Source: a virus. From it: a DNA stretch of 62,556 bases. Location: positions 1 to 62,556 of the IMG/VR virus record IMGVR_UViG_3300037189_033826; one strand, written 5' to 3'. Of the stretch, positions 1 through 62,556 are shown in pieces. The translations under genes and the position numbers were made by a program. The notes beneath the pieces were generated by a model, which was not told the origin of the DNA, ran no database searches, and worked only from the letters and a program-made list of their open reading frames with translations. Every line of letters starts with the position of its first letter. Positions within the stretch are counted from its first letter, which is position 1.

Positions 1-276
1 ATGACGTATAAATGGGACACGATTCACACTTTATATTTTCCTGAAGCTTTAAATTATAAAGCTACGGTTAGATCTTATCTCGATCTAAAAAAGGCGTGTA
101 AATTTTTATTAAAAGAAATGATTGATGCTCATGGAGAAAATGAGCGCACAGACAAGCTCATTTCATACGTTAAATCAGAAAATATATCAATGATGATTTT
201 TCTCTATAGAGAAATGTTTGGCTCAAATTCGGTATCATATTATATTACTCACTCTACCGAAAATTCATGGTATTAA
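1..276 (+). CDS. Hypothetical protein, 91 aa
   Basis: Short uncharacterised protein whose ATG is the first base of the window, so an upstream extension cannot be excluded. It is rich in charged and aromatic residues, with no signal peptide, membrane segment or motif I recognise. The MazG-like gene starts 17 nt after its stop in the same direction, so the two are probably cotranscribed. Only the open frame and the tight spacing support it. Confidence 0.55.
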   Translation: MTYKWDTIHTLYFPEALNYKATVRSYLDLKKACKFLLKEMIDAHGENERTDKLISYVKSENISMMIFLYREMFGSNSVSYYITHSTENSWY

Positions 277-293
277 CAAGACTAAAGGATAAT

Positions 294-632
294 ATGAAAC
301 AACTTACAATTAAAAAGATTATGAAGAAAGCTCATAAAAATGCCAAAGCCAAAGGGTTTTATGATGGCAAAGGAAAGTCTATTGGAGACGACATTGCTTT
401 AATGCATTCAGAACTTTCTGAATTATTAGAGGAATATAGAAACAACAAACCTATTAACGAGATGTATTTTGAAAATGGCAAACCATTAGGTGGTCCTTCA
501 GAAGCGGCGGATGTTTTAATTAGATTATGTGAATTTTGCGAGCATCATAAGATTGACTTAGAAGAAGCGGTTCGAGTTAAGATGGCGTATAATAAGACTC
601 GTCCATTTAAGCATGGCGGCAAGAAACTCTAA
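294..632 (+). CDS. MazG-like nucleotide pyrophosphohydrolase
   Basis: All-alpha NTP pyrophosphohydrolase of 112 aa, expected to hydrolyse (d)NTPs to monophosphate plus pyrophosphate with Mg2+. The metal-binding signature is visible as E43-LL-E46 followed by E70-AA-D73 (EAADVLIR), with a basic C-terminus. I chose ATG 294 because it follows AAGGATAAT; an in-frame start at 267 would overlap the previous gene and has no ribosome site. MazG-like enzymes are common in phages. Some (MazZ) make dGMP for PurZ, and a PurA/PurZ-like gene lies at 39632. The specific substrate cannot be read from the sequence. Confidence 0.82.
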   Translation: MKQLTIKKIMKKAHKNAKAKGFYDGKGKSIGDDIALMHSELSELLEEYRNNKPINEMYFENGKPLGGPSEAADVLIRLCEFCEHHKIDLEEAVRVKMAYNKTRPFKHGGKKL

Positions 633-634
633 AA

Positions 635-1057
635 ATGCCTTACATTCTCTACGGTTATACTTATGATTATGGCGAGAGCGCTTTAGGAGTTTCTCTTTCT
701 AAAAAGACAATAGAAGATAAAAAAGAGCAATTTGAAAATAGATTAAAGAGAATTAAAGAATTTAGAAAAGAACTAAATGAATTAGAAAAAGATTGGGGTT
801 TGAAGAATTCAAATCTAAAGCCTGTTAGAACGGACGAATTTGGATATGATTTAATTTGGACGGGCTCTCGTTGGGAGTCTAAAAATGAAATAGAATTTAA
901 TAAAAAGGTTGCTCATTATAACGGATTGTGTCGAGAATATTTGTCCGAGATGAGTCGGGATTTGTCTATTAAGTATGATTTGTCATTAGATGTTGAGTCT
1001 GATGAAGTCGGTGATTTTGAAACATTTGGAATTAAAGAAGTAAAGTTATTTGAATGA
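635..1057 (+). CDS. Hypothetical protein, 140 aa
   Basis: Soluble, highly charged protein that begins 2 nt after the MazG-like stop and overlaps the helicase start by 4 nt (ATGA), so it sits inside an operon. The segment from about residue 25 to 55 is strongly charged and heptad-like, suggesting a coiled coil. There is no recognisable domain. Its position just before a helicase could hint at nucleic-acid metabolism, but that is inference from context only. Confidence 0.7.
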   Translation: MPYILYGYTYDYGESALGVSLSKKTIEDKKEQFENRLKRIKEFRKELNELEKDWGLKNSNLKPVRTDEFGYDLIWTGSRWESKNEIEFNKKVAHYNGLCREYLSEMSRDLSIKYDLSLDVESDEVGDFETFGIKEVKLFE

Positions 1058-2505
1058 CGCATAAAACTCCAATTGTTTGGTCTGAGTATCAGAAGAAGAT
1101 ATTTTATGAGATTGCTAAAGGGACTCAAAACGTTATTGTTTTGGCTAGGGCAGGGGCTAGTAAAACTTCGAGTCTAGTAGAGGGTTCAAAATATATCCCT
1201 AAAGGACAAACTGCATTATTTTGTGCTTTCAATAAAAGCATTCAAGAAGAGCTTAAAAAGAAGCTTAAGTTTGGAGTAGAGTGTTTAACCCTTCACTCTT
1301 TAGGACTTAGAGGCATTAAAAATAGATTTCCTGGCATTCAAGTGGATAATCGAAAATGTTGGGACATTGTTGAATCTTTATTTGATAAACCCAAAGAAAA
1401 TTATGATTTAATTGAAAATATTGTTAAAACAGTAGATTTTTGCAAAGCCACTTTAGTTGACACTCCTTCCAAGATAGAATCTCTTATTTTAGATATTGAT
1501 ATTGACTTATGCGGCGAAGAAATGAAATCTTTCATTTCTTATGTGTCTTCGGTATTAAGAAAATGCAAAGAAGACACATCTAGAATAGATTTTAATGACA
1601 TGATTTGGTTTCCATTTATTTATAAAATAAATGTTGGAACATTTCAAAATGTTTATTTGGATGAGGCTCAGGACTGTAATAGGGCTCAAATAGAATTGGC
1701 TTTATCAGCAGTTGCTTCAGGAGGCAGAGTGTTTGCTGTTATGGATAATTTTCAAGCTATCTATTCTTGGAGGGGCGCTGACGTTAATATTTTAGATACA
1801 TTTAGAGAGCGTTTAAATCCTAAAGAACTTTCCCTTCCCATTTGTTATCGTTGTCCCAAAAAAGTAGTAGCTTTAGCCAAGCAGTTCGCAGAAGACATTC
1901 TTCCTTTTGAACATTCTAAGGATGGCGAGATCATTAATCTTCAAATTAATGACTTGATTAAACACGCAAAAGCTGGCTCATTTGTTCTTTCTAGAGTTAA
2001 TGCGCCTCTTATACGACTCTGCCTTGTTTTTCTTAAAAATAAAATTCCCGCAAATATCTTAGGGCGTGATGTCGGAGACGGTTTAAAATATCTCATTAAA
2101 AAATCTAAAAAGAAAAACTTAAAAGCTTTTTTAAATTGGCTAAATAAATGGAAGATAGAAGAAAAAGCAAAAAGATTAGAAAAATACCCTAATGCCAGTA
2201 CAGAAACGATTGATGATAAGTTTGAATGCTTAATGAATCTTTGTGAAGATGCGACTACTTTAGAAGAAGTAAAGCAAAATATAGACAGCTTATTTAAAGA
2301 TAATGATAAATCTAAAATAGTTCTTTTTTCTTCTATTCATAGAGCTAAAGGTTCTGAAGCTAATGATGTATTCGTACTTTGTGATACGTTAAGAAATTCA
2401 ACGCAAGAAGAAAAAAATATTAAATATGTTAGTTTATCGAGGGCTCGTGAGAGGCTTTTTCTAGTTAGAAAAGAACTTCCTCCTAATGATGAAATCTATA
2501 TTTAA
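1054..2505 (+). CDS. UvrD/Rep-type superfamily 1 DNA helicase
   Basis: ATP-dependent SF1 helicase of 483 aa. Visible motifs are a Walker A region LARAGASKTSS (K37, T38), Walker B YLDEAQDCN (DEAQD), a motif III-like MDNFQAIYSWRGA, IHRAKGSEANDV (motif V) and LSRARERLFLVRK (motif VI) near the C-terminus. It is shorter than bacterial UvrD (about 720 aa), so accessory subdomains are reduced, as in other phage helicases. The Gly normally just before the Walker A Lys is Ser here (GASKT), worth noting for ATPase activity. It starts inside the end of the preceding gene and likely acts in phage DNA replication, recombination or repair. Confidence 0.88.
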   Translation: MTHKTPIVWSEYQKKIFYEIAKGTQNVIVLARAGASKTSSLVEGSKYIPKGQTALFCAFNKSIQEELKKKLKFGVECLTLHSLGLRGIKNRFPGIQVDNRKCWDIVESLFDKPKENYDLIENIVKTVDFCKATLVDTPSKIESLILDIDIDLCGEEMKSFISYVSSVLRKCKEDTSRIDFNDMIWFPFIYKINVGTFQNVYLDEAQDCNRAQIELALSAVASGGRVFAVMDNFQAIYSWRGADVNILDTFRERLNPKELSLPICYRCPKKVVALAKQFAEDILPFEHSKDGEIINLQINDLIKHAKAGSFVLSRVNAPLIRLCLVFLKNKIPANILGRDVGDGLKYLIKKSKKKNLKAFLNWLNKWKIEEKAKRLEKYPNASTETIDDKFECLMNLCEDATTLEEVKQNIDSLFKDNDKSKIVLFSSIHRAKGSEANDVFVLCDTLRNSTQEEKNIKYVSLSRARERLFLVRKELPPNDEIYI

Positions 2506-2544
2506 TTCTCAGGCTTCAATTCGTTCTTGCTCAACATTTTGGGC

Positions 2545-2573
2545 TTGACATGCCTCTGAACCGTGCTTATAAT
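2545..2573 (+). promoter_or_regulatory. Consensus sigma70-type promoter
   Basis: A perfect TTGACA (2545-2550), a 17-nt spacer and a perfect TATAAT (2568-2573). The expected start point is about 2579-2581, immediately before the ATG at 2582 of the MORN-like gene. It lies in the short gap after the helicase gene and would drive the genes from 2582 onward using host RNA polymerase. Confidence 0.85.
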
Positions 2574-2581
2574 GGAGGGTG

Positions 2582-2968
2582 ATGCCAATAAGAATGGGAC
2601 AAACCTCGATCTTGAAAGTCATTTCGCCAAATGTCTCTGATCCAAAACCTCGGGTCGAGGTAGACGATAAAGGCGCTAAATTTTATTTTCTTGGTTCGCA
2701 TTTGCATAGGGAAGATGGTCCTGCTATTGAATGGAAAGATGGGACCAAGGCTTGGTTTCAAAATAATTTACGTCATAGACTGGATGGACCAGCTTGCGAA
2801 TATTCACACTCTAAACATTGGTTCCAATATGGCAAATGTCATAGAATAGATGGTCCAGCCATTGAATGCACTGATGGTACTAAAGAATGGTGGTTTCAAG
2901 GCAAAGAAATATTTTGTGACTCTCAAGAAGAATTTGAAGAGCAAATTAAATTAGCAATGTTTTGGTAA
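2582..2968 (+). CDS. MORN-like repeat protein with C-terminal LAMFW tail (copy 1)
   Basis: First of 24 paralogs in the window. Each has 2-5 copies of a roughly 22-residue beta-type repeat centred on HR-x-DGPA-x-E, followed by an aromatic-rich Gly turn (W-Y/F-Q-x-G). They resemble MORN_2/YwqK-type repeats, and their biochemical role is unknown. This copy has three repeats after an unusual N-terminus of about 40 residues and ends in a CDSQEEFEEQIKLAMFW-type tail. The start is uncertain: ATG 2582 lies 2 nt from GGAGGG and almost at the predicted transcription start; ATG 2594 is an alternative. A GTG at 2579 is less likely. Confidence 0.8.
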   Translation: MPIRMGQTSILKVISPNVSDPKPRVEVDDKGAKFYFLGSHLHREDGPAIEWKDGTKAWFQNNLRHRLDGPACEYSHSKHWFQYGKCHRIDGPAIECTDGTKEWWFQGKEIFCDSQEEFEEQIKLAMFW

Positions 2969-3003
2969 GTTTTATAAAATTTGAAGTTTAGAGGATAAGT
3001 TTA

Positions 3004-3933
3004 ATGATTGGTCTTTGCTGTCACTACATCGTTCCAGTTACCAAGCGTACTGGAAATATTATTTATGATAATATCTTAAATGAGAAAAAGCTTCAATTTA
3101 ATAATTACAATAATGGAAAATATCCGCGCGATAAAGTTTTAGAAACTTACATTAATAACATCTCAAACGTCAAAGACATACTTAAAAGAGTACATTCTGA
3201 AGGCATTCGTTCATATCGTATGTCTACGAGTGTTTTTCCACTCTGGGATATCGTGCCAGAAGAAATTAAAAATGACGGCACCGTTCTTTCAATCTTAAAA
3301 GAAGCTGGTAAGTTTATTATTGATAATGAAATGAGAGTGACCTGTCATCCTGACCAGTTTGTAGTTTTATCTTCTGATAATCCTAATGTTCGAGTTAACT
3401 CATTAAAAATGCTCACGATGCATGCTTGGGTTTTTGATCAAATGGATCTTCCTAAGACCCCTTACTATTCAATCAATATTCATGGAGGCAAAGGTGGGAA
3501 TAGCAAGCAACTTATTGAAAGTATTATGGCATTGCCTGATTCTATTCGTAATCGCCTAACGCTAGAGAATGACGAGTCGTCTTATTCTGTAAAGCAGCTT
3601 TATGAGGTTTATCAGGCGACTGGCACGGCTATTTGCTTTGACAGTCATCATCATACTTTTAATACTGACGATTTAGCATCTGAAGATGCGATGGAATTGG
3701 CTATGACGACTTGGGGAGCTTTTAGACCCATGACACATCTTAGCAATACTGAGCCTGGGATGGAGTCTGGTTCATTTAGAGATCGTCGCAAGCACTCTGA
3801 TTATGTTCATTATATTCCCGAGCATCAACGCAAAGCTCATGCGGATGGGAGAATTGACATTGATTTTGAATTCAAGATGAAAAATTTAGCAATGTTCAAA
3901 GCAGTAAAAGATTTTGATTTATGTCTAGCATAG
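3004..3933 (+). CDS. uvdE: UV DNA damage endonuclease UvdE
   Basis: TIM-barrel, divalent metal-dependent endonuclease of 309 aa that nicks DNA 5' to UV photoproducts and some other lesions, starting an alternative excision repair route. Family hallmarks are CHPDQFVVLSS, the NIHGGKGG segment, LENDESSYS and FDSHHHTF, which carry the metal ligands, and the overall length fits the UvdE family. ATG 3004 follows GGATAAG. It ends in TAG, one of only about seven TAG-terminated genes here. Readthrough by the window's CUA-anticodon tRNA would add about 20 residues up to the TAA at 3991. It probably repairs phage DNA independently of the host. Confidence 0.93.
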   Translation: MIGLCCHYIVPVTKRTGNIIYDNILNEKKLQFNNYNNGKYPRDKVLETYINNISNVKDILKRVHSEGIRSYRMSTSVFPLWDIVPEEIKNDGTVLSILKEAGKFIIDNEMRVTCHPDQFVVLSSDNPNVRVNSLKMLTMHAWVFDQMDLPKTPYYSINIHGGKGGNSKQLIESIMALPDSIRNRLTLENDESSYSVKQLYEVYQATGTAICFDSHHHTFNTDDLASEDAMELAMTTWGAFRPMTHLSNTEPGMESGSFRDRRKHSDYVHYIPEHQRKAHADGRIDIDFEFKMKNLAMFKAVKDFDLCLA

Positions 3934-3995
3934 TGTATTTTCAAATTTAATTTAAATTTGATATTTAAATCAAATATATTGGATAATATTTAATT

Positions 3996-4796
3996 ATGGA
4001 TAAGCAAAAATACCTTTGGTTGACAGACACTCACTTAAAGCCATGGACCCGCAAAAAGCTTTTAAATCTTATTTTAGATAATAAATCTAAAGGCGTGTTT
4101 ATAACGGGAGATATTTCTCATTCAGCGCCAACTTGCATTAATGATTTAGAATTTTTAGGCAAAAGAGCTGGAAGAAAAATTTACTTTGTTTTAGGAAACC
4201 ATGATTATTGGCTTTCTGATATGTCAAAAGTTCATAATGATGTTAGAAGTTTATGCCAAAAATATAAAAATCTTGTTTGGATGACAGAATCTGAAGTTCA
4301 ACCTATTAATGATGATGTAGCTTTAATTGGAGCTGAAGGTTGGTATGACGCTAATTTAGGAGACCCAAATTATCTTAAATATACTTTAGATTGGCGTTTA
4401 ATAAAAGATTTTTCTATTCTTTCTTCTTTAGAAGAAAGAATTGAAAAGTTCAGATCCTTATCAAAAGAATACACTGAAAAACTCATTAAATCACTTTCAT
4501 CTTGTATTGATGAGTATAAGACTATTTATTTATTAACTCATTTTCCTCCGTGGCAAGAAGCAAATAGAGATGCTGGGACATTTATGGAACCTTTTTGGTT
4601 GCCATATAATGTAAATTTAACGCTTGGCAAAGCTCTGGAAGAGTTTATGCAAAATTATAAAAAGAGAAATTTAATAGTTTTAAGCGGGCATACTCATGAG
4701 GATTCCTGGATTCATGTTTCTAGAAACATTGAATGCAGAGTGAATAAAGCTAGTTATTTCGGCGCGGTTAGAAACGAAGAGCATATTTACATCTGA
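3996..4796 (+). CDS. Calcineurin-like metallophosphoesterase
   Basis: Binuclear-metal phosphoesterase of 266 aa. The five family motifs appear in order: LTDTHL (D-x-H), ITGDIS (GD), LGNHDYW (GNHD), LTHFPP and SGHTHE (GHxH). The substrate cannot be predicted from sequence; relatives act on phosphodiesters, nucleotides or phosphoproteins. It lies downstream of uvdE, separated by an AT-rich gap holding a weak hairpin (ATTTGAT/ATCAAAT, 3956-3975). A second member lies at 24814 and a PPP-type one at 61084, so three phosphoesterases of this superfamily occur in the window. Confidence 0.88.
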   Translation: MDKQKYLWLTDTHLKPWTRKKLLNLILDNKSKGVFITGDISHSAPTCINDLEFLGKRAGRKIYFVLGNHDYWLSDMSKVHNDVRSLCQKYKNLVWMTESEVQPINDDVALIGAEGWYDANLGDPNYLKYTLDWRLIKDFSILSSLEERIEKFRSLSKEYTEKLIKSLSSCIDEYKTIYLLTHFPPWQEANRDAGTFMEPFWLPYNVNLTLGKALEEFMQNYKKRNLIVLSGHTHEDSWIHVSRNIECRVNKASYFGAVRNEEHIYI

Positions 4797-4890
4797 TTAT
4801 GTCGAGCGCTATTTATTTTTGATTGACAAATCGCCGCGATATGCTTATGGTAGTGAGGATGAATATCGCGCAAGCTTTTATAAACATAAA

Positions 4891-5223
4891 ATGAATGATG
4901 GTCTAAATATAGATTTTTCTGGAGTTAAATGGTGGCATCAAAACGGTCTCTTACACAGAGAAGATGGTCCCGCAATTGAATATCCTAGTGGAGACAAAAT
5001 CTGGTGTCAGAACGATCTTTATCATAGATTAGACGGACCTGCTATCGAATGGGCTAATGGAAGTAAAATTTGGTATCAAAATGGTCAAAAACACAGATTG
5101 GATGGACCGGCTATTGAATATTCTTCTGGATATAATAAAGAATGGTATTTTTATGGCAAGCGCATATATTGTAACTCTCAAGAAGAGTTTGAAGAGCACA
5201 TTAAATTAGCAATGTTTTGGTAA
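4891..5223 (+). CDS. MORN-like repeat protein with LAMFW tail (copy 2)
   Basis: Three repeats (HREDGPAIEY, HRLDGPAIEW, HRLDGPAIEY) and the shared tail ending IKLAMFW. I chose ATG 4891 because the protein then begins MNDGLNID, matching the M-K/R-NGL-x-ID start of its paralogs. The frame is open back to a TTG at 4819, which has no ribosome site. A weak promoter-like TTGACA-N17-TATGGT (4823-4851) lies just upstream. It heads a run of three copies. Confidence 0.8.
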   Translation: MNDGLNIDFSGVKWWHQNGLLHREDGPAIEYPSGDKIWCQNDLYHRLDGPAIEWANGSKIWYQNGQKHRLDGPAIEYSSGYNKEWYFYGKRIYCNSQEEFEEHIKLAMFW

Positions 5224-5228
5224 TTAAT

Positions 5229-5558
5229 ATGAGGAATGGTTTAATTATAGATTATCTTGAAAATAAATATTATTTTCTGAATGATAAATACCATCGAGAA
5301 GATGGTCCTGCCATTGAATGCCATAATGGAGAAAAACATTGGTTCCAACATGGTCTACGTCATAGAATAGACGGACCAGCAATTGAATGGGCTAGTGGAA
5401 CTAAAGCTTGGCATCAACATGGGAAACTTCATAGAGAAGATGGTCCTGCTGTTATCCATAATAATGGAGATCAATATTGGCATTTTCGTGGTAAACGTAT
5501 AAACTGTAAATCTCAAGAAGAATTCGAAGAGGCTATTAAGTTAGTAATGTTTTGGTAA
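5229..5558 (+). CDS. MORN-like repeat protein with LVMFW tail (copy 3)
   Basis: Three repeats (HREDGPAIEC, HRIDGPAIEW, HREDGPAVIH) and a tail ending IKLVMFW. It starts at ATG 5229 (MRNGLIIDY), 5 nt after the stop of copy 2 and without a clear ribosome site, so it is probably translated by coupling. The near-identical spacing and tails of copies 2-4 point to recent tandem duplication. Confidence 0.82.
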   Translation: MRNGLIIDYLENKYYFLNDKYHREDGPAIECHNGEKHWFQHGLRHRIDGPAIEWASGTKAWHQHGKLHREDGPAVIHNNGDQYWHFRGKRINCKSQEEFEEAIKLVMFW

Positions 5559-5563
5559 TCAAT

Positions 5564-5851
5564 ATGAAAAACGGCTTGATTATATCCCATTTCGGAAATA
5601 AATATTATTATCTGAATGATAAATATCACAGAGAAAATGGTCCAGCAGTTATCCGCTGGAATGGAGATAAAGAATGGTGGTTATATGGATTGCCACATAG
5701 AGAAAATGGACCTGCAAAAATTTATAAAGCCTCATGCTCGCACAAAACTCTTAAATATTGGTATCTTCATGGCGAGCAAGTCTACTGCAAAAACCAACAA
5801 GAATTTGAAAAATTTAAAATGGAATACAAAACTAAATTAATTTTCTCATGA
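5564..5851 (+). CDS. MORN-like repeat protein with LIFS tail (copy 4)
   Basis: A diverged copy with two clear repeats, HRENGPAVIR and HRENGPAKIY (DG changed to NG), and a different tail, KTKLIFS. It starts at ATG 5564 (MKNGLIISHF), 5 nt after copy 3. Its last codons TCA-TGA supply the ATG of the following SET-domain gene (ATGA overlap), a pattern repeated for other members with a Ser or Thr last residue. Confidence 0.8.
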   Translation: MKNGLIISHFGNKYYYLNDKYHRENGPAVIRWNGDKEWWLYGLPHRENGPAKIYKASCSHKTLKYWYLHGEQVYCKNQQEFEKFKMEYKTKLIFS

Positions 5852-6300
5852 CCTATGAAAATTTAGAAATTAAGGACAAAAAAGTCTTAAGCAAGGTGCT
5901 TTTGCCTGCCAATTCTATTATTTTAGAATTTAAAGGCGATATTCTTTTAAAGCAAAATATATTAAATTTTAATGATGTTTTACAGATTTCATTGACTCAA
6001 TTTCTTTCTCTCTCAGGAGAGATGGATGATTTAGTTAGACACAATTGTAATCCTACTTGTGGATTAAGAATCATTGGAACGCGGGCATTATTAGTTTCTT
6101 TGTATGATATTAAGCCTGGCATGGAAATTACTTTTGATTATTCTACCTCTTCTAACTTAACGAAAGAAGAATGGGAGATGGAATGCTTCTGTCAATCTGA
6201 GATGTGTCGGCAGAAGATTAGTGGATTTCAATATTTATCCGATGATTTAAAGAAATCTTATATTTCTAAAAAAATAGTTCCTTTATATTTAATCAAATGA
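5848..6300 (+). CDS. SET-domain protein (putative protein-lysine methyltransferase)
   Basis: 150-aa protein with the catalytic core of SET domains: R64-H65-N66-C67-N-P (the RHSC-x-PN motif that forms the pseudoknot), DIKPGMEITFDY (residues 87-98, the GEELTFDY motif with catalytic Tyr98), and a post-SET-like cluster CFCQSEMC (C113, C115, C120) that usually binds zinc with a core Cys. SET proteins transfer methyl groups from S-adenosylmethionine to lysine side chains. The N-terminal part is short, as in minimal viral and bacterial SET proteins. It is coupled to MORN-like genes on both sides by ATGA overlaps. The target is unknown. Confidence 0.82.
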   Translation: MTYENLEIKDKKVLSKVLLPANSIILEFKGDILLKQNILNFNDVLQISLTQFLSLSGEMDDLVRHNCNPTCGLRIIGTRALLVSLYDIKPGMEITFDYSTSSNLTKEEWEMECFCQSEMCRQKISGFQYLSDDLKKSYISKKIVPLYLIK

Positions 6301-6554
6301 GAAATGGATTTGTTACTATTGGAGGGATGACATACCATTATCAAAATGGTCTTCTTCATAGGGAAGATGGTCCTGCTGTTGAATACCCTAGCGGGTCTGT
6401 TCTTTGGTGCCAAAATGGTCTTCGTCATAGATTAGATGGACCCGCGTATGAAAGTTTTGATGGATATAAAATTTGGATCTTTCATGACAAAGAAATAGAT
6501 TGTAAGTCTCAAGAAGAATTCGAAGAACAAATTAAACTAGCTCCTTTTTGGTGA
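6297..6554 (+). CDS. MORN-like repeat protein with LAPFW tail (copy 5)
   Basis: Two repeats (HREDGPAVEY, HRLDGPAYES) and the tail SQEEFEEQIKLAPFW, the only copy with Pro before Phe-Trp. It overlaps the SET gene stop by 4 nt, so it is translationally coupled. The N-terminus MRNGFVTIGGMTYHYQNG is a variant of the usual MKNGLEID opening. Confidence 0.82.
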   Translation: MRNGFVTIGGMTYHYQNGLLHREDGPAVEYPSGSVLWCQNGLRHRLDGPAYESFDGYKIWIFHDKEIDCKSQEEFEEQIKLAPFW

Positions 6555-6558
6555 TTTT

Positions 6559-7368
6559 ATGCCCGAATCCGCAGAAGTTCGTCTCATTGTCGATCAATTA
6601 AATCAATCTTTTCAACATCAATCTGTTCTTAACATTGAAATTGTTGGCGGTAGATTCTTAAAAGAAGGCATCAGTAATCTTAATGCCATTAATTATCCTT
6701 TAGATAATTGCGTTTTTCATGCTAAAGGTAAATTTATTTACGCAACCTTCGATCAAAATGTTAATCTTTTCATTACTCTTGGAATGTCTGGCTCCTTTAG
6801 TTCTTCCAAAACTAAACATGCCGCAGTTAAATTAACCTTCTCAAATCAAGAAACTTACTTTACTGACATTAGACATTTTGGAACCTTCGATATTGTAACA
6901 GATTTAAGCTTGCTTAAAGTCAAGCTAGATAAATTAGGTTGGGATCCGCTACAAGAACCAGATAAAATAGACAATGTTGAATTCTTTAAAGCATTTTTAA
7001 ATAAGTTTAAATCTAAACCAAATAAAACAATTGCGGAGACATTATTAGATCAATCTTTATTTGCAGGACAAGGTAATTATCTGAAATCAGACAATCTTTA
7101 TTTAAGTAAAATTGATCCTAGAAGAATGAAAGACTCTCTTTCGGAAGAAGAAATTAAAAGGCTTTGTTTAAATTTAGTAAAATTGGTTCAGGAGTCATAT
7201 CAAGCGCAAGGCGGAACCAGCGCGACTTTTGTGGATACTCATGGTAACAAAGGGAATTATCAATTTAAAGCTTATCGTAGAAAAGTTGATGACCTTGGAA
7301 ACAAAGTAACTAGAATTGTTAGTCCAGATAAAAGAGCGACTTATTTTGTGGAAAGCATTCAAAAATGA
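6559..7368 (+). CDS. Fpg/Nei family DNA glycosylase, zincless-finger type
   Basis: Bifunctional base-excision glycosylase/AP lyase of 269 aa. Pro2-Glu3 after the initiator Met (MPESAEV) provide the catalytic N-terminal amine and Glu. A helix-two-turn-helix region LLDQSLFAGQGNYLKSD follows, then a C-terminal beta-hairpin with SPDKRATYFV. The four zinc Cys of bacterial Fpg/Nei are absent, so this resembles the zincless finger of NEIL1 and some viral Nei enzymes. It should remove oxidised bases from phage DNA. It starts 4 nt after copy 5 of the MORN-like genes and belongs to the same repair group as uvdE. Confidence 0.9.
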   Translation: MPESAEVRLIVDQLNQSFQHQSVLNIEIVGGRFLKEGISNLNAINYPLDNCVFHAKGKFIYATFDQNVNLFITLGMSGSFSSSKTKHAAVKLTFSNQETYFTDIRHFGTFDIVTDLSLLKVKLDKLGWDPLQEPDKIDNVEFFKAFLNKFKSKPNKTIAETLLDQSLFAGQGNYLKSDNLYLSKIDPRRMKDSLSEEEIKRLCLNLVKLVQESYQAQGGTSATFVDTHGNKGNYQFKAYRRKVDDLGNKVTRIVSPDKRATYFVESIQK

Positions 7369-7390
7369 AAAGATTAGAAATCTAATTTAA

Positions 7391-7684
7391 ATGATTAAAT
7401 ATACTATTTATTTAAAGTACGAAAAATACTGGGCTCAAGGGAAAGAAACGAAAGAATATGCTAAAACTACTGATCTTGCTTTGCAAGAACAAGTTAAAAA
7501 AGATTTTATTAAAGAAATTGGCAAATTTACTAAAAAGGAAATCGTTATTTTAGATGAGCCAGTTCATTTAGAGCCCGCTGTTCGGATAGCAATCGATCCT
7601 CAAATACTGAGTCAAGCTGTTGATTTTATGAGGAAATCAGATTTTGTCGAAACAATCGATAAAGATTTTGTTCAATGCAATTAA
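7391..7684 (+). CDS. Hypothetical protein, 97 aa
   Basis: Small protein with many charged residues and no recognised domain. It is separated from the Nei-like gene by a 22-nt gap and overlaps the next gene by 10 nt, so it is in the same transcription unit. The beta-strand-like N-terminus (IKYTIYLKYEKYW) followed by a Lys-rich helix suggests a compact fold. No function assigned. Confidence 0.65.
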   Translation: MIKYTIYLKYEKYWAQGKETKEYAKTTDLALQEQVKKDFIKEIGKFTKKEIVILDEPVHLEPAVRIAIDPQILSQAVDFMRKSDFVETIDKDFVQCN

Positions 7685-8016
7685 CTAATTGCCCTAGATG
7701 TAGTAAAAAACTTACGTCTATTTATAAAAATACTACTTCTCTATCCTGTCAAAGTTGTCCTCCAATTAAGGCGACTTCATCTTCATTTAAATCAAGCTAT
7801 AGATTTAGCTGGATCTATTTCTTCCCTTGTCATGATGAGATGAATATTCTGTTTTCAGAATGTGATTATCACCTAAATATCCGTTTTGATACTAAAACGG
7901 TCACTATTTATTGGTGTGATGACATTAGTCAAGTAATAAATCTTCCATTAGACATTTATCTTCTGCCAGAAGAGGAAATACTAAGTTTAGTTAAAACGGC
8001 ACTTATTTTTCAGTAA
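7675..8016 (+). CDS. Zinc-ribbon-like small protein with LIFQ tail
   Basis: 113-aa relative of the nine tandem proteins at 47112-49841. The N-terminus has NCPRCSKK and CQSCPP, two CxxC knuckles typical of a zinc ribbon. The C-terminus is the shared helix-like segment DIYLLPEEEILSLVKTALIFQ with Phe in the penultimate position. It starts inside the end of the previous gene. The binding partner is unknown; zinc ribbons bind nucleic acids or proteins. Confidence 0.75.
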   Translation: MQLTNCPRCSKKLTSIYKNTTSLSCQSCPPIKATSSSFKSSYRFSWIYFFPCHDEMNILFSECDYHLNIRFDTKTVTIYWCDDISQVINLPLDIYLLPEEEILSLVKTALIFQ

Positions 8017-8066
8017 GACTATAGGATTTATAGGCTTTAAAATTAAAACGAGAAAAAGGATAAATA

Positions 8067-8393
8067 ATGAAGAAAACTAAAAGTCAGATGCAAAAGGAAA
8101 TGCAAGACGGTTATGAATTAAAATTTAATATGATAATGGCGTTATTAGGTTCGGAGAAAATGTTTCGATTCATTATTGATCTTTTTAAAAAAGAAATTTC
8201 ATCATGTGATGATGAAATCAAAAGAGAAATTCATTATTATACAAATGAAAGTGACGCATATAGAAGTCAAAAAGCCGACGCTCGTAAATTAGTCAAAAAA
8301 CTAAAAGCGGATAATCAAAAACGTAAAAATATGCTAAAGAAGATGGAAAAGATGTCTTCAGACTTCTTTAAACTAAAAGAGTCATTAATATGA
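8067..8393 (+). CDS. Hypothetical coiled-coil protein, 108 aa
   Basis: Lys/Glu-rich protein with heptad-like stretches across most of its length, particularly the C-terminal half (repeated KK and K-x-x-x-L patterns), which suggests a coiled coil. It has a good ribosome site (AAAAAGGATAAAT before ATG 8067). It overlaps the next gene by the ATGA pattern. No family recognised. Confidence 0.72.
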   Translation: MKKTKSQMQKEMQDGYELKFNMIMALLGSEKMFRFIIDLFKKEISSCDDEIKREIHYYTNESDAYRSQKADARKLVKKLKADNQKRKNMLKKMEKMSSDFFKLKESLI

Positions 8394-8647
8394 TAATTTC
8401 TCAAAATCAAATTTTAGGATGCAAAATAAGAGCTGCCGAAGAAAAGTTCTATAAAAAACATAGAAAGCGATTTGAAGGCGGCTGGATTGTTCCAACCTCC
8501 AAAAAGAAATTAAAATTTCTTTCTAAGAAATTTAATATGTCTATCTTAGACATAAGTTATTTTCTTTCTTATTCGCGCTCTTGCACTCATTCTTGGAAGA
8601 AAGGCGCCTGTGAGCTTTGTCCGAAAACAAGCGCTTACGTTGGTTGA
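8390..8647 (+). CDS. Hypothetical basic protein, 85 aa
   Basis: Basic protein containing FYKKHRKRFEGGW and a C-terminal CTHSWKKGACELC segment with two Cys that might chelate metal with the His. The middle (KFLSKKFNMSILDISYFL) could be a helix-turn-helix-like pair. It is coupled to the coiled-coil gene upstream by an ATGA overlap. No firm function. Confidence 0.65.
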   Translation: MIISQNQILGCKIRAAEEKFYKKHRKRFEGGWIVPTSKKKLKFLSKKFNMSILDISYFLSYSRSCTHSWKKGACELCPKTSAYVG

Positions 8648-8660
8648 TTTAAAAGGATAA

Positions 8661-9419
8661 ATGATGAAAAATAAAAAAGATAACTTGGGCGACCGAATTA
8701 AAAGCAACTATGAAGATGCTTATCGAATTAATTTACCTAAACGCATGCCCGTTATAATTCGGCTTGACGGCTGCCATTTTTCATCCTATACTAAAGGATG
8801 TCAAAAGCCATGGGACCAAAGCCTCATCCAAGTCTTCAATGAAACGACGGCATATCTTTGTAAAAACATCCATGGTTGCAAATTAGGCTATACTCAGAGT
8901 GATGAAATTTCACTTCTTATTACAAACTATGATCAACTAAATACTCAAAGTTATTTTGATAATAATCTTCAGAAAATGGTTTCTGTTGCTGCATCTTTAG
9001 CTTCTTCTTATTTTACTTCTGTTTCTAATCTTATTTTTGGAAGAACCAAATTGGCTCAATTTGACGCCCGAGCCTTTGTTCTTCCAAAAGAAGAAGTCAA
9101 TAATGCTTTCATTTTTAGACAAAATGACGCAATGCGCAATTCGGTTCAGATGTTAGGTCGTTCTTTATATTCTCATAAAGAATTAAATGGCAAGAATTCT
9201 TCTCAAATTAAAGAAATGACATCTGCTAAAGGTAAACCTTGGGAAAATTTGCCTATCTCCGAACAACGAGGGCGTTGTATTGTTAAAGAAACTTATCTTA
9301 AAGATAACACAACAAGAAGTCGTTGGACTGTTGATAACAACATTCCTATCTTTTCTAAAGAGCCAGATTATATTAACAATTATGTTTGTCTAAAGTCTCT
9401 AGATGAAAAGGCTCATTAA
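8661..9419 (+). CDS. thg1: tRNA(His) guanylyltransferase / Thg1-like 3'-5' polymerase
   Basis: 252-aa enzyme of the Thg1/TLP family, which adds nucleotides in the 3'-5' direction to tRNA 5' ends. In eukaryotes it adds G-1 to tRNA-His; bacterial and phage relatives repair 5'-truncated tRNAs. The metal-binding palm residues are visible: RLDG (D36) and GYTQSDEISLLI (D81-E82), with HFSSYTKG in between. The length fits a Thg1 core domain. Two adjacent ATGs (8661, 8664) follow AAAAGGATAA. Together with the three RNA ligases and two end-healing enzymes near 50-60 kb it points to tRNA repair. Confidence 0.93.
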   Translation: MMKNKKDNLGDRIKSNYEDAYRINLPKRMPVIIRLDGCHFSSYTKGCQKPWDQSLIQVFNETTAYLCKNIHGCKLGYTQSDEISLLITNYDQLNTQSYFDNNLQKMVSVAASLASSYFTSVSNLIFGRTKLAQFDARAFVLPKEEVNNAFIFRQNDAMRNSVQMLGRSLYSHKELNGKNSSQIKEMTSAKGKPWENLPISEQRGRCIVKETYLKDNTTRSRWTVDNNIPIFSKEPDYINNYVCLKSLDEKAH

Positions 9420-9434
9420 ATAAGGGGATTTACT

Positions 9435-9638
9435 ATGAATGTATATTTTATTACTCTTAAAGAAAAGAAGTCTGGTTGGACTCATGAATTTACGGTTATT
9501 GCTAGCTCTAAAAAAGAGGCGTTAAAAGAAGCTGAAAATTATGCTTTAAAATGGATTGGAAGCACTTGTAAAATGAAGAAGGTTTCATGTAAGAGTATTA
9601 AGAATAAGACAATTTTACTATATAATGGAAAATCTTAA
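9435..9638 (+). CDS. Hypothetical protein, 67 aa
   Basis: Small basic protein that opens with the strand-like MNVYFITLKEKKSGWTHEFTV followed by a helix (SSKKEALKEAENYALKW), a pattern seen in small phage proteins of unknown role. The ribosome site is AAGGGGAT before ATG 9435. Its stop overlaps the next small gene by one base. Confidence 0.68.
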   Translation: MNVYFITLKEKKSGWTHEFTVIASSKKEALKEAENYALKWIGSTCKMKKVSCKSIKNKTILLYNGKS

Positions 9639-9817
9639 TGAAAATAAGAACATTTCTAAATAAAGATTATGGGGCGTATGTTAAAGTTTATCGTCCTAAA
9701 AATGAGCCGTGGCTATTCGATTTAAATTTTTTCGATGGCGACAGGACCGAGGAGGAGTTATCTTCTCTTATAACGCTCTTGCAAAACGCCCTTGCTTATG
9801 CCAAAAGCAAAGAATAA
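9638..9817 (+). CDS. Hypothetical small protein, 59 aa
   Basis: Open frame with ATG overlapping the previous TAA (TAATG) and TAA at 9815-9817. It encodes about 59 residues beginning MKIRTFLNKDYGAYV and ending in a short helix LLQNALAYAKSKE. The tight fit between its two neighbours (next ATG 5 nt later) makes it a real gene despite its size. Function unknown. Confidence 0.65.
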   Translation: MKIRTFLNKDYGAYVKVYRPKNEPWLFDLNFFDGDRTEEELSSLITLLQNALAYAKSKE

Positions 9818-9821
9818 TAAA

Positions 9822-10142
9822 ATGAAGCAATATTTCATTTCTTATCAGGCTTATCGTTTATATCCATTCCCTCCAAATACATGGACGCCTCGAAATGATA
9901 TCATTTCTATTCATCCATTGCAATGGCAATTAACTGTTGGCAAACCAGATTACGTTCTTTTAAATTGGCGAGAATTATCAGAGAAAGATATAAGTGTGGT
10001 TGTTGAAGGGCAAGCAGTCAGTCAACCCATTACAACGGCGGGAGCGTCGTTTGAGAGCATTTTATTTTTCGGTATAGGCGCTTTTGGAATTGCAACATAT
10101 CTGTTGGCGCTTGTCTCTCGCCTGATACCGGCGATTCCATAA
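9822..10142 (+). CDS. Hypothetical protein with C-terminal hydrophobic segment, 106 aa
   Basis: It starts at ATG 9822 right after the preceding stop. The first 65 residues are soluble and aromatic-rich (NTWTPRNDIISIHPLQWQ). The last 35 contain a long hydrophobic run (ILFFGIGAFGIATYLLALV) that could be a tail-anchor membrane helix. The DNA of the C-terminal part is less AT-rich than its surroundings, which may mark a join or acquired segment. It directly precedes the homing endonuclease region. Confidence 0.6.
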   Translation: MKQYFISYQAYRLYPFPPNTWTPRNDIISIHPLQWQLTVGKPDYVLLNWRELSEKDISVVVEGQAVSQPITTAGASFESILFFGIGAFGIATYLLALVSRLIPAIP

Positions 10143-10183
10143 TCTGATTGATATGAACAAATGAGTATGCTTGCCATAAATGA

Positions 10184-10206
10184 CTGCGATGCGCAGAATT
10201 CTTTTG
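10184..10206 (+). terminator. Weak terminator-like hairpin
   Basis: CTGCG (10184-10188), loop ATG, CGCAG (10192-10196), followed by AATTCTTTT. It lies in the 140-nt gap between the 9822 gene and the LAGLIDADG gene. The stem is only 5 bp, so this is a weak candidate. A second small stem ACCAA-CTA-TTGGT (10257-10269) lies nearer the endonuclease start. I see nothing else in this gap. Confidence 0.3.
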
Positions 10207-10282
10207 CCTGCCTTGCACTTACCTAGACGAATTTGATTTGATATATATTTCTTTACCAACTATTGGTGAGAACGGGGAGTAT

Positions 10283-11281
10283 ATGTTACCTTTAAAAATC
10301 AAAGAGATAGATGAGCTTTATAATTCTGGATTGTCGCAAATAAAAATAGCAAAACTGTATAAAACAACAGCTAGTGCCATTTGTACATTTATGAAGACAA
10401 ATGGTATAAAAGCTAGAAATTTATATGATGCAAATTCTTTACGAATAAATATTACTGAAAATCAAGTTGATAACATATGGACATTATATAATGAAGGTTT
10501 TAATAGAGAAGAAATTGCGGTTAAAATGAATTTAACACCTTGGACTGTCAGAAAGACAATACAGGGAAAATGTAGGAAGCTTGGAGAATCTTTAAAATTA
10601 AAACGTAAGAAAAATACCATTTTATTATCTTATGAACAAGAACAGCTAATTCTTGGTTCTCTTTTGGGCGATGCGTGCCTTCATAAAAGAAAAAATAGAG
10701 ACGCCTATGATTTTACGGTAGGGCATTGTTTAGAGCAAAAAGAATATTTAATTCATAAATGCAATGTATTAAATTCAAATTTACGATCCTACATAAAAGG
10801 CGAAGAGAGTTATTCTCGTGGAAAAGAATTTTTTGTTACCTCATATAATAACAAATATGAGCTTGAAAGAATTTATAAAATGTGTTTTAAAAATGGTGTT
10901 AAAACAGTTAATGAGGAATGGATGTCTAAATTAGACATATTGGGAATAGCCTATTGGTTTATGGATGACGGATCTTCTCATAGTCATAAAAGCACTGTAA
11001 ATGTTAATTTTTCAACTTTGTCATTTCCTAAATCAGATTTAAAAATTTTACAAGAAAAATTAAAAGAATTTGGTCTTGAGAGCACCATCTGTCATCATCG
11101 AGATGGGTATAACTATACCATATCTCTACGTCAAAAATCTGTAAATAAATTTATGAATTTAATTTCTCCTATTGTAAATACAATACCTTGCATGCAGTAT
11201 AAGATAAAAAATAGAAAATTTGAGCCAGATTTTAAATTTTCTAGTAAAAAAATAAAAATGGAAAATGGCATTTATGAATAA
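10283..11281 (+). CDS. LAGLIDADG homing endonuclease with N-terminal HTH repeats
   Basis: Free-standing homing endonuclease of 332 aa. Two LAGLIDADG helices are recognisable as LILGSLLGDAC and LGIAYWFMDDGSS; their acidic ends hold the catalytic residues. The N-terminus carries two helix-turn-helix-like segments (YNSGLSQIKIAKLYKTT and YNEGFNREEIAVKMNLT) that could add DNA specificity. I chose ATG 10283 for its GGGGAG ribosome site; 10238 is an in-frame alternative. The flanking genes are uninterrupted, so it is neither an intein nor intron-borne. Its end overlaps ligA, suggesting insertion just upstream of that conserved gene. Confidence 0.85.
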   Translation: MLPLKIKEIDELYNSGLSQIKIAKLYKTTASAICTFMKTNGIKARNLYDANSLRINITENQVDNIWTLYNEGFNREEIAVKMNLTPWTVRKTIQGKCRKLGESLKLKRKKNTILLSYEQEQLILGSLLGDACLHKRKNRDAYDFTVGHCLEQKEYLIHKCNVLNSNLRSYIKGEESYSRGKEFFVTSYNNKYELERIYKMCFKNGVKTVNEEWMSKLDILGIAYWFMDDGSSHSHKSTVNVNFSTLSFPKSDLKILQEKLKEFGLESTICHHRDGYNYTISLRQKSVNKFMNLISPIVNTIPCMQYKIKNRKFEPDFKFSSKKIKMENGIYE

Positions 11282-13157
11282 AATTCAAGATTTAGAATTT
11301 AAAATAATTAAAGCTAGAAATGATTATTATAATAATCAGAGTAATATTAGCGATCTTTTGTATGATACTTGGATTGAAGAATTATCAAAATTAGATCCTA
11401 AAAATATCGCCATTATAGGAATAGGTAGTGAGCCCATTTCTCAATGGGAAAAGTATACACACTTAGTTCCAATGGGATCATTAAATAAATGTCATACTCA
11501 TGATGAGTTTATTCATTGGAAAAAAAAATATGCAAATGATGATGAAATTCTTGTCACTCTTAAATTAGATGGTTTGTCAGTTTCATTGATTTATGAAAAT
11601 GGAATTTTTATTAAAGGAGTTAGTCGAGGAAGCGGTAAAACTGGAGAATTATTAACATCTAATGTTGCTAAGATGATAGGCGTCCCTTTAAGATTAAATA
11701 AAAAAATTAATGCCTCGATTCGAGGAGAAATTCTTTTATCTAAAGAAAATTTCATTAAATATTTCAGCGAATATAGCAATGAAAGGAACGCTTGTTCTGG
11801 CATATCAAGAAGATATGATGGCGCAGGCTCAGACAAATTAAATGTAATGGCGTATGAAATTATTACAGATTACGAAGATTGTAAAACGTATGACTCTCAA
11901 TTTAAATTATTAAAAAAATTAGAATTTGATGTTCCAGATTTTATTGTGGTTAAAAATGAAAAAGATGTTTTAAATTTTAAAAATAACTATCAGTCTAAAC
12001 TAAGAGATGATTTTAAGTTTTGTTTAGACGGGTTAGTTATTCATAATAATGATTTATTCAAACATCAAAAATTTGGATCATCTAATGATAGACCATATTG
12101 TTCTATTGCTTATAAATTTGATTCCATTGCCAAAGAAACATCTATACGTGATATTAAAATCCAAGTTGGAAATTCTGGGAGAATAACTCCCGTCGCAATA
12201 TTTGAGCCTAAAATTAATTTAATGGGAGCAGATGTAGAAAAAGCTTCACTACATAATTTTTCTAATATAGTTGATATGGGTATTGGAATTGGAGCGACAG
12301 TTTTAGTTTGCAGGAGTGGCGACGTCATTCCATTTGTTGAAGAAGTAACGAATAAACCTAAAGAAATTTTTCAACCACCAATTAATTGCCCAGAATGTAA
12401 TGTTAAATTAATTTCTGTAGGAGAATACATCCAATGTCCCAACACTAAATATTGTTTTGCCCAAATTTCTGGAAGAATCAAAAATTGGGTTAAAGAGCTT
12501 AATATTCTAGAGCTTGGAGAATCATTAATTGAAAAACTAATTAATTCTGGTTTAGTTTCAGATGTTTCAGACCTTTATACTTTAACAGTTGAAGGCTTGG
12601 CGTCATTAGATCGAATGGGAGAGAAATCTGCCAAAAATGTTTACGATTCGATTTGGAAAAACAATCCGGTCCCCCTTGAATTAGTCATTGGAGGACTTAG
12701 TATTCCTTTGATCGGCTCCAGCACGATCAAACTGCTAATCGAAGCCGGTTATGATAACTTAGATAAGTTACTAGCTTGCTCCTTAAAAGAGATGGAAAAT
12801 GTCAAAGGAATTGGTCCGGCTAGAGCCGAATCATTATTCAATGGTCTTATTCAATATGAAGATGTTTTAAATGATTTAATTTCAAATGGTTTAAAAATTA
12901 AAGAAAAGATTGTTGGAGTTTTATCCAATTCTGGCGTTGCTTTTACTGGTTCAATGAAGATGAAGCGGGCATTATTGGAACAAATGGTTATTGATGCCGG
13001 AGGCAATGTTAAGAGTTCTGTTGGAAAGTCAACAACTTATCTTGTTATTGATGATGTTAATTCAACATCGAGCAAGGCAGTTAATGCTAAAAAGTTTGGA
13101 ACAAAGCTCATTTCAGAGGATGATTTCTTAAAATTAATTGGTAAACAATGTCATTAA
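11274..13157 (+). CDS. ligA: NAD+-dependent DNA ligase LigA
   Basis: Complete 627-aa ligase that seals nicks in DNA using NAD+. Domains in order: the Ia NMN-binding region with SDLLYD, the nucleotidyltransferase domain with the adenylated Lys in KLDGLS (K97), an OB fold, a Cys4 zinc finger (CPECNVKL and CPNTKYC), helix-hairpin-helix repeats (near VKGIGPARAESLF), and a C-terminal BRCT domain (GVAFTGSMKMKR to KLISEDDFLKL). ATG 11274 lies inside the end of the endonuclease gene; 11265 is an in-frame alternative. It overlaps the next gene by 10 nt. It would serve replication, recombination and repair of phage DNA. Confidence 0.95.
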   Translation: MNKIQDLEFKIIKARNDYYNNQSNISDLLYDTWIEELSKLDPKNIAIIGIGSEPISQWEKYTHLVPMGSLNKCHTHDEFIHWKKKYANDDEILVTLKLDGLSVSLIYENGIFIKGVSRGSGKTGELLTSNVAKMIGVPLRLNKKINASIRGEILLSKENFIKYFSEYSNERNACSGISRRYDGAGSDKLNVMAYEIITDYEDCKTYDSQFKLLKKLEFDVPDFIVVKNEKDVLNFKNNYQSKLRDDFKFCLDGLVIHNNDLFKHQKFGSSNDRPYCSIAYKFDSIAKETSIRDIKIQVGNSGRITPVAIFEPKINLMGADVEKASLHNFSNIVDMGIGIGATVLVCRSGDVIPFVEEVTNKPKEIFQPPINCPECNVKLISVGEYIQCPNTKYCFAQISGRIKNWVKELNILELGESLIEKLINSGLVSDVSDLYTLTVEGLASLDRMGEKSAKNVYDSIWKNNPVPLELVIGGLSIPLIGSSTIKLLIEAGYDNLDKLLACSLKEMENVKGIGPARAESLFNGLIQYEDVLNDLISNGLKIKEKIVGVLSNSGVAFTGSMKMKRALLEQMVIDAGGNVKSSVGKSTTYLVIDDVNSTSSKAVNAKKFGTKLISEDDFLKLIGKQCH

Positions 13158-14323
13158 AAAATAAATTCAATTCTTTCTTAAAAAAGCAAGAAGAAGCAAA
13201 GTCAAACCTTCGAGAAGTCATCATTCACAACCGAGAGGCGATTAATCTCGGATATAATGTTGTTCACGCTCTAAAAAACTTCTATGTTGAAAAGACTCCA
13301 TATTCTTTGGCTGAGGGAGCCATTGACATTCTTCGAGAAATGATTTTAGACAAAGCATTTTTTGCCGGAGAATACTTTACAGAAAAGAATGGTTGGGTAA
13401 TGGTTACCTTTGGACGATTCTCGTTAGATGGCTTTTTCCGAAGCGTTATTGAAAAATACCCATCAAAGCCCTTTCGTTTTGAAAATGATTCTGCCAAGGT
13501 TCGATTTGTTCAATTACCATTTGCCGAAGTTGCTTATGTTGAAAGTTCTAGTAATGATGGTATTTTTTATCGTCAAGGAGAAACGACTTCCGAAGCTGTT
13601 TTTGAATTCTTGGTTGATGAAAAATTCAAAGAGGTCAATTCCAATTTTATTGGATTTGGCTATGCTCAAAATAAAAAGAACTTTAATGAGCCAGATACTG
13701 CCAGCATTTATGCTGAGCCTTTAAATGCCATTGAAAGCCCAAAGGCAGACTATTATACTAAATACATTCGAAAATACCTAGATAAGGGAATTTCACGTTC
13801 GCTTCTTTTATACGGAAGTCCTGGGACTGGAAAAACTTCTGTTAGTCAGGCTATTGTTAAAAATCTTGGATTTAGAACTCTCAAATTTAGATTTGATCAT
13901 ACGTATGATTATAATTTATTTTATTTCTTAATTACTCAATTCAAGATAGAAGCCGTTATTTTAGATGATTTCGATCAAATCAATGCAGATAAAGAGGTTT
14001 TAGAGCTTTTAGAGATGTTAAAGCGAGAAACCAAGCTTGTTATTGGAATCGTTAATTCTCTTCAAGAGTTTCATCCAGCAATCCTTCGTCCTGGTCGGAT
14101 GGATGAAATTATTCTAATTGATGCTTTGGAGCCAGAAGTTGTCAAGCAATTACTTGGTCCTCTTCATGAGAGATTTGGAGAAAGAGTTGCTAATTGGCCA
14201 GTTGCTTATATTAATGAATTAGTTGCGCGTTCTCAGGTTGTCACTGACGAAGAGCTAGAAGAGGCTTATGTCACCTTAGATAAAAGAGCCGTAGATCAGA
14301 AGACCGAAGAAGAAGGCTATTGA
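13148..14323 (+). CDS. AAA+ ATPase
   Basis: 391-aa protein with a C-terminal AAA+ module: Walker A GSPGTGKT (residues 223-230), Walker B AVILDDFDQI, and ILRPGRMDEI, which resembles the arginine-finger/sensor-2 region of BCS1- and spastin-like AAA proteins. The N-terminal 200 residues are an uncharacterised substrate or adaptor domain. It overlaps the ligA stop by 10 nt, so it is coupled to it. Possible roles are remodelling of protein or nucleoprotein complexes; the target is unknown. The C-terminal 25 residues are acidic. Confidence 0.85.
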   Translation: MSLKNKFNSFLKKQEEAKSNLREVIIHNREAINLGYNVVHALKNFYVEKTPYSLAEGAIDILREMILDKAFFAGEYFTEKNGWVMVTFGRFSLDGFFRSVIEKYPSKPFRFENDSAKVRFVQLPFAEVAYVESSSNDGIFYRQGETTSEAVFEFLVDEKFKEVNSNFIGFGYAQNKKNFNEPDTASIYAEPLNAIESPKADYYTKYIRKYLDKGISRSLLLYGSPGTGKTSVSQAIVKNLGFRTLKFRFDHTYDYNLFYFLITQFKIEAVILDDFDQINADKEVLELLEMLKRETKLVIGIVNSLQEFHPAILRPGRMDEIILIDALEPEVVKQLLGPLHERFGERVANWPVAYINELVARSQVVTDEELEEAYVTLDKRAVDQKTEEEGY

Positions 14324-14343
14324 CGGCGCGTTATAGTTAGAGC

Positions 14344-14892
14344 ATGAATTATGTACTCACATCAGAAGATCTTAAGCAAGCCGAAGAATTTGCCAATAAA
14401 ATTGACGTCAATCATTACTCTGGTCGAAATCAATTCGACGATCAAAAGAAAAGATTCGACCAGAAGGTCGGTAAACTAGGTGAATTGGCGACTTATTCTT
14501 ACTTAAAAGATAAGGTAAATAATTTAAGCTATCCAGATTTTGAAATTTATGATTCTAGTAATAAAAATTGGAATCATGATTTGACCGGAGAGAACGTTAA
14601 TATTCATGTGAAATCTCAAAACATCATTCAAAGCATAGAATTTTCGACCTCTTTTATTTTTGAAAAGTCAGATTCTCATATTTTTAAGAATTATTCGGAT
14701 AAAGACTATGTTTCTTTTGTTGTTATTAATTTAATTAATAAAACAGCTGACATTAAAGGAATAGTTAAATTAACCGAGCTTCATCGGTTAGATTTGTTTA
14801 AGGCGCCAAAACTATCAAAATTAGGATCGAAGCTCGCCGTTTATTATGACGATTTAGTTTCTTCCTCATTAGAGAGTTTATTCGCTATATGA
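14344..14892 (+). CDS. Putative PD-(D/E)XK nuclease-like protein
   Basis: 182-aa protein in which KVGKLGELATYSYLK supplies a Glu early in a helix, followed by a PDFEIYD segment and then HDLTGENVNIHVKSQN, where Asp and the VK pair could form the D...(E/x)xK nuclease motif. This arrangement resembles restriction-endonuclease-like folds, but it is a motif reading, not a proven match. It overlaps a Dam-like methylase by 4 nt, the order expected of a small restriction-modification pair. It could also be a nuclease aimed at host DNA. Confidence 0.5.
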   Translation: MNYVLTSEDLKQAEEFANKIDVNHYSGRNQFDDQKKRFDQKVGKLGELATYSYLKDKVNNLSYPDFEIYDSSNKNWNHDLTGENVNIHVKSQNIIQSIEFSTSFIFEKSDSHIFKNYSDKDYVSFVVINLINKTADIKGIVKLTELHRLDLFKAPKLSKLGSKLAVYYDDLVSSSLESLFAI

Positions 14893-15713
14893 ATTCTTCC
14901 CCCTTTAGGTATCCAGGCGGAAAATCTAAAATGATTCCTATTATTATGGAATATTTAGAGCCGCTATTAGAAAATGAAAATGAATTCTGCGATGTTTTCA
15001 CAGGTGGTGGTTCGGTTGCTTTAGCTGTTGCGGAAAAATATCCTAACCTTAACATTATTCTAAATGACAAAGATACATGGATTTATTCTTTTTGGGATGT
15101 GGTTTCTGGCAAATCAACTCAGTATTTAGATGATTTATTAAAATTGATTGAGACTCCTGTTACGATTGAGTTGTTCAATCAATTAAATGATCAAGAAGAT
15201 GATTCTATTCTCGGTTCAGCGTATCGAGCACTATTTTTTAATAGAGCTTGTTTTAGCGGAATTGTTAAGAAAAAAGACAACAAAGTTTTAAGTTCTCCAA
15301 TTGGAGGAAGGCAACAGTTAAGCAAATATAAAGTTAATTGTCGATATAATTCCAAAAAACTTCAATCTAAAATTATTAAGATAAATAAATTATTGTCAGG
15401 AAGAACTCAGGTTCTCAATCAAGACATTAATGATTATTTAATTGATGCAACTTGTCCCGTCTATTGCGATCCTCCGTACTTTTTAGCCGGAGAAGAGTTG
15501 TACTCTGAATATATGAAATTAAAAGAGCATATGATGATGGCAGATCTTTTAAAGAAAAGAAAGCCTAATTGGATTTTATCTTATGATGATGCTCCAATCA
15601 TTCGAGAATTATATAAAGATAATAAAGTCATAGACTTGGCTGCCAGGTATTCTATTAATGGCGTTAAAAATCAGTGGAGTAAAAAGAATGAACTCCTGAT
15701 ATTAGGGACTTGA
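14889..15713 (+). CDS. dam: D12-class DNA adenine methyltransferase (Dam-like)
   Basis: 274-aa SAM-dependent N6-adenine methylase. It opens with FRYPGGKSK (a D12-class hallmark), then DVFTGGGSVALA (SAM-binding motif I) and CDPPYF (the DPPY catalytic motif IV), with the order of motifs as in Dam/T4 Dam. The length is standard for the class. It overlaps the putative nuclease upstream by ATGA. The likely role is protection of phage DNA against restriction, or marking for its own nuclease; the recognition site cannot be read from sequence. Confidence 0.92.
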   Translation: MNSSPFRYPGGKSKMIPIIMEYLEPLLENENEFCDVFTGGGSVALAVAEKYPNLNIILNDKDTWIYSFWDVVSGKSTQYLDDLLKLIETPVTIELFNQLNDQEDDSILGSAYRALFFNRACFSGIVKKKDNKVLSSPIGGRQQLSKYKVNCRYNSKKLQSKIIKINKLLSGRTQVLNQDINDYLIDATCPVYCDPPYFLAGEELYSEYMKLKEHMMMADLLKKRKPNWILSYDDAPIIRELYKDNKVIDLAARYSINGVKNQWSKKNELLILGT

Positions 15714-15751
15714 TGCCCTATTAGGGATATCACGAAAGGTAATAAATAATT

Positions 15752-16288
15752 ATGAAAGCTATTTCTAGAAAATTAGTTTCAGATTGGAAAGAGGCTCAGT
15801 CTGAAGCGGGCAGATTAAAATCTGAAATTATTGATCGCATTTATTATATTGTTGAAACTTGGTTTGCACTTTATGGAGCAAAGCTAGAGTGTTGTTATTT
15901 TGACTGTGCAAGCGAGAACGAATTTGGCGATCTTGACAGAAATATGGATGAAGATGTTGTCAGTAATTTATACACTGAGTGTAAGAATTTTCCCGATGAT
16001 AATGAGCTTGCATTCATTAATAAATATGGTGATGAGTATTCTTGGCAGGGAGAAATTCCGACTCGATGGTTATATGATGATTCTTTTAAAGATGAAATCA
16101 TTCAAGGAAAAGCCAAATATCTTCAGTTAGAAGAAGAACGTCTTGCTAAGAAAAAACAGGCTCTTTCCAATAAAAAAGTCAAAGATAAAAAATTAGTTGA
16201 TGATGCCATTAAGAAGCTTTCTAAAGATGAGCTTGCTGCCTTAAAAGAAATCTATCAAAATAGATTTGATTCATTCAAAAATAATTAG
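15752..16288 (+). CDS. Hypothetical protein, 178 aa, with tandem TAG stops
   Basis: Soluble acidic protein with a predicted helical Lys/Glu-rich C-terminal third (LEEERLAKKKQALSNKKV) likely to form a coiled coil. The ribosome site is AAAGG upstream of ATG 15752. It ends with two consecutive TAG codons followed by GAG and TAA, so any amber suppression would add only three residues. No domain recognised. Confidence 0.72.
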   Translation: MKAISRKLVSDWKEAQSEAGRLKSEIIDRIYYIVETWFALYGAKLECCYFDCASENEFGDLDRNMDEDVVSNLYTECKNFPDDNELAFINKYGDEYSWQGEIPTRWLYDDSFKDEIIQGKAKYLQLEEERLAKKKQALSNKKVKDKKLVDDAIKKLSKDELAALKEIYQNRFDSFKNN

Positions 16289-16326
16289 TAGGAGTAAAAT
16301 AAACTCTCGATATTGGTCCAGTAATA

Positions 16327-16632
16327 ATGTTGTGCCCATTTTGTAAAAATGAATTGTATTTCAGACAAGCTTATGAATTAAGCTGCGGGGCAAAAGTTTG
16401 CATCTACCAATACCTATATTTTTCATATATAGACCTTCATTGTTTTAGAATTTTTAATTTAAAAATTCATTATAATATAAATCATTATCCATATAATCTT
16501 GTGATTCTCAAAGAAAGAGAAGTGGTCTTTCAAACAAATTATGATATTGGTTTTGATCCTCTAGATTGCTTAACTTATGAGAACGAAGAGGTTCTTTTAG
16601 CAAAAATGAATGAAAGACTAATTTTTAGTTAA
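16327..16632 (+). CDS. Zinc-ribbon-like small protein with LIFS tail
   Basis: 101-aa member of the zinc-ribbon-like family found in tandem at 47112-49841. The N-terminal knuckle is MLCPFCKNEL; the second Cys pair is reduced to a CGAKVC segment. The C-terminus is ENEEVLLAKMNERLIFS with the shared penultimate Phe. It stands just before three paralogs of a different family that carry the same kind of tail. Confidence 0.72.
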   Translation: MLCPFCKNELYFRQAYELSCGAKVCIYQYLYFSYIDLHCFRIFNLKIHYNINHYPYNLVILKEREVVFQTNYDIGFDPLDCLTYENEEVLLAKMNERLIFS

Positions 16633-16638
16633 ATAATT

Positions 16639-17013
16639 ATGTATAAAGATTTTGCCAAAGCTTGGTATGATAGATACGGCAAAAATATATCTTCTATATC
16701 ATTTTATAATGAAGATATGAAAATTTCAATCATTTCCAATTCGGCTTACAATAAAGCTGGCTATTCAGAACAAAAGTATTTGCTTTTTCAAACTAATAAA
16801 CATATTTTCTTTTATGATGATGAAAAAATTCTGATTCCTTCAGACCCTTTTATTACAGGAATCTGGTCTGGTTCAAGGATTCAAGATCCTACTAAATATA
16901 TTTGTTCATTTAATATAAATGATTTCTGCGAGTTTGACGAACAATTAAAGATTAAATCGGTTAACGTTGACGCCATTAATAATTTCATTGATACTTTAAT
17001 TATTTTCAAATAA
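16639..17013 (+). CDS. Tail-bearing paralog family B, member 1 (IIFK end)
   Basis: 124-aa protein, first of three adjacent paralogs (a fourth is at 40985). Shared features are an MYKDF-K-W opening, a central strand with FQTNKHIFFY, a DPFITGI segment, CSFNINDFCEF, and a C-terminal helix SVNVDAINNFIDTLIIFK. No known domain is recognised. The C-terminal segment resembles that of the zinc-ribbon and MORN-like proteins in having penultimate Phe. It is spaced by 1 nt from the next paralog. Confidence 0.75.
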   Translation: MYKDFAKAWYDRYGKNISSISFYNEDMKISIISNSAYNKAGYSEQKYLLFQTNKHIFFYDDEKILIPSDPFITGIWSGSRIQDPTKYICSFNINDFCEFDEQLKIKSVNVDAINNFIDTLIIFK

Positions 17014-17014
17014 A

Positions 17015-17395
17015 ATGTATAAAGATTTTACTAAGCGATGGCATGATTTATATGATGACGCACACGATGCAATTCATTTTGATAATAAAAATGTCAAAAT
17101 ATCTTTGATAGAAGACCCAATTAGCAAAGTTTTATGCCTATCGATTCAAACTGATAGACATATTTTCATGTATGAAGAAGGGATGCTTACTGTTCTTTCA
17201 GAGCCTTTTATCATGGGAATTACTCATGGTCCTGATTTTGAGCCGCCGTTAGATGTCAAATGTTCATTTGAATTAAGTGATTTTTGTAATATTTCTAATT
17301 ATAAAGGCAATCAATTTTCTAGAAAGTTAAAAATCATATCTGTTGATATTGAGAAAATCAATCGATTTATTGACAGTCTAAAACTATTTAATTAA
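17015..17395 (+). CDS. Tail-bearing paralog family B, member 2 (KLFN end)
   Basis: 126-aa paralog of the preceding protein: MYKDFTKRWHDLYD at the start, IQTDRHIFMY centrally, SEPFIMGI, CSFELSDFCN, and SVDIEKINRFIDSLKLFN at the end. Sequence divergence in the middle contrasts with conserved ends. It begins 1 nt after the previous stop (TAAA-ATG). Function unknown. Confidence 0.75.
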   Translation: MYKDFTKRWHDLYDDAHDAIHFDNKNVKISLIEDPISKVLCLSIQTDRHIFMYEEGMLTVLSEPFIMGITHGPDFEPPLDVKCSFELSDFCNISNYKGNQFSRKLKIISVDIEKINRFIDSLKLFN

Positions 17396-17396
17396 T

Positions 17397-17798
17397 ATGT
17401 ATATAAAATTTAATGAAAGCTGGGCGGCAGACTTCAAATCAAATCGTCTTTATTCGATATTTACTTCTGATGAAGTAAAAATAAGCGGATTTTTCTATGA
17501 TTTACCTCTAGAGCCTAATTTGCTTGTTCAAACAGAAAAATATGTTTTTACTATTGGTTATAAACATATTTATTTGTTAAATAACAATTATGTTCAACAT
17601 CGAAAATTAAATGAAATGACAATAGAAGATCCAACAAAATTGGAAATAGATTTTAATCTAAATAAATTTTGTTCATTTTTAAATGGCGGAAGGTTTCCTT
17701 ATGGCTATTTTTATGATACTAAACATTTGCCAAAAGTAGCATCAGTAGATGTTGATAAGATCAATAGTTTGATTGACAGATATGTGCTTTTCATATGA
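17397..17798 (+). CDS. Tail-bearing paralog family B, member 3 (VLFI end)
   Basis: 133-aa paralog, the most diverged of the three: it opens MYIKFNESWAADF, has VQTEKYVFTI and IDFNLNKFCSF, and ends SVDVDKINSLIDRYVLFI. Its stop overlaps the next gene's ATG (ATGA). No recognised domain. Confidence 0.73.
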   Translation: MYIKFNESWAADFKSNRLYSIFTSDEVKISGFFYDLPLEPNLLVQTEKYVFTIGYKHIYLLNNNYVQHRKLNEMTIEDPTKLEIDFNLNKFCSFLNGGRFPYGYFYDTKHLPKVASVDVDKINSLIDRYVLFI

Positions 17799-18091
17799 TT
17801 TTAATGATTTTGTCAATTTATGGATTGTCCTTTATATTAAGGAACACTTCCGGACCATTTGATGTTTTTAGTTTTATTAGAAATAAAGTTTTGAATAACA
17901 AACATATTGGAGTGTTTTCGTTTCAATTATTGAATTGTCCATGGTGTTTTGGTTGGCACTGTGGATATCTAATTTACTTGTTAAGTTGTTTAACTTCTCC
18001 TTTTAGTTTTGGATTGCTAGTTGTTTGGTCTTGCGCTGGTTCAGCTATTGTTGGTTTAGGGGATGCGGTTTATGAACGGCTGACGCGGTAA
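17795..18091 (+). CDS. Small membrane protein, DUF1360-like
   Basis: 98-aa hydrophobic protein with an N-terminal membrane helix (MILMILSIYGLSFIL), a conserved-looking CPWCFGWHCGY motif at the start of a second helix, and a third hydrophobic stretch ending in GSAIVGLGDAVYERL. The CPWC-x-GxW pattern and size recall small inner-membrane proteins of the DUF1360 type seen in phages and bacteria. It is coupled to family B member 3 by an ATGA overlap. Role unknown. Confidence 0.68.
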   Translation: MILMILSIYGLSFILRNTSGPFDVFSFIRNKVLNNKHIGVFSFQLLNCPWCFGWHCGYLIYLLSCLTSPFSFGLLVVWSCAGSAIVGLGDAVYERLTR

Positions 18092-18195
18092 TTATTTCTC
18101 ATTGCGCTTGCGACGAGAAGAGTTAGAATGAGGTATGCCTTTCCGCACGCCTCAGGCTCCAGAAAATAGTTTGAAATCAGAATTAGGGTATCAGG

Positions 18196-18558
18196 TTGAC
18201 GGCTATAAATAAACCAGTATCAGAGTTAATCCTAAATGGTCTAATTGTAGACTCTATTGGCGATAAAAGATATTATTTAAACAATCTTCTTCATAGAGAA
18301 GATGGTCCCGCTATTGAATGGGTTAGTGGGCATAAGTGGTGGTACCAACATGGCTACCTTCATAGGCTAGATGGTCCTGCCGTTGAATGGCTTCATGGAG
18401 ATAAATGTTGGTTTCAGAATGGCTTCCGTCACAGATTGGATGGTCCCGCTTATGAAGACGCAAGTGGAAATAAAAAGTGGTATTTTCATGGCAAAATAAT
18501 GGATTGCAACTCTCAAGAAGAATTTGAAGAGCTAATTAAATTAGCGATGTTTTGGTAA
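18196..18558 (+). CDS. MORN-like repeat protein with LAMFW tail (copy 6)
   Basis: Three repeats (HREDGPAIEW, HRLDGPAVEW, HRLDGPAYED) and the tail SQEEFEELIKLAMFW. No ATG is available: the frame starts with TTG at 18196, which has AGGG 7 nt upstream, and the next codons lead into the usual NGLIVDSIGDKRYY opening. The 105-nt gap before it holds no clear gene; a TATAAATA (18204-18211) inside the start region resembles a T4-type late promoter but is unsupported elsewhere. Confidence 0.72.
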   Translation: MTAINKPVSELILNGLIVDSIGDKRYYLNNLLHREDGPAIEWVSGHKWWYQHGYLHRLDGPAVEWLHGDKCWFQNGFRHRLDGPAYEDASGNKKWYFHGKIMDCNSQEEFEELIKLAMFW

Positions 18559-18568
18559 AGGAAAGAAA

Positions 18569-18988
18569 ATGAATATTATAACTTTAGTTATGGGCGATCC
18601 GTCAGGAGATGGTCATGGTCAAACAGAAACTATCAACATTAAAAGCTCTCTCAATAAAAAAGAGATAGAAAAAGCTTATAAAGCTGGAACTAAAAAACTT
18701 GGTTTTGACTTTTGCAAAGATGTATGTGCAGAGTATGAAGATTCAGAGCTTGATTCTGAAAAGTGGGAAACACTAAAGAAACTAGGCTATCAAGACCAAG
18801 ACCTTGAAAATGAGGTAAATGAGGCAAAAAAGTATAATAATGGCGATATCTATTTATGGACCGATTCATTCTCAAACATTTACTTATTTATTGTTAAGTT
18901 GGGCAATGACAATTTTAAGTTCGAACATTTGACAGAGAAAGAAAATCCGACCATTGACATTGGCGGATATGGATTGCTTGGAACATGA
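18569..18988 (+). CDS. Hypothetical protein, 139 aa
   Basis: Acidic soluble protein that opens MNIITLVMGDPSGDGHGQTET, a strand followed by a Gly/Asp/His loop that could bind metal or phosphate. A helix-rich middle and a predicted beta-rich C-terminus (DIYLWTDSFSNIYLFIVK) follow. It has a good ribosome site (AAAGGAAAG). No family recognised. Confidence 0.72.
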   Translation: MNIITLVMGDPSGDGHGQTETINIKSSLNKKEIEKAYKAGTKKLGFDFCKDVCAEYEDSELDSEKWETLKKLGYQDQDLENEVNEAKKYNNGDIYLWTDSFSNIYLFIVKLGNDNFKFEHLTEKENPTIDIGGYGLLGT

Positions 18989-19028
18989 CAAAAACTATTT
19001 TTATATTCATTTGTTAAACGGAGAAAAT

Positions 19029-19379
19029 ATGGAACTCACCACTGAATAACTTGAGATTATTAAAAATCTTCGAAAAGAAAAGCAAAAGTTATTGCCTGTT
19101 AGAGAGGCGCTGCTTAAGCACAATCTTTTTAAGAGAGAAGATTTTTATCCGCCTATATCGAAGTGGGTTCTTTCTGAAAATGAAAAAGATGAATTAATTC
19201 AATCTTATAAAGATTGTTTTTTCCTTGTTCCAAAAGGAACAAGATTCATCTCTTACCAAAGAAGCGGGAGAGAAATATGGTTCTCTGAAGATGACTCAGA
19301 GCAATTCGTTGAATACCAAGATGGCGAATGGGCAAAACAAAATTTAACTAACATTAAAAAGATTAAATATCCAAAATGA
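19029..19379 (+). pseudogene. Hypothetical protein with early in-frame TAA (disrupted or restarted)
   Basis: The natural start looks like ATG 19029, which has a good GGAG site, but codon 7 (19047-19049) is TAA. The frame then continues open with coding-like sequence (LEIIKNLRKEKQKLL, then PVREALLKHNLF) to the stop at 19377-19379, where it overlaps the PARP gene by ATGA. Either a nonsense mutation has truncated it, or translation restarts downstream, for example at TTG 19092, giving about 95 aa. The protein is basic with a Trp-rich end; function unknown. A sequencing error at one base would also explain it. Confidence 0.55.
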
Positions 19380-20857
19380 CCAAGCCTGTAATTAGAGAAT
19401 CTGATATCGGTAAATTAGATATTGCTTATTCTCATAAGCAATCAACTTTAAATTTTACTGATATTTCGTGCAACAATAACAAAACATATAGTATAGAATT
19501 AATTGAAACAAAAGATAATAAGTTTTATCTTTTATCCTGTTACGGGAGAACCGGCTCTCGCATGACAACAGAATATCGTGCTTGCTCCGATATTTCTGAT
19601 GCCGAAAAAGAATTAGAAAAAATTGTCAAGTCAAAAATTAAAAAAGGCTATTCTGAAATTAAACTCATTAAAAGTGCTATTGGTTCAGAATTAGCTCAAG
19701 CCAAAGTAGAATCTAGTGTTTTATCTGAAGCCACAGCCGTCAAAATGGGCTTTAAGGTCCAAGAAGAAGCCAAATCTTCTCTTCATCCTGCCATTCAAAG
19801 CGTTGTCAAGGAGTGGTTCGGCTCGATTGATCAATTCATTATTGACACTCTAGACACTTCAAAATGCGCTCTGGGTCAATTATCTCTCGAACAAATAAAT
19901 AAAGGACGAGATTTATTGCTTGAAGCCCGAAATTTAGTTAATGCTGGTTCTAAAGATATCACCTCTCTTAATTCTATCTCTTCTAAATATTATTCTAATA
20001 TTCCAATGAATTTTGGATTTAAAAGACTAAATGCTGACCAATTACGATTTGACGATCATGTTAAGTTAGATGCAGCTTTTGATGTTCTTGACACATTAGA
20101 AAACGCTAAAGATGTAGAAAAAATTCTAATTAAGAAGTCAGATGTTGATCAAAAGTATCAGTCTTTAAAGACTCCGATGGAATGGGTAGACCCTTCTGAT
20201 CTTATCTTTAAATGGATTGATTTATTATTTCATAAAACCCGAGCTGCAAACCATAATTTTTATGGCAAGCTTAAAATCAATAATATTTTCAAGCTTACTC
20301 GAAGCAAAGAGTTCGAGACTTATCTTTCTATGGCAGAATCAATGGCAAAGAAAGATCAAGCGAGGAAAGAGCTTCCTTCGATGTTAGAACCGCTATGGAA
20401 GTCTCGGATAAAGGAACAAAAAGAATATGAAAAGCTTTATCATGACGCCAATATCCTTCCTCTTTTCCATGGAACCCGGACCCAAAATATTAACAAAATT
20501 TTATCGTCCCGCTTGATTTTACCGAAGCCAGGCTTTACATTCTCAGGAGCGATGTTCTCGGGCGGCGCCGGAGGCATTTATAGCGGCTTTTCAACTAAAG
20601 CCTGTGGTTATAGTTCATTGTCAGGATCTGCCTGGGCAAAAGGTAATTCAGACAAAGGTTATTTATTTCTAAATGATGTCGCGCTTGGCAAGCAAAAAAT
20701 TGCGGAGCATGCTCATCCTTATACTTTAGATAAAATTAAGCCATGTATGTCGGTTTGGGCAAAAGCTGGGAAAGCAGTTATCAATGATGAATTTATCGTT
20801 TTTACGGAAGAGCAAACTTGGATTCGATATGTTGTTGAAGTCGTCCAAGCAAAATGA
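19376..20857 (+). CDS. PARP-type ADP-ribosyltransferase with WGR-like domain
   Basis: 493-aa protein with the layout of eukaryotic PARP1-3. An N-terminal WGR-like domain (residues about 15-100, with YGRTGSR at 56-62 in place of WGR) is followed by a helical PARP regulatory-domain-like region (about 150-260, CALGQLSLEQINKGRDLL) and a C-terminal catalytic domain. The H-Y-E triad is visible: LFHGTR (H365), STKACGY (Y412) and NDEFIVF (E472). It should transfer ADP-ribose from NAD+, perhaps in response to DNA ends, which WGR domains bind in known PARPs. It is coupled to the gene upstream by ATGA. A macro-domain gene at 62017 could counter or read its products. Confidence 0.9.
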   Translation: MTKPVIRESDIGKLDIAYSHKQSTLNFTDISCNNNKTYSIELIETKDNKFYLLSCYGRTGSRMTTEYRACSDISDAEKELEKIVKSKIKKGYSEIKLIKSAIGSELAQAKVESSVLSEATAVKMGFKVQEEAKSSLHPAIQSVVKEWFGSIDQFIIDTLDTSKCALGQLSLEQINKGRDLLLEARNLVNAGSKDITSLNSISSKYYSNIPMNFGFKRLNADQLRFDDHVKLDAAFDVLDTLENAKDVEKILIKKSDVDQKYQSLKTPMEWVDPSDLIFKWIDLLFHKTRAANHNFYGKLKINNIFKLTRSKEFETYLSMAESMAKKDQARKELPSMLEPLWKSRIKEQKEYEKLYHDANILPLFHGTRTQNINKILSSRLILPKPGFTFSGAMFSGGAGGIYSGFSTKACGYSSLSGSAWAKGNSDKGYLFLNDVALGKQKIAEHAHPYTLDKIKPCMSVWAKAGKAVINDEFIVFTEEQTWIRYVVEVVQAK

Positions 20858-21059
20858 ATTCTTATTTGTTCAAGAAACCAAACAAAAACTCCAATCAATG
20901 ATTGGTCAGCCATATTGGCTTAAATCGATTGATATCAATTTTATTAATAATCAATATTCATTTAAAATGACAATAACTCATTTTGATTATGAATGTTATT
21001 CAATTCCGCAAACGATTAACTGTATTCCAATTATAATTGAGAAGTGTAATGAGCAATAA
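20829..21059 (+). CDS. Hypothetical small protein, about 76 aa
   Basis: Open frame that overlaps the 3' end of the PARP gene. The coding-like part begins around KQKLQSMIGQPYWLKSIDI and ends with a strand-rich C-terminus. The start is unclear: ATG 20784, 20829 and 20898 are all in frame and none has a strong ribosome site. I give 20829 as a compromise. Its stop overlaps the next gene. Function unknown. Confidence 0.5.
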   Translation: MLLKSSKQNEFLFVQETKQKLQSMIGQPYWLKSIDINFINNQYSFKMTITHFDYECYSIPQTINCIPIIIEKCNEQ

Positions 21060-21393
21060 AGAATTATTTGTTTCTAAAGTTACTGTAACTTTGAAATCTG
21101 CATTTGAAGCGAATTTAGACTCAACAGAATATGAATTACGTTCTATTGCAACTTCATCTCTTAAAGATGAAATAAGAGAAATGAATTCTGAGTCATTCGA
21201 TTTTGATATTTATAGGTTTAAAGATCTTGAAGATGATTCCTATTGCCATATTGCAAGTGAAGAATTTAAAGATTGCATTATTAGTGGCACAAATGAAACG
21301 GTTAAAGAACGAAAAAATAAAGCTCTAGAAAAAGAAGAGCTGGATTATGAGTATAAAATTTATCTTTCCTTAAAAAAGAAATTTGAAAAATGA
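21049..21393 (+). CDS. Hypothetical protein, 114 aa
   Basis: Acidic soluble protein starting at ATG 21049 (MSNKELFVSKVTVTLKSAF), overlapping the previous gene. Many Glu/Asp and a Lys/Glu-rich C-terminal helix. ATGA overlap with the following gene. No family recognised. Confidence 0.68.
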   Translation: MSNKELFVSKVTVTLKSAFEANLDSTEYELRSIATSSLKDEIREMNSESFDFDIYRFKDLEDDSYCHIASEEFKDCIISGTNETVKERKNKALEKEELDYEYKIYLSLKKKFEK

Positions 21394-21671
21394 CCATACC
21401 CAATAAATATTTTTATACGGTTCCAACTTTTGGTGGATTTATTCCAAATACAACCGTAAACGATCCTTTTGGTCCAATCGGTTGGAACCCGCCTGATATT
21501 CAAGAAGAATTTTTTGTTCAAGAAAAAGTTGTCTGTGGAAATACAGAAGGTTATAACTGCATTTCTTGTCAACAATTCTTTCCAATGGCAGAATTAAACT
21601 TGCCAAAAGATAAGTCTTATAAAACTAAATTCGAATGTTATTCTTGTAGAAATGGCTTAAGCATCAAATGA
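21390..21671 (+). CDS. Small putative zinc-binding protein, 93 aa
   Basis: N-terminal half rich in Pro, Gly and aromatic residues (TFGGFIPNTTVNDPFGPIGW), probably extended. C-terminal half with NCISCQQFF and FECYSCRNG, two CxxC pairs spaced as in a zinc ribbon. It overlaps the next small gene by ATGA. It does not carry the LxF tail. Partner unknown. Confidence 0.68.
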   Translation: MTIPNKYFYTVPTFGGFIPNTTVNDPFGPIGWNPPDIQEEFFVQEKVVCGNTEGYNCISCQQFFPMAELNLPKDKSYKTKFECYSCRNGLSIK

Positions 21672-21772
21672 AAGATAAAAGCTATGCCTATTTTGATTTG
21701 CACAGTCTCAATGCTATGTTAGATAAAGATATTTTATTAAAATTAATTGATTTGGAAGGATTTATAGGATGA
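21668..21772 (+). CDS. Very small protein, 34 aa
   Basis: 34-codon frame linked to both neighbours by ATGA overlaps (ATG 21668 on the previous stop, TGA 21770-21772 on the next start). It encodes an amphipathic helix-like sequence (HSLNAMLDKDILLKLID). The double coupling is the reason to regard it as a gene; it also provides GGAAGGA as the ribosome site for the next gene. Confidence 0.55.
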   Translation: MKDKSYAYFDLHSLNAMLDKDILLKLIDLEGFIG

Positions 21773-22257
21773 GTAACTTTGATTATTTTGATTTGAATTT
21801 TGCGCTTGAAGAAACGCTCGAAGAGCTAATAGAAGCGCGTCGCGCATTTACCGCTCTTGATGTAACTAATTCAATAAGGTTGAATTATAACGCCTCTGAT
21901 CTTTCCCATAAGGAAGTTAAGAGAGCATTAAATCAATATATGAAATTCGATTCTTCGTCTTATAGCAAGACTCCAATTGAGGTTACTCTTAAAGATGGGA
22001 CCAAGACTAAGGCTCTTTTATATCATCATTTAAGTGACAGCTGGGATTTAGATGCGGCTTATCCAGCCAACATGAGAATGGCAGTATCAGATCATAAAGA
22101 TGTCTCAAAAATAACTGTCGATGACGATAATCTTCCTGTGGATGAGGCAGAGGATTCTGAGTGTGAATTTGAATTAGATGACGACGATAACGATGCGGAA
22201 GATGTTCCTGGCTCAAAGCCGAATGCAAGGAAATATACATTATTTCCAATGTTTTAA
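21769..22257 (+). CDS. Hypothetical acidic protein, 162 aa
   Basis: Soluble protein with a helical N-terminus (LEETLEELIEARRAF) and a central KTPIEVTLKDGTKTKAL strand pair. A strongly acidic tail follows (DDDNLPVDEAEDSECEFEL then DDDDND) and ends KYTLFPMF. Acidic tails of this kind may mimic nucleic acid or mediate binding to basic partners. It overlaps the ATP-grasp gene by one base (TAATG). No family recognised. Confidence 0.7.
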   Translation: MSNFDYFDLNFALEETLEELIEARRAFTALDVTNSIRLNYNASDLSHKEVKRALNQYMKFDSSSYSKTPIEVTLKDGTKTKALLYHHLSDSWDLDAAYPANMRMAVSDHKDVSKITVDDDNLPVDEAEDSECEFELDDDDNDAEDVPGSKPNARKYTLFPMF

Positions 22258-23042
22258 TGAAAATATATTATCGCAAATCTTTAATGGATAAAGAAGAGTT
22301 AGAGGCGGCTCAAAAACATTTTGAGTGCGTCTCTCTTCTTACCGACATTCAAAAGGATGATCTTGTCATTAATCGATATTCTTTATTTCCTTTTGCATTA
22401 GATCAAGAGCGAGAAGTTTTAAATATTGGAGCCAAACCTCTAAACAGCTATGAACAGCATTGTTATGTTGCAGATTTAGGAAATTATGCCCGAGATTTAG
22501 GCAGTTTAACTCCTGAAACTTGGGAAGGAACATATAATCTTCCAGATGTTGGACCTTTTGTTTTAAAGGGCGAGACTAATTCTCGAAAGAATGATTGGAA
22601 TCGTTCTATGTTTGCGAAAGACAAAGCAGAGGCAATAGCAATTGAAGGGCGATTGCTTCAAGACGGTTTGATAGGTCAGCAAAAGATTTATGTTAGAAAA
22701 TATGTTCCATTAGTAACATATTTTGTTGGAATTGGCGGAGTTCCAATAACCAAAGAATTTAGATTCTTTGTCTGTAATGGGAAGATTATTTCTTCAGGGT
22801 ATTATTGGCAAAATTATGCTGAAGATTTAGAAAAGGTCCCGAGCCCAGATGAGGTGCCAGCGGATTTCTTGAGGAAGGTCATTGACATTGTCAGTCGAAG
22901 GATTAACTTCTTCGTCGTTGATGTCGCCCAGACCCAAGCAGGCGACTGGATTGTTATCGAATTGAATGATGGCTCACAGAGCGGCTTATCTTGCAACGAT
23001 CCTAATATTTTATATTCAAATCTAAAAAAGGTTTTATCATGA
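22257..23042 (+). CDS. ATP-grasp domain protein (R2K-like)
   Basis: 261-aa protein with an ATP-grasp fold signature: a mid-region Lys (GPFVLKGETNSRKNDW) for ATP binding, KEFRFFVCNGKII, and the C-terminal metal-binding FFVVDVAQTQAGDWIVIELNDG, where the Asp, Glu and Asn ligate Mg2+. ATP-grasp enzymes join a carboxylate to an amine or thiol through an acyl-phosphate. Phage and bacterial R2K-type members have been proposed to modify peptides or proteins. The substrate is unknown. It is coupled to the genes on both sides. Confidence 0.78.
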   Translation: MKIYYRKSLMDKEELEAAQKHFECVSLLTDIQKDDLVINRYSLFPFALDQEREVLNIGAKPLNSYEQHCYVADLGNYARDLGSLTPETWEGTYNLPDVGPFVLKGETNSRKNDWNRSMFAKDKAEAIAIEGRLLQDGLIGQQKIYVRKYVPLVTYFVGIGGVPITKEFRFFVCNGKIISSGYYWQNYAEDLEKVPSPDEVPADFLRKVIDIVSRRINFFVVDVAQTQAGDWIVIELNDGSQSGLSCNDPNILYSNLKKVLS

Positions 23043-23701
23043 TTATTTACACTGTTGTTTTACTCTTTTGTGACCGAAATGCCGAAAGCTCTTCGTCTTT
23101 TGAAGACAAGAATCAAGCGATTAGTGAATTTAATACATTAGCGATTAAGATCGATCCTGGTTTTAAACCATCAGAAGACGATGATTCTCCTTTAAAAAAC
23201 AAAGGCAAATCTTGTTTATTAAAATATGTGGAGTCAACGTGTACCGCACATTCATTAATGTTAATTCAAAGCGAATTAACGGAAGCCTCTCCATCTGCTA
23301 AAGATGAGAATAGTACAAGTATTTTTGATGCGATTAGTATTGCTCTCTCTAATGATGAGACGCCAGCAGGCTTTTCGACTAGCGGAAAGCCATTAAAGGC
23401 TGGGGATATAATTCATGGTCAAATTCCAATTTATCCTTTTGATTTAAAGCTAAATGAACAGCTAGCATTAGCTACCGCCTGCTTAAGAAAAGCGCCTAAC
23501 TTTTATTTTAATCCAGATCCTTTCGATGATTGTAAGATGCTTTATAAGCAAGACTGTCTTGAAATTTTACTATCTAATCAAAACAGTGATGATAAAGAGG
23601 AGATAATCCAAGCTATTATGTATAAGATAGAAGAGTTCTACGATCTTCATTCATCCTCAGATGAGGACTCATCTTACTACGAAGATGACGGTTCATATTA
23701 A
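23039..23701 (+). CDS. Hypothetical acidic protein, 220 aa
   Basis: Begins with a short hydrophobic strand (MIIYTVVLLFC) that looks like a buried beta strand rather than a signal peptide, then an acidic Ser-rich body and a terminal low-complexity region rich in Ser, Asp and Glu (SSDEDSSYYEDDGSY). It overlaps the ATP-grasp gene by ATGA, so the two may act together. No recognisable domain. Confidence 0.7.
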   Translation: MIIYTVVLLFCDRNAESSSSFEDKNQAISEFNTLAIKIDPGFKPSEDDDSPLKNKGKSCLLKYVESTCTAHSLMLIQSELTEASPSAKDENSTSIFDAISIALSNDETPAGFSTSGKPLKAGDIIHGQIPIYPFDLKLNEQLALATACLRKAPNFYFNPDPFDDCKMLYKQDCLEILLSNQNSDDKEEIIQAIMYKIEEFYDLHSSSDEDSSYYEDDGSY

Positions 23702-23703
23702 AT

Positions 23704-24672
23704 ATGCTTTTAATTGGATCTCGGGCGGCGAAGTTTCATTTTCGAAATTTTCGACGTCCCCACGATTGGGATTTTATTGGAACAACTCAAGAAGTTGAAG
23801 ATTTTCTTTCTCAATTTCAACACGAAAGATTATCCAGCCATGCGAATAAAATTCGCGCTAAAATCTTCCTCAAAGAAGGACCAAGATTATTTGAATTCGA
23901 ATTAACCGAAATGGTTCCATCTTCTTTGTCTCTTCTAGAAGAAGACAATGAAACGGAATACTTCGATCCACTACTAAATGTTAGTTATAACGTTGCCTCT
24001 CCCGAGACTCTTTTTCTTCTAAAGAAGAGTCATATTTGTTTTAATATTCATTGGCGCAAATCTATTATCGATTATCAATTTCTTTATTCTAGAGTAGATC
24101 AATCTAAATTAGATGAAAAGTGGAATAAGATTCTACTCATTAGACTTAATGAGATCAAAAAAAGAATCTCTTATAAAGAGATGGATTTTGATCTAGATAA
24201 TGAAGCTTTCTTTCAAAAATCAGAAAAATTTGTCAAACGATGTATGCCTCATGACGATATACATAAGGCAACTTGCTTTTTCGATGAGCCTTTATTTAAT
24301 TTAGTTAAAGATGATTTGACTAAGGCAGCGATGAGTCCTGACAAGGTTAACAGTCTTTCTCACGATCTTAAAATCAAATTAATTCAAGAAGAGGCTATAG
24401 CTCTTTCTTTGGAGCGGAGTATTATTCCAGCTTTAAAAAAGAAAGAGCCGTTTAATGCGACTCAGGCTTATCAAGAAATGGTGGCAAAGATGGTTTATAA
24501 CTATTTGCCAATGTGGCTAAGATTTTTTGCTGCCGATAATTTTAGAGAAATTTCTAGGCTCAACGTTGATTATGTTTCAAAATTTTTATCTAATATAGGT
24601 CCAGAATATGAATACCTTCAAAGAAGCGAACAGTGCGAAGACGGCGTTGAAAATGATGCTATCCAATTATAG
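23704..24672 (+). CDS. Nucleotidyltransferase-fold protein
   Basis: 322-aa protein opening with LLIGSRAAKFHFRNFRRPHDWDFIG, the G-S...D-x-D signature of the polymerase-beta-like nucleotidyltransferase fold. A long helical region with LFLLKKSHICFNIHW follows. The rest is unassigned. It ends in TAG; amber readthrough would add 12 residues. Such proteins appear in large phages and giant viruses; the transferred nucleotide and target are unknown. The next gene's ATG lies about 65 nt inside its 3' end. Confidence 0.7.
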   Translation: MLLIGSRAAKFHFRNFRRPHDWDFIGTTQEVEDFLSQFQHERLSSHANKIRAKIFLKEGPRLFEFELTEMVPSSLSLLEEDNETEYFDPLLNVSYNVASPETLFLLKKSHICFNIHWRKSIIDYQFLYSRVDQSKLDEKWNKILLIRLNEIKKRISYKEMDFDLDNEAFFQKSEKFVKRCMPHDDIHKATCFFDEPLFNLVKDDLTKAAMSPDKVNSLSHDLKIKLIQEEAIALSLERSIIPALKKKEPFNATQAYQEMVAKMVYNYLPMWLRFFAADNFREISRLNVDYVSKFLSNIGPEYEYLQRSEQCEDGVENDAIQL

Positions 24673-24817
24673 TTGGTTCAAAGGTCTTTTAGTAGCTCCA
24701 GACCAAAATGAAGCCAGTTATTGCGTTATTGTTTCGGTCAATAAGATTGACAATAGCGTCAGGAAAGTAATACCAACTGTTTTTCTCGGGGTTTCTATTA
24801 GAACGGAATTAGAATGA
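24608..24817 (+). CDS. Hypothetical small protein, 69 aa
   Basis: Starts within the end of the previous gene, in another frame, and overlaps the phosphoesterase by ATGA. A helical N-terminus is followed by a strand-rich part (YCVIVSVNKIDNSVRKVIP) ending SIRTELE, consistent with a small folded domain. A 65-nt overlap is unusual here, but the C-terminal two-thirds are clearly coding-like. Function unknown. Confidence 0.62.
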   Translation: MNTFKEANSAKTALKMMLSNYSWFKGLLVAPDQNEASYCVIVSVNKIDNSVRKVIPTVFLGVSIRTELE

Positions 24818-25473
24818 GATTAATTCATACTTCAGATACTCACGGGAGATTCAATCCTTTACTTGGGATTTGGGATTACGTTGTTCATTCTGGAGATTTT
24901 TGCCCCAATTTCAATCATGGAATTAATTTAGAATCTTATTATCAGCAAGAGTGGTTGGAATCAAAGACGGAAGAAATCAAAAATTGGATTCATGGAAAGC
25001 CTTTTTTGTTTTGTCTTGGTAATCATGACTATCTTTCTCCTGGGACTTTTGAAAAAGTTTTACGTGCAGGTGGCGTTGAAGCCTATGATTTAACAGATAA
25101 AACTGTTTTATTTGACGGAATGAATTTTTATGGCTTTCCTTATGTTCCTCCGATTAATGGAAGATATGCTTATGAATTAGGCGTTCCAGAAATGACTGAG
25201 CGGGTTGACGCTCTGATTTCAGAGTCTGAAAAGAATTATATTGATATTGTCGTTGCTCATTGCCCTATTGGTGGTTGTCTTGATTTAGATTCTCATCAAA
25301 ATATGAGATTTGGAAATCAAGTAATGACAACGGCATTAGATTATAAATGGGACAAAAATAAGCTTCCTCAGGCTTATTTGTGCGGTCATATCCATTCGGC
25401 GCATGGAGTTACCATTCGTAATGGGGTGCTGGTTTCAAATGCGGCAACATATCAAAATATAATTTCATTATGA
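24814..25473 (+). CDS. Calcineurin-like metallophosphoesterase
   Basis: 219-aa binuclear-metal phosphoesterase with TSDTHG, VHSGDF, LGNHDY, VVAHCP and LCGHIH in canonical order. It is only distantly similar to the 3996 protein outside the motifs, so the two are not recent duplicates. Substrate unknown. Its stop overlaps the first of four tandem MORN-like genes, so these are cotranscribed. Confidence 0.88.
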   Translation: MRLIHTSDTHGRFNPLLGIWDYVVHSGDFCPNFNHGINLESYYQQEWLESKTEEIKNWIHGKPFLFCLGNHDYLSPGTFEKVLRAGGVEAYDLTDKTVLFDGMNFYGFPYVPPINGRYAYELGVPEMTERVDALISESEKNYIDIVVAHCPIGGCLDLDSHQNMRFGNQVMTTALDYKWDKNKLPQAYLCGHIHSAHGVTIRNGVLVSNAATYQNIISL

Positions 25474-25799
25474 GAAATGGATTAGAAATAGATGGGTGCG
25501 GAAATGAAAGATATTATTTGAACGATCAATTCCATCGAGAAGACGGTCCAGCTATCGAATATGCTGACGGAGATAAAGTTTGGTATCAATATGGAAAACT
25601 TCATAGACTAGAAGGTCCAGCCATTGAATCTGCTAGTGGAAATAAATACTGGTATCAATATGGTCTTCTTCATAGATTAGATGGTCCTGCCGTTGAATAT
25701 TACTCTGGGTATAAAGAATATTATTTTCATGGTAAGTTTATGATATGTTCCTCTCAAAGAGAATTTGAAAATAAAATAACTAAAGTAATATTTACATGA
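25470..25799 (+). CDS. MORN-like repeat protein with VIFT tail (copy 7)
   Basis: Three repeats (HREDGPAIEY, HRLEGPAIES, HRLDGPAVEY) after MRNGLEIDGCGNERYYLND, and the tail SQREFENKITKVIFT. It overlaps the phosphoesterase upstream and copy 8 downstream by ATGA; the final Thr codon plus stop (ACATGA) provides the next start. First gene of a four-gene array. Confidence 0.84.
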   Translation: MRNGLEIDGCGNERYYLNDQFHREDGPAIEYADGDKVWYQYGKLHRLEGPAIESASGNKYWYQYGLLHRLDGPAVEYYSGYKEYYFHGKFMICSSQREFENKITKVIFT

Positions 25800-26065
25800 A
25801 AATTTATGGTCTAGAGATAGATGTTTATGGCAACAAAAGATATTATCTAAATGATTTACTTCATCGAGATGATGGTCCAGCCTGTGAATATACTAATGGA
25901 GATAGATTTTGGTGTCAGCATGGTAAAATTCACAGGCTAGACGGACCAGCGTATGAAAGTAATGTCATTAAAGGATATAAAGAGTGGTATTTTCATAACA
26001 AATTTATAAATTGCAATTCTCAAAAAGAATTTGAAGATAAAATTGCAGAGTTAATATTTTCATGA
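25796..26065 (+). CDS. MORN-like repeat protein with LIFS tail (copy 8)
   Basis: Two repeats (HRDDGPACEY, HRLDGPAYES) and the tail SQKEFEDKIAELIFS. The second repeat carries a short insertion (NVIKGYKEWYF). ATGA overlaps on both sides place it firmly inside the array. Confidence 0.83.
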   Translation: MKIYGLEIDVYGNKRYYLNDLLHRDDGPACEYTNGDRFWCQHGKIHRLDGPAYESNVIKGYKEWYFHNKFINCNSQKEFEDKIAELIFS

Positions 26066-26322
26066 AAAACGGATTAGAAATAGATGAGTGGGGAAATAAA
26101 AGATATTATTTAAACGATCAGTCTCACAGAGAAGATGGACCCGCTTGTGAATATGTTAATGGTCTTAAAAGATGGTATCAACATGACAAACTCCACAGAC
26201 TAGATGGACCTGCCGTTGAATGGGCAGACGGGGATAAAGAATGGTATTTTAATGGCAAATATATGAATTGTAATTCTCAGGAAGATTTTGAAGATAAAAT
26301 AACAAAACTAATATTTACATGA
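26062..26322 (+). CDS. MORN-like repeat protein with LIFT tail (copy 9)
   Basis: Two repeats (HREDGPACEY, HRLDGPAVEW) between MKNGLEIDEWGNKRYYLND and the tail SQEDFEDKITKLIFT. At 86 aa it is close to the minimal form of the family. ATGA overlaps upstream and downstream. Confidence 0.84.
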   Translation: MKNGLEIDEWGNKRYYLNDQSHREDGPACEYVNGLKRWYQHDKLHRLDGPAVEWADGDKEWYFNGKYMNCNSQEDFEDKITKLIFT

Positions 26323-26642
26323 GAAATGGTCTGATTATAGATAGATGGGGAAGCAAACGCTATTACCTAAACGATCGATTACATCGAGAAGATGGTCCTG
26401 CCGTTGAACATGCTAATGGAAATAAATATTGGTATCAAAATGATCATCTTCATAGATTAGATGGCGGTCATACTATTGAATATCAGAATGGAGATAAAGT
26501 TTGGTACCAAAATGGTAGGTGTCATAGATTAGATGGTCCTGCCATTGAATGGTCTACTGGACGTAAAGAATGGCATTTTCATGGTAAATTAATAGAGTGT
26601 GATTCTCAAGAAGAATTTGAAATGAAAATTATATTTGAATAG
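26319..26642 (+). CDS. MORN-like repeat protein with IIFE end and TAG stop (copy 10)
   Basis: Three repeats (HREDGPAVEH, a variant HRLDGGHTIEY with an insertion, HRLDGPAIEW) and a shortened tail SQEEFEMKIIFE. The stop is TAG (26640-26642), followed by CTT and then the ATG of the SLOG-like gene in the same frame. Suppression by the window's CUA-anticodon tRNA would therefore give a MORN-SLOG fusion of about 274 residues. Confidence 0.82.
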   Translation: MRNGLIIDRWGSKRYYLNDRLHREDGPAVEHANGNKYWYQNDHLHRLDGGHTIEYQNGDKVWYQNGRCHRLDGPAIEWSTGRKEWHFHGKLIECDSQEEFEMKIIFE

Positions 26643-26645
26643 CTT

Positions 26646-27143
26646 ATGAAAATAATTGCTGGAACAGGTCCAAGACCCAAATCTATTGGAGGTTATAATC
26701 TTCCTAATCCGACTTATATTCGTATTTGCCAAGAGATTCAAGCAATCTTATTGGAAGAAAAGCCGGATAAAATCATTAGTGGAATGGCTCAAGGCTTTGA
26801 TTCTTGGCTTGCTAACATTGCAATTAAGTTAAATATTCCATTTATTGCGGCGGTTCCATTTGTCGGGCAAGAAGCTGCCTGGTCTGAAAAAGATCAGATT
26901 ATTTACCGGCGCCTCTTGTCAAAAGCGGAGAAGGTGGTTATTGTTTCTGATGGAGGGTATCAAAACTTCAAATTTCATAAACGAAATGAATTTATGGTCG
27001 ATTCTGCTTCCCACATTTTAGCTTGTTACAATCAAAACTCAACTGGCGGAACAGCTAGCTGCATTAAATATGCTTTGCCACAAAACAAACCAATAATCTA
27101 TATTAGTCCAGATGTTGTTGATTTAAATACTAAAGAAAATTAA
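26646..27143 (+). CDS. SLOG-family nucleotide-binding protein (YspA/YpsA-like)
   Basis: 165-aa Rossmann-like protein: IIAGTGPRPKSIGGY at the start, KIISGMAQGFDSWLANIA (the GMAxGxD motif of SLOG proteins), and a later NQNSTGGTASCIKYAL segment that would close the nucleotide pocket. SLOG domains bind nucleotide-derived ligands and occur in DprA, LOG enzymes and anti-phage sensors; some relatives handle NAD+ or ADP-ribose derivatives. The ligand here is unknown. It follows an in-frame TAG of the MORN-like gene and overlaps the next MORN-like gene by one base. Confidence 0.8.
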   Translation: MKIIAGTGPRPKSIGGYNLPNPTYIRICQEIQAILLEEKPDKIISGMAQGFDSWLANIAIKLNIPFIAAVPFVGQEAAWSEKDQIIYRRLLSKAEKVVIVSDGGYQNFKFHKRNEFMVDSASHILACYNQNSTGGTASCIKYALPQNKPIIYISPDVVDLNTKEN

Positions 27144-27412
27144 TGAAAAACGGACTCATTGTAAATGAACGTGGCGATAAATTTTGGTTTCTAAATGATC
27201 AGCATCATAGAGACGCCGACTATCCGGCTGTTGAGCGTCATAATGGAGATAAAGAGTGGTGGCAATATGGGAAACGCCATAGGCTAGATGGACCTGCGTA
27301 TAAAGATGCTGCTGGATATGAAGAGTGGTGGGTTCATGGCACATACATAGAATGTTCTTCTCAAGAAGAATTCTTAGCTATAACTAATCCTAAATTAGCA
27401 ATGTTTTGGTAA
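27143..27412 (+). CDS. MORN-like repeat protein with LAMFW tail (copy 11)
   Basis: Two repeats, the first altered (HRDADYPAVERH), the second HRLDGPAYKD, and the tail SQEEFLAITNPKLAMFW. This tail variant, with a two-residue NP insert before the hydrophobic end, is shared with copies 13, 15, 21 and 22. ATG overlaps the stop of the SLOG-like gene (TAATG). Confidence 0.8.
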   Translation: MKNGLIVNERGDKFWFLNDQHHRDADYPAVERHNGDKEWWQYGKRHRLDGPAYKDAAGYEEWWVHGTYIECSSQEEFLAITNPKLAMFW

Positions 27413-27417
27413 ATGAT

Positions 27418-27684
27418 ATGAAGAATGGCTTATTTATAGATGAATTTGGTAATAAAAGATATTATCTAAACAATCTCTTCCATAGAGAAGATGGTCCAGC
27501 TATTGAATATGCTAATGGACGTAAAGTTTGGTACCAACATGGTCAACTACATCGAGAGGATGGACCCGCCGTTGAGGAGCTTTATGGGGAGAGATCGTGG
27601 TATTTTCATGATGAGTATATCTCTTGCCACACTCAAGAACAGTTTTTAATTATAATTCATCCTGAATTAACATCTTTCTTATGA
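27418..27684 (+). CDS. MORN-like repeat protein with TSFL end (copy 12)
   Basis: Two repeats (HREDGPAIEY, HREDGPAVEE) and a diverged tail TQEQFLIIIHPELTSFL that keeps the penultimate Phe. I chose ATG 27418 (MKNGLFIDEF); the open frame extends a few codons upstream into copy 11. It is the last gene before a non-coding gap with a consensus promoter. Confidence 0.8.
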   Translation: MKNGLFIDEFGNKRYYLNNLFHREDGPAIEYANGRKVWYQHGQLHREDGPAVEELYGERSWYFHDEYISCHTQEQFLIIIHPELTSFL

Positions 27685-27703
27685 TAAATTTAACTTTAAA
27701 AGC

Positions 27704-27722
27704 CGCCTAAAATTGTTAGGCG
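27704..27722 (+). terminator. Hairpin after MORN-like array, possible terminator
   Basis: CGCCTAA (27704-27710), loop AATTG, TTAGGCG (27716-27722), a 7-bp perfect stem. The T-run (ATTTTT) begins only about 9 nt later, so intrinsic termination is uncertain. It lies between the array and the promoter at 27781, a sensible place to end transcription. Confidence 0.4.
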
Positions 27723-27780
27723 CATGACGAATTTTTGCGCTCCGCTGACGCTGCTTGATAAAAAAATAAAATTGACCGAC

Positions 27781-27808
27781 TTGACATTCGCCTCCGAAAC
27801 ACTATAAT
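27781..27808 (+). promoter_or_regulatory. Consensus sigma70-type promoter
   Basis: Perfect TTGACA (27781-27786), 16-nt spacer, perfect TATAAT (27803-27808). An A-rich stretch (AAAAAAATAAAATTG, about 27758-27772) could act as an UP element. The expected start is near 27815, giving a leader of about 50 nt before the MoxR-like gene at 27865. Confidence 0.85.
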
Positions 27809-27824
27809 AGACTCAAATAAAGGA

Positions 27825-27844
27825 AGCCTCTTCACCAAGAGGTT
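27825..27844 (+). promoter_or_regulatory. Leader stem-loop upstream of moxR-like gene
   Basis: AAGCCTCTT, loop CACC, AAGAGGTT: a stem of about 8 bp with one G-T pair, located in the predicted 5' untranslated region, 11 nt before the ribosome site AAAGGAAAT. It may stabilise the mRNA or modulate translation; no ligand-type structure is seen. Confidence 0.45.
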
Positions 27845-27864
27845 ATAATAAAGGAAATTTAAAT

Positions 27865-29025
27865 ATGACAACTCCGACCGATAATGCCTTGGTTAGCTCA
27901 GATTTCAACCTAACCAAGCTTGATACTGCTCAACTTTACGAGAACTTAAAATATTCCATTTCTATGGGTTCTAACGTCGTCATTATTGGACGTCGAGGTT
28001 CTGGCAAAACGCAGATTGCTAAGCAAGTAATTGCAGAATCAGATTGTGATGAGATTTACATTAACCTTTCTGTTGCTGAACGAACGGATATGGGCGGTTA
28101 CCCAGATATGTTTGGAACAATGAAAAAGGCAAGCGATGCAGAAAAAGCTCGCCTTTTCGTTGACGTACTTCTTCCAAAGTTCTTTTCGCCATTGCTTGAA
28201 GGGGATCGTCCTTGCATTGCCTTACTTGACGAAGTTGATAAGGCAGATCCTTCAATTTGGGCTCCTCTCCTAGAGTTCTTGCAGTTTAAGTCTATTAACG
28301 GAACTCCTCTTAAGAATCTTCGAGGAACGATTGCAACCGGCAACCTAATTTCTGAGGGTGGCAAGCGCCCATCTCTTCCTCTCTTGGACCGCGCCGAAAA
28401 GTATTTGGTTGAAGCCTCAGTCGATCATTGGCTCAAGTGGGCTGGTAACTCGAATCAGATTCATCCTGCTTGCGCAGCTTATGTCCAGGATCATCCTAAT
28501 CATCTATTCGCTTCTACTGAAACCGAAGATAATTATGCCGATCCATCTCCTCGTGGCTGGCACTTGGCTTCTACCGCTCTCTTTGAGTTAGAGAAGCGTC
28601 ATGCGCCCAAAGATATCAGAATCAATAAGGTTTCAGGCTATGTTGGAAAGCAAACCGGCATTCTTTTTGATATGTATTACAACTACTACGAAAAAATTCT
28701 TCCAATGGTTAATGGTCTCTTCGAAGGCAAAAACACCAAGGAAACCGTCAATGCATATGAAAAGGTCTTCAATCCACAAGAAAAGCTTGTCGCGACAATG
28801 ATTATCTGTGGTCGGTTGGCAACGATTGCCGATTCAGGAGACAAAGATACAAAGAAGATTTTTGATCGAGTTGGAAAGTTTTTGGTCAATGTTGACTCAG
28901 ATAACATTTTGGTTGGGATGCGAAGCCAGTTTGGCATTCAGCGTATGACCAAATACAAGTTGACGGATGATCCGATTTGGAAAGAAGTTATCGGCAAAGT
29001 CGTCAGTTCTATGACGGTTACCTAA
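27865..29025 (+). CDS. MoxR-like AAA+ ATPase (copy 1)
   Basis: 386-aa AAA+ protein of the MoxR group: Walker A GRRGSGKT, IYINLSVAERTDMGGYPDMF, Walker B ALLDEVDKAD and a sensor region TIATGNLISEGG. It lies directly upstream of a VWA/metallopeptidase gene, the usual partner arrangement (as in RavA-ViaA), in which the ATPase remodels targets selected by the VWA protein. It has its own consensus promoter, a leader hairpin and an AAAGGA ribosome site. Codon choice looks less A/T-biased here than in the small genes. A paralog lies at 46021. Confidence 0.9.
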   Translation: MTTPTDNALVSSDFNLTKLDTAQLYENLKYSISMGSNVVIIGRRGSGKTQIAKQVIAESDCDEIYINLSVAERTDMGGYPDMFGTMKKASDAEKARLFVDVLLPKFFSPLLEGDRPCIALLDEVDKADPSIWAPLLEFLQFKSINGTPLKNLRGTIATGNLISEGGKRPSLPLLDRAEKYLVEASVDHWLKWAGNSNQIHPACAAYVQDHPNHLFASTETEDNYADPSPRGWHLASTALFELEKRHAPKDIRINKVSGYVGKQTGILFDMYYNYYEKILPMVNGLFEGKNTKETVNAYEKVFNPQEKLVATMIICGRLATIADSGDKDTKKIFDRVGKFLVNVDSDNILVGMRSQFGIQRMTKYKLTDDPIWKEVIGKVVSSMTVT

Positions 29026-29033
29026 AATAGTTT

Positions 29034-29055
29034 GGGAGAGGCGTTAGCCTCTCCC
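29034..29055 (+). terminator. Strong GC-rich hairpin between moxR and VWA genes
   Basis: GGGAGAGGC (29034-29042), loop GTTA, GCCTCTCCC (29047-29055): a perfect 9-bp stem, the strongest hairpin I found in the window. It is followed by ATCCTTTCTTAATC, only partly T-rich. It may be a leaky terminator or an RNA-processing and stability element that lowers expression of the downstream VWA gene relative to the ATPase. Confidence 0.6.
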
Positions 29056-29092
29056 ATCCTTTCTTAATCTATTTACAGAAAAAGGTTTAATA

Positions 29093-30853
29093 ATGAAGTT
29101 TCAAAGAGTTATTGGAAAAATAGAACAAGCAAAACTTGAAAAGGCAGCCCAGAAGATTTCTTCTACTTTTCTAGAATTAGCATTGCGCCCAGATAATATT
29201 CATGTAGGTCAATGCCTTGGAGGAGATCCATTGCTCTTTGCCATGCTTCAGCCTATGGAACATGTTGCAACCAAAAATATTCCAACAGCAGCAACCGATG
29301 GTAAAAGATATTATTGGAACGTTGATTTCGTCAATAAATTAAGTCCAATCGGTCTTCGCCTTGTCTGTGGTCACGAAGCTTGGCACGCTATTTATATGCA
29401 TCCTCAGCGCCGTGGCGGTCGTAATCCCAAGCTTTGGAACATTTGCGTTGATTATATTGTCAACGGTCTCATCATGGAAGATATGAAGTTCCGAAATAAA
29501 GATCCCAAGCAAATCTTTAATGATAACCTTGGGCAGTACATTACCGTTGAGCAATATGCTCAAATGCTTAAAAACCCTTTCAAAAAGGTTCCCGGTCTTG
29601 ATTTTGATATGACCAAACCTCCTCCTCCAAAGGCAGAATTAAATATGCCTAAGCCAGATGAGGAGCGAGAGTTGACTCCTGAAGAGGAAGAGGAGATTCG
29701 AGTTCGAGCGACCAAAACAACTTGGTTCTATGCCGATCCTGATATGTCTCCCGAGATGAAAAAGCCCGAGAAGCTTTATGATTATTTCTTTTCTCTTCTT
29801 CCAAAATGTCCGGAATGCGGCAAAGTAGGAATGTATAAGATTCCTAAGAAAAAGAAGAAGGGCAAGAAAGAAAAAGCAGAAGCTAAAGATCCGAATGCTC
29901 AAAACGAGCAAGGAGAAGAGCAGAAAGCCGGAGAGCAAGGCTCTCCGGAGGATGGTCATGACCATGGTGAAGAACAAGGAGATCAAGAAGGAAATAACCC
30001 TGGCGAGGGTGAAGGGGACGAAGATGGGGATGGTCAATCTCAGTCTGCGGCGCCTCAACCAAGCGGTTCTGGCAAGCAACCATGCAATACCTGTGGCTCG
30101 GGTCACTCCTGCGGCAAGGGTCAGCCTGGGGGCTCTGGCGATGAATACATTGATATCTTCGATTTCGGAGATACCTTAGACGATCATATGGATGCGGGCG
30201 AATCCCCAGAGAAAATGGGTCAGCGATTGGCGGATGCGATTGAAACCGCAAAGCGAATGGCAGGAAATGTTCCTGGAGCGCTTCAAGATGAACTTGGGCA
30301 ATTAACTCGTCCAATTATTCGTTGGAAAGATGCGATCCGTTCTCAGTTGATCAAATCAAAAGACGGAAACACTAAAAATGATTGGTCTCGATTTAAGTCT
30401 CGTCCATTATTCTCTGGACTCTTAATTCCTAAGCGAATTGATCATTTATCTAAATTTGGTGTTCTATTAGATTGTTCAGGATCAATGTCTATTGCTGATA
30501 TTTGTTTCGGAGTATCTCAATTACAATCAATTGATACAAATTCAGAAGGTATAGTTGTTCCAGCGGATTATGAAATTTATTGGGACAAAGCAACAAAGTT
30601 AATTGGAACGAGCGAAACTGAATTAAAGAAGATTAATGTTGTTGGTCGTGGTGGTACGTGTTTAGGATCTTTCTTTTCAGACTATGAAAAGAAACTAGGG
30701 AAGACAGATTTCTTAATTTGTATCACGGATGGTTTCTTAACGGATCAGGATTTCGCAGAAATGAAAAATCCTGGAATTCCGGTTTACTGGCTAATTACTA
30801 GCGATTGTTGCTTCGAGGCTCCATTCGGCAAGGTTTATCAGCTTAAAAGCTAA
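29093..30853 (+). CDS. Metallopeptidase-like / VWA-domain protein, MoxR partner
   Basis: 586-aa protein. The N-terminal part holds LVCGHEAWHAIYMH, an HExxH zinc-peptidase motif of the DUF2201 type. A CPECGKVGMYK motif and a Lys-rich run precede a long low-complexity linker of Gly, Glu, Asp and Gln, with a Cys cluster (PCNTCGSGHSCG). The C-terminal VWA domain has the MIDAS motif LLDCSGSMS and later ITDGF. Known MoxR-VWA pairs act as ATP-driven chaperones on metal-loaded complexes. Whether the peptidase is active is unknown. The 29034 hairpin separates it from the ATPase gene. Confidence 0.88.
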   Translation: MKFQRVIGKIEQAKLEKAAQKISSTFLELALRPDNIHVGQCLGGDPLLFAMLQPMEHVATKNIPTAATDGKRYYWNVDFVNKLSPIGLRLVCGHEAWHAIYMHPQRRGGRNPKLWNICVDYIVNGLIMEDMKFRNKDPKQIFNDNLGQYITVEQYAQMLKNPFKKVPGLDFDMTKPPPPKAELNMPKPDEERELTPEEEEEIRVRATKTTWFYADPDMSPEMKKPEKLYDYFFSLLPKCPECGKVGMYKIPKKKKKGKKEKAEAKDPNAQNEQGEEQKAGEQGSPEDGHDHGEEQGDQEGNNPGEGEGDEDGDGQSQSAAPQPSGSGKQPCNTCGSGHSCGKGQPGGSGDEYIDIFDFGDTLDDHMDAGESPEKMGQRLADAIETAKRMAGNVPGALQDELGQLTRPIIRWKDAIRSQLIKSKDGNTKNDWSRFKSRPLFSGLLIPKRIDHLSKFGVLLDCSGSMSIADICFGVSQLQSIDTNSEGIVVPADYEIYWDKATKLIGTSETELKKINVVGRGGTCLGSFFSDYEKKLGKTDFLICITDGFLTDQDFAEMKNPGIPVYWLITSDCCFEAPFGKVYQLKS

Positions 30854-30870
30854 GAAGATTGGTGAAATTG

Positions 30871-30936
30871 GTCCGTCAATAGCAGATAAAGGTTCGTTAT
30901 ATCTTAATTATGAGCCAAGAAGAGCTATTGACGGAC
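30871..30936. repeat. 13-bp perfect inverted repeat around a start codon
   Basis: GTCCGTCAATAGC (30871-30883) and its exact reverse complement GCTATTGACGGAC (30924-30936) enclose 40 nt that contain the ribosome site (AAAGG) and ATG 30910 of the next gene. In mRNA this would place the initiation region in a large loop closed by a 13-bp helix. It may also be a protein-binding site. Confidence 0.6.
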
Positions 30937-31413
30937 GAATCCAACATTATTTTTATTGAATTTTATAATAAAAAGAATTTTCCTCCGGGAGATTGGGTTA
31001 CGGAGCCAGACTTTTGCAAATGGAAATCTTATGGTTTTGTTTGCGTTGCTATTCGAGATATGAGATTGGGAATGTGGCGCTCTTTCATTAGGATTAGTCC
31101 AGACCATAAAGCTTATAAAAAAAATTATGCAGAAATGATTGAAGCTGGTTGGGGATTAGATATTGATTTTTATGGAAACATTCCGCCAATTACTGGCAAG
31201 CTTCCGGCAAAATTTAGCTCATTAAATAAAAATTATTGGTGGGTTGGAATGGAATTTACTGGAGCTGAAGATCTTTTGCCTTTGGTTAAAGTTGATTTAT
31301 CTGATCCGGTTTTAAATTCGATTGTATCTGGACAAACTTATAAAAATTTATCTTTTGTTAGAAAAGAAACCATGCGTTTAGCTAAACAGCTTAAAAAAAT
31401 AAAAACGCTTTAA
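30910..31413 (+). CDS. Hypothetical protein, 167 aa
   Basis: Soluble aromatic-rich protein with segments such as FPPGDWVTEPDFCKW and LNKNYWWVGMEF. It is separated from the VWA gene by 56 nt carrying half of an inverted repeat whose other half is codons 5-9 of this gene. The last residues are basic (KQLKKIKTL). No family recognised. Confidence 0.72.
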   Translation: MSQEELLTDESNIIFIEFYNKKNFPPGDWVTEPDFCKWKSYGFVCVAIRDMRLGMWRSFIRISPDHKAYKKNYAEMIEAGWGLDIDFYGNIPPITGKLPAKFSSLNKNYWWVGMEFTGAEDLLPLVKVDLSDPVLNSIVSGQTYKNLSFVRKETMRLAKQLKKIKTL

Positions 31414-31479
31414 TTAAAATGTTTAGGATTCCTTCATGATAAGGAGTAAATGATAGTTTAAATCTGTCAAACTTGTTTC

Positions 31480-31555
31480 GCCACATTCGCATAGTCTGGT
31501 CTATTGCACCTGATTTCCAATCAGATTTTCGTCGGTTCAAATCCGACATGTGGCT
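31480..31555 (+). tRNA. tRNA-Gly (anticodon UCC)
   Basis: Cloverleaf: acceptor GCCACAT pairs with ATGTGGC; D-arm GCA/TGC with GG in the loop; anticodon loop TTTCCAA with anticodon TCC at 31516-31518, closed by a four-pair stem plus a C-A mismatch at 27-43; T-arm GTCGG-TTCAAAT-CCGAC. The discriminator is T, usual for bacterial glycine tRNAs. CCA is not encoded. It reads GGA, the common Gly codon in the Gly-rich MORN-like genes that follow. It lies in a 170-nt gap with no other gene. Confidence 0.85.
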
Positions 31556-31584
31556 CTATCTTCGTTCTAAAAAATAATTTTTAA

Positions 31585-31920
31585 ATGAAAAATGGATTAG
31601 AAATAAATAATTGTGGCAATAAATTATATTGGCTAAATGATCAGCTCCATCGAGAAGATGGACCTGCCGTTAAATATGCTGATGGATCTAAAGAATGGTA
31701 TCGGTATGGAAAACTTCATAGACTAGATGGACCTGCCATAGAATATTCTAATGGAGATAAATATTGGTATCAAAATGGCGAAAAACATAGGTTAGATGGT
31801 CCAGCTGTTGAATATCCTGGCGGATATAAATCTTGGCATTTTCATGGCGATTATATGAAGTGTTCTTCTCAAGAAGAATTCTTAGCGTTAATAAATCCTA
31901 ACTTGGCAATGTTTTGGTGA
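31585..31920 (+). CDS. MORN-like repeat protein with LAMFW tail (copy 13)
   Basis: Three repeats (HREDGPAVKY, HRLDGPAIEY, HRLDGPAVEY) after MKNGLEINNCGNKLYWLND, and the tail SQEEFLALINPNLAMFW. It follows tRNA-Gly by 29 nt and lacks an evident ribosome site. It opens a second MORN-like region. Confidence 0.84.
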   Translation: MKNGLEINNCGNKLYWLNDQLHREDGPAVKYADGSKEWYRYGKLHRLDGPAIEYSNGDKYWYQNGEKHRLDGPAVEYPGGYKSWHFHGDYMKCSSQEEFLALINPNLAMFW

Positions 31921-31924
31921 TTTT

Positions 31925-32254
31925 ATGATTGAAGACGAAAATAGGACTGGGATTCTAACTATTATTTCTGCCAGCGATTCTGGTAGAGAATTTGGTAAAA
32001 TTTACGTTGATCAATTAATGAACGTTCAGAAGGCACGTTATCCTCATAATATGAATTCAATAGCTTATCATAAGCTAAAATTGGGGAAACAAAACCGTTG
32101 CGCGATTTACGGTCATTCAAGATATTGGATTTGGGAAGGTTCAAATTGGGCAGTTGTAGTCGGAACTAATGGCGCCAATTTTGAAGTTTCAGAAGATGCA
32201 ACCTTAGAAGAGGTTAAAGCAGCCTGGAATGAATATTATTCTAAAATAATATAA
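31925..32254 (+). CDS. Hypothetical protein, 109 aa
   Basis: Soluble mixed alpha/beta protein between MORN-like copies. The middle contains HSRYWIWEGSNWAVVVGTNG, and the C-terminus is a helix ATLEEVKAAWNEYY. It starts 4 nt after copy 13. It lacks the penultimate-Phe tail, unlike its neighbours. No family recognised. Confidence 0.7.
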   Translation: MIEDENRTGILTIISASDSGREFGKIYVDQLMNVQKARYPHNMNSIAYHKLKLGKQNRCAIYGHSRYWIWEGSNWAVVVGTNGANFEVSEDATLEEVKAAWNEYYSKII

Positions 32255-32264
32255 AGCCATAAAA

Positions 32265-32513
32265 ATGGGACATGTCCATAAAGATTCGGTTGGGAACATA
32301 GTATACATTGTTGATAATTATCTTCACAGAGAAGATGGTCCGGCACACATATTAAATACCGGCGACAAATTTTGGTATTTATATGGTGAGCGTCATAGAA
32401 CAGACGGACCTGCCATTGAATGGGCTGATGGAGGTAAAAGTTGGTATTATCGTGGGGAACGAATATATTGTAACTCTCAGGAAGAATTTTTGGCGTTAAT
32501 AACCTTTTGGTAA
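32265..32513 (+). CDS. MORN-like repeat protein with LITFW tail (copy 14)
   Basis: Two repeats (HREDGPAHIL, HRTDGPAIEW) after MGHVHKDSVGNIVYIVDN and a shortened tail SQEEFLALITFW. The tail keeps Phe-Trp although about five residues are missing relative to copy 13, which supports selection on the last few residues. Confidence 0.82.
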   Translation: MGHVHKDSVGNIVYIVDNYLHREDGPAHILNTGDKFWYLYGERHRTDGPAIEWADGGKSWYYRGERIYCNSQEEFLALITFW

Positions 32514-32519
32514 GATAAT

Positions 32520-32786
32520 ATGAAAACTCCATTACATATGGATGAGTTTGGTAATCAGGTGTATAAGGTTGACGGTCGTCTTCACAGAGAAGATGGTCCT
32601 GCGCACACATTAAACTCTGGAGATAAATTTTGGTACCAAAATGGTAAACGCCACCGAGAAGACGGTCCAGCTATAGAATTTATTAGTGGAACCAAATATT
32701 GGTATTTTCATGGAAAATATATAGACTGTAATTCGCAAGAAGAATTCTTAGCGTTAATAAATCCTAACTTAACGATGTTTTGGTAA
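32520..32786 (+). CDS. MORN-like repeat protein with LTMFW tail (copy 15)
   Basis: Two repeats (HREDGPAHTL, HREDGPAIEF) and the tail SQEEFLALINPNLTMFW. The first repeat, with HTL after DGPA, matches copy 14 (HIL), so these two are close duplicates. It starts 6 nt after copy 14. Confidence 0.83.
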   Translation: MKTPLHMDEFGNQVYKVDGRLHREDGPAHTLNSGDKFWYQNGKRHREDGPAIEFISGTKYWYFHGKYIDCNSQEEFLALINPNLTMFW

Positions 32787-32791
32787 ATAAT

Positions 32792-33070
32792 ATGAAAATT
32801 TATACATTAGAATTAGACAATGGCGAGATCGCTTTAACTAAAAACAAAACTTTTGATTACCAATTCGACGGTCCAGCTTGGTATCGTCATAATGGTGACG
32901 TTTTTGAATTCAATATTAAAATTAATAGGCATGAAGATCATGCCGGGCTTTACTTTTCTTTCGGCATATTCAAATTATTTATGATACATATTAGCCTTCA
33001 TGATAATCGCCATTGGAATTATGACGAAAACCGTTGGATGTATCATGGCGAAATCATTAAAGAAGATTAA
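32792..33070 (+). CDS. Diverged MORN-like relative, 92 aa
   Basis: Starts at ATG 32792 (MKIYTLELDNGEIALTK) and contains one degenerate repeat (YQFDGPAWYRHNGD) plus a later YDENRWMYHGEIIKED that echoes the W-Y/F-H-G-K segment of the family. The usual SQEEF tail is absent. It is probably a decayed or repurposed family member; the next gene starts on the base after its stop. Confidence 0.65.
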   Translation: MKIYTLELDNGEIALTKNKTFDYQFDGPAWYRHNGDVFEFNIKINRHEDHAGLYFSFGIFKLFMIHISLHDNRHWNYDENRWMYHGEIIKED

Positions 33071-33403
33071 ATGAAAAATGGCTTTATTGTTGATCATTTT
33101 GGAACAAAAACTCATTACGCCAATAACATAGTTCATAGAGAAGACGGTCCAGCCATTGAATATGCTGATGGAACTAAAATATATGTTTTCAATGGAAAAT
33201 ACCATAGAGAAGATGGACCGGCAGTTGAGTGGCTTAGCGGTACCAAATTTTGGTACAAAAATGGAAAACTCCACCGAAATGATGGTCCTGCCGTAGAATT
33301 GGTCAAAGGCAAAGGAGATCAGTGGTATTATAATGGAGATTATATCTATTGCACTTCTCAGCAGGAATTTGAGCAAAAATTACTAGAGTTAATTTTTACA
33401 TGA
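33071..33403 (+). CDS. MORN-like repeat protein with LIFT tail (copy 16)
   Basis: Three repeats (HREDGPAIEY, HREDGPAVEW, HRNDGPAVEL) and the tail SQQEFEQKLLELIFT. The start codon is the ATG at 33071, immediately after the previous TAA. ATGA overlap with copy 17. First of three directly coupled copies. Confidence 0.83.
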   Translation: MKNGFIVDHFGTKTHYANNIVHREDGPAIEYADGTKIYVFNGKYHREDGPAVEWLSGTKFWYKNGKLHRNDGPAVELVKGKGDQWYYNGDYIYCTSQQEFEQKLLELIFT

Positions 33404-33660
33404 AAAATGGTCTAGAAATAGATTTGTGGGGAACTAAAAGATATTTTCTAAATGATCTTCTACATCGAGAAGATGGTCCGGCAATTGAATGGTCTTATGG
33501 AAATAAAGAGTGGTATCAATATGGAAAGCTTCACAGAGTAGATGGACCAGCTTGCGAATATTTTAATGAATATAAATATTGGTATTTTCATGGCAAGCCC
33601 ATGAGATGTTCATCTCAAAAAGAATTTGAAGAGAAAATAACAGAATTAATTTTTACATGA
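33400..33660 (+). CDS. MORN-like repeat protein with LIFT tail (copy 17)
   Basis: Two repeats (HREDGPAIEW, HRVDGPACEY) in the 86-aa minimal form and the tail SQKEFEEKITELIFT. Very similar to copies 9 and 18 in length and ends. ATGA overlaps on both sides. Confidence 0.84.
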   Translation: MKNGLEIDLWGTKRYFLNDLLHREDGPAIEWSYGNKEWYQYGKLHRVDGPACEYFNEYKYWYFHGKPMRCSSQKEFEEKITELIFT

Positions 33661-33917
33661 AAAATGGAATAGAAATAGATGCTTATGGGAATAAATTTTA
33701 TTATTTAAATGATCTTCTTCATAGAGAAGATGGTCCCGCTTTTGAAGATACTGGCGTAACCAAAACTTGGTGGCAACATGATAAACGTCATAGATCAGAT
33801 GGTCCTGCTATCGAATGGGCTCATGGATATAAAGAATGGTGGTTTCATGGTAAACAAATAAAATGCAATTCTCAAAATGAATTTGAAGCTGAAATAACAA
33901 AATTAATTTTCTCATGA
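33657..33917 (+). CDS. MORN-like repeat protein with LIFS tail (copy 18)
   Basis: Two repeats (HREDGPAFED, HRSDGPAIEW), 86 aa, and the tail SQNEFEAEITKLIFS. The TCATGA end supplies the start of the following hypothetical gene. Confidence 0.84.
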   Translation: MKNGIEIDAYGNKFYYLNDLLHREDGPAFEDTGVTKTWWQHDKRHRSDGPAIEWAHGYKEWWFHGKQIKCNSQNEFEAEITKLIFS

Positions 33918-34201
33918 TTAAACTTAAAAAATCAAATAACTTTCATTATTATAAACGCCATTTCAATTATGAAATTATTTATGATGAATTTTCAGGTCGG
34001 AAAAATCGCTATAATGTCATTATAACAAATACTTTAAATCCAATCTTCATCGGAAGAGAGATTACCCTTAAACATTCCAGAGACCTAATTTCTAAATATG
34101 AAAAGCTCGCCCTAAAATTAGATAATTCAAACATTGATATTTTTAGAATTAAAACATATCATCAATTACAAAAGAAATTAAATATAAATGGATTTACTTG
34201 A
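33914..34201 (+). CDS. Hypothetical basic protein, 95 aa
   Basis: Lys- and aromatic-rich protein (KKSNNFHYYKRHFNYEIIYDEF) with a C-terminal helical part ending NGFT. It is coupled to copy 18 by ATGA and is the last gene before a terminator-like hairpin. No domain recognised. Confidence 0.68.
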   Translation: MIKLKKSNNFHYYKRHFNYEIIYDEFSGRKNRYNVIITNTLNPIFIGREITLKHSRDLISKYEKLALKLDNSNIDIFRIKTYHQLQKKLNINGFT

Positions 34202-34212
34202 ATTGATTTGTA

Positions 34213-34242
34213 TGGGCATTTTATTGTCCATCGCCTTTTTTT
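34213..34242 (+). terminator. Putative intrinsic terminator before rIIA
   Basis: TGGGCA (34213-34218), loop TTTTAT, TGTCCA (34225-34230) with one G-T pair, then TCGCC and a run of seven T (34236-34242). The stem is short, but the T-run and the location between the MORN-like operon and rIIA fit termination. The remaining 85 nt before rIIA hold a TTGACG (34256) without a good -10 box. Confidence 0.45.
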
Positions 34243-34326
34243 ACAGCGCCAAGACTTGACGGGCGCGGCTCCAAGCCTTAGCTTCTTGTCTTGGGAATTC
34301 TCCCTCAACCCCTTGGATCATCTTAA

Positions 34327-36528
34327 ATGATTATTAAAAATCAAGCCCCGGTTATCGAGTCCTCTGGCGATATGAAAGAGATTTCATATGGAGTTGGAGA
34401 CCTTGGATTTATCTTTGATATCTTAAGGAACAAGCTTTATGCCGATCCTATTCTTGCCGTTTGTCGGGAATATACTTGTAATGCTCGGGACGCTCATCGA
34501 GAAGTAGGAACTCCAGACCTTCCAATTACTATCTCTCTCCCTAATTACCTCGATTCTAATTATCGAATCAAAGACCAAGGTCCTGGTATTTCACCAGACC
34601 GAATCGAAAACATCTTCGTTAAATATGCTTCTTCAACCAAGCGAGAAGATAATACCCAAACTGGAGCCTGGGGCATTGGCTCTAAATGTGCCTTCAGCAT
34701 TTGCCAATCTTTTACAATTGAAACTATTGTCAATAACGTAAAGTACAATTACGTTTGCTATATTGATGAGACGAAGGTTGGAAAACTTTCCTTGATGGGA
34801 AAGGAAATGACGGATCTTCCTAATGGAACCGAAATTATCATTCCAGTTCAAGAGAAAGATATTCGAGCTTTTAAAGAAGGAACGGAGTTTGTTACTCGTC
34901 ACTGGAGCGTTAAGCCCATTATTAATGGAGATGGCGTTTCGTTTGTAGAGCCTAAAGTAGTTCTTTCCGGAACAGATTGGTCAATCATAAAAGATGACCG
35001 TTATCAAGGAAGTCTTTACTACAATGGAATTAAAGCGATTGTTGATGGGATTGAATATCCTATTCAATATGAAGCCCTAAAGAATTTCTATGATATCAAG
35101 TTCATTGATAGGATTAGTGGGTCTATCTTTTTATATTTTGGAATTGGAGAGCTTTCCCTTGCCGCCAATCGAGAAACAATTCAAATTGATGAAGATACCA
35201 AAAACGCCATCTCTAAAAAAATAGATGTTATTGCCGCTGAATTGAATAAAAAAATTCAAGACAAAGTAGAGACGGCACCAAATTATTGGCAAGCTCATAT
35301 TGTTCTTAACAATGAAATTGCAAAAATCTTTCAATACTCTGATAGATTGCAAAATCTAAATTGGAAATCTTTGCCCGTAACTCCAAATAAGTTGGATTTA
35401 CACCTAGATCCTCTTAATCCAGCTTATGGACACTATACTTCTGCCACAGAATTAACAGTTTATAGGCTTTATCTTAATGATAAAAATGTTTATAATCGAA
35501 AACTAAAGAAACATGTATCTGTCAATAAAGTTCAATATCTAAATAATTACAATTCATTACATTTCGATCCAAACCTAATTAAGCTAATAATTAACGATCT
35601 TCCTGTTGAAACATACAATCAAGATTTTTTTGATTTATTTGAAAGTTTTCTAACAGGAAAAGAGTCAATTCAATTAATTTGTCTAAAAGATCAATCTAAT
35701 AATCAAAAAATAATTGATAATTATCATCTGAATGAGATGAGCGTAATTAAATTATCTGAAGTTATAAACCTCGATGTTTTAAACAAAAAAGAAGCTAAAT
35801 CGCTATCTAAGCCAAAGCTTTTAATTTATAAGCTAAATTCTTCTTTTGATTTGGTTAGCATTGATTCTTTAAAAGACGATGCGAATAAAAAAATAATTTG
35901 CAAATTGCTCCGGAACGCTTATGATAAAGGCTCTCCTTCTGTCTCCATTAAAAATGTAGAAGGGGACAAATTGCGATCTAATGCCTTAAAGTGTTTGTTG
36001 AAAAATAACATTTCAATTTATGGCGTTTATACTGATGACGCATTTGGAAGATTTCAAAAAGAATTTCCAGAAGCAGTATCACTAGATACTTATCTCGAAG
36101 ATACTTTTAAAGATCAATCAACCATTGATTTGTTTGTGCTGCAAAAATATTGCATGCACGTTTATTCATCTGTGTCATCGCGTAATCTTTATGCCAGTCA
36201 AAATATTAGACATTTGATAAATGATCAAGACTCTCTATCTCTTAAGTATTTAAATCTTAAAGATCAAATTTATAAACATCATGATTTGATTATGAATAAC
36301 GAAAGTTTGATTTCGTTGTACGAAGCAACGGTTAAAGAAATTTCTAAACAAAATTTAGACGATTTTATCGCTCTTCATCCAGAAATGGATATAAAGGCTA
36401 TAAATAAAAGCATGGATGAAAAGTATCCTTTGTTGAGATTAATTGACTCTTATTATGACGAAAAAACACAAAAACATTTAATATCATACATCAATCTAAT
36501 TGATAAAGAAAGTAAAAACAATGAATAA
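34327..36528 (+). CDS. rIIA: rIIA-like GHKL ATPase
   Basis: 733-aa protein related to T4 rIIA. The N-terminal GHKL-type ATPase is clear: REYTCNARDAH (N box), IKDQGPGIS (the DxGxG motif) and GAWGIGSKCAFS (the GxGxxS-like loop), followed by a second conserved half. rIIA and rIIB influence lysis timing and exclusion by lambda Rex in T4; the wider role is unresolved. The gene order rIIA-rIIB is retained. The ends overlap by 8 nt. The C-terminal 350 residues are diverged and AT-biased. Confidence 0.88.
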   Translation: MIIKNQAPVIESSGDMKEISYGVGDLGFIFDILRNKLYADPILAVCREYTCNARDAHREVGTPDLPITISLPNYLDSNYRIKDQGPGISPDRIENIFVKYASSTKREDNTQTGAWGIGSKCAFSICQSFTIETIVNNVKYNYVCYIDETKVGKLSLMGKEMTDLPNGTEIIIPVQEKDIRAFKEGTEFVTRHWSVKPIINGDGVSFVEPKVVLSGTDWSIIKDDRYQGSLYYNGIKAIVDGIEYPIQYEALKNFYDIKFIDRISGSIFLYFGIGELSLAANRETIQIDEDTKNAISKKIDVIAAELNKKIQDKVETAPNYWQAHIVLNNEIAKIFQYSDRLQNLNWKSLPVTPNKLDLHLDPLNPAYGHYTSATELTVYRLYLNDKNVYNRKLKKHVSVNKVQYLNNYNSLHFDPNLIKLIINDLPVETYNQDFFDLFESFLTGKESIQLICLKDQSNNQKIIDNYHLNEMSVIKLSEVINLDVLNKKEAKSLSKPKLLIYKLNSSFDLVSIDSLKDDANKKIICKLLRNAYDKGSPSVSIKNVEGDKLRSNALKCLLKNNISIYGVYTDDAFGRFQKEFPEAVSLDTYLEDTFKDQSTIDLFVLQKYCMHVYSSVSSRNLYASQNIRHLINDQDSLSLKYLNLKDQIYKHHDLIMNNESLISLYEATVKEISKQNLDDFIALHPEMDIKAINKSMDEKYPLLRLIDSYYDEKTQKHLISYINLIDKESKNNE

Positions 36529-37429
36529 GCCTAGTTGGTTGGTCACAAGCGAAAATATCGTCCTGAATTACGACGGACAAACCCATACCATCCGGAGAAC
36601 AGATGCTCACGCATCCAAGCTCCTGGATGCCATTAAAGCCCAGGATTGGGCGGCTATTCCTAACCTCATCTCTTCAGCTAAGAGAATTTCAGAGTTTTCG
36701 AATGGAAACATTGAAGTTAGGGATGGAAGCGTCTTTATTCAAAACGTCAAGGTTCCAGATGTTCTTGGGCGAAAAATTCAAGAATTTGTTCGGGAAGGTC
36801 TTCCTCATGAGCCTCTTGTTAAGTTTGCTCGAAACCTTCAGCTGAATCCAAGCCATCGAGCTTTGAATGAACTTTACTCCTTCTTGGAAAAGAATAATCA
36901 TCCATTGACTGAAAATGGTTGCTTTATTGCCTATAAGAAGGTTAGAGCAGATTTTAAAGATATCCATACTGGAACGTTTGATAATTCGGTTGGTCAAGTT
37001 TTGAAGATGCCTCGAAATGAAGTAAACGAGGATCCAACACAAACGTGTGCATCTGGATTACATTGTGCGTCGATGCATTATATGGATCATTTTGGTTCAA
37101 ATCAATCTGAAACTGATATTGTTATAGAGGTAGAAGTTAATCCCCGAGATGTTGTAGCTATACCCGTAGACTACGAAAATAGTAAGATGCGCGTGTGTGA
37201 GTACAGGGTTGTTGGTCTTGTTAACCAAGAGCTATCAACTCCTCTTCGTTATGTTAATGACAATCTTCCATCTTCTGACTCAGAAGATCAAGATGAAGAG
37301 GTGTTGGAAGAATGCGATGATGACTGCGAAGTAACGGTTGATTATCAAGATTACGAAAGCGACGAAGATGACCCGGATTGCCAAGATTCTGATTGTTGCA
37401 CTTGTTATCCAGAAGAAAAAGACGAATAA
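36521..37429 (+). CDS. rIIB: rIIB-like protein
   Basis: 302-aa homolog of T4 rIIB, starting at ATG 36521 inside the rIIA end. Typical parts include SEFSNGNIEVRDGSVFIQN, HPLTENGCFIAYKKVRADF and TCASGLHCASMHYM. The C-terminal 60 residues form an acidic Cys-rich tail (EECDDDCEVTVDYQDYES then DCQDSDCCTCYPEE) that could bind metal; this extension is not part of the classic rIIB core. The protein probably associates with rIIA. Confidence 0.87.
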   Translation: MNKPSWLVTSENIVLNYDGQTHTIRRTDAHASKLLDAIKAQDWAAIPNLISSAKRISEFSNGNIEVRDGSVFIQNVKVPDVLGRKIQEFVREGLPHEPLVKFARNLQLNPSHRALNELYSFLEKNNHPLTENGCFIAYKKVRADFKDIHTGTFDNSVGQVLKMPRNEVNEDPTQTCASGLHCASMHYMDHFGSNQSETDIVIEVEVNPRDVVAIPVDYENSKMRVCEYRVVGLVNQELSTPLRYVNDNLPSSDSEDQDEEVLEECDDDCEVTVDYQDYESDEDDPDCQDSDCCTCYPEEKDE

Positions 37430-37436
37430 ATAAATT

Positions 37437-37454
37437 TGCCAATTAATTTTGGCA
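37437..37454 (+). promoter_or_regulatory. Hairpin between rIIB and the suppressor tRNA
   Basis: TGCCAA, loop TTAATT, TTGGCA: a 6-bp stem ending 3 nt before the tRNA. With no T-run it is unlikely to terminate; it may guide 5' processing of the tRNA from the rIIB transcript. Confidence 0.4.
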
Positions 37455-37456
37455 GC

Positions 37457-37532
37457 GGGCAATTGGTTTTAACGGCTAAAACGCTTTACTCTAAATAAAG
37501 AGACGACTGTTCGATTCAGTCATTGCCCACCA
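37457..37532 (+). tRNA. Suppressor tRNA, anticodon CUA (reads UAG)
   Basis: Complete cloverleaf with encoded CCA. Acceptor GGGCAAT pairs with ATTGCCC; D-arm GTTT/AAAC with GG in its loop; anticodon stem CTTTA/TAAAG closing the loop CTCTAAA; T-arm GACTG-TTCGATT-CAGTC; discriminator A, then CCA (37530-37532). T33 is present and the anticodon 37491-37493 is CTA, complementary to the amber codon. All stems are perfectly paired, so it looks functional. The amino acid it carries cannot be fixed from the sequence. It lies between rIIB and a MORN-like gene. Confidence 0.9.
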
Positions 37533-37539
37533 AAATACA

Positions 37540-38070
37540 ATGGAAAATAAATATAAAGTTATCATAAGCAATGATTCTATAGCTTGGTATGAAGAAAACA
37601 CTAACATCCTTCATAGAGAAGAAGGACCAGCATTAGAATTATCCAATGGAACTAAAAAATGGTATAAACATGGACTCTGCCATAGAGATGATGGTCCAGC
37701 AGTTGAATATCCTAGCGGCTCCAAATTTTGGTATCAATATGGAGTGCTTCATAGAGTCGGCGCTCCAGCTATAATTTGGACCGAAACAAAGTTAGAAACG
37801 TCAGAATCATGGTATCAACATGGTAAACTTCATCGATTAGATGGTCCAGCAACAGTAGATCATCAGCGAAATAAGATGTGGTATAAAGATGGTAAGTTGC
37901 ATCGAGAAGATGGTCCAGCCATTGAATGGCATGATGGAGCAAAATCTTATTATTTAAACGATCTTAAATATTCTAAAAAAGACTATCAAGATATCATAAG
38001 CAAATCATTTGTCAATAAAGTAATTGAGATTGATGGTGTCAAATATAAATTAACAAAGAGATTTTCATAA
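37540..38070 (+). CDS. MORN-like repeat protein, five repeats (copy 19)
   Basis: The longest copy (176 aa), with five repeats (HREEGPALEL, HRDDGPAVEY, HRVGAPAIIW, HRLDGPATVD, HREDGPAIEW). It opens MENKYKVIISNDSIAWYEEN instead of MKNGLEID and ends with a separate domain VIEIDGVKYKLTKRFS shared with copy 20. It lacks the SQEEF...FW tail. It starts 8 nt after the suppressor tRNA. Confidence 0.82.
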   Translation: MENKYKVIISNDSIAWYEENTNILHREEGPALELSNGTKKWYKHGLCHRDDGPAVEYPSGSKFWYQYGVLHRVGAPAIIWTETKLETSESWYQHGKLHRLDGPATVDHQRNKMWYKDGKLHREDGPAIEWHDGAKSYYLNDLKYSKKDYQDIISKSFVNKVIEIDGVKYKLTKRFS

Positions 38071-38071
38071 A

Positions 38072-38500
38072 ATGCAGAAGACCGATAAAGAAGAAAAATA
38101 TAAAGTTGTTGTTAATGACTTTAACATTTCATGGTTTGATTATGACACTAATAAACTCCATAGAAATGGAGGTCCGGCTCTTGAACATATTGATAGATAT
38201 AAACATTGGTATCAACATGGTCGTCTTCATCGAGAAGATGGACCTGCCGTTGAATATGCTCACGGACCTAAAGAATGGTACCAAAATGGTCAGCGTCATA
38301 GATTAGATGGACCAGCTATTGAATATTACTCTGGGGACAAAGAATGGTATTATCATGGCAAATTAATAGATTGTAAGTCTCAAAAAGAATTCAATTTATA
38401 TATTGCCTCTCTTGCTTTTAAGGACGCTAAACCTAGCCTTGATGGTAAAATTTTTGAAATTGACGGAGCGAAATATACTCTAAATCTTGTTGCTAAATAA
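38072..38500 (+). CDS. MORN-like repeat protein with IDGAKYTL C-terminus (copy 20)
   Basis: 142 aa with three repeats (HRNGGPALEH, HREDGPAVEY, HRLDGPAIEY). An internal SQKEFNLYIASLAF corresponds to the family tail, but the protein continues into FEIDGAKYTLNLVAK, similar to the end of copy 19. It begins 1 nt after copy 19. It shows the tail segment can be buried by an extension, so the tag is not universal. Confidence 0.81.
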   Translation: MQKTDKEEKYKVVVNDFNISWFDYDTNKLHRNGGPALEHIDRYKHWYQHGRLHREDGPAVEYAHGPKEWYQNGQRHRLDGPAIEYYSGDKEWYYHGKLIDCKSQKEFNLYIASLAFKDAKPSLDGKIFEIDGAKYTLNLVAK

Positions 38501-38507
38501 TTTTATA

Positions 38508-39563
38508 TTAAATATCTTTCCATCTTTCTCTATTTATTATTCTTCCAATTTGGGTTAAAGATATTCCGTATTTTTCAGCAAGTTCTTTTTGAAGATAATT
38601 TCCTGATGCATATAAAGCGCGCATTTCAATTACTTGTGCCGCGACTAAATTAGGTTTGGTAATTGCAGTCCTATTTGGATTATCGGTCCACCCTTTATTA
38701 CGAACTATCCTATGTATTTGCGTTAAGCTAATATTGAACATTTCAGATAATTTTGATTGAGTATAATCTCCAGCAGCATATAGCGATCTGACCTCTTTAA
38801 TTTGTTTGTCTGTTAATTTTCGTCTATATGTCAGAAGAGTTTCTTTTACATGTAGTTTCATTTCTTTGCCAAAATTACCATTTGCCTCTCCGAATAATTG
38901 AACTCCATACATAGGATTGCCAGCTCCTGAATTCATTTTAGACATTATCTTTTTACGCTCTTCAGTGTATTTTACTCCTTGAGTTCCTTCGCCTCCATCT
39001 GTTATATTGTATAATTTCCAATTATTAATTCTAAACTCTGCAATCCATTGTTTTTCAGCCTCACAAGCTTTTGTCCAAGAATCAAATTCTCCTACGACTT
39101 TGAATATGAAATACTCATCTCCATATTTCTTAAGCGCGCGCTGAATTGGATATTTTTTCTTTTTCTCATTTAAAGCATCCGATTTATGCCTTTTCCATCT
39201 TTTCTGTGGATTTTGAGAAATGCCAACATAAATTTTATCCGTAATAACATTAAATATCAAATATAAAGAATATAACGTTCTTGATTTCTTTAAAAGATCT
39301 AGCTTATCTTTGCTAGATGACAATTCTAAATTGTAACCTAACTCCCTATTTCTTGAATTGAAGAAATCAATCCAGAAATTTTCCGCCTCAATAGCCTCAT
39401 TTTCATCAGAAAACTCTTCGAGAAGAGTCATTTTAAATCTATCAAATTCCATTCTTTCCATACAAGATTTAATCTCTCTTGAACGTATTTCTGGATTTGT
39501 AGTACGCTCGACAAAAGTTTTTAAATTAATTTGGTTTTGGAAAACATAAATATAGTAAGGCAT
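38508..39563 (-). CDS. GIY-YIG homing endonuclease
   Basis: 351-aa protein and the only minus-strand gene. The nuclease domain is YSLYLIFNVITDKIYVGIS followed by WKRH and a downstream Glu (EAEKQWI), the GIY-YIG catalytic elements. A second, degenerate copy lies at the N-terminus (YYIYVFQNQINLKTFVERTT). The middle has GNPMYGVQLFGEANGNFG, a NUMOD-like DNA-binding motif. The C-terminus has two helix-turn-helix segments with near-identical SLTQIxRI helices. It sits between complete genes, so it is free-standing and mobile in its own right. Divergent orientation to purA-like suggests independent insertion. Confidence 0.87.
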   Translation of the reverse strand: MPYYIYVFQNQINLKTFVERTTNPEIRSREIKSCMERMEFDRFKMTLLEEFSDENEAIEAENFWIDFFNSRNRELGYNLELSSSKDKLDLLKKSRTLYSLYLIFNVITDKIYVGISQNPQKRWKRHKSDALNEKKKKYPIQRALKKYGDEYFIFKVVGEFDSWTKACEAEKQWIAEFRINNWKLYNITDGGEGTQGVKYTEERKKIMSKMNSGAGNPMYGVQLFGEANGNFGKEMKLHVKETLLTYRRKLTDKQIKEVRSLYAAGDYTQSKLSEMFNISLTQIHRIVRNKGWTDNPNRTAITKPNLVAAQVIEMRALYASGNYLQKELAEKYGISLTQIGRIINRERWKDI

Positions 39564-39631
39564 GTTGTTTTAACTATAACATTTTTGCAACAAAAATTAA
39601 CAAAATAATAAATATTTTTTTATGGTGATAT

Positions 39632-40762
39632 ATGAATAGTGCGGTATTAGGTCAAATTTTTGGTGATGAGGCTAAAGGGGCAATAACTCATGCTTTATCT
39701 CCCAAATATAATTGGGTCATTCGTTCTCAAGGCGGAAATAATGCTGGTCATACCATTTATCGTGATGGCAAAAAATATCTGCATAACCTTCTTCCTTCTG
39801 TAGATTATCGTCACCCAACCATTAAGTCCTATCTTGGAGCCGGAATGGTTTTGGATGTAGAGTGTCTTCTCTCGGAGGTCAAGGAGGCTGAGAAATCGTT
39901 CCCAGGGGTCGCCAAATCGATTTTCGTTGACAAGGATGCTCACATCGTCTTGACGTCTCACAAAGAAGAGGATAAGCTTCTGAACGCCCACATTGGGACG
40001 ACAGGGCGAGGGATCGGCGGCGCCTACAAAGCTAAAGTTGGCAGGACCGGAGTAAGAGTTCGAGATTTGTTAAAAGATAATAATCAATGCCTTCAAGAGT
40101 TAAAGAATCTTGGGGTTAATTTTGTTTGTTCTCTGGAATTATTTCCAGAATTTGAAAAATCAAGATTATTATTTGAAGGAGCGCAAGGAGTTTTATTAGA
40201 TATTAATCATGGGATTTATCCTTATGTTACTTCTAGTGATTGCACTGTTTCTGGGATTGCAGCGGCAGGATTCTCTAAATTTATGCCATCTGAAGTCTTC
40301 GGGATTGGAAAAGTTTATTTGACCAAGGTTGGAGAGGGTCCGATGCCAACTGAGGTTTTTGGAGAAGAAGCTGAAAAGCTTAGGTCTCTTGGTCATGAAT
40401 ATGGTTCAAATACTGGAAGACCAAGAAGAATTGGGTATTTAGATTTGCCAGCGATGAGGTATGCGATTGCGAAGTCTGGAATCAACAAATTGGTTTTATC
40501 TAAGTTTGATATTTTAGATGGATTGGGCGAGATTAAGGTTTGCGTTCGGTATGAGGCTGGTGAGCCAATGTCTTCAAGTGACTTCTTTGATGCTGTTCCG
40601 GTTTATAAGAGCCTTCCTGGTTGGAAGGATTCTCATGATTTATCGCAAATAAAACATTTTGTTGATTTTATTTCAAATGAGACTGGATTAAAGGTTTCTT
40701 ATATTTCTTGCGGGATTAAAGAAGGAGACATTATGAATCCTTATACTGGCGAGAAAATCTGA
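39632..40762 (+). CDS. Adenylosuccinate synthetase family enzyme (PurA/PurZ-like)
   Basis: 376-aa GTPase-like synthetase with GQIFGDEAKGA (P-loop-like start), GGNNAGHTIY, GTTGRGIGGAY, FEGAQGVLLDINHGIYPYVT, VGEGPMPTE, TGRPRRIGYLD and KFDILDGLGEIKV. PurA joins Asp to IMP; phage PurZ joins Asp to dGMP on the way to 2-aminoadenine (base Z). The length, shorter than bacterial PurA (about 430 aa), is in the PurZ and archaeal range. The Asp of GDE is kept, while the following GKGK is AKGA. PurA or PurZ cannot be decided here; a MazG-like gene lies at 294, but no DatZ is visible in the window. Confidence 0.85.
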   Translation: MNSAVLGQIFGDEAKGAITHALSPKYNWVIRSQGGNNAGHTIYRDGKKYLHNLLPSVDYRHPTIKSYLGAGMVLDVECLLSEVKEAEKSFPGVAKSIFVDKDAHIVLTSHKEEDKLLNAHIGTTGRGIGGAYKAKVGRTGVRVRDLLKDNNQCLQELKNLGVNFVCSLELFPEFEKSRLLFEGAQGVLLDINHGIYPYVTSSDCTVSGIAAAGFSKFMPSEVFGIGKVYLTKVGEGPMPTEVFGEEAEKLRSLGHEYGSNTGRPRRIGYLDLPAMRYAIAKSGINKLVLSKFDILDGLGEIKVCVRYEAGEPMSSSDFFDAVPVYKSLPGWKDSHDLSQIKHFVDFISNETGLKVSYISCGIKEGDIMNPYTGEKI

Positions 40763-40791
40763 AATATAATAAGATTGGTTTATTTACGATA

Positions 40792-40962
40792 ATGCACACT
40801 CAAATTATGAAACAAGTTATGAATGAATGGAATTCATTGACCGAGGATGAGCAAATTATTCTGACTCCAGAATGGATTAAAACTAGATATTTAGAACTCA
40901 TTGAAGATAATGAGTCTCCAGATGAAGAGACAGACGGCAAAAATTTATCATGGATTCTCTAA
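40792..40962 (+). CDS. Hypothetical small protein, 56 aa
   Basis: Acidic small protein beginning MHTQIMKQVMNEWNSLTEDE and ending GKNLSWIL, in the gap after the PurA/PurZ-like gene. The frame ends 22 nt before the next start. Helical first half, no ribosome site of note. Function unknown. Confidence 0.55.
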   Translation: MHTQIMKQVMNEWNSLTEDEQIILTPEWIKTRYLELIEDNESPDEETDGKNLSWIL

Positions 40963-40984
40963 TTTAGATTTATTAAAAGCCAAT

Positions 40985-41371
40985 ATGGATAAATTAGACA
41001 GATTAAATAAATATCGTAGAATACAACGAAAGTTAACTAAGAAAAATTTTTCTTATTACAGATTTTGCCTTTATGACAAAGATAAAATTAAAATAGTTTT
41101 TGATAGCGATAATATAATTCTTACGGTAGAAACATCTAAATACACAATATTTTGGCAATTAATTAATAATAATTGGGGTTATCCTCATTATAGTTTTATC
41201 ATTAGAAACAATGCTCTTCGCGCTCATGTATGTAGTCGAGACTTGGATTTCGACACTATGCCTTTACTTGGCGTGGATATTTCATTAGAAAATGTCTTTA
41301 ATCTAAAAATAGAATCGATCGATGAAGACAGAGTAAATTTGTTTGTTGATAGTTTATTGATTTTTAAATGA
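40985..41371 (+). CDS. Tail-bearing paralog family B, member 4 (LIFK end)
   Basis: About 128 aa; relative of the three tandem proteins at 16639-17798, mainly by its C-terminus (SIDEDRVNLFVDSLLIFK) and size. I chose ATG 40985 because it clears the small gene upstream; the frame is open back to TTG 40901. The central part (KYTIFWQLINNNWGYPHYSF) is diverged. It precedes the Fe-S carrier gene by 7 nt. Confidence 0.68.
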   Translation: MDKLDRLNKYRRIQRKLTKKNFSYYRFCLYDKDKIKIVFDSDNIILTVETSKYTIFWQLINNNWGYPHYSFIIRNNALRAHVCSRDLDFDTMPLLGVDISLENVFNLKIESIDEDRVNLFVDSLLIFK

Positions 41372-41378
41372 GGATAAG

Positions 41379-41702
41379 ATGATTACTTTAACAGATGCGG
41401 CAGCGGCTAAAATTAAATCTTTTTGCGAAGAAGAGGCAATGGAGAAATGTTCCATTCGCATAGCTTTAAAGGGCGGTGGGTGCAGCGGCTTCTCCCATGA
41501 CATGGAGCTTTCTTCTCTTCAAAAAGACAATGATGAACTTTTTCATATCAAAGGAGTTGATGTTTTAATTGATTCTATTTCTCTTCAGTATATGGAAAAT
41601 GTAACGATTGATTGGGAAGAGAGTTTAATGACGTCTGGATTTAAGTTTACGAGCCCTGACATTACGAGTTCTTGTGGTTGTGGCAAAAGTATTTCTTATT
41701 GA
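41379..41702 (+). CDS. A-type iron-sulfur cluster carrier (IscA/ErpA/HesB family)
   Basis: 107-aa protein with the three conserved cysteines of A-type carriers: GGGCSG, then SSCGCGKS near the C-terminus. It would accept an Fe-S cluster or iron and deliver it to apoproteins. It is full length for the family. It has an AGGATAAG ribosome site and lies between tail-bearing small genes. Fe-S client proteins in the window are not obvious, so the client may be elsewhere in the genome or in the host. Confidence 0.9.
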   Translation: MITLTDAAAAKIKSFCEEEAMEKCSIRIALKGGGCSGFSHDMELSSLQKDNDELFHIKGVDVLIDSISLQYMENVTIDWEESLMTSGFKFTSPDITSSCGCGKSISY

Positions 41703-41705
41703 AAA

Positions 41706-41966
41706 ATGAGCTTAGAAATAATTGCGGAAGTAAATGCTTCTCCTGGATTTCGAGATAATAATCTATTGTATATTTGGGGAGTCTCTACTAAAGGAGATCT
41801 TTATTATAAATTAAAATATAAAGACACTCAAGCTTATTTTTGGGATCATGATGATTGGATTCCTATCAATCAGAAAGGCAATAATCTCGTTCTCAATCTT
41901 CAAGAAATGAAGCATATTGCAGATAATTTGTATCCTAAATTACTTCCATATTTAATATTCAAATGA
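41706..41966 (+). CDS. Tail-bearing paralog family C, member 1 (LIFK end)
   Basis: 86-aa protein related to the following gene: LLYIWGVSTKGDLYYKLK, a WxxI segment, and LQEMKHIADNLYPKLLPYLIFK at the end. A predicted beta hairpin precedes a helix with the penultimate-Phe end. ATGA overlap with member 2. No known domain. Confidence 0.73.
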   Translation: MSLEIIAEVNASPGFRDNNLLYIWGVSTKGDLYYKLKYKDTQAYFWDHDDWIPINQKGNNLVLNLQEMKHIADNLYPKLLPYLIFK

Positions 41967-42205
41967 AAATAATAGCCTATACTGATGCTACCATTAAATA
42001 TAATGGTGACCTAAATCGTATCTATCTGTGGGGAATAGATGAAGAGGGATATATCTATTATGCTATTAAAAACAAAAGCAACGACTACCAATCAGAGTGG
42101 GTATCTATAGCGAGCGAAGAAGCTTATTTTGACATGCCTCAGATTGATATCAAAGAAATGAAACACATTGTCGATAATCTATACTGCGCCATAATCTTTA
42201 AATAA
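41963..42205 (+). CDS. Tail-bearing paralog family C, member 2 (IIFK end)
   Basis: 80-aa paralog of the preceding protein: RIYLWGIDEEGYIYYAIK, EWVSIASEE, and IKEMKHIVDNLYCAIIFK. The most conserved part between the two is the MKHI-x-DNLY helix just before the tail, so the C-terminus is under stronger constraint than the body. Confidence 0.73.
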   Translation: MKIIAYTDATIKYNGDLNRIYLWGIDEEGYIYYAIKNKSNDYQSEWVSIASEEAYFDMPQIDIKEMKHIVDNLYCAIIFK

Positions 42206-42207
42206 AA

Positions 42208-42303
42208 ATGTTAAAGTTAATAAACAAATATTTCAATCCTAATAAGCCTTTTAATTATTTATATTCGGGTCTTGATTCAGAATATGAAACGATATGGTAT
42301 TAA
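42208..42303 (+). CDS. Possible very small protein, 31 aa
   Basis: Open frame from ATG 42208, 2 nt after family C member 2, to TAA 42301-42303. It encodes MLKLINKYFNPNKPFNYLY and a short acidic end. It fills an otherwise empty 120-nt gap. No homology claim; coding status uncertain. Confidence 0.4.
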   Translation: MLKLINKYFNPNKPFNYLYSGLDSEYETIWY

Positions 42304-42329
42304 GGGAATTATAGATAAGGAATCTTGTT

Positions 42330-42623
42330 ATGGGTGAGTACGATGAATTACATCGAGATAATGGTCCAGTCATTGACTGTACTGCCGAATCCACTGCATG
42401 GTATCAAAATGGCTATCTTCATAGAGAAGATGGACCTGCTGTTGTATATTATAATGGAGATGAAAATTGGTATTTATATGGCGAGCGCCACCGAGAAGAT
42501 GGACCGGCTATTGAATGCGTTGATGGATTTAAACAGTGGCATTTTAATGGCAAATATATAAAGTGCTCTTCCCAAGAAGAGTTCTTGGCTATAATTAATC
42601 CTAAATTAGCAATGTTTTGGTAA
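42330..42623 (+). CDS. MORN-like repeat protein with LAMFW tail (copy 21)
   Basis: Three repeats (HRDNGPVIDC, HREDGPAVVY, HREDGPAIEC) and the tail SQEEFLAIINPKLAMFW. It has a clear ribosome site (AAGGAA, 8 nt before ATG 42330), unlike most internal copies, so it may head a transcript or translation unit. It opens a run of three copies. Confidence 0.83.
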   Translation: MGEYDELHRDNGPVIDCTAESTAWYQNGYLHREDGPAVVYYNGDENWYLYGERHREDGPAIECVDGFKQWHFNGKYIKCSSQEEFLAIINPKLAMFW

Positions 42624-42646
42624 CATGATGTGAAAGTGGGCTTGTT

Positions 42647-42940
42647 ATGGATGAGAATAATAAATTATATCAAAATGATATTCCTGCTGTGGAATATTAT
42701 AATGGTTACAAAGAATGGCGTCAAGATGGCAAGCTTCATAGATTAAATGGTCCTGCCATTGAATATTCTTCTGGAAAAAAAGAGTGGTATCAACATGGTC
42801 AACTTCATAGGTTAGACGGTCCCGCCGTTGAATATGCTGATGGATATAAAGAGTGGTATTTTCATGGCACATTAATAAAATGCTCTTCTCAAGAGGAATT
42901 TTTAGCCATGACCAATCCTAAATTAGCAATGTTTTGGTGA
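42647..42940 (+). CDS. MORN-like repeat protein with LAMFW tail (copy 22)
   Basis: Two full repeats (HRLNGPAIEY, HRLDGPAVEY) plus a truncated first one (NDIPAVEYYNG) and the tail SQEEFLAMTNPKLAMFW. The N-terminus MDENNKLYQND lacks the usual opening. It starts 23 nt after copy 21. Confidence 0.81.
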   Translation: MDENNKLYQNDIPAVEYYNGYKEWRQDGKLHRLNGPAIEYSSGKKEWYQHGQLHRLDGPAVEYADGYKEWYFHGTLIKCSSQEEFLAMTNPKLAMFW

Positions 42941-42945
42941 TTGAT

Positions 42946-43275
42946 ATGAAAAATGGACTAGAAATAGATGAGCGAGGACATAAGTTTTATTATCTAAATG
43001 ATCTGCTCCATAGAATAGATGGTCCTGCCATTAAATATAAAGATGGCACCGAGGAATGGTATCAAAATGACAAGCGCCATAGATTAAATGGACCAGCTGT
43101 TACATTTGCTAGCGGATACAAATATTGGTATCAATATGGTCAACTTCACAGACTAGATGGTCCTGCTATTGAGACTCCGAATGGAGGTAAGGTATGGTAT
43201 TTTCATGATAAAAATATAAAATGCGCCTCTCAAGAGGAATTTGAAGAACATATTAAATTAGCGATGTTTTGGTAA
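42946..43275 (+). CDS. MORN-like repeat protein with LAMFW tail (copy 23)
   Basis: Three repeats (HRIDGPAIKY, HRLNGPAVTF, HRLDGPAIET) after MKNGLEIDERGHKFYYLND, and the tail SQEEFEEHIKLAMFW. ATG 42946 lies 5 nt after the stop of copy 22. Its tail matches copy 2 rather than its neighbours, suggesting shuffling between arrays. Confidence 0.83.
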   Translation: MKNGLEIDERGHKFYYLNDLLHRIDGPAIKYKDGTEEWYQNDKRHRLNGPAVTFASGYKYWYQYGQLHRLDGPAIETPNGGKVWYFHDKNIKCASQEEFEEHIKLAMFW

Positions 43276-43295
43276 ATTATAAAGGAAATAAAATA

Positions 43296-43595
43296 ATGGA
43301 ATTATATGTAGTAATGGGTGGGCAAGGGGAACGCAGCATGGACAGACAATCATTTTTAGGAGTTTATTCCTCTGAAAAATTAGCTGAAGATGCTCTCAAA
43401 AAATTCATGCTGGCTTTCATCGATGAATTTGATTGTGAAGATGGCGCTATTGAAGACTTAATGAGCCAAGAAAACGTTCAAAACGAATCAGATCTTTCAT
43501 TATCTTGCGTTCAAGAATACTTTAATTCATCAAATGATGAGTTGGAGGAATTTTATATTGAAAAACGAAACCTTGATGAACCTATAAAAGAATGA
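43296..43595 (+). CDS. Hypothetical acidic protein, 99 aa
   Basis: Starts at ATG 43296 with an AAAGGAA ribosome site (MELYVVMGGQGERSMDRQSF). The beta-strand opening and a SSEKLAEDALKKFML helix are typical of small phage proteins that read like ferredoxin-type folds. It overlaps the nucleotidyltransferase by ATGA, so they are coupled. Function unknown. Confidence 0.68.
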   Translation: MELYVVMGGQGERSMDRQSFLGVYSSEKLAEDALKKFMLAFIDEFDCEDGAIEDLMSQENVQNESDLSLSCVQEYFNSSNDELEEFYIEKRNLDEPIKE

Positions 43596-44734
43596 TAAAA
43601 AATAATATTCTAAATAAAATCGTTAATCATAATCCGAGTCTCTCTTGGATTAAAGACAATACTGTTCTCTTGGCGCTTCATGGAAGCCGAGCTTATAATT
43701 GTCATTTAGATGAAACGTCTGATTACGATTATAAAGGAATTTGCATTCCTGAGAAGAAATTTTTTCTAGGTTCTCAATACCGCTTCGAACAGGCAGAGCT
43801 ATCTGAGCCTGATTCTGTCATTTATGAGATTAGAAAATTTTTTACCCTTGCTACCAACGGAAATCCTAATATTTTAGAAGTTCTTTTTGGAGATGACGAT
43901 GATATCGTTCATATAGATTCTATTGGAGAAGAGATTCGATCTCATCGAGATAAATTTCTTTCAAAACGAGTTAAAGCGACTTTTGCCGGATATGCTCATG
44001 CGCAGCTTAAAAAAGCAAAATTACATCGTAAGCACTTTATTAATCCTCCAAAAGCACCTCCAACTAGAAAAGAAATGGGTCTACCTGAGCAGACTCTAAT
44101 TCCACGAGATCAGCTCATGGCGGCTGAGTCCGAAGTCAGAAAAGAGCTTGAAAAGCTCAATCTAGATTTTCTAGATGAATTGCCCGAGGCAGTGAAAATT
44201 TCAATGCAAAATACGATGGTAGATATGCTATCTGAACTAAAAGTTCATTCGGATGCCAAATGGTCTGCCGCAGCTCGTAAGGTTGGATTATCCGATAACT
44301 TTATCGAAATAATGCAGAAAGAGCGCGCTTATACCAATGCGAAAACTGAGTGGGATAATTATATTAATTGGAAAGAAAATAGGAATAGAGCAAGATTTGA
44401 ATCAGAATTAAAATTTCAAATTGATACGAAAAATGCTTATCACTTAGTTAGACTTTTGCGTATGTGTCGGGAAATATTAACAACCGGAAAAGTTATTGTT
44501 AAACGTCCAGATCGAGAAGAGCTTTTAGCCATTCGTCGCGGAGAATGGTCTTATGAAAAAATCATTGATTATGCTGAGGAACAAAATAACTTTATTAAAA
44601 ATTATAATGGAAAAGATTTTTTACCAGCCGCTCCAGATTCTAAATTTTTAGACGATCTTTGTATCAATTTAATTGAAAAGTCTTTATCTAAATACTCATT
44701 GTATTCAATTAAGAAGAAGTTAAAAATATGGTAA
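43592..44734 (+). CDS. Predicted nucleotidyltransferase (YcgL/COG3541-like)
   Basis: 380-aa protein with HGSRAYNCHLDETSDYDYKGI, the GS-x(n)-D-x-D signature of polymerase-beta-type nucleotidyltransferases. A second conserved part follows (RKFFTLATNGNPNILEVLFG), common to a family of phage and bacterial proteins of this size. The C-terminal half is helical (KFQIDTKNAYHLVRLLRM). It may transfer a nucleotide to RNA or protein; substrate unknown. Coupled with the genes on both sides. Confidence 0.82.
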   Translation: MIKNNILNKIVNHNPSLSWIKDNTVLLALHGSRAYNCHLDETSDYDYKGICIPEKKFFLGSQYRFEQAELSEPDSVIYEIRKFFTLATNGNPNILEVLFGDDDDIVHIDSIGEEIRSHRDKFLSKRVKATFAGYAHAQLKKAKLHRKHFINPPKAPPTRKEMGLPEQTLIPRDQLMAAESEVRKELEKLNLDFLDELPEAVKISMQNTMVDMLSELKVHSDAKWSAAARKVGLSDNFIEIMQKERAYTNAKTEWDNYINWKENRNRARFESELKFQIDTKNAYHLVRLLRMCREILTTGKVIVKRPDREELLAIRRGEWSYEKIIDYAEEQNNFIKNYNGKDFLPAAPDSKFLDDLCINLIEKSLSKYSLYSIKKKLKIW

Positions 44735-44964
44735 AACTATACGTTAGTCTTGCTATTGCAATTATTGTTATTATTTTAATTGCTGCTTTTGAAATTAGAA
44801 GGATGATTAAGGTAACTTATGAGTTTGGAAAAATGATCTATTCTAAAGATAGCTTTGAAATAAAACAATTTATAAAAAAGAATTATTATGACTTATCAGA
44901 TTTAGACATTGATCAGCTTAATAATAGAATTTCTTATTTGAAAGGGATTCATGAACATGAATAA
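44728..44964 (+). CDS. Small single-pass membrane protein, 78 aa
   Basis: An N-terminal membrane helix (LYVSLAIAIIVIILIAAF) is followed by a basic stretch (EIRRMIK), predicting the N-terminus outside or in the bilayer and a cytoplasmic C-terminus of about 55 residues. It starts within the end of the nucleotidyltransferase gene and overlaps the next gene. Possible inner-membrane anchor; no family recognised. Confidence 0.65.
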   Translation: MVKLYVSLAIAIIVIILIAAFEIRRMIKVTYEFGKMIYSKDSFEIKQFIKKNYYDLSDLDIDQLNNRISYLKGIHEHE

Positions 44965-45442
44965 ATATTATGCTTTTTTATCTGATGGTTTTCGCCCTAA
45001 TAAACAAGATCTTCACTTATGCAGACGAAGTGTCTTGTCCCACCCATGGGGGAATTCGCCATTTGAAGATTTGCTCGAAACAATGTTTGATTTTAATGCT
45101 CTAGTTAAAGCGAAAGATTCAGCTCTATGGAAAATTGATTTTAGTCAAGCTCAAAAATTAGAGCCTGGAGAATTTTTAATAGTAAATACAGAGATCAAAC
45201 AAGAGTTTTGGTCTGATTCTTGGAATAGATGCACTTACCTTAAGTGTTTAACCCAAGAAAACATTGATACTTTCAATGAAGTTGAAGAGATTAAAAACAA
45301 TCAAAAACTAATTGAAGATAAATTATTAAAAATAAATACAGATTTATTAAGAAATCAGCTATATATTGATAAGTTAAATACAGAACAAGATATTAAGAAT
45401 ATAAAAAATAAAATTCGAGAAGTTCAAGACAGTATAAAATGA
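44951..45442 (+). CDS. Hypothetical protein with C-terminal coiled coil, 163 aa
   Basis: The globular N-terminal half contains RRSVLSHPWGNSPFEDLLET and KLEPGEFLIVNTE. The last 55 residues are Lys/Glu/Asn-rich with heptads (LNTEQDIKNIKNKIREVQ), likely a coiled coil. AAAGGG precedes ATG 44951; ATG 44957 is an alternative. ATGA overlap with the exonuclease gene. Confidence 0.7.
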   Translation: MNMNKYYAFLSDGFRPNKQDLHLCRRSVLSHPWGNSPFEDLLETMFDFNALVKAKDSALWKIDFSQAQKLEPGEFLIVNTEIKQEFWSDSWNRCTYLKCLTQENIDTFNEVEEIKNNQKLIEDKLLKINTDLLRNQLYIDKLNTEQDIKNIKNKIREVQDSIK

Positions 45443-46002
45443 GTAATAAACAAGAAATCTATATTAGCATAGACATTGAAGCAGATGGCAAGATTCCAGG
45501 AGATAGCTCGATGTTATCTCTTGGAGCGGCTGCCTTTTATCCAGATGGAGAAATGGTTTCAACCTTCTCTATAAATCTAGAAACATTGCCTAATGCAATT
45601 CCTGATAAGGATACAATGGCTTGGTGGGCTCAAAATGATGAAGCTTATCAAAAGTCGCGCAAAAACGTTCAAGACCCAAAAGCAGGTATGACTAGATTTG
45701 TTCAATGGGTTGAGGCTTTAGATGGCAATCCCGTAGCTTTAGCATATCCCGCAGGGTACGACTGGAGCTGGATCTACTGGTACATGATTCATTTTGTTGG
45801 AAGAAGCCCATTTTCTTTTTCTTGTCTTGACATTAAGAGTTATGCAATGTCAATGCTTAAGTCTCCATTTCGGAAGACAACCAAGAAAAACATGCCTAAA
45901 CGATGGTTTTCAAAGGAAAAACATACACATGTCGCCGTTCAAGATGCTATTGAGCAAGGAGAGCTATTTATTAACATGTTGAAAGAAAATTTGAAAAAGT
46001 AG
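45439..46002 (+). CDS. DnaQ-like 3'-5' exonuclease (DEDDh)
   Basis: 187-aa exonuclease with SIDIEADG (the D-x-E metal site), a GYDWSWIYWYM region providing the second Asp, LDIKSYA, and HVAVQDAIEQG, the H...D pair of the DEDDh type. It lacks any polymerase domain, so it is a stand-alone nuclease that may trim DNA or RNA 3' ends. It ends in TAG, but suppression would add only one residue before TGA. It precedes the second MoxR gene. Confidence 0.87.
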   Translation: MSNKQEIYISIDIEADGKIPGDSSMLSLGAAAFYPDGEMVSTFSINLETLPNAIPDKDTMAWWAQNDEAYQKSRKNVQDPKAGMTRFVQWVEALDGNPVALAYPAGYDWSWIYWYMIHFVGRSPFSFSCLDIKSYAMSMLKSPFRKTTKKNMPKRWFSKEKHTHVAVQDAIEQGELFINMLKENLKK

Positions 46003-46020
46003 GATTGATATATTGATTAT

Positions 46021-47115
46021 GTGAGCAACTCATTAAATTTACAGGAAATTGGACAAGAACAAGCCGCTAATATCTCTAAACTTTTTATTAATAGTGGAGA
46101 AAACCTTCTTCTATTAGGTCGAAGAGGGACCGGCAAAACGCAATTATTGATGCAATCTGTTAAAGATTGTGGATATAAAATAATTTATATTAATTTATCG
46201 GTTATTGAGCGTTGTGATCTTCTTGGCTATCCAGATATGTTTAATAGCTCGGAAACGGTTGATTTTAAATCCCCAAACTTCTTACCAAAAGCAAATGGTA
46301 AAAAGCCCGATACAGTCCTTTTTTTTGATGAAATTGACAAGTGTTCTTCAGATATTACAGCTCCACTATTAGAAATTCTACAATTTAAAAAAATTAACGG
46401 GAGCCCATTAAATGCTGCTGCCTGTATTTTGACCGGCAATTTGATTGAAGAAGGGGCATATTCCAATCAAATCAGCTCTGCGATTCTGGATCGGTGCGCA
46501 AAGTATGTTCTTAAATTTGATTTAGATTATTGGATTGAGTGGGCAAAAGTTAATGATGTCCACGATTTGATTGTTAGTTTCTTGATTGCGAACCCAGAAT
46601 TAGCTTGCGGCGAGCCAGAGACGACTTATTATGCTACACCAAGCCCTCGGGGTTGGACGCTTGCTAGCCAGGCGTTATGGCGCGCTAAAGAGCTAAAGAT
46701 GACAGACATACAAACCGTCAGCAGTCTCATTGCCGGATATGTTGGATACGAAGCGAGTCTTCGCTTTGAAACTTGGTATAGATTTTATCGCAAATTTGAG
46801 CCAATCATTCATTCTTTATTTGAATTCAATGAATCAAATTTTGATTATGATAGTTTGATGCCAACAGAAAAATTAGTTTTCTGCATTACAGCTTGTCATT
46901 TAGCCAAACTAAAGATACAGGAATCAGCCAAAAACAAGTCTAAGTATTTAGAAACATTGTGCTTTTTCTTTGATAAACATCAGGTTGATATTGAGACTCA
47001 ATTAATTTCATTAAGGAATTCATTTCCGGTAGAGTTTGTGACCAAACATAAATTATATTCAAATAAAGTATTTTTAAAGAAATTTGAAAAAATACAAGAT
47101 GTCATTAAGAAATGA
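46021..47115 (+). CDS. MoxR-like AAA+ ATPase (copy 2)
   Basis: 364-aa paralog of the 27865 protein: Walker A GRRGTGKT, YINLSVIERCDLLGYPDMF, Walker B LFFDEIDKCS and the TGNLIEEGA sensor. It starts with GTG at 46021 since the nearby ATG is followed at once by a stop. No VWA partner lies next to it. Instead it overlaps the first of nine zinc-ribbon-like genes by ATGA. It may share the VWA partner at 29093 or act on a different target set. Confidence 0.87.
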   Translation: MSNSLNLQEIGQEQAANISKLFINSGENLLLLGRRGTGKTQLLMQSVKDCGYKIIYINLSVIERCDLLGYPDMFNSSETVDFKSPNFLPKANGKKPDTVLFFDEIDKCSSDITAPLLEILQFKKINGSPLNAAACILTGNLIEEGAYSNQISSAILDRCAKYVLKFDLDYWIEWAKVNDVHDLIVSFLIANPELACGEPETTYYATPSPRGWTLASQALWRAKELKMTDIQTVSSLIAGYVGYEASLRFETWYRFYRKFEPIIHSLFEFNESNFDYDSLMPTEKLVFCITACHLAKLKIQESAKNKSKYLETLCFFFDKHQVDIETQLISLRNSFPVEFVTKHKLYSNKVFLKKFEKIQDVIKK

Positions 47116-47438
47116 AATGTCTAATCCATACAGAACAAGAATTAAGTCCCGCCTTTAACGAATTTTCTTTTTATTGCTCGCGATGTAATGGAGACGAATA
47201 TTATAATTTTTTTTATAATGCTTATTCAGAAGATAAGTGTTCTAAGGAAGCTAGAATTGTAATGGATATTAATGACTATAGGCTTTGTTATAAAATAAAC
47301 GATTCATCAGAATCTTATCTTTATAAGCGCAGAAATAAAGAAAGTAAAATTTTATTAGATTTGCCCGCTAATTTACATATTACTCATACTTACGATCAAA
47401 TTGTCAAACTCATTGAAGAATATTTAATATTTTCATGA
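47112..47438 (+). CDS. Zinc-ribbon-like protein, array member 1 (LIFS end)
   Basis: 108 aa. The first knuckle is degenerate (MKCLIHTEQE), the second YCSRCNGD is intact. The acidic middle has MDINDYRLCYKI, and the end is THTYDQIVKLIEEYLIFS. It is coupled to the MoxR gene and to member 2 by ATGA overlaps. Members share only the Cys pattern, a central DxxRL/I strand and the tail, so they are anciently diverged or fast evolving. Confidence 0.77.
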   Translation: MKCLIHTEQELSPAFNEFSFYCSRCNGDEYYNFFYNAYSEDKCSKEARIVMDINDYRLCYKINDSSESYLYKRRNKESKILLDLPANLHITHTYDQIVKLIEEYLIFS

Positions 47439-47758
47439 AGTGCCTTATTTGTCAAAATTCTGAATTAGAATCAGCGCCTGGATGGACACGCAGTTATTTT
47501 TGCGGCTTTTGCGGAAAAGATGATAGGAATGATTATAATTTTTATTTCAGTAATGATTATGGGTTTATGGCTATTAATATAGATAATTATAGGTTAATTT
47601 ACTATTATAAAAACCCATCTTATTCTTATTTTATAATTCGAAAAGAAGATTGCAGTTTTGACAGAATTAATATTAATTATTTTCCTGCGAATATGCATTT
47701 AACTCATTCATTAGATCAAATTAAAAATATAATAGATCAACATTTGGTGTTTTCATGA
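47435..47758 (+). CDS. Zinc-ribbon-like protein, array member 2 (LVFS end)
   Basis: 107 aa with MKCLICQNSE and YFCGFCGKDD knuckles, the central strand INIDNYRLIYYY, and the end THSLDQIKNIIDQHLVFS. Closest to member 1 in the central strand and tail. Coupled by ATGA to both neighbours. Confidence 0.78.
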   Translation: MKCLICQNSELESAPGWTRSYFCGFCGKDDRNDYNFYFSNDYGFMAINIDNYRLIYYYKNPSYSYFIIRKEDCSFDRININYFPANMHLTHSLDQIKNIIDQHLVFS

Positions 47759-48048
47759 TTAAATGTTTCTTTTGTAAAAATATAATTAAAAGTCCTGATT
47801 TAAATTTTACTTGGGCTACATGTTTTCATGGTCCAAAAGAATTTTATCATAAATCATCAGATAATCGTACTCTTTTATGGTTTTCAGACGATCTTGCTTT
47901 AGCTATTAATCATGCTAAAAATGGAAATGATTATATTCGTTGTAATAATAAAAAAATTTACATAGGGAATTTCCCAAATAACTTTCTTGATATTTATTCT
48001 GAAAAAGATGCCATTAATCTTATTAACCAATATTTGGTGTTTTCATGA
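47755..48048 (+). CDS. Zinc-ribbon-like protein, array member 3 (LVFS end)
   Basis: 97 aa with MIKCFFCKNI as the first knuckle; the second Cys pair is reduced to a single TCFHGPKEF. It ends YSEKDAINLINQYLVFS. Loss of the second knuckle suggests zinc binding is not essential in every member, while the tail is kept. Confidence 0.75.
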   Translation: MIKCFFCKNIIKSPDLNFTWATCFHGPKEFYHKSSDNRTLLWFSDDLALAINHAKNGNDYIRCNNKKIYIGNFPNNFLDIYSEKDAINLINQYLVFS

Positions 48049-48347
48049 TTATTAAATGTCCCGGATGTCAATCTACTCTTGAACCAAAAAGTAAAATTTA
48101 TACATGTGATTCTTGTCCCAAAGTTAAGTTTAAAAAACATGCCGATTTGCCCTATTTTAGGTTTGAGGAAGATTATGGATGGTCTCTAACTCTAAACGAC
48201 ATTAGAATATGTCATTACATAGAACAATCATATTATTGGCTTTCATCAGAAGTCTCTCATATTGAGATGGATTTTCCATTTGATCTTTATCAAAAGACAG
48301 AGAGCGACATTTTACTTTTTATTAAAACGGCAACTATATTTAAATGA
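48045..48347 (+). CDS. Zinc-ribbon-like protein, array member 4 (TIFK end)
   Basis: 100 aa with IIKCPGCQST and YTCDSCPKVK knuckles, a central LNDIRICHYI strand and the end TESDILLFIKTATIFK. Its second knuckle (CxxCP) matches the 7675 protein and member 9. Its stop AAATGA provides the next start. Confidence 0.78.
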   Translation: MIIKCPGCQSTLEPKSKIYTCDSCPKVKFKKHADLPYFRFEEDYGWSLTLNDIRICHYIEQSYYWLSSEVSHIEMDFPFDLYQKTESDILLFIKTATIFK

Positions 48348-48640
48348 AAATTAAATGTTTGTTTTGTTCTAATTATTTGGACAATGAGAGCGGATATTAT
48401 TGCTCAAATGAAAAGAGAGACTCCCCAAATTATCATGCCGGATACATGCATTATTCCAATGATGGTAATTGGTATATTGTATTTAAAGAATATGTTTTAC
48501 AAAAATCCCCTTCTAGAAGCGGAATTATTTGTAGATTAACTAGCAAATATATTTATATTGATATAGACCCTCAAGCCTATTTGTTTTCTAAAGAAAAAAT
48601 AATGAGTGATATTATTTTTCCAAATATAATATTTTCATGA
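48344..48640 (+). CDS. Zinc-ribbon-like protein, array member 5 (IIFS end)
   Basis: 98 aa with KIKCLFCSNY followed by a single-Cys YYCSNEKRD region, and the end LFSKEKIMSDIIFPNIIFS. The tail is longer and slightly altered, but Phe is still penultimate. ATGA overlaps on both sides. Confidence 0.75.
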   Translation: MKIKCLFCSNYLDNESGYYCSNEKRDSPNYHAGYMHYSNDGNWYIVFKEYVLQKSPSRSGIICRLTSKYIYIDIDPQAYLFSKEKIMSDIIFPNIIFS

Positions 48641-48918
48641 AATGTCCATTGTGTGAAAATGAGATGTCGATTTCACAACGACACTTCAATCAGTGTAAAG
48701 AATGTAAAAATTTTTATTATTATAATGATAATGACTGGGTGATCCATATTGGATCCATTAAAATAGATTGCAACTCATTTTATCGCTCATATCCAGGCGT
48801 TTTCATTTTTGATGGAAGCCTCACCTTAATAGAAGACTCAAATCTTCCTAGAGATTTATTTAAATATTCAAAAGAAGAGATATTGCGTAAAGTAAATGAA
48901 ACTTTAATCTTTTTATAA
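48637..48918 (+). CDS. Zinc-ribbon-like protein, array member 6 (LIFL end)
   Basis: 93 aa with MKCPLCENEM and QCKECKNFYY knuckles, IHIGSIKIDCNSF, and the end YSKEEILRKVNETLIFL. Very similar in layout to member 7, indicating a recent duplication. It ends with TAA and leaves a 7-nt gap before member 7, the only break in the chain of overlaps. Confidence 0.78.
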   Translation: MKCPLCENEMSISQRHFNQCKECKNFYYYNDNDWVIHIGSIKIDCNSFYRSYPGVFIFDGSLTLIEDSNLPRDLFKYSKEEILRKVNETLIFL

Positions 48919-48925
48919 GGCTATT

Positions 48926-49207
48926 ATGAGATGTCCATTGTGTGAAATTAATATTCCGTTTAGAAGAAACGATCATAATTTTTGTGATTGTGAAAATTTT
49001 TATTTTTGTAATGACACAGATTGGTGGGTTCGAATCGAATCTATTACAATAGATTGTCAGCCATACCATTCGTATGGAGATGAGGGGGTTGTTATTAAAA
49101 ATAAAAATAATATTATAATGAAAAATACGGGAATTCCTATTGATTTTTACAAACGATCAAAAGAAGAAATATCTCTTAAAATTCAAGAGATTTTAATTTT
49201 TTTATGA
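48926..49207 (+). CDS. Zinc-ribbon-like protein, array member 7 (LIFL end)
   Basis: 93 aa, closest to member 6: MRCPLCEINI, then FCDCENFYFC, IRIESITIDCQ-like strand (written here as RIESITIDCQPY), and the end RSKEEISLKIQEILIFL. ATGA overlap with member 8. Confidence 0.78.
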   Translation: MRCPLCEINIPFRRNDHNFCDCENFYFCNDTDWWVRIESITIDCQPYHSYGDEGVVIKNKNNIIMKNTGIPIDFYKRSKEEISLKIQEILIFL

Positions 49208-49509
49208 AGTGCCCAGCTTGTAATAAGAAGATGAAGGCTTCTGGTGGGGAGCTTGGGGATTCAGGCGTTTATATTTGCCAAAATAAACTTTGCAGAAAAT
49301 TCACATTTATATCCCATGATAATTGGCATCTTAAATTCGAAACTTTTACATTGGACCGTTTATATACTGAAACGGTAAACTTGTTCATTTATAAAAATGA
49401 TATTCAATCCTTATCTGAGATAATAGAGACATCTCTTCCTAAAGATATTTATTTGTTTTCAAAAGAAGAGATTTTGTCCAAAGTGAAAGAATTTTTGGTT
49501 TTCTCATGA
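49204..49509 (+). CDS. Zinc-ribbon-like protein, array member 8 (LVFS end)
   Basis: 101 aa with MKCPACNKKM and YICQNKLCRK (wider CxxxxC spacing), LKFETFTLDR, and the end FSKEEILSKVKEFLVFS. Coupled on both sides by ATGA. Confidence 0.78.
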   Translation: MKCPACNKKMKASGGELGDSGVYICQNKLCRKFTFISHDNWHLKFETFTLDRLYTETVNLFIYKNDIQSLSEIIETSLPKDIYLFSKEEILSKVKEFLVFS

Positions 49510-49841
49510 ATTGTCCTTATTGTCAGTCTATTATGGTAAATCATAAGCATATTGGTTCTGGTTGGCTAGCGTGTAATCAATGCCCTAAAGTCAATGTTTT
49601 CAGCTCTCTTGACAAGAGCAATAAATTTTATTATTTAAATCCAACAAGGTGGACGTTGGCAACATCCAAGTATTATATTTCATACAATGAAAGTTCTTCA
49701 GAAAATGAATGCTACACCGTTAATATTGAAGACCTAAACAATCACTATTTTGTAGGATTTCTAAAATTAGAAGAGGATCTTTACCTAAAAGAAGACTTAG
49801 AAATTAACGCTATCATTGAGACTCATCTAATTTTTAATTAA
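49506..49841 (+). CDS. Zinc-ribbon-like protein, array member 9 (LIFN end)
   Basis: 111 aa with MNCPYCQSIM and LACNQCPKVN knuckles and the end DLEINAIIETHLIFN. It is the last of the array, ends in TAA, and is separated from the RNA ligase gene by 70 nt with no obvious terminator. Confidence 0.78.
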   Translation: MNCPYCQSIMVNHKHIGSGWLACNQCPKVNVFSSLDKSNKFYYLNPTRWTLATSKYYISYNESSSENECYTVNIEDLNNHYFVGFLKLEEDLYLKEDLEINAIIETHLIFN

Positions 49842-49911
49842 TTCTAGGGCTTGCTAACCGTTATCCGCATCATCATTATAAATGATAAAGCTTTCAATTA
49901 AGGAAAATACA

Positions 49912-50781
49912 ATGACAGATTATTATCCATGTGTAGTTAAACTAGGAAAAGTAGAGCCTCTTCCAAATTCTGATTTCCTTCAGATTTCAACCGTTATGAA
50001 TGAGTATCCGGTTATTTTTAGAACCGGAGATTATAAATCAGGCGATTTAGTTGCTTTTTTACCATACGATACCATCGTTCCAAGCAATGAAACTTTTGCT
50101 TTCTTAACTCCTCCTCCTAAGAAAAATAAAGACGGCTCCATTAAACAAGAAAGCCCTCCAGTCGATCAAATTCCGATTAAATATCGAACTATTAAAAGCA
50201 AGCAAGTTAGAGGGACCTATTCAGAAGGTCTGCTAATGCCTTGTCCTCCTGGCTATAAAGAAGGCGATTCAGTTGTTGAGTATTATGGTTTAACTAAACG
50301 AGTCTATGAAGAAGAAGTTGAAGATCATCCAAATAATTTTAAAACCAAATCTGGATCAAATGATAATGAAAAGAACCCAAAAACTTTTCAATTAAAAAAA
50401 TATGATTTGGAAGGTATGGCTAAATATGGTTATACATTTGAAGAAGGAGAAAATGTATTAATCCAGGAGAAATTTGAAGGATGTGTTGATGGCTCCACCA
50501 TATTAGATTCCATTGAAAATGGAAAAATTTCTATAAAAGAAATCGTTGAAAATCGTCTTGGAATTCATGTTAAATCATATAATTCAGATTCTAATAATGT
50601 AGAATTTAACAAAATTTTAGAATTTTCAGAATTGCCTAATAACAATGATTGGTATGAGATAGAAACGGAGGATGGGAAAACGTTAAAATTAACGGGCAAT
50701 CATATGGTTTATTTACCAAAACTAGGCTGCTATCGTAGAGCCGACGAATTATCGTCAAATGATGATGTTTTGATTGACTAA
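49912..50781 (+). CDS. Rnl5-type RNA ligase N-half fused to N-intein
   Basis: 289 aa. Residues 1-190 are the N-terminal part of an RNA ligase like Deinococcus DRB0094 (Rnl5): an OB-like module (VVKLGKVEPLPNSDFLQI, GDYKSGDLVAFLPYD) and the start of the nucleotidyltransferase domain ending in the catalytic motif EKFEG (Lys187). Residues 191-289 are an N-intein starting CVDGSTI (Cys1) with the TGNHMVY block B and ending VLID before TAA. The rest of the ligase is at 51856-52497, so protein trans-splicing is needed for a working enzyme. The start is ATG 49912 with AAGGAAAAT. Confidence 0.9.
   Translation: MTDYYPCVVKLGKVEPLPNSDFLQISTVMNEYPVIFRTGDYKSGDLVAFLPYDTIVPSNETFAFLTPPPKKNKDGSIKQESPPVDQIPIKYRTIKSKQVRGTYSEGLLMPCPPGYKEGDSVVEYYGLTKRVYEEEVEDHPNNFKTKSGSNDNEKNPKTFQLKKYDLEGMAKYGYTFEEGENVLIQEKFEGCVDGSTILDSIENGKISIKEIVENRLGIHVKSYNSDSNNVEFNKILEFSELPNNNDWYEIETEDGKTLKLTGNHMVYLPKLGCYRRADELSSNDDVLID
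50482..50778 (+). other. Split intein, N-terminal half (IntN, 99 aa)
   Basis: It begins at Cys1 immediately after the ligase KFEG motif. Block A is CVDGSTILDS and block B is LKLTGNHMVYLP with the T-x-x-H that assists the N-S acyl shift. It ends at a natural stop codon, so this is a split rather than a contiguous intein. The nucleophile after splicing is Cys of the C-extein. Confidence 0.9.
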
Positions 50782-50805
50782 CTGAAAAATTAGATTCAAT
50801 CTTTT

Positions 50806-50831
50806 CTATATTGATATATAATTCAATATGG
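50806..50831 (+). promoter_or_regulatory. Hairpin burying the start codon of the EDxHD endonuclease
   Basis: CTATATTGA (50806-50814), loop TATATAAT, TCAATATGG (50823-50831): nine pairs including one G-T. The ATG at 50828-50830 is within the 3' arm. If formed, it would restrict initiation of the endonuclease on long read-through transcripts, as described for several T4 homing endonuclease mRNAs. Confidence 0.6.
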
Positions 50832-51754
50832 AAAAATGGACTTGCAGATATTGCCACGTTGAAAATAATTATAAAAATAAGTACACCGTATCTTCACACA
50901 TATCTAGATGTCAAGATTGGAAAAAATGGAAGAGAGAAAATCTCTCTGAAGAATTTTTAATTAAAAGATATGTTAATGAAGAGGCTTCGTTGCCAGAAAT
51001 TGCAGAAGAGTTAGGATTAGTTTCTGTTACGGCAGTGTATAATCAGCTCAAAAAATTTAAAATAAAAATTAGAACGGTTAAAGAGGCTTGCCCTAATTCT
51101 AAGAAAAAGGCAGAAAAGACTAATTTAATTAGATATGGCGCTAGACATAATTTATCGCCAGGACATCCGGTCCGAGTTGCTTATGACGCCAAAATATTGG
51201 CAGAATATGGCGCAATAAATACCTTTCAATTAGAATCTATTAAGAATAAAATTAAAGAAAGTTTATTAGAAAAATATGGGTACGAATATACATGTCAAAT
51301 TCCTTATGTTAAAGAAAAAGTCAAGAAAACAATGATGGAAAGATATGGGACTAATTGTCCATTAGATTTAGTTAGAAGTAAGAATACATATACAAAAATA
51401 CACCAAAAAGTTTTTAATTGGTTAAAAGAAGGTGGTTATAATGTAGATGTTGAATTAAATGTAAAAGATGAAAATGGCAAATATTATTATTTTGATGTTT
51501 ATTTTAATGATAATAAAAAATTAATTGAAGTAAATGGTGATTTCTATCATGGAAATCCAAGGTTTTATTCCAAAAATGATACCATAAAAATATATGGCGT
51601 AGTTAAAACCGCAGAAGAATTATGGAACAAAGATTTTGAAAAAACTAAATTTGCTGAAAAATTAGGATATTCAGTTCTTTCTGTTTGGGAATATGATATA
51701 GATAATGATTTTGATTCTGTTAAAAAACAAATTTTAGAATTTCTTAAAAAATGA
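50828..51754 (+). CDS. EDxHD (Vsr-like) homing endonuclease between intein halves
   Basis: 308 aa. The N-terminus has a Cys/His pair arrangement (CRYCHVENNYKNKYTVSSH) resembling a zinc finger and a helix-turn-helix-like LPEIAEELGLVSVTAVY. The middle has three loosely repeated LLEKYGYEYT/MERYGTNCP-type modules. The C-terminal nuclease fold has KKLIEVNGDFYHGNPRFY and SVLSVWEYDID, the E-D-x-H-D-type motif of Vsr-like homing endonucleases known from fractured split-intein genes. It has its own start and overlaps IntC by ATGA. It would mobilise the intein insertion. Confidence 0.87.
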   Translation: MEKWTCRYCHVENNYKNKYTVSSHISRCQDWKKWKRENLSEEFLIKRYVNEEASLPEIAEELGLVSVTAVYNQLKKFKIKIRTVKEACPNSKKKAEKTNLIRYGARHNLSPGHPVRVAYDAKILAEYGAINTFQLESIKNKIKESLLEKYGYEYTCQIPYVKEKVKKTMMERYGTNCPLDLVRSKNTYTKIHQKVFNWLKEGGYNVDVELNVKDENGKYYYFDVYFNDNKKLIEVNGDFYHGNPRFYSKNDTIKIYGVVKTAEELWNKDFEKTKFAEKLGYSVLSVWEYDIDNDFDSVKKQILEFLKK

Positions 51755-51855
51755 AAATTAAATCCATAAAGAAAATAGAGTCTTCTAGTAAGAGATATGA
51801 TATTACCGTTGCTAACACCAGCAATTATTATGCAAACGACATATTAATTCATAAT
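51751..51855 (+). other. Split intein, C-terminal half (IntC, 35 aa)
   Basis: KIKSIKKIESSSKRYDITV then ANTSNYYANDILIHN: the F block and terminal His-Asn needed for Asn cyclisation, directly followed by Cys+1 of the ligase. It starts with its own ATG that overlaps the endonuclease stop. Length and layout are standard for short IntC fragments such as those of gp41-type split inteins. Confidence 0.9.
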
Positions 51856-52497
51856 TGCAATGCTTCTGCCACATATGCTGAGAATAAATTGTGGGTAAAA
51901 AGCCGCAATTATTTCAAACGCAATGGGACTGCAAATGTAAAATTTAAAGCTCCTCTGAGAAGACCAGTTGCCTATACTAAATACTTATTCAATAAACTAG
52001 TTTCTAGTATAAACAATATAATGATTGTTTTAGGTTTAGTTCCAAAACCAGCGTCAGTTGCAAAAAGTATGTGGTGGGAGATACCAATCAGATATAATTT
52101 AGAAGAAAAATTAAAGAAATATCCATACTTAACCATTTATTATGAAATGGTTGGACAGGTTAGAAATTTTAAATATCATTGCAAATCTAAGGATGGTTAT
52201 ATTGAAATGGATGGTATTATTTTTGATATTTGGGATATTAAAAATAAAAAATTTTTAGAATGGCATGAAGTTGTTGCTATTGCTAATGATTTGGGAATGA
52301 AAACCGCATCTGTCTTGTATGAAGGTCCGTGGAAAACAGACAGAAGCCTTCATGCTCTTGCTGAAGGAAAATCTACCTTAGGAGATCATGTAAAAGAAGG
52401 CTGGGTCATGCGCTCTGTTCCAGAATCTTATCATCCTAAATTAGGCAGAAAGATTGTAAAATTAAAGGGTAGAGATTATAAACTTGCTAAAGGATAA
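51751..52497 (+). CDS. C-intein fused to Rnl5-type RNA ligase C-half
   Basis: 248 aa. After the 35-residue IntC, the ligase resumes at CNASATYAENKLWVKSR, continuing motif I (KFEG-CNAS). IYYEMVGQVRNF resembles motif III, DGIIFDIWDI motif IIIa, EGWVMRSVPE motif IV and IVKLKGRDYKLAKG motif V with the catalytic Lys pair. Spliced, the ligase would be about 403 residues. It joins RNA ends, probably nicks in duplexes, as Deinococcus Rnl does. It is followed by a kinase-phosphatase gene, forming an RNA repair operon. Confidence 0.9.
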   Translation: MKIKSIKKIESSSKRYDITVANTSNYYANDILIHNCNASATYAENKLWVKSRNYFKRNGTANVKFKAPLRRPVAYTKYLFNKLVSSINNIMIVLGLVPKPASVAKSMWWEIPIRYNLEEKLKKYPYLTIYYEMVGQVRNFKYHCKSKDGYIEMDGIIFDIWDIKNKKFLEWHEVVAIANDLGMKTASVLYEGPWKTDRSLHALAEGKSTLGDHVKEGWVMRSVPESYHPKLGRKIVKLKGRDYKLAKG

Positions 52498-52498
52498 G

Positions 52499-53434
52499 AT
52501 GTCTACCGTCGTATTAATTATGGGTTATCCTTCTTCGGGTAAATCCAGACTCGCCAAGACCTTTATTGATAAAGGATATCAAAACCTCAATCGGGACACT
52601 ATTGGCGGAAGCATCATTGATTTGCTTCCAAAATTAGAATCATATCTTATAGACAATAAAGATGTTGTGTTAGATAACTTATTTCCTAATGTTGAGATAA
52701 GAAAGCCATTTATTGATTTAGGAAAGAAATATAAGGCAAACATTGAAGCTCATGTTATGGGAACTTCAATGGAAGACTCTCAATTTAATTTTCTAGAAAG
52801 AATGTTAAAGCTGGAAGGAAGAATGCTTTCTTTTGAGGAAATTAAAAAGTCCAAGAATCCGAGCATCTTTCCTCCGGCTGTTTTTTATAAGTACAGAAAA
52901 GATTATGTTAAACCTTCAAAAGAAGAAGGTTTTGATTTGATTGTAAATCATTCATTTACTAGAAAATTGCATGATGGATTCAATACTAAATTGTTAATAT
53001 GTGATTTTGATTCGACATTAAGAGAATGTATTGATGGGAATGGAAAATATCCGGTTGAACCGTCACAGGTTAAGATTATGCCAAATCGGGCTCGAATATT
53101 AAAAGAATATTTAGATCGCGGCTATAAACTCTGCGGAGTCTCAAATCAAAGCGGGATTCACAAAGGTGAGCTGACTCATCAGAAAGCGGTTGAATGCTTT
53201 GAAGAGACTAATAGGCTTTTGGGAGTTGAAATTGATTACAGGTTTTGCCCACATCAAAGCGCTCCGCTATCTTGTTATTGCAGAAAGCCAAATTCTTTAT
53301 TTGGGATAGAGTTTATTCATAAATATAAAGCAAGCGCTAAAGATAGCTATTTTGTAGGCGATTTTCATTCTGACAAAACATTCGCTCAAAGATTAAACAT
53401 TAGCTATGTAGACGCATCATTGTTTTTTAAATAA
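52499..53434 (+). CDS. Polynucleotide kinase/phosphatase, copy 1
   Basis: 311 aa, starting at ATG 52499 with AAGGATA just upstream. The N-terminal P-loop kinase GYPSSGKS phosphorylates 5'-OH ends, and the C-terminal HAD phosphatase with DFDSTLREC (D-x-D), VSNQSG and VGDFHSDK removes 3'-phosphates. This is the domain order of T4 Pnkp. It heals RNA ends for the neighbouring ligase. The last codons (SYVDASLFFK) are echoed by a short frame after the downstream HNH gene, suggesting the 3' end was duplicated when that gene inserted. Confidence 0.87.
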   Translation: MSTVVLIMGYPSSGKSRLAKTFIDKGYQNLNRDTIGGSIIDLLPKLESYLIDNKDVVLDNLFPNVEIRKPFIDLGKKYKANIEAHVMGTSMEDSQFNFLERMLKLEGRMLSFEEIKKSKNPSIFPPAVFYKYRKDYVKPSKEEGFDLIVNHSFTRKLHDGFNTKLLICDFDSTLRECIDGNGKYPVEPSQVKIMPNRARILKEYLDRGYKLCGVSNQSGIHKGELTHQKAVECFEETNRLLGVEIDYRFCPHQSAPLSCYCRKPNSLFGIEFIHKYKASAKDSYFVGDFHSDKTFAQRLNISYVDASLFFK

Positions 53435-53451
53435 ATTTTATGCCAGATATA

Positions 53452-53470
53452 CTCCTATTTAAAATAGGAG
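53452..53470 (+). promoter_or_regulatory. Hairpin sequestering the ribosome site of the HNH endonuclease
   Basis: CTCCTATT (53452-53459), loop TAA, AATAGGAG (53463-53470): a perfect 8-bp stem whose 3' arm contains the AGGAG ribosome-binding site, 4 nt before ATG 53475. Translation would be blocked on transcripts that include the whole stem, and free if transcription started within it. This is typical of regulated homing endonuclease genes. Confidence 0.75.
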
Positions 53471-53474
53471 CGCC

Positions 53475-54251
53475 ATGAAAAAATATAAAGATTTATGCGG
53501 GCAAAAATTTGGAAGACTTCTAGTCTTGTCTAGAGAAATAGAGCGAAGAAGTAGCAGAAGTATATATTGGTATTGTTTGTGTGATTGTGGTAATAAAAAA
53601 ATTATTGCAGGATCATCATTAAAAGCGATAAATGGAACTAAAAGTTGTGGATGTTTAAAGGTTGAGCGACAAAAGAAAAGAGCCAAAAACTATGCAGGAC
53701 ATAGATTTGGTAGATTAACTGTTTTATCTCGTGATCTTTCAAAAAGAAAAGATCATAACCCACATTGGAAATGTATTTGTGATTGTGGAATAGAGACCGT
53801 TACTAGTATAGGTTCCCTTAAAAAGGGGGAAACGACAAGTTGTGGATGTTTTCAATTAGAAATTTTCACAGAAAGATTTAAAAAAATAAATATTAAAAAT
53901 AAGGGAGAGTCTGCTGCAAATTCAATTGCATATAGATATAAATATAATGCAAATTTACGAGATCTTGAATTTAAATTAACGGATTTGGAATTTAAAAATC
54001 TTATATTTAATAATTGTTTTTATTGTAACGCCATTCCAAGCAATAACTCTAAAAATAGATATGGAAATGGAGATGTTATCTATAATGGAATAGATAGAGT
54101 AAATGACTTGATTGGCTATCAAACTGATAATTGTGTTACATGTTGTAAAAATTGCAATAGGGCTAAATATAAAATGTCTCATCAAGAATTTATGAATTGG
54201 GTAAATAATATTTATAAAACTTCTATAATAGTCAATTCTCAACATGATTGA
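53475..54251 (+). CDS. HNH-type homing endonuclease with zinc-finger repeats
   Basis: 258 aa. Two similar N-terminal modules (GQKFGRLLVLSR ... CDCG ... SCGC and GHRFGRLTVLSR ... CDCG ... SCGC) each with four Cys, as in many phage HNH endonucleases. The C-terminal nuclease part has FKNLIFNNCFYCNAIPS, YNGIDRVNDLIGY and NCVTCCKNCNRAK, where paired Cys bind zinc and the central NGIDR holds the catalytic region (histidine replaced, so an HNN/HNH variant). Flanking genes are intact, so it is free-standing, inserted just after a pnk gene. Translation appears hairpin-regulated. Confidence 0.85.
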   Translation: MKKYKDLCGQKFGRLLVLSREIERRSSRSIYWYCLCDCGNKKIIAGSSLKAINGTKSCGCLKVERQKKRAKNYAGHRFGRLTVLSRDLSKRKDHNPHWKCICDCGIETVTSIGSLKKGETTSCGCFQLEIFTERFKKINIKNKGESAANSIAYRYKYNANLRDLEFKLTDLEFKNLIFNNCFYCNAIPSNNSKNRYGNGDVIYNGIDRVNDLIGYQTDNCVTCCKNCNRAKYKMSHQEFMNWVNNIYKTSIIVNSQHD

Positions 54252-54297
54252 ATGTATTGATTTTCAATATGTAGATGAAAAAGAATTCTTTAAATGA
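54244..54297 (+). pseudogene. Displaced C-terminal fragment of the pnk gene (17 codons)
   Basis: A short frame, MIECIDFQYVDEKEFFK, starts in the end of the HNH gene and overlaps the next gene by ATGA. Its YVD-xxx-FFK-stop ending matches the end of the kinase-phosphatase upstream (YVDASLFFK), also at DNA level (TATGTAGA...TTTAAAT). It is best read as the original 3' end of pnk, cut off when the endonuclease gene inserted with a replacement tail. It could still act as a leader for coupled translation. Confidence 0.55.
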
Positions 54298-54617
54298 GCA
54301 GTATTTATTCATTGTTTAGAGAAAATGAGTCTTATTTTTATTTCGATTCTCAAGACATGATAATTGATAGGCAATATATTGTTATCCCCTTAAAATGGAA
54401 ACATCATATGGCTTCATACGATTGTGTGTCAATTTTATTATCAGACATTGATTTATTATCATCGTTAAATGAATCAACGTCAATTTCAGATGTGTTATCG
54501 TTTATAACAGATAATTATCCAAATTTTTCAACAAAAGATGCAATTGAAATCACAAAACATTTTAAAAATTATAAACGGGCTTATGCTCTTGCTAAAGAAA
54601 TCTTAATTTTTTCTTAA
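54294..54617 (+). CDS. Hypothetical protein with LIFS tail, 107 aa
   Basis: Begins MSSIYSLFRENESYFYFDSQ, has a strand-rich first half and a helical second half, and ends KRAYALAKEILIFS with penultimate Phe. No Cys knuckles, so it belongs to a different family from the zinc ribbons yet shares the tail. ATGA overlap with the pnk fragment. Confidence 0.7.
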   Translation: MSSIYSLFRENESYFYFDSQDMIIDRQYIVIPLKWKHHMASYDCVSILLSDIDLLSSLNESTSISDVLSFITDNYPNFSTKDAIEITKHFKNYKRAYALAKEILIFS

Positions 54618-54635
54618 TTTTGATAAGGAGTTACA

Positions 54636-55016
54636 ATGGCTGCATGGGGACCAAAACCATTTCAAAATGAATTGGCAACTGATTTTGTACTAACATTAGT
54701 TAATACAAACATTCACAATATTTTATTAGAGCCTATTGATAGAGATACTAAATTTCTTAAGCACAAATTATCGTATTATTATGATAGATTTCGTGCGGCA
54801 TTAGAGCTAATGATCTTGTTTGAAGAAAATAAAGTTTTTGCCTTTGCCAAAGGCTATTACGATTTAGCGATTGAAAAATTAAATATTATTTTAACAGACA
54901 TCGAATACCATGAAACATGGGATAATAAGTCTAAGACTAAAAGTCAAAATTATATTTTAGACATTCAAAGGCAATTGCAAAAATTAATGGAATTACAAAA
55001 TTTAGCTAGGGATTAA
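54636..55016 (+). CDS. DUF4259-like protein, 126 aa
   Basis: Opens MAAWGPKPFQNELATDFVLTL, close to the M-G-x-W-G-x-G-x-F-x-N-D-x-A-x-D-x-L signature of DUF4259 proteins, followed by helices. DUF4259 proteins are widespread small proteins often near toxin-immunity loci; the function is unknown. It has an AAGGAG ribosome site. A second protein with a similar start lies at 58087. It is directly upstream of an RNA ligase. Confidence 0.72.
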   Translation: MAAWGPKPFQNELATDFVLTLVNTNIHNILLEPIDRDTKFLKHKLSYYYDRFRAALELMILFEENKVFAFAKGYYDLAIEKLNIILTDIEYHETWDNKSKTKSQNYILDIQRQLQKLMELQNLARD

Positions 55017-55018
55017 AA

Positions 55019-56017
55019 ATGTCAGTCATTCACTGGACCGAAATTACAAGCCTTCATAATATTCGAAAGTTTACTCAATCTCACCCAGAGATTCTGAATG
55101 GGAATTCGAGAGTAAGTTATAAATATAAAGTTAAAATTCATGGGGCATGCTGTGCCGTTCAAATTCATCAAGATAAAATTATTCCTCAGAGTCGAACAAC
55201 TGAATTAACGCAAAGCCAAGATAATTATGGTTTTGCTCGCTGGGTCTTTTCTCAGAAGAATCTTTGGGAACAAATTCATCTTGACACAGATGAAGAAATG
55301 GTTATTTTTGGAGAATGGGCGGGCAAAGGTGTACAACAAGGCGTAGCTGCTTCAGAAATTTCTGATAAATTCTTTGCTGTTTTTGCTGCTCGATATTTAG
55401 ATTCAGATAATGACACTCTAATTATAGACCCATTTGTTCTTCAAGATTTGGTCAAAAACATTCCTAATACTTATGTTCTTCCATGGCAGGGAGCCCAAAT
55501 AGAAATTGATTGGAACGCCTCTTCTGAAGAGCTTGCCAAGCAAGCCGAAGAAATCAATAAAATTGTTTATCAGATTGAAAAGAACGACCCATGGATTGAA
55601 AATACCTTTGGTATAAAAGGTGTTGGCGAAGGAATCGTCCTATATCCAGTTAGCCAGAACCATCTTGGTAATAAAAATTACAGCAATCTTTGCTTTAAGG
55701 CTAAAGGCGATAAACATAAAAACATTAAGAATAACGCACCTGCACAGGTAGACGCATCTACCGCTAATAGCATTGAACAATTTGTGGATATGGTTTTGAC
55801 CGAAGCAAGATTAGAACAGGGAATTACTACTCTTGCTGGCAGTTTATCCTTTGATATGAAATACATTAGTCCATTTTTAACTTGGATTTCAAATGATGTT
55901 CAAAAAGAAACCAAAGATGAATTGGAGGCTTCTAATTTAGAGTGGAAGCAGGTCTCAAAGTCTATTAATGATAAAGCTAGAAAATGGTTTTTATCTAAGC
56001 ATCAAGAAAAAGCTTGA
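55019..56017 (+). CDS. Rnl2-like RNA ligase
   Basis: 332-aa nucleotidyltransferase with motif I KYKVKIHGACCAV (the K-x-H-G form seen in T4 Rnl2), motif III IFGEWAGKG, motif IIIa-like DKFFAVFAARY, motif IV GEGIVLYP and motif V CFKAKGDKH. Rnl2 enzymes seal 3'-OH/5'-phosphate nicks in RNA duplexes. It starts 2 nt after the DUF4259-like gene and is the second ligase of this island. Confidence 0.88.
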   Translation: MSVIHWTEITSLHNIRKFTQSHPEILNGNSRVSYKYKVKIHGACCAVQIHQDKIIPQSRTTELTQSQDNYGFARWVFSQKNLWEQIHLDTDEEMVIFGEWAGKGVQQGVAASEISDKFFAVFAARYLDSDNDTLIIDPFVLQDLVKNIPNTYVLPWQGAQIEIDWNASSEELAKQAEEINKIVYQIEKNDPWIENTFGIKGVGEGIVLYPVSQNHLGNKNYSNLCFKAKGDKHKNIKNNAPAQVDASTANSIEQFVDMVLTEARLEQGITTLAGSLSFDMKYISPFLTWISNDVQKETKDELEASNLEWKQVSKSINDKARKWFLSKHQEKA

Positions 56018-56029
56018 AGAGTAAATTAA

Positions 56030-56305
56030 ATGAAATTACTACTCTTAATTAATAAATTTATTAAAAAAATTTACAACGAATATAAATTTAAACAAAACAT
56101 AAGATATTTTAGGAAACACCTCCATGTTTTGCTAATATCACCTGTCTATAAACATAAATGGGTCCTTGTTTATGACGGAGCCATTCATGGAGTGTTTGAA
56201 AACCCAGGCGAAGGCTTAAGGTTTGTGCGCAACAATAAAAATATATTTACTGCTAGAAATTTTTGTCTTCAACACGTAGTAGAAGAAGGGCATCATAGAA
56301 TATGA
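56030..56305 (+). CDS. Hypothetical basic protein, 91 aa
   Basis: N-terminus hydrophobic and Lys-rich (LLLLINKFIKKIYNEYKFKQ), possibly membrane-associated or nucleic-acid-binding. The C-terminal half has KHKWVLVYDGAIHGVFENP, a beta-hairpin-like stretch. ATGA overlap with the next gene. No family recognised. Confidence 0.63.
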   Translation: MKLLLLINKFIKKIYNEYKFKQNIRYFRKHLHVLLISPVYKHKWVLVYDGAIHGVFENPGEGLRFVRNNKNIFTARNFCLQHVVEEGHHRI

Positions 56306-56832
56306 AATATCCAAACGAACCTTATGAACCTTTTCCTCCGGAAGAGCCAAATCGATATCTCGATAAGATTGCGGAGATTAAAAGTATTGCTATAAATGAT
56401 GTAACTGACTATTTTTATAGTCCAACTTACAGAATCTCCCTGTCTTCTATTTTAGAAAAATTAAACTCTTTGCCAAAAGATAAAGAGCTTTTTATTGGAA
56501 TTAAAAAAGAATCATCGTATAATTACGATGATGAAGAGACTGACTTTTTTCTTTCGATTTTAGAAAATCAAAAAATTGAAGACCCTAAATATGAACAAAA
56601 TATGAAGAATTTCATAAAGGCTCAAGAAAAATATAAGAAAGAATTAGCGTCTTTTAAAGATAAACAGAAGATTTTTAAAAAGGAACTAGCCAAATATAAC
56701 GAATGGAAACAAGAAGAAGATATTAAATATATGGAAAAGAAACTTCAGGCTCTAAAAGAACAAAAAGCTAAAAAAGAAAAAGCGATTAAAGTTGCCGAAG
56801 ATAAACTTCGCTCTTTAAATATTAAAGAATAA
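56302..56832 (+). CDS. Hypothetical coiled-coil protein, 176 aa
   Basis: Pro-rich N-terminus (YPNEPYEPFPPEEPNRY), then a small globular part, then about 80 residues of Lys/Glu heptads forming a long coiled coil. It overlaps the previous gene and lies directly upstream of the second kinase-phosphatase. It may be a scaffold or structural factor; function unknown. Confidence 0.7.
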   Translation: MKYPNEPYEPFPPEEPNRYLDKIAEIKSIAINDVTDYFYSPTYRISLSSILEKLNSLPKDKELFIGIKKESSYNYDDEETDFFLSILENQKIEDPKYEQNMKNFIKAQEKYKKELASFKDKQKIFKKELAKYNEWKQEEDIKYMEKKLQALKEQKAKKEKAIKVAEDKLRSLNIKE

Positions 56833-56833
56833 A

Positions 56834-57766
56834 ATGTTAAGTATAATTTTACTAAAGGGCACCGCAGGCTCGGGTAAAAGTACCTGGGCAAAAGAACATG
56901 TCTCTAAGGATCCTTTGAATTGGCTTAGAGTTTCAAATGACGATCTTCGGGCAATGACCAATGGTAGCGTTTGGTCTTCTGATTATGAAAAAGTTATTAC
57001 TAACCTTCGTCAATCTATGATCTTAGAAGGTATTAAAAACGGACTCAATGTCATTGTTGATAACGTCAACATTGACAAATATCATTTTGATAACGTTGTT
57101 CGAATGATGAAAAATCATAACTATGATGTTACGATTACCGAAAAATGTTTTTATGTCCCATTAGAAGAAGCTATTCTAAGAGACTCAAAACGTTTGGGTA
57201 AAGCTCAAGTTGGCGAAGAAGTTGTAACCAAGTTTTGGAAAAAGCTTGGAGGAAAGGGATTTCAGAATTATGTCCCGAGGACGGAAATTATTTTAAATTC
57301 CAAGGTCAAAAAAGAGTGGCAACCATTGGTCCAAGATGCTACGTTACCAAAAGCCGTAGTTTTCGATAATGACGGCACAATTTCCATAATACATGGTGGC
57401 AGATCCGCCTACAATGCAAGCACATGTGATGAAGACCTTCCTCACCCTCATGTTATTGAAGCTCTAAAGCTTTACGCAAATGCTGGCTATAAAATCTTCT
57501 TTGTCTCAGGAAGAGAAGAGAAAGATCGAGAGCCAACGAAAAGGTTTTATCAGAAGCATTTTCCAGAGATTGAATATGAATTATTCATGCGACCAACTGG
57601 AGACATGCGTAAAGACGTCTTAATCAAACAAGAAATCTATAATAATCATCTTAAGGATAAAGTTTATATTGCAGCTTGGTTTGACGACAGATTACAGATT
57701 GTTAAGTGGTTATATGAAGATGGTTTTCCAGTTTTCCGAGTAAATGATCCAGAGGCAACTTTTTAA
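56834..57766 (+). CDS. pseT: Polynucleotide kinase/phosphatase, copy 2 (T4 PseT-like)
   Basis: 310 aa. N-terminal P-loop kinase KGTAGSGKST with SNDDLRAM and DNVNIDKYH, and a C-terminal HAD phosphatase with VFDNDGTIS (D-x-D-x-T), FVSGREEKD and WFDDRLQIVKWL. The order and motifs match T4 PseT more closely than copy 1. It repairs broken tRNA ends by converting 2',3'-phosphate and 5'-OH ends to ligatable ones. It starts 1 nt after the coiled-coil gene. Having two Pnkp genes suggests different substrates or partner ligases. Confidence 0.92.
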   Translation: MLSIILLKGTAGSGKSTWAKEHVSKDPLNWLRVSNDDLRAMTNGSVWSSDYEKVITNLRQSMILEGIKNGLNVIVDNVNIDKYHFDNVVRMMKNHNYDVTITEKCFYVPLEEAILRDSKRLGKAQVGEEVVTKFWKKLGGKGFQNYVPRTEIILNSKVKKEWQPLVQDATLPKAVVFDNDGTISIIHGGRSAYNASTCDEDLPHPHVIEALKLYANAGYKIFFVSGREEKDREPTKRFYQKHFPEIEYELFMRPTGDMRKDVLIKQEIYNNHLKDKVYIAAWFDDRLQIVKWLYEDGFPVFRVNDPEATF

Positions 57767-58071
57767 TGCTCTTTCCTGAAGATAAAGTTCATAATTTCAT
57801 CAATACTTATATTGCTGACCTTATAGGCTTTGAAGAGGAAGATTTAGTAAAATCTACTTGTTTTTCATTTGAAAATAGCGAATATCCATATTATGTTTAT
57901 TTCGATCGTGAAAATCACGGATATTTTAATCAAGAGGGAAAATTCATAACTCAAGCCGAAGCCGATCAAATAATTGAGAATCAATTATCTGGCGATCATA
58001 GAGAGATGTATGATCGTATTATTTTCTTTGATGTTAAACAAAATAAAGTTATTAAACCAAAATTAAAATAG
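57766..58071 (+). CDS. Hypothetical protein, 101 aa
   Basis: Acidic aromatic-rich protein (FSFENSEYPYYVYFDRENHG), starting on the last base of the pseT-like gene (TAATG). It ends in TAG, but readthrough would add two residues only. No recognised domain. Confidence 0.68.
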   Translation: MLFPEDKVHNFINTYIADLIGFEEEDLVKSTCFSFENSEYPYYVYFDRENHGYFNQEGKFITQAEADQIIENQLSGDHREMYDRIIFFDVKQNKVIKPKLK

Positions 58072-58086
58072 GAATAAGAGAAAATT

Positions 58087-58575
58087 ATGGGTTGGTTTGG
58101 ATATGGATTATACGATGGTGATGGGACGCAAACTTGCCACATCAATTATATTAATTGGGCTCTTCCAGATCAGGAATTTTCTGAAGACCAAATTTTTGAT
58201 TTTTTAAATACAAGAAAAACAAAGATTCCTGAAAAATATCGATCTGCCTTTCGTAAAGGAATTCCAAATCTCTTAAAAAGAGTAAAGCTCCCAAAGAAAG
58301 ATTGGGATGAAGATAGTGCTATTGAATGGCAAATGTTATTATCTCTTTTTGTAGATAGTAATTTTAGCCCTCCTAAAAAAGTAATAGTTTATGGTTTGCT
58401 CGCGAGTCATTATTTATTGGGCGAACATTGCGATAGTTTCGATCAGCCAGGAAGACGTCGAGCGGCAATTAAAAGATTTATCAAAAAAGTGACTGAGAAG
58501 TTTTCAACGGCTAAAGCTCAAAAAGAAATTGATAAGCGTTTAAAACATCAAGAATTGTATTTTACTCTTACATAG
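58087..58575 (+). CDS. DUF4259-like protein, 162 aa
   Basis: Opens MGWFGYGLYDGDGTQTCH, the same type of start as the 54636 protein and DUF4259 family members, followed by a helical body with a QPGRRRAAIKRFIKK segment. GAATAAG lies ahead of the start. It ends in TAG followed shortly by TAA. Function unknown; recurrence of the motif within an RNA-repair island is noted. Confidence 0.7.
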   Translation: MGWFGYGLYDGDGTQTCHINYINWALPDQEFSEDQIFDFLNTRKTKIPEKYRSAFRKGIPNLLKRVKLPKKDWDEDSAIEWQMLLSLFVDSNFSPPKKVIVYGLLASHYLLGEHCDSFDQPGRRRAAIKRFIKKVTEKFSTAKAQKEIDKRLKHQELYFTLT

Positions 58576-58594
58576 GAAAATTCGAGGTATTAAA

Positions 58595-58780
58595 ATGAAA
58601 TCAAATAAATTATTTAATAGTCAAGGTTTTTTGACAGAAGAAGGGGCTGTTTCTGATGAAATCGTCAACTTTCAAAATAGCGTCAAGCATATGATGAAAG
58701 GATTGTCTCGTTCAGAAGCTAGAATCATGGAAAGCATTTTAAAGAAGTTGGTAGCTGATTTAGTTTTAGATTTAAAATAA
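58595..58780 (+). CDS. Hypothetical small protein, 61 aa
   Basis: Small protein with a helical C-terminal half (EARIMESILKKLVADLVLDLK). It lies between the DUF4259-like gene and a MORN-like gene, with a CGAGG site 8 nt before the ATG and 1 nt before the next start. No family recognised. Confidence 0.6.
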   Translation: MKSNKLFNSQGFLTEEGAVSDEIVNFQNSVKHMMKGLSRSEARIMESILKKLVADLVLDLK

Positions 58781-58781
58781 A

Positions 58782-59078
58782 ATGGCTTATTTAGATGATG
58801 AATCAAATCTTCATCGAGAAGATGGTCCCGCCATTGAATATGATGATGGATCTAAAGAATGGTATCAACATGGCAAACTTCATAGATTAGATGGACCGGC
58901 TGTTGAATGGGCGGATGGAGGTAAATGTTGGTATCAAAATGACAAGCTTCATCGGCTAGACGGTCCTGCTATTGACTTAAAAAGTGGATCTAAAAGATGG
59001 TATTTTCATGGGAAACGAATATATTGTCACTCTCAAGAAGAATTTGAAGAACAAATTAAATTAGCAATGTTTTGGTGA
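58782..59078 (+). CDS. MORN-like repeat protein with LAMFW tail (copy 24)
   Basis: Three repeats (HREDGPAIEY, HRLDGPAVEW, HRLDGPAIDL) in a short N-terminal form (MAYLDDESN) and the tail SQEEFEEQIKLAMFW. It is isolated from the arrays yet has a tail nearly identical to copies 1 and 5, which argues for constraint on the end rather than simple tandem drift. Confidence 0.84.
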   Translation: MAYLDDESNLHREDGPAIEYDDGSKEWYQHGKLHRLDGPAVEWADGGKCWYQNDKLHRLDGPAIDLKSGSKRWYFHGKRIYCHSQEEFEEQIKLAMFW

Positions 59079-59106
59079 TAACATCAAACTAAATAAAAAA
59101 AATAAT

Positions 59107-60342
59107 ATGTCGTTAGAAGTTCAACAATTTTTAGAAAAGAAGTCATTCAAAGACCTTCAGATAGAGCACGGCGTTTATCAATCTTTTTCTAAAGATGGAA
59201 CAAAATTCTCTCTCAACTATGATATGCTCGAATCAAAGGACTCAGATTTTCTCGCTCAGCAATGTCGAGGACTAATCCTATCCCACAAAGACGGTCTCTC
59301 TTATCTTGATCAAGCCGTTACCATCAATGGTCGAATAAACTACGATCATGTTATTCCAGGCGAAACAGTCGTTATTGCCAGACCTATGGATCGTTTCTTT
59401 AATGCCGGGCAAGGCGCCGAAGCCAATATTGATTGGTCTAAGCCCGGAATAAAGATTATGGAAAAATTGGATGGTTCTTGTCTTATCCTTTATTACTCAA
59501 TCTTTTCAAAGTCTTGGCATGCTGCGACCAGAAGTATGCCTGATGCCGATTTAATCATGGATAACGGTCTTTTTACTTTTAGGACCTTATTTGAAAAAGC
59601 CCTTTCCGATTCTCTTAACTTAACTTTTGATCAATTTACTTCGCACCTTAATCCATGGCTAACATATTGCTTTGAATTAACAACGCCATTAAATCAAATT
59701 GTTTGTCATTATCCAAATTACTCTATTACGCTCTTAGCAGCTAGAAATACTTGCTCTGGAAGAGAATTCGACATTCATAATGTCGATGTTTATCCCGAGA
59801 CTCCTAGAGTCAAATCTTATAACTTTTCTTCTCTCCAAGAGACGGTTGATTGGGTTTCCAATCAAAATCCGTTGGAGCACGAAGGCGTTGTTATCATGGA
59901 TGCGCACTTCAATAGAATTAAAGTCAAAAATGCCCTCTACGTCGCTTATAGTAAGACGAAGGACCGCCTCGGGGCGAGCCTTAGAAATTGCTTAGAACTC
60001 ATCCTGGCGGAAAAGCAAGACGATATCATAGGGCATCTGCCACCAATCTTGGCTGACAATCTCAAAATTATGGAAGCTGCTGTTAGAGACGCTTTTAATT
60101 TCTATAATGCCAAATATCTTGAAATTCAACATGAGCTAAAGAAAAGCAATTTATGTACAGCAAAAGATTTTGCTTTAGCCCTTAAACGTCATAAGATTAA
60201 ATGGGAATCTCCATTATTCCAAATGAATGCTGGAAAGGCAGCACACATGCGAGATTTCGTTAATAATAGCCGAAAAGACGGAACCTGGAATAATAGCTTC
60301 TTAGATAAAGTTCTTGAAATTATTGAAGATTTCAAGAAATAA
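59107..60342 (+). CDS. rnlA: T4 Rnl1-like RNA ligase
   Basis: 411-aa ATP-dependent RNA ligase of the T4 RnlA type. Motif I is MEKLDGSCLI (K-x-D-G), with CRGLIL upstream, FELTTPLNQIV (motif III), LEHEGVVIM (motif IV) and NRIKVKNALYV (motif V) with its Lys pair, then an Rnl1-like helical C-terminal domain. Rnl1 repairs anticodon-cleaved tRNA. Length fits T4 Rnl1 (374 aa) with a slight extension. Codon usage in 59100-60100 is less AT-biased than the small genes, similar to other conserved enzymes here. Confidence 0.9.
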   Translation: MSLEVQQFLEKKSFKDLQIEHGVYQSFSKDGTKFSLNYDMLESKDSDFLAQQCRGLILSHKDGLSYLDQAVTINGRINYDHVIPGETVVIARPMDRFFNAGQGAEANIDWSKPGIKIMEKLDGSCLILYYSIFSKSWHAATRSMPDADLIMDNGLFTFRTLFEKALSDSLNLTFDQFTSHLNPWLTYCFELTTPLNQIVCHYPNYSITLLAARNTCSGREFDIHNVDVYPETPRVKSYNFSSLQETVDWVSNQNPLEHEGVVIMDAHFNRIKVKNALYVAYSKTKDRLGASLRNCLELILAEKQDDIIGHLPPILADNLKIMEAAVRDAFNFYNAKYLEIQHELKKSNLCTAKDFALALKRHKIKWESPLFQMNAGKAAHMRDFVNNSRKDGTWNNSFLDKVLEIIEDFKK

Positions 60343-60361
60343 AGATATATAATGCTATGAT

Positions 60362-61081
60362 GTGACAAATCATATACTTGATAGAGAGTTTAGTCGAGAT
60401 TATCTAAGATGGGTTAGAATGTCCGATCATCTTGTTGACAATGCGACCCCTTCTAAATTAGAAGAAATGCAACAAGAAATCATTAAAAATAATGATTATT
60501 CATCTGCTTTTTTCTTTTGTACCGAATACAATTATAAGCATTATAAAATGCAAAAAATTGTTATCAATAGCAAATCTCCTAAATACTCTTTATCTTTTGC
60601 TCGACATGTAAAAAATGCTGATGTTGTTGCTTTTCAAAACATTTTATTAGAAGCTTTCTATAAAGACAATAATATTAAATATTTATGCCAATTTGCTTGT
60701 TTTGTTCCAGACGCAGATCTATCTAAGATAGAATCAATGGTCTTAAAGACAAATCAAGCCCAATACGCTCATATGTTAATTAAACATATTAAATCTATTA
60801 ATGTAAATAAGTTTAAAAAAATCATTTTTGAATCTAAAAAGCCAAGTTATATTTTTGAGTTAGCAAAGAGTTTAAAAGGTAAAGATTTTAATAAGGCACA
60901 ACGTCTAATTATAGAATCTAAATCTGCGACTTATATTCGTCTTTTTGCTCAAAAGTTAAAAGAAGCAAATGTCCCTAAGTTGGAAGAAGCTATCTTAGAA
61001 ACTCAAAACATTAAAGAAATTAAAAAATTTGCTAAAATGGTTAAAAATTCTAAAATCAAAAATTTCTCGGTATTATTTTAA
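60362..61081 (+). CDS. Alpha-repeat protein, 239 aa
   Basis: At least four imperfect helical repeats of about 35-38 residues with the pattern LxxIxxxIIxSKxPxYxxxFAKxxK (for example SKSPKYSLSFARHVKNAD, SKKPSYIFELAKSLKGKD, SKSATYIRLFAQKLKEAN). These resemble HEAT- or ARM-like solenoids and suggest protein-protein or nucleic-acid binding. The start is GTG 60362, as nearby ATGs run into a stop; ATG 60420 is a later alternative. No known family. Confidence 0.7.
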   Translation: MTNHILDREFSRDYLRWVRMSDHLVDNATPSKLEEMQQEIIKNNDYSSAFFFCTEYNYKHYKMQKIVINSKSPKYSLSFARHVKNADVVAFQNILLEAFYKDNNIKYLCQFACFVPDADLSKIESMVLKTNQAQYAHMLIKHIKSINVNKFKKIIFESKKPSYIFELAKSLKGKDFNKAQRLIIESKSATYIRLFAQKLKEANVPKLEEAILETQNIKEIKKFAKMVKNSKIKNFSVLF

Positions 61082-61083
61082 AT

Positions 61084-61800
61084 ATGAGTAAAGCATTGCG
61101 TAATTTTATCATTGGAGATTTACATGGATGCCTTGTCGAATTCAAAGAATTACTCGATAAGATTAATTATAATCCTTTAAATGATAGGGTTATTCTTTGC
61201 GGAGATTTAATTGACCGAGGAGAAGATTCTGTTGGTTGCGTTAAATTGGCACGAGAATTAGATTTGGAATGTGTCTTAGGTAATCACGAACAAAGATTTT
61301 TGAAATGGTTTAAAGGAAACAAATATTTAGATCCGTATCCTCATTATACTCAATTTAGTGATGATGATGTTGACTTCATCAATCGAATGCCATTATATTT
61401 GAAGCTTGATGATAATTCTTATGTTGTTCATGCTGGAGTTAAGAATTATCTTCCGATTGATAAACAAAAGAAAGATGACCTTTTATATTTGAGATATACG
61501 GATGAGAATCGCAAATTTATTTCAATTAAAAAGATTGTTAAAGAGGGCGCGGAAGAGCTTGGAGCTAAATTCTGGACGGAATTTGGTCCTTTCGGATATA
61601 ATGTTGTCTATGGGCATCAGGTCCATTCAGAAGAAGAAGCAAGAGTAGATTCCTTTAGTGATGGAACATCTTGTTATGGAATTGATTTAGGATGTTGCTT
61701 TGGCGGAAATCTCGCTGCGCTTCATTGGGAATCCAAAGAAATTATTAAGGTCAAGGCGAAAAAGACTTATTATAAATCATATAAGGATACGGATGAATGA
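61084..61800 (+). CDS. PPP-family serine/threonine protein phosphatase
   Basis: 238 aa, lambda-phosphatase-like: IGDLHGC, CGDLIDRG, VLGNHEQ, VVHAGV and VYGHQVHS, giving the bimetal site and the general-acid His of PPP phosphatases. Length matches lambda phosphatase (221 aa). It would dephosphorylate phage or host proteins. It overlaps the next small gene. Its real substrates are unknown. Confidence 0.92.
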   Translation: MSKALRNFIIGDLHGCLVEFKELLDKINYNPLNDRVILCGDLIDRGEDSVGCVKLARELDLECVLGNHEQRFLKWFKGNKYLDPYPHYTQFSDDDVDFINRMPLYLKLDDNSYVVHAGVKNYLPIDKQKKDDLLYLRYTDENRKFISIKKIVKEGAEELGAKFWTEFGPFGYNVVYGHQVHSEEEARVDSFSDGTSCYGIDLGCCFGGNLAALHWESKEIIKVKAKKTYYKSYKDTDE

Positions 61801-62032
61801 GGTTGAAAAGCTCATATTAATGAGCAATGTTAAATGTCCAAATTGTGAAAAATTTTATCCAAAAATTGGAATTTGTCAAACGATAATAGCAGAGCATCGC
61901 CTTATGAAAGATAATAAAATTCACATTCATGATGGAAACTCCATCACAGGACACTGTATTTGTAATAATTGTTCGGCTAATTTTGAAATTAAAATAATAA
62001 ATTCATGCATTTGCGGATGGAAACAATTTTGA
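61793..62032 (+). CDS. Small Cys-rich zinc-binding protein, 79 aa
   Basis: Begins at ATG 61793 overlapping the phosphatase stop. It has VKCPNCEKF, a GICQT Cys, GHCICNNCSAN and NSCICGWKQF, about eight Cys in CxxC-like pairs, enough for two zinc sites. It does not end in the penultimate-Phe pattern except for a final QF. Role unknown; it precedes the macro-domain gene, which starts within it. Confidence 0.68.
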   Translation: MNEVEKLILMSNVKCPNCEKFYPKIGICQTIIAEHRLMKDNKIHIHDGNSITGHCICNNCSANFEIKIINSCICGWKQF

Positions 62033-62556
62033 AAGAATTAATCGGTAATATTTTTGATTTAATGCTAGAACCGGAAACAGACGGAATTTGCATTACAACA
62101 AATGGCATGGTTGGAGCGGATAATAAAGCTATTATGGGCGCAGGAACAGCTGGGCATTGTGCCAGGCTATTTCCTAGCGTACGCTTGACTCTAGGCAAGT
62201 CTATTTTAGAATATGGTAATTTTCCATTTATTATAGGTTATTTAGATAAAAATAATATTTTTAAAGATCCTGATTTTCAAGTTATTGAAAACGCAGAGCA
62301 TCATTGTTTAATCTGGAGTTTTCCAACTAAAAATGATTTTAGAAAGAAGTCTGATTTAGAATTGATTAAAACATCGGCTAAATGTATGATGGAGAATGCT
62401 ATGACATTTAAATTAAAAAATGTTTATATTCCTTTGCCTGGATGTGGAGCGAAGACGGGGCATAACTGCGTGTTAAAGACCGCAAAAAGATATTTCAAAA
62501 TGCTGCTAAAGCCGAAGAAGGCATCATGCAAGCACTATCACTTACAGATGGATTAA
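62017..62556 (+). CDS. Macro-domain (ADP-ribose-binding) protein
   Basis: About 179 aa with the macro-domain fold signature: DGICITTNGMVGADNKAIMG (first strand and Asn/Asp loop), GAGTAGHCARLFP, and the late VYIPLPGCGAKTGHN loop that contacts the distal ribose. Macro domains bind or hydrolyse ADP-ribose on proteins, nucleic acids or metabolites. I chose ATG 62017; 62005 is in frame. The gene ends exactly at the window edge with TAA. With the PARP at 19376 it gives a possible writer and reader/eraser pair. Confidence 0.85.
   Translation: METILKELIGNIFDLMLEPETDGICITTNGMVGADNKAIMGAGTAGHCARLFPSVRLTLGKSILEYGNFPFIIGYLDKNNIFKDPDFQVIENAEHHCLIWSFPTKNDFRKKSDLELIKTSAKCMMENAMTFKLKNVYIPLPGCGAKTGHNCVLKTAKRYFKMLLKPKKASCKHYHLQMD

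What the first reader, a model, noticed from the sequence alone, without database searches (positions are those of the whole stretch)
49912..52497. RNA ligase gene fractured by a split intein with an EDxHD endonuclease between the halves
The Rnl5-type ligase is broken immediately after its catalytic KFEG motif by an IntN that ends in a stop codon. A separate Vsr-like/EDxHD endonuclease gene follows, then an IntC with its own ATG and the rest of the ligase starting at Cys. This matches the fractured-gene arrangement described for other split inteins, but I do not know of one inserted in an RNA ligase. Insertion at the nucleophile motif means neither half can have ligase activity alone.
Basis: partly seen in the sequence, partly recalled or inferred. 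Interest (0 to 1): 0.88.

Follow-up and report, generated by a model that had tools for sequence, protein, structure and literature searches.

The report
Phage RNA ligase split by intein
A virus's RNA-repair enzyme is encoded as two half-genes, each fused to half of a self-splicing protein (a split intein) with a DNA-cutting gene between them, so the two halves should be stitched together after translation; similar elements have broken dozens of other viral RNA and DNA ligases at the same active-site spot.

Summary
A 403-aa Rnl5-like RNA ligase is broken directly after its nucleophile motif (EKFEG|CNAS) by a canonical class-1 split intein. IntN (50482-50778) ends in TAA. A separate EDxHD/Vsr-type homing endonuclease gene follows (50828-51754), then IntC with its own ATG (51751-51855), which overlaps the endonuclease stop. 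A 52%-identical relative (L003) has the uninterrupted ligase (EKLEG|QN). The arrangement is the known 'fractured gene' type, as in AceL NrdHF. Comparison adds that the window is one of many. I found 33 further distinct split-intein loci at ligase motif I, most with a related endonuclease between the halves. The Pfam-checked hosts span two RNA-ligase families, ATP DNA ligases and an NAD DNA ligase. Other viruses carry contiguous inteins at the same site (LAGLIDADG forms and a HEN-less mini-intein), and some loci have decayed or lost the endonuclease. Ligase-site inteins group together in a tree (79/94) regardless of host family. I read the window as a new member of a known kind in a host site I could not find described; Dassa et al. 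2009 could not be read here. Splicing, DNA cleavage and homing were not tested.

The parts
49912..50481 (+). N-extein: OB-fold module and motif I (EKFEG) of the Rnl5-like RNA ligase, 190 aa; the nucleophile Lys is the fourth codon from the end
   Evidence: PF21189 OB (8e-9) and phrog_968; AAGGA ribosome-binding site upstream of 49912 and start aligned with L003
50482..50781 (+). IntN, 99 aa (Cys1, block B TGNH), TAA stop at 50779-50781; translated fused to the N-extein
   Evidence: Intein_splicing over cut-off, TIGR01445 over cut-off, NrdJ-1 match
50782..50827 (.). 46-nt AT-rich intergenic gap; no promoter above background found
50828..51754 (+). Free-standing EDxHD/Vsr-type homing endonuclease, 308 aa: N-terminal HTH and KYG-repeat DNA-binding region, C-terminal nuclease (D223, E234, H241, D269 invariant)
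   Evidence: AlphaFold2 pLDDT 86.9; Foldseek 3r3p and 1cw0 prob 1.00
51751..51855 (+). IntC, 35 aa with its own ATG (ATGA overlap with the HEN stop), ending ANDILIHN
   Evidence: TIGR01443 over cut-off; PF14890 positions 121-155
51856..52497 (+). C-extein, 213 aa, starting Cys+1-Asn; carries the remaining nucleotidyltransferase motifs (FDIWDI, EGWVMR, IVKLKG)
   Evidence: PF09414 6.4e-16 on this half alone
52499..53434 (+). Neighbour: polynucleotide kinase/3'-phosphatase-like gene, with the ligase a plausible RNA-repair pair
   Evidence: PNK3P over cut-off, AAA_33 just below cut-off

Best explanation
A mobile split intein with an associated free-standing EDxHD-type homing endonuclease has inserted into a phage Rnl5-like RNA ligase exactly after motif I. 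The halves N-ligase-IntN and IntC-C-ligase are translated separately from one cluster, associate, and trans-splice by the class-1 route (Cys1 acyl shift, transfer to Cys+1, Asn cyclisation with the penultimate His) to give the 403-aa ligase. The endonuclease cuts intein-free ligase alleles at motif I, and repair copies the whole IntN-HEN-IntC block into them. The choice of site means that imprecise loss inactivates the enzyme, which protects the element. Shown here: anatomy, intact splice residues, empty site, homologous insertions in other ligases, HEN fold. Inferred: splicing, cleavage target, homing.
For: Complete intein motifs and halves; seamless junction against the uninterrupted L003; HEN fold of I-Bth0305I/Vsr; related HENs between IntN and IntC of other fractured genes; 33 other distinct split-intein loci at ligase motif I; decay series expected of a homing element: truncated HEN (L299), broken HEN (L301), split without HEN (L287, L295, L302), contiguous mini-intein (L100); HEN and IntC lower in GC (27.7%, 26.7%) than the exteins (33-34%), IntN 31%.
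Against: No activity was tested. The contig is a metagenomic assembly with no second copy examined. The EDxHD leading Glu is not conserved in this HEN set. The HEN lacks a clear ribosome-binding site.
Confidence: 0.87

Rival explanations
1. The intein is dead and the ligase is a pseudogene: the halves are made but do not splice, and the intact PF09414, Rnl1-like and NAD ligases of the same virus cover the function.
For: Three other ligase genes with intact KxDG-type motifs lie in the window, so loss could be tolerated.
Against: All splice residues, both extein reading frames and the HEN are intact; the C-half keeps FDIWDI, EGWVMR and IVKLKG; phage genomes delete useless DNA quickly.
Confidence: 0.07
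2. The HEN is an independent free-standing endonuclease that inserted into a pre-existing contiguous intein; the element is a broken intein plus a hitchhiker rather than one unit.
For: A contiguous mini-intein at the same site (L100) is a close relative of the window's intein, and its sequence runs through the split point (..EMT|MKIVSIK). HENs of this family also occur without a detectable flanking intein pair.
Against: About 28 of the best 80 HEN relatives sit exactly between IntN and IntC, so the association is stable. The direction of L100 (ancestor or fused descendant) is not resolved. This concerns origin more than present function.
Confidence: 0.3
3. Assembly artefact: unrelated reads joined inside a ligase gene.
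For: Single metagenomic record.
Against: The same architecture occurs in many unrelated contigs from different samples, and identical copies occur in several assemblies (L126/L127, L144/L145/L146).
Confidence: 0.01

Closest known systems
Fractured genes with split inteins (Dassa et al. 2009, doi 10.1093/nar/gkp095, known to me from citations and memory; AceL NrdHF, PMC7891396)
   Same: Conserved phage enzyme broken by a split intein with a free-standing homing endonuclease gene between the halves; Vsr-related HEN (memory of Dassa 2009)
   Different: Host gene is an RNA ligase and the site is motif I; AceL NrdHF is class 3 with a GIY-YIG HEN, this one is class 1 with an EDxHD-type HEN
NrdJ-1 split intein (PDB 8ubs)
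   Same: Closest solved relative (E 4e-13); Cys1, matching split position, HN terminus
   Different: About 40% identical; inserted in ribonucleotide reductase
I-Bth0305I (EDxHD homing endonuclease, PDB 3r3p)
   Same: Catalytic-domain fold (Foldseek prob 1.00, TM 0.69 on the target)
   Different: 25% identity, E 4e-3; not intein-associated as far as I know; different DNA-binding region
NgrRnl / DraRnl (Rnl5 RNA ligases, PDB 5cot, 6vte; TIGR02306)
   Same: N-terminal OB module plus nucleotidyltransferase domain; best PDB fold match of the uninterrupted relative
   Different: About 18% identity; TIGR02306 score 63 is below its 151 cut-off; those genes are uninterrupted
Tenacibaculum phage PTm1 split DNA polymerase
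   Same: Annotated 'intein-containing split DNA polymerase precursor' with a homologous 'VSR endonuclease' between the halves
   Different: DNA polymerase host, distant intein (24% identity)
RtcB inteins (NF038162)
   Same: An intein in an RNA-ligase enzyme
   Different: RtcB is an unrelated ligase fold, so the site is not homologous (established knowledge)

Membership tests
Class-1 split intein | Cys1, block B TxxH, terminal HN, Cys/Ser/Thr +1 | tested here: met
   C1, TGNH, LIHN, C+1
Class-1 split intein | Two separately translated halves that both match intein profiles | tested here: met
   Stop after IntN, own ATG for IntC; TIGR01445 and TIGR01443 over cut-off
Class-1 split intein | Trans-splicing activity | not testable with these tools
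   needs expression
Fractured gene (Dassa type) | Conserved enzyme split by IntN/IntC with a free-standing endonuclease gene between | tested here: met
EDxHD homing endonuclease | Vsr-like catalytic fold | tested here: met
   3r3p and 1cw0 prob 1.00, E 4e-3 and 1e-2
EDxHD homing endonuclease | Conserved E-D-x-H-D residues | tested here: inconclusive
   D223, H241, D269 (and E234) invariant in 22 sequences; an upstream Glu is present in only some
EDxHD homing endonuclease | Cleaves the intein-free allele | not testable with these tools
   needs assay
Rnl5 RNA ligase | OB module N-terminal to a PF09414 nucleotidyltransferase domain; NgrRnl-like fold | tested here: met
   PF21189 and PF09414; NgrRnl top PDB hits for L003
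Rnl5 RNA ligase | Curated TIGR02306 (DRB0094) cut-off | tested here: not met
   63 bits against 151: Rnl5-like, not a DraRnl equivalog

The most novel reading that the evidence does not exclude
Motif I (the KxDG nucleophile) of covalent nucleotidyltransferase ligases is a general homing site: one related set of inteins, split, contiguous LAGLIDADG or mini, has moved among RNA-ligase, ATP DNA-ligase and NAD DNA-ligase genes of phages by recognising the same structural site, so inteins crossed between enzymes that share almost no other sequence.
Probability: 0.55. Interest if true: 0.72.

Novelty: new member of a known kind. Interest (0 to 1): 0.62.

Why it matters
It adds phage RNA ligases, at the catalytic lysine motif, to the targets of split inteins, and the survey suggests that ligases are among the most often fractured phage genes. 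It supplies a natural series (contiguous with LAGLIDADG, mini, split with EDxHD-type HEN, split without HEN) at one homologous site, which makes the origin of split inteins testable. It also gives many natural split inteins with Cys, Ser or Thr at +1 for protein-ligation work.

Tried and rejected
Read-through of the IntN stop: rejected (stop is TAA; the tRNA found reads UAG). Lone oddity: rejected, 33 other distinct loci. HEN identification by sequence against the PDB: nothing significant; the fold search resolved it. Ligase phmmer against the PDB: no hit. A promoter in the 46-nt gap: none above background. Literature: no paper on inteins in Rnl-type RNA ligases found; Dassa 2009, Taylor 2011 and Carvajal-Vallejos 2012 are not held, so I cannot exclude that DNA ligase was among Dassa's eight host genes. 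L098/L099 (frame-shifted, HEN-deleted intein) was not counted as split because a frameshift explains it.

Full report
OBSERVATION. The window is a 62,556-base virus record of IMG/VR. The N-extein ends in EKFEG at 50481. IntN begins with Cys1 and stops at a TAA (50779-50781). After 46 AT-rich bases comes the 308-aa endonuclease gene in another frame. The IntC ATG overlaps the endonuclease stop as ATGA, and the C-extein begins with Cys at 51856. The joined exteins give 403 aa.

INTEIN. Both halves match curated intein profiles over cut-off. Joined, they match the natural split intein NrdJ-1 best among solved structures (E 4e-13). Cys1, the TGNH of block B, the terminal HN and a Cys at +1 are all present, so the class-1 splicing pathway is complete on paper.

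LIGASE. The joined exteins match PF09414 and the PHA02142 OB domain, phrog_968 and, below cut-off, TIGR02306. An uninterrupted relative, 52% identical, lies in another virus (L003) and reads EKLEG-QN across the junction. The AlphaFold2 model of L003 (pLDDT 86.7) matches Naegleria NgrRnl, the Rnl5 prototype, best in the PDB (E 1e-19). The nucleophile Lys is in the N half; FDIWDI, EGWVMR and IVKLKG are in the C half. That neither half can ligate alone is an inference from this layout. In 71 uninterrupted relatives the residue after KxxG is Cys, Ser or Thr in 40, so the site often already carries a usable +1 residue.

ENDONUCLEASE. Sequence search against the PDB was empty. The AlphaFold2 model (pLDDT 86.9, pTM 0.47) matches the catalytic domain of I-Bth0305I (3r3p) and Vsr (1cw0) with Foldseek probability 1.00, at E-values of 4e-3 and 1e-2. 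Across 22 relatives D223, E234, H241 and D269 are invariant; the leading Glu of EDxHD is not.

NOT ALONE: SAME SITE, OTHER VIRUSES. A scan with the ligase family gave two ligases with contiguous LAGLIDADG-type inteins at the same position (L061, L090). Further scans gave more (L101, L102; L104 one residue later) and a HEN-less contiguous mini-intein (L100). In a first set of 16 inteins L100 is the closest to the window's (41%, E 1e-31); in the wider set other ligase-site split inteins are as close or closer. L100 runs through the window's split point (..EMT|MKIVSIK).

Scans with the endonuclease family and with IntC plus C-extein, examined with IntN and IntC profiles, gave 33 distinct further split-intein loci at ligase motif I: 12, 6, 15. 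Two of them (L284, L292) are shifted by two residues. Pfam on the joined exteins of 13 of the loci placed hosts in PF09414, PF09511 (T4 Rnl1 type), PF01068 (ATP DNA ligase) and PF01653 (NAD DNA ligase); one further locus (L129) had no Pfam match. The other loci were assigned from the KxxG motif alone. Two of the 33 are in bacterial MAG contigs (L282, L284), which may be phage.

DECAY SERIES. L299 has a truncated endonuclease, L301 one broken by a stop, and L287, L295 and L302 are split with no endonuclease between the halves. This is what a homing cycle would leave, but homing itself was not observed.

TREE. In a 40-row intein tree the 25 ligase-site inteins are one side of a branch (79/94; 78% of 200 bootstrap trees; none of 500 label shuffles as clustered) against DNA polymerase, NrdA, NrdJ, DnaE and UvsW inteins. 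Support is below the starred level, so a single origin is favoured and not shown. Whether L100 is an ancestor or a fused descendant is unresolved.

KNOWN KIND. Related endonucleases lie between the halves of split DNA polymerases in Tenacibaculum phage PTm1 (so annotated), Campylobacter phage CP21 and Vibrio phage VPALA, and of a topoisomerase in LR756500. AceL NrdHF is a published fractured gene (PMC7891396). I know Dassa et al. 2009 only from citations and memory, because it is not held. I therefore file this as a new member of a known kind, with a host gene and site that I found in no held paper.

LIMITS. Nothing here shows splicing, DNA cleavage or homing. The counts come from scans that keep at most 80 loci each and from regular-expression and profile calls, so they are lower bounds and a few assignments by motif alone may be wrong.

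Noticed in passing
47112-49841: Nine tandem small paralogous ORFs (93-111 aa), most starting with a Cys-rich, zinc-ribbon-like stretch and mostly overlapping by 4 nt; further members by profile at 54294-54614 and 7663-8013. Function unknown.
   Followed up: partly
37457-37532: tRNA with CUA anticodon (called tRNA-Pyl by ARAGORN), probably an amber suppressor; 5 of 49 listed ORFs end in TAG.
   Followed up: no
39632-40762: Adenylosuccinate-synthetase-like gene matching the PHROG '2-aminooxy adenylosuccinate synthetase' (1e-86): possible PurZ-type base modification.
   Followed up: no
11265-13157, 55019-56017, 59107-60342: Three further intein-free ligases in the same virus: NAD DNA ligase (KLDGLS), a second PF09414 ligase (KIHGAC) and a T4 Rnl1-like one (KLDGSC).
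   Followed up: partly
L009 (Klebsiella phage KP13-7 nrdA): nrdA looks broken at two places by two different split inteins, each with its own intervening endonuclease-like ORF; LR756500 topoisomerase (L121) looks twice fractured too.
   Followed up: partly
L289, L290, L291: A second, different intein site in phage RNA ligases, upstream of motif I (FPSFIPKTDEER|CQNL), with a related endonuclease between the halves in L289.
   Followed up: no
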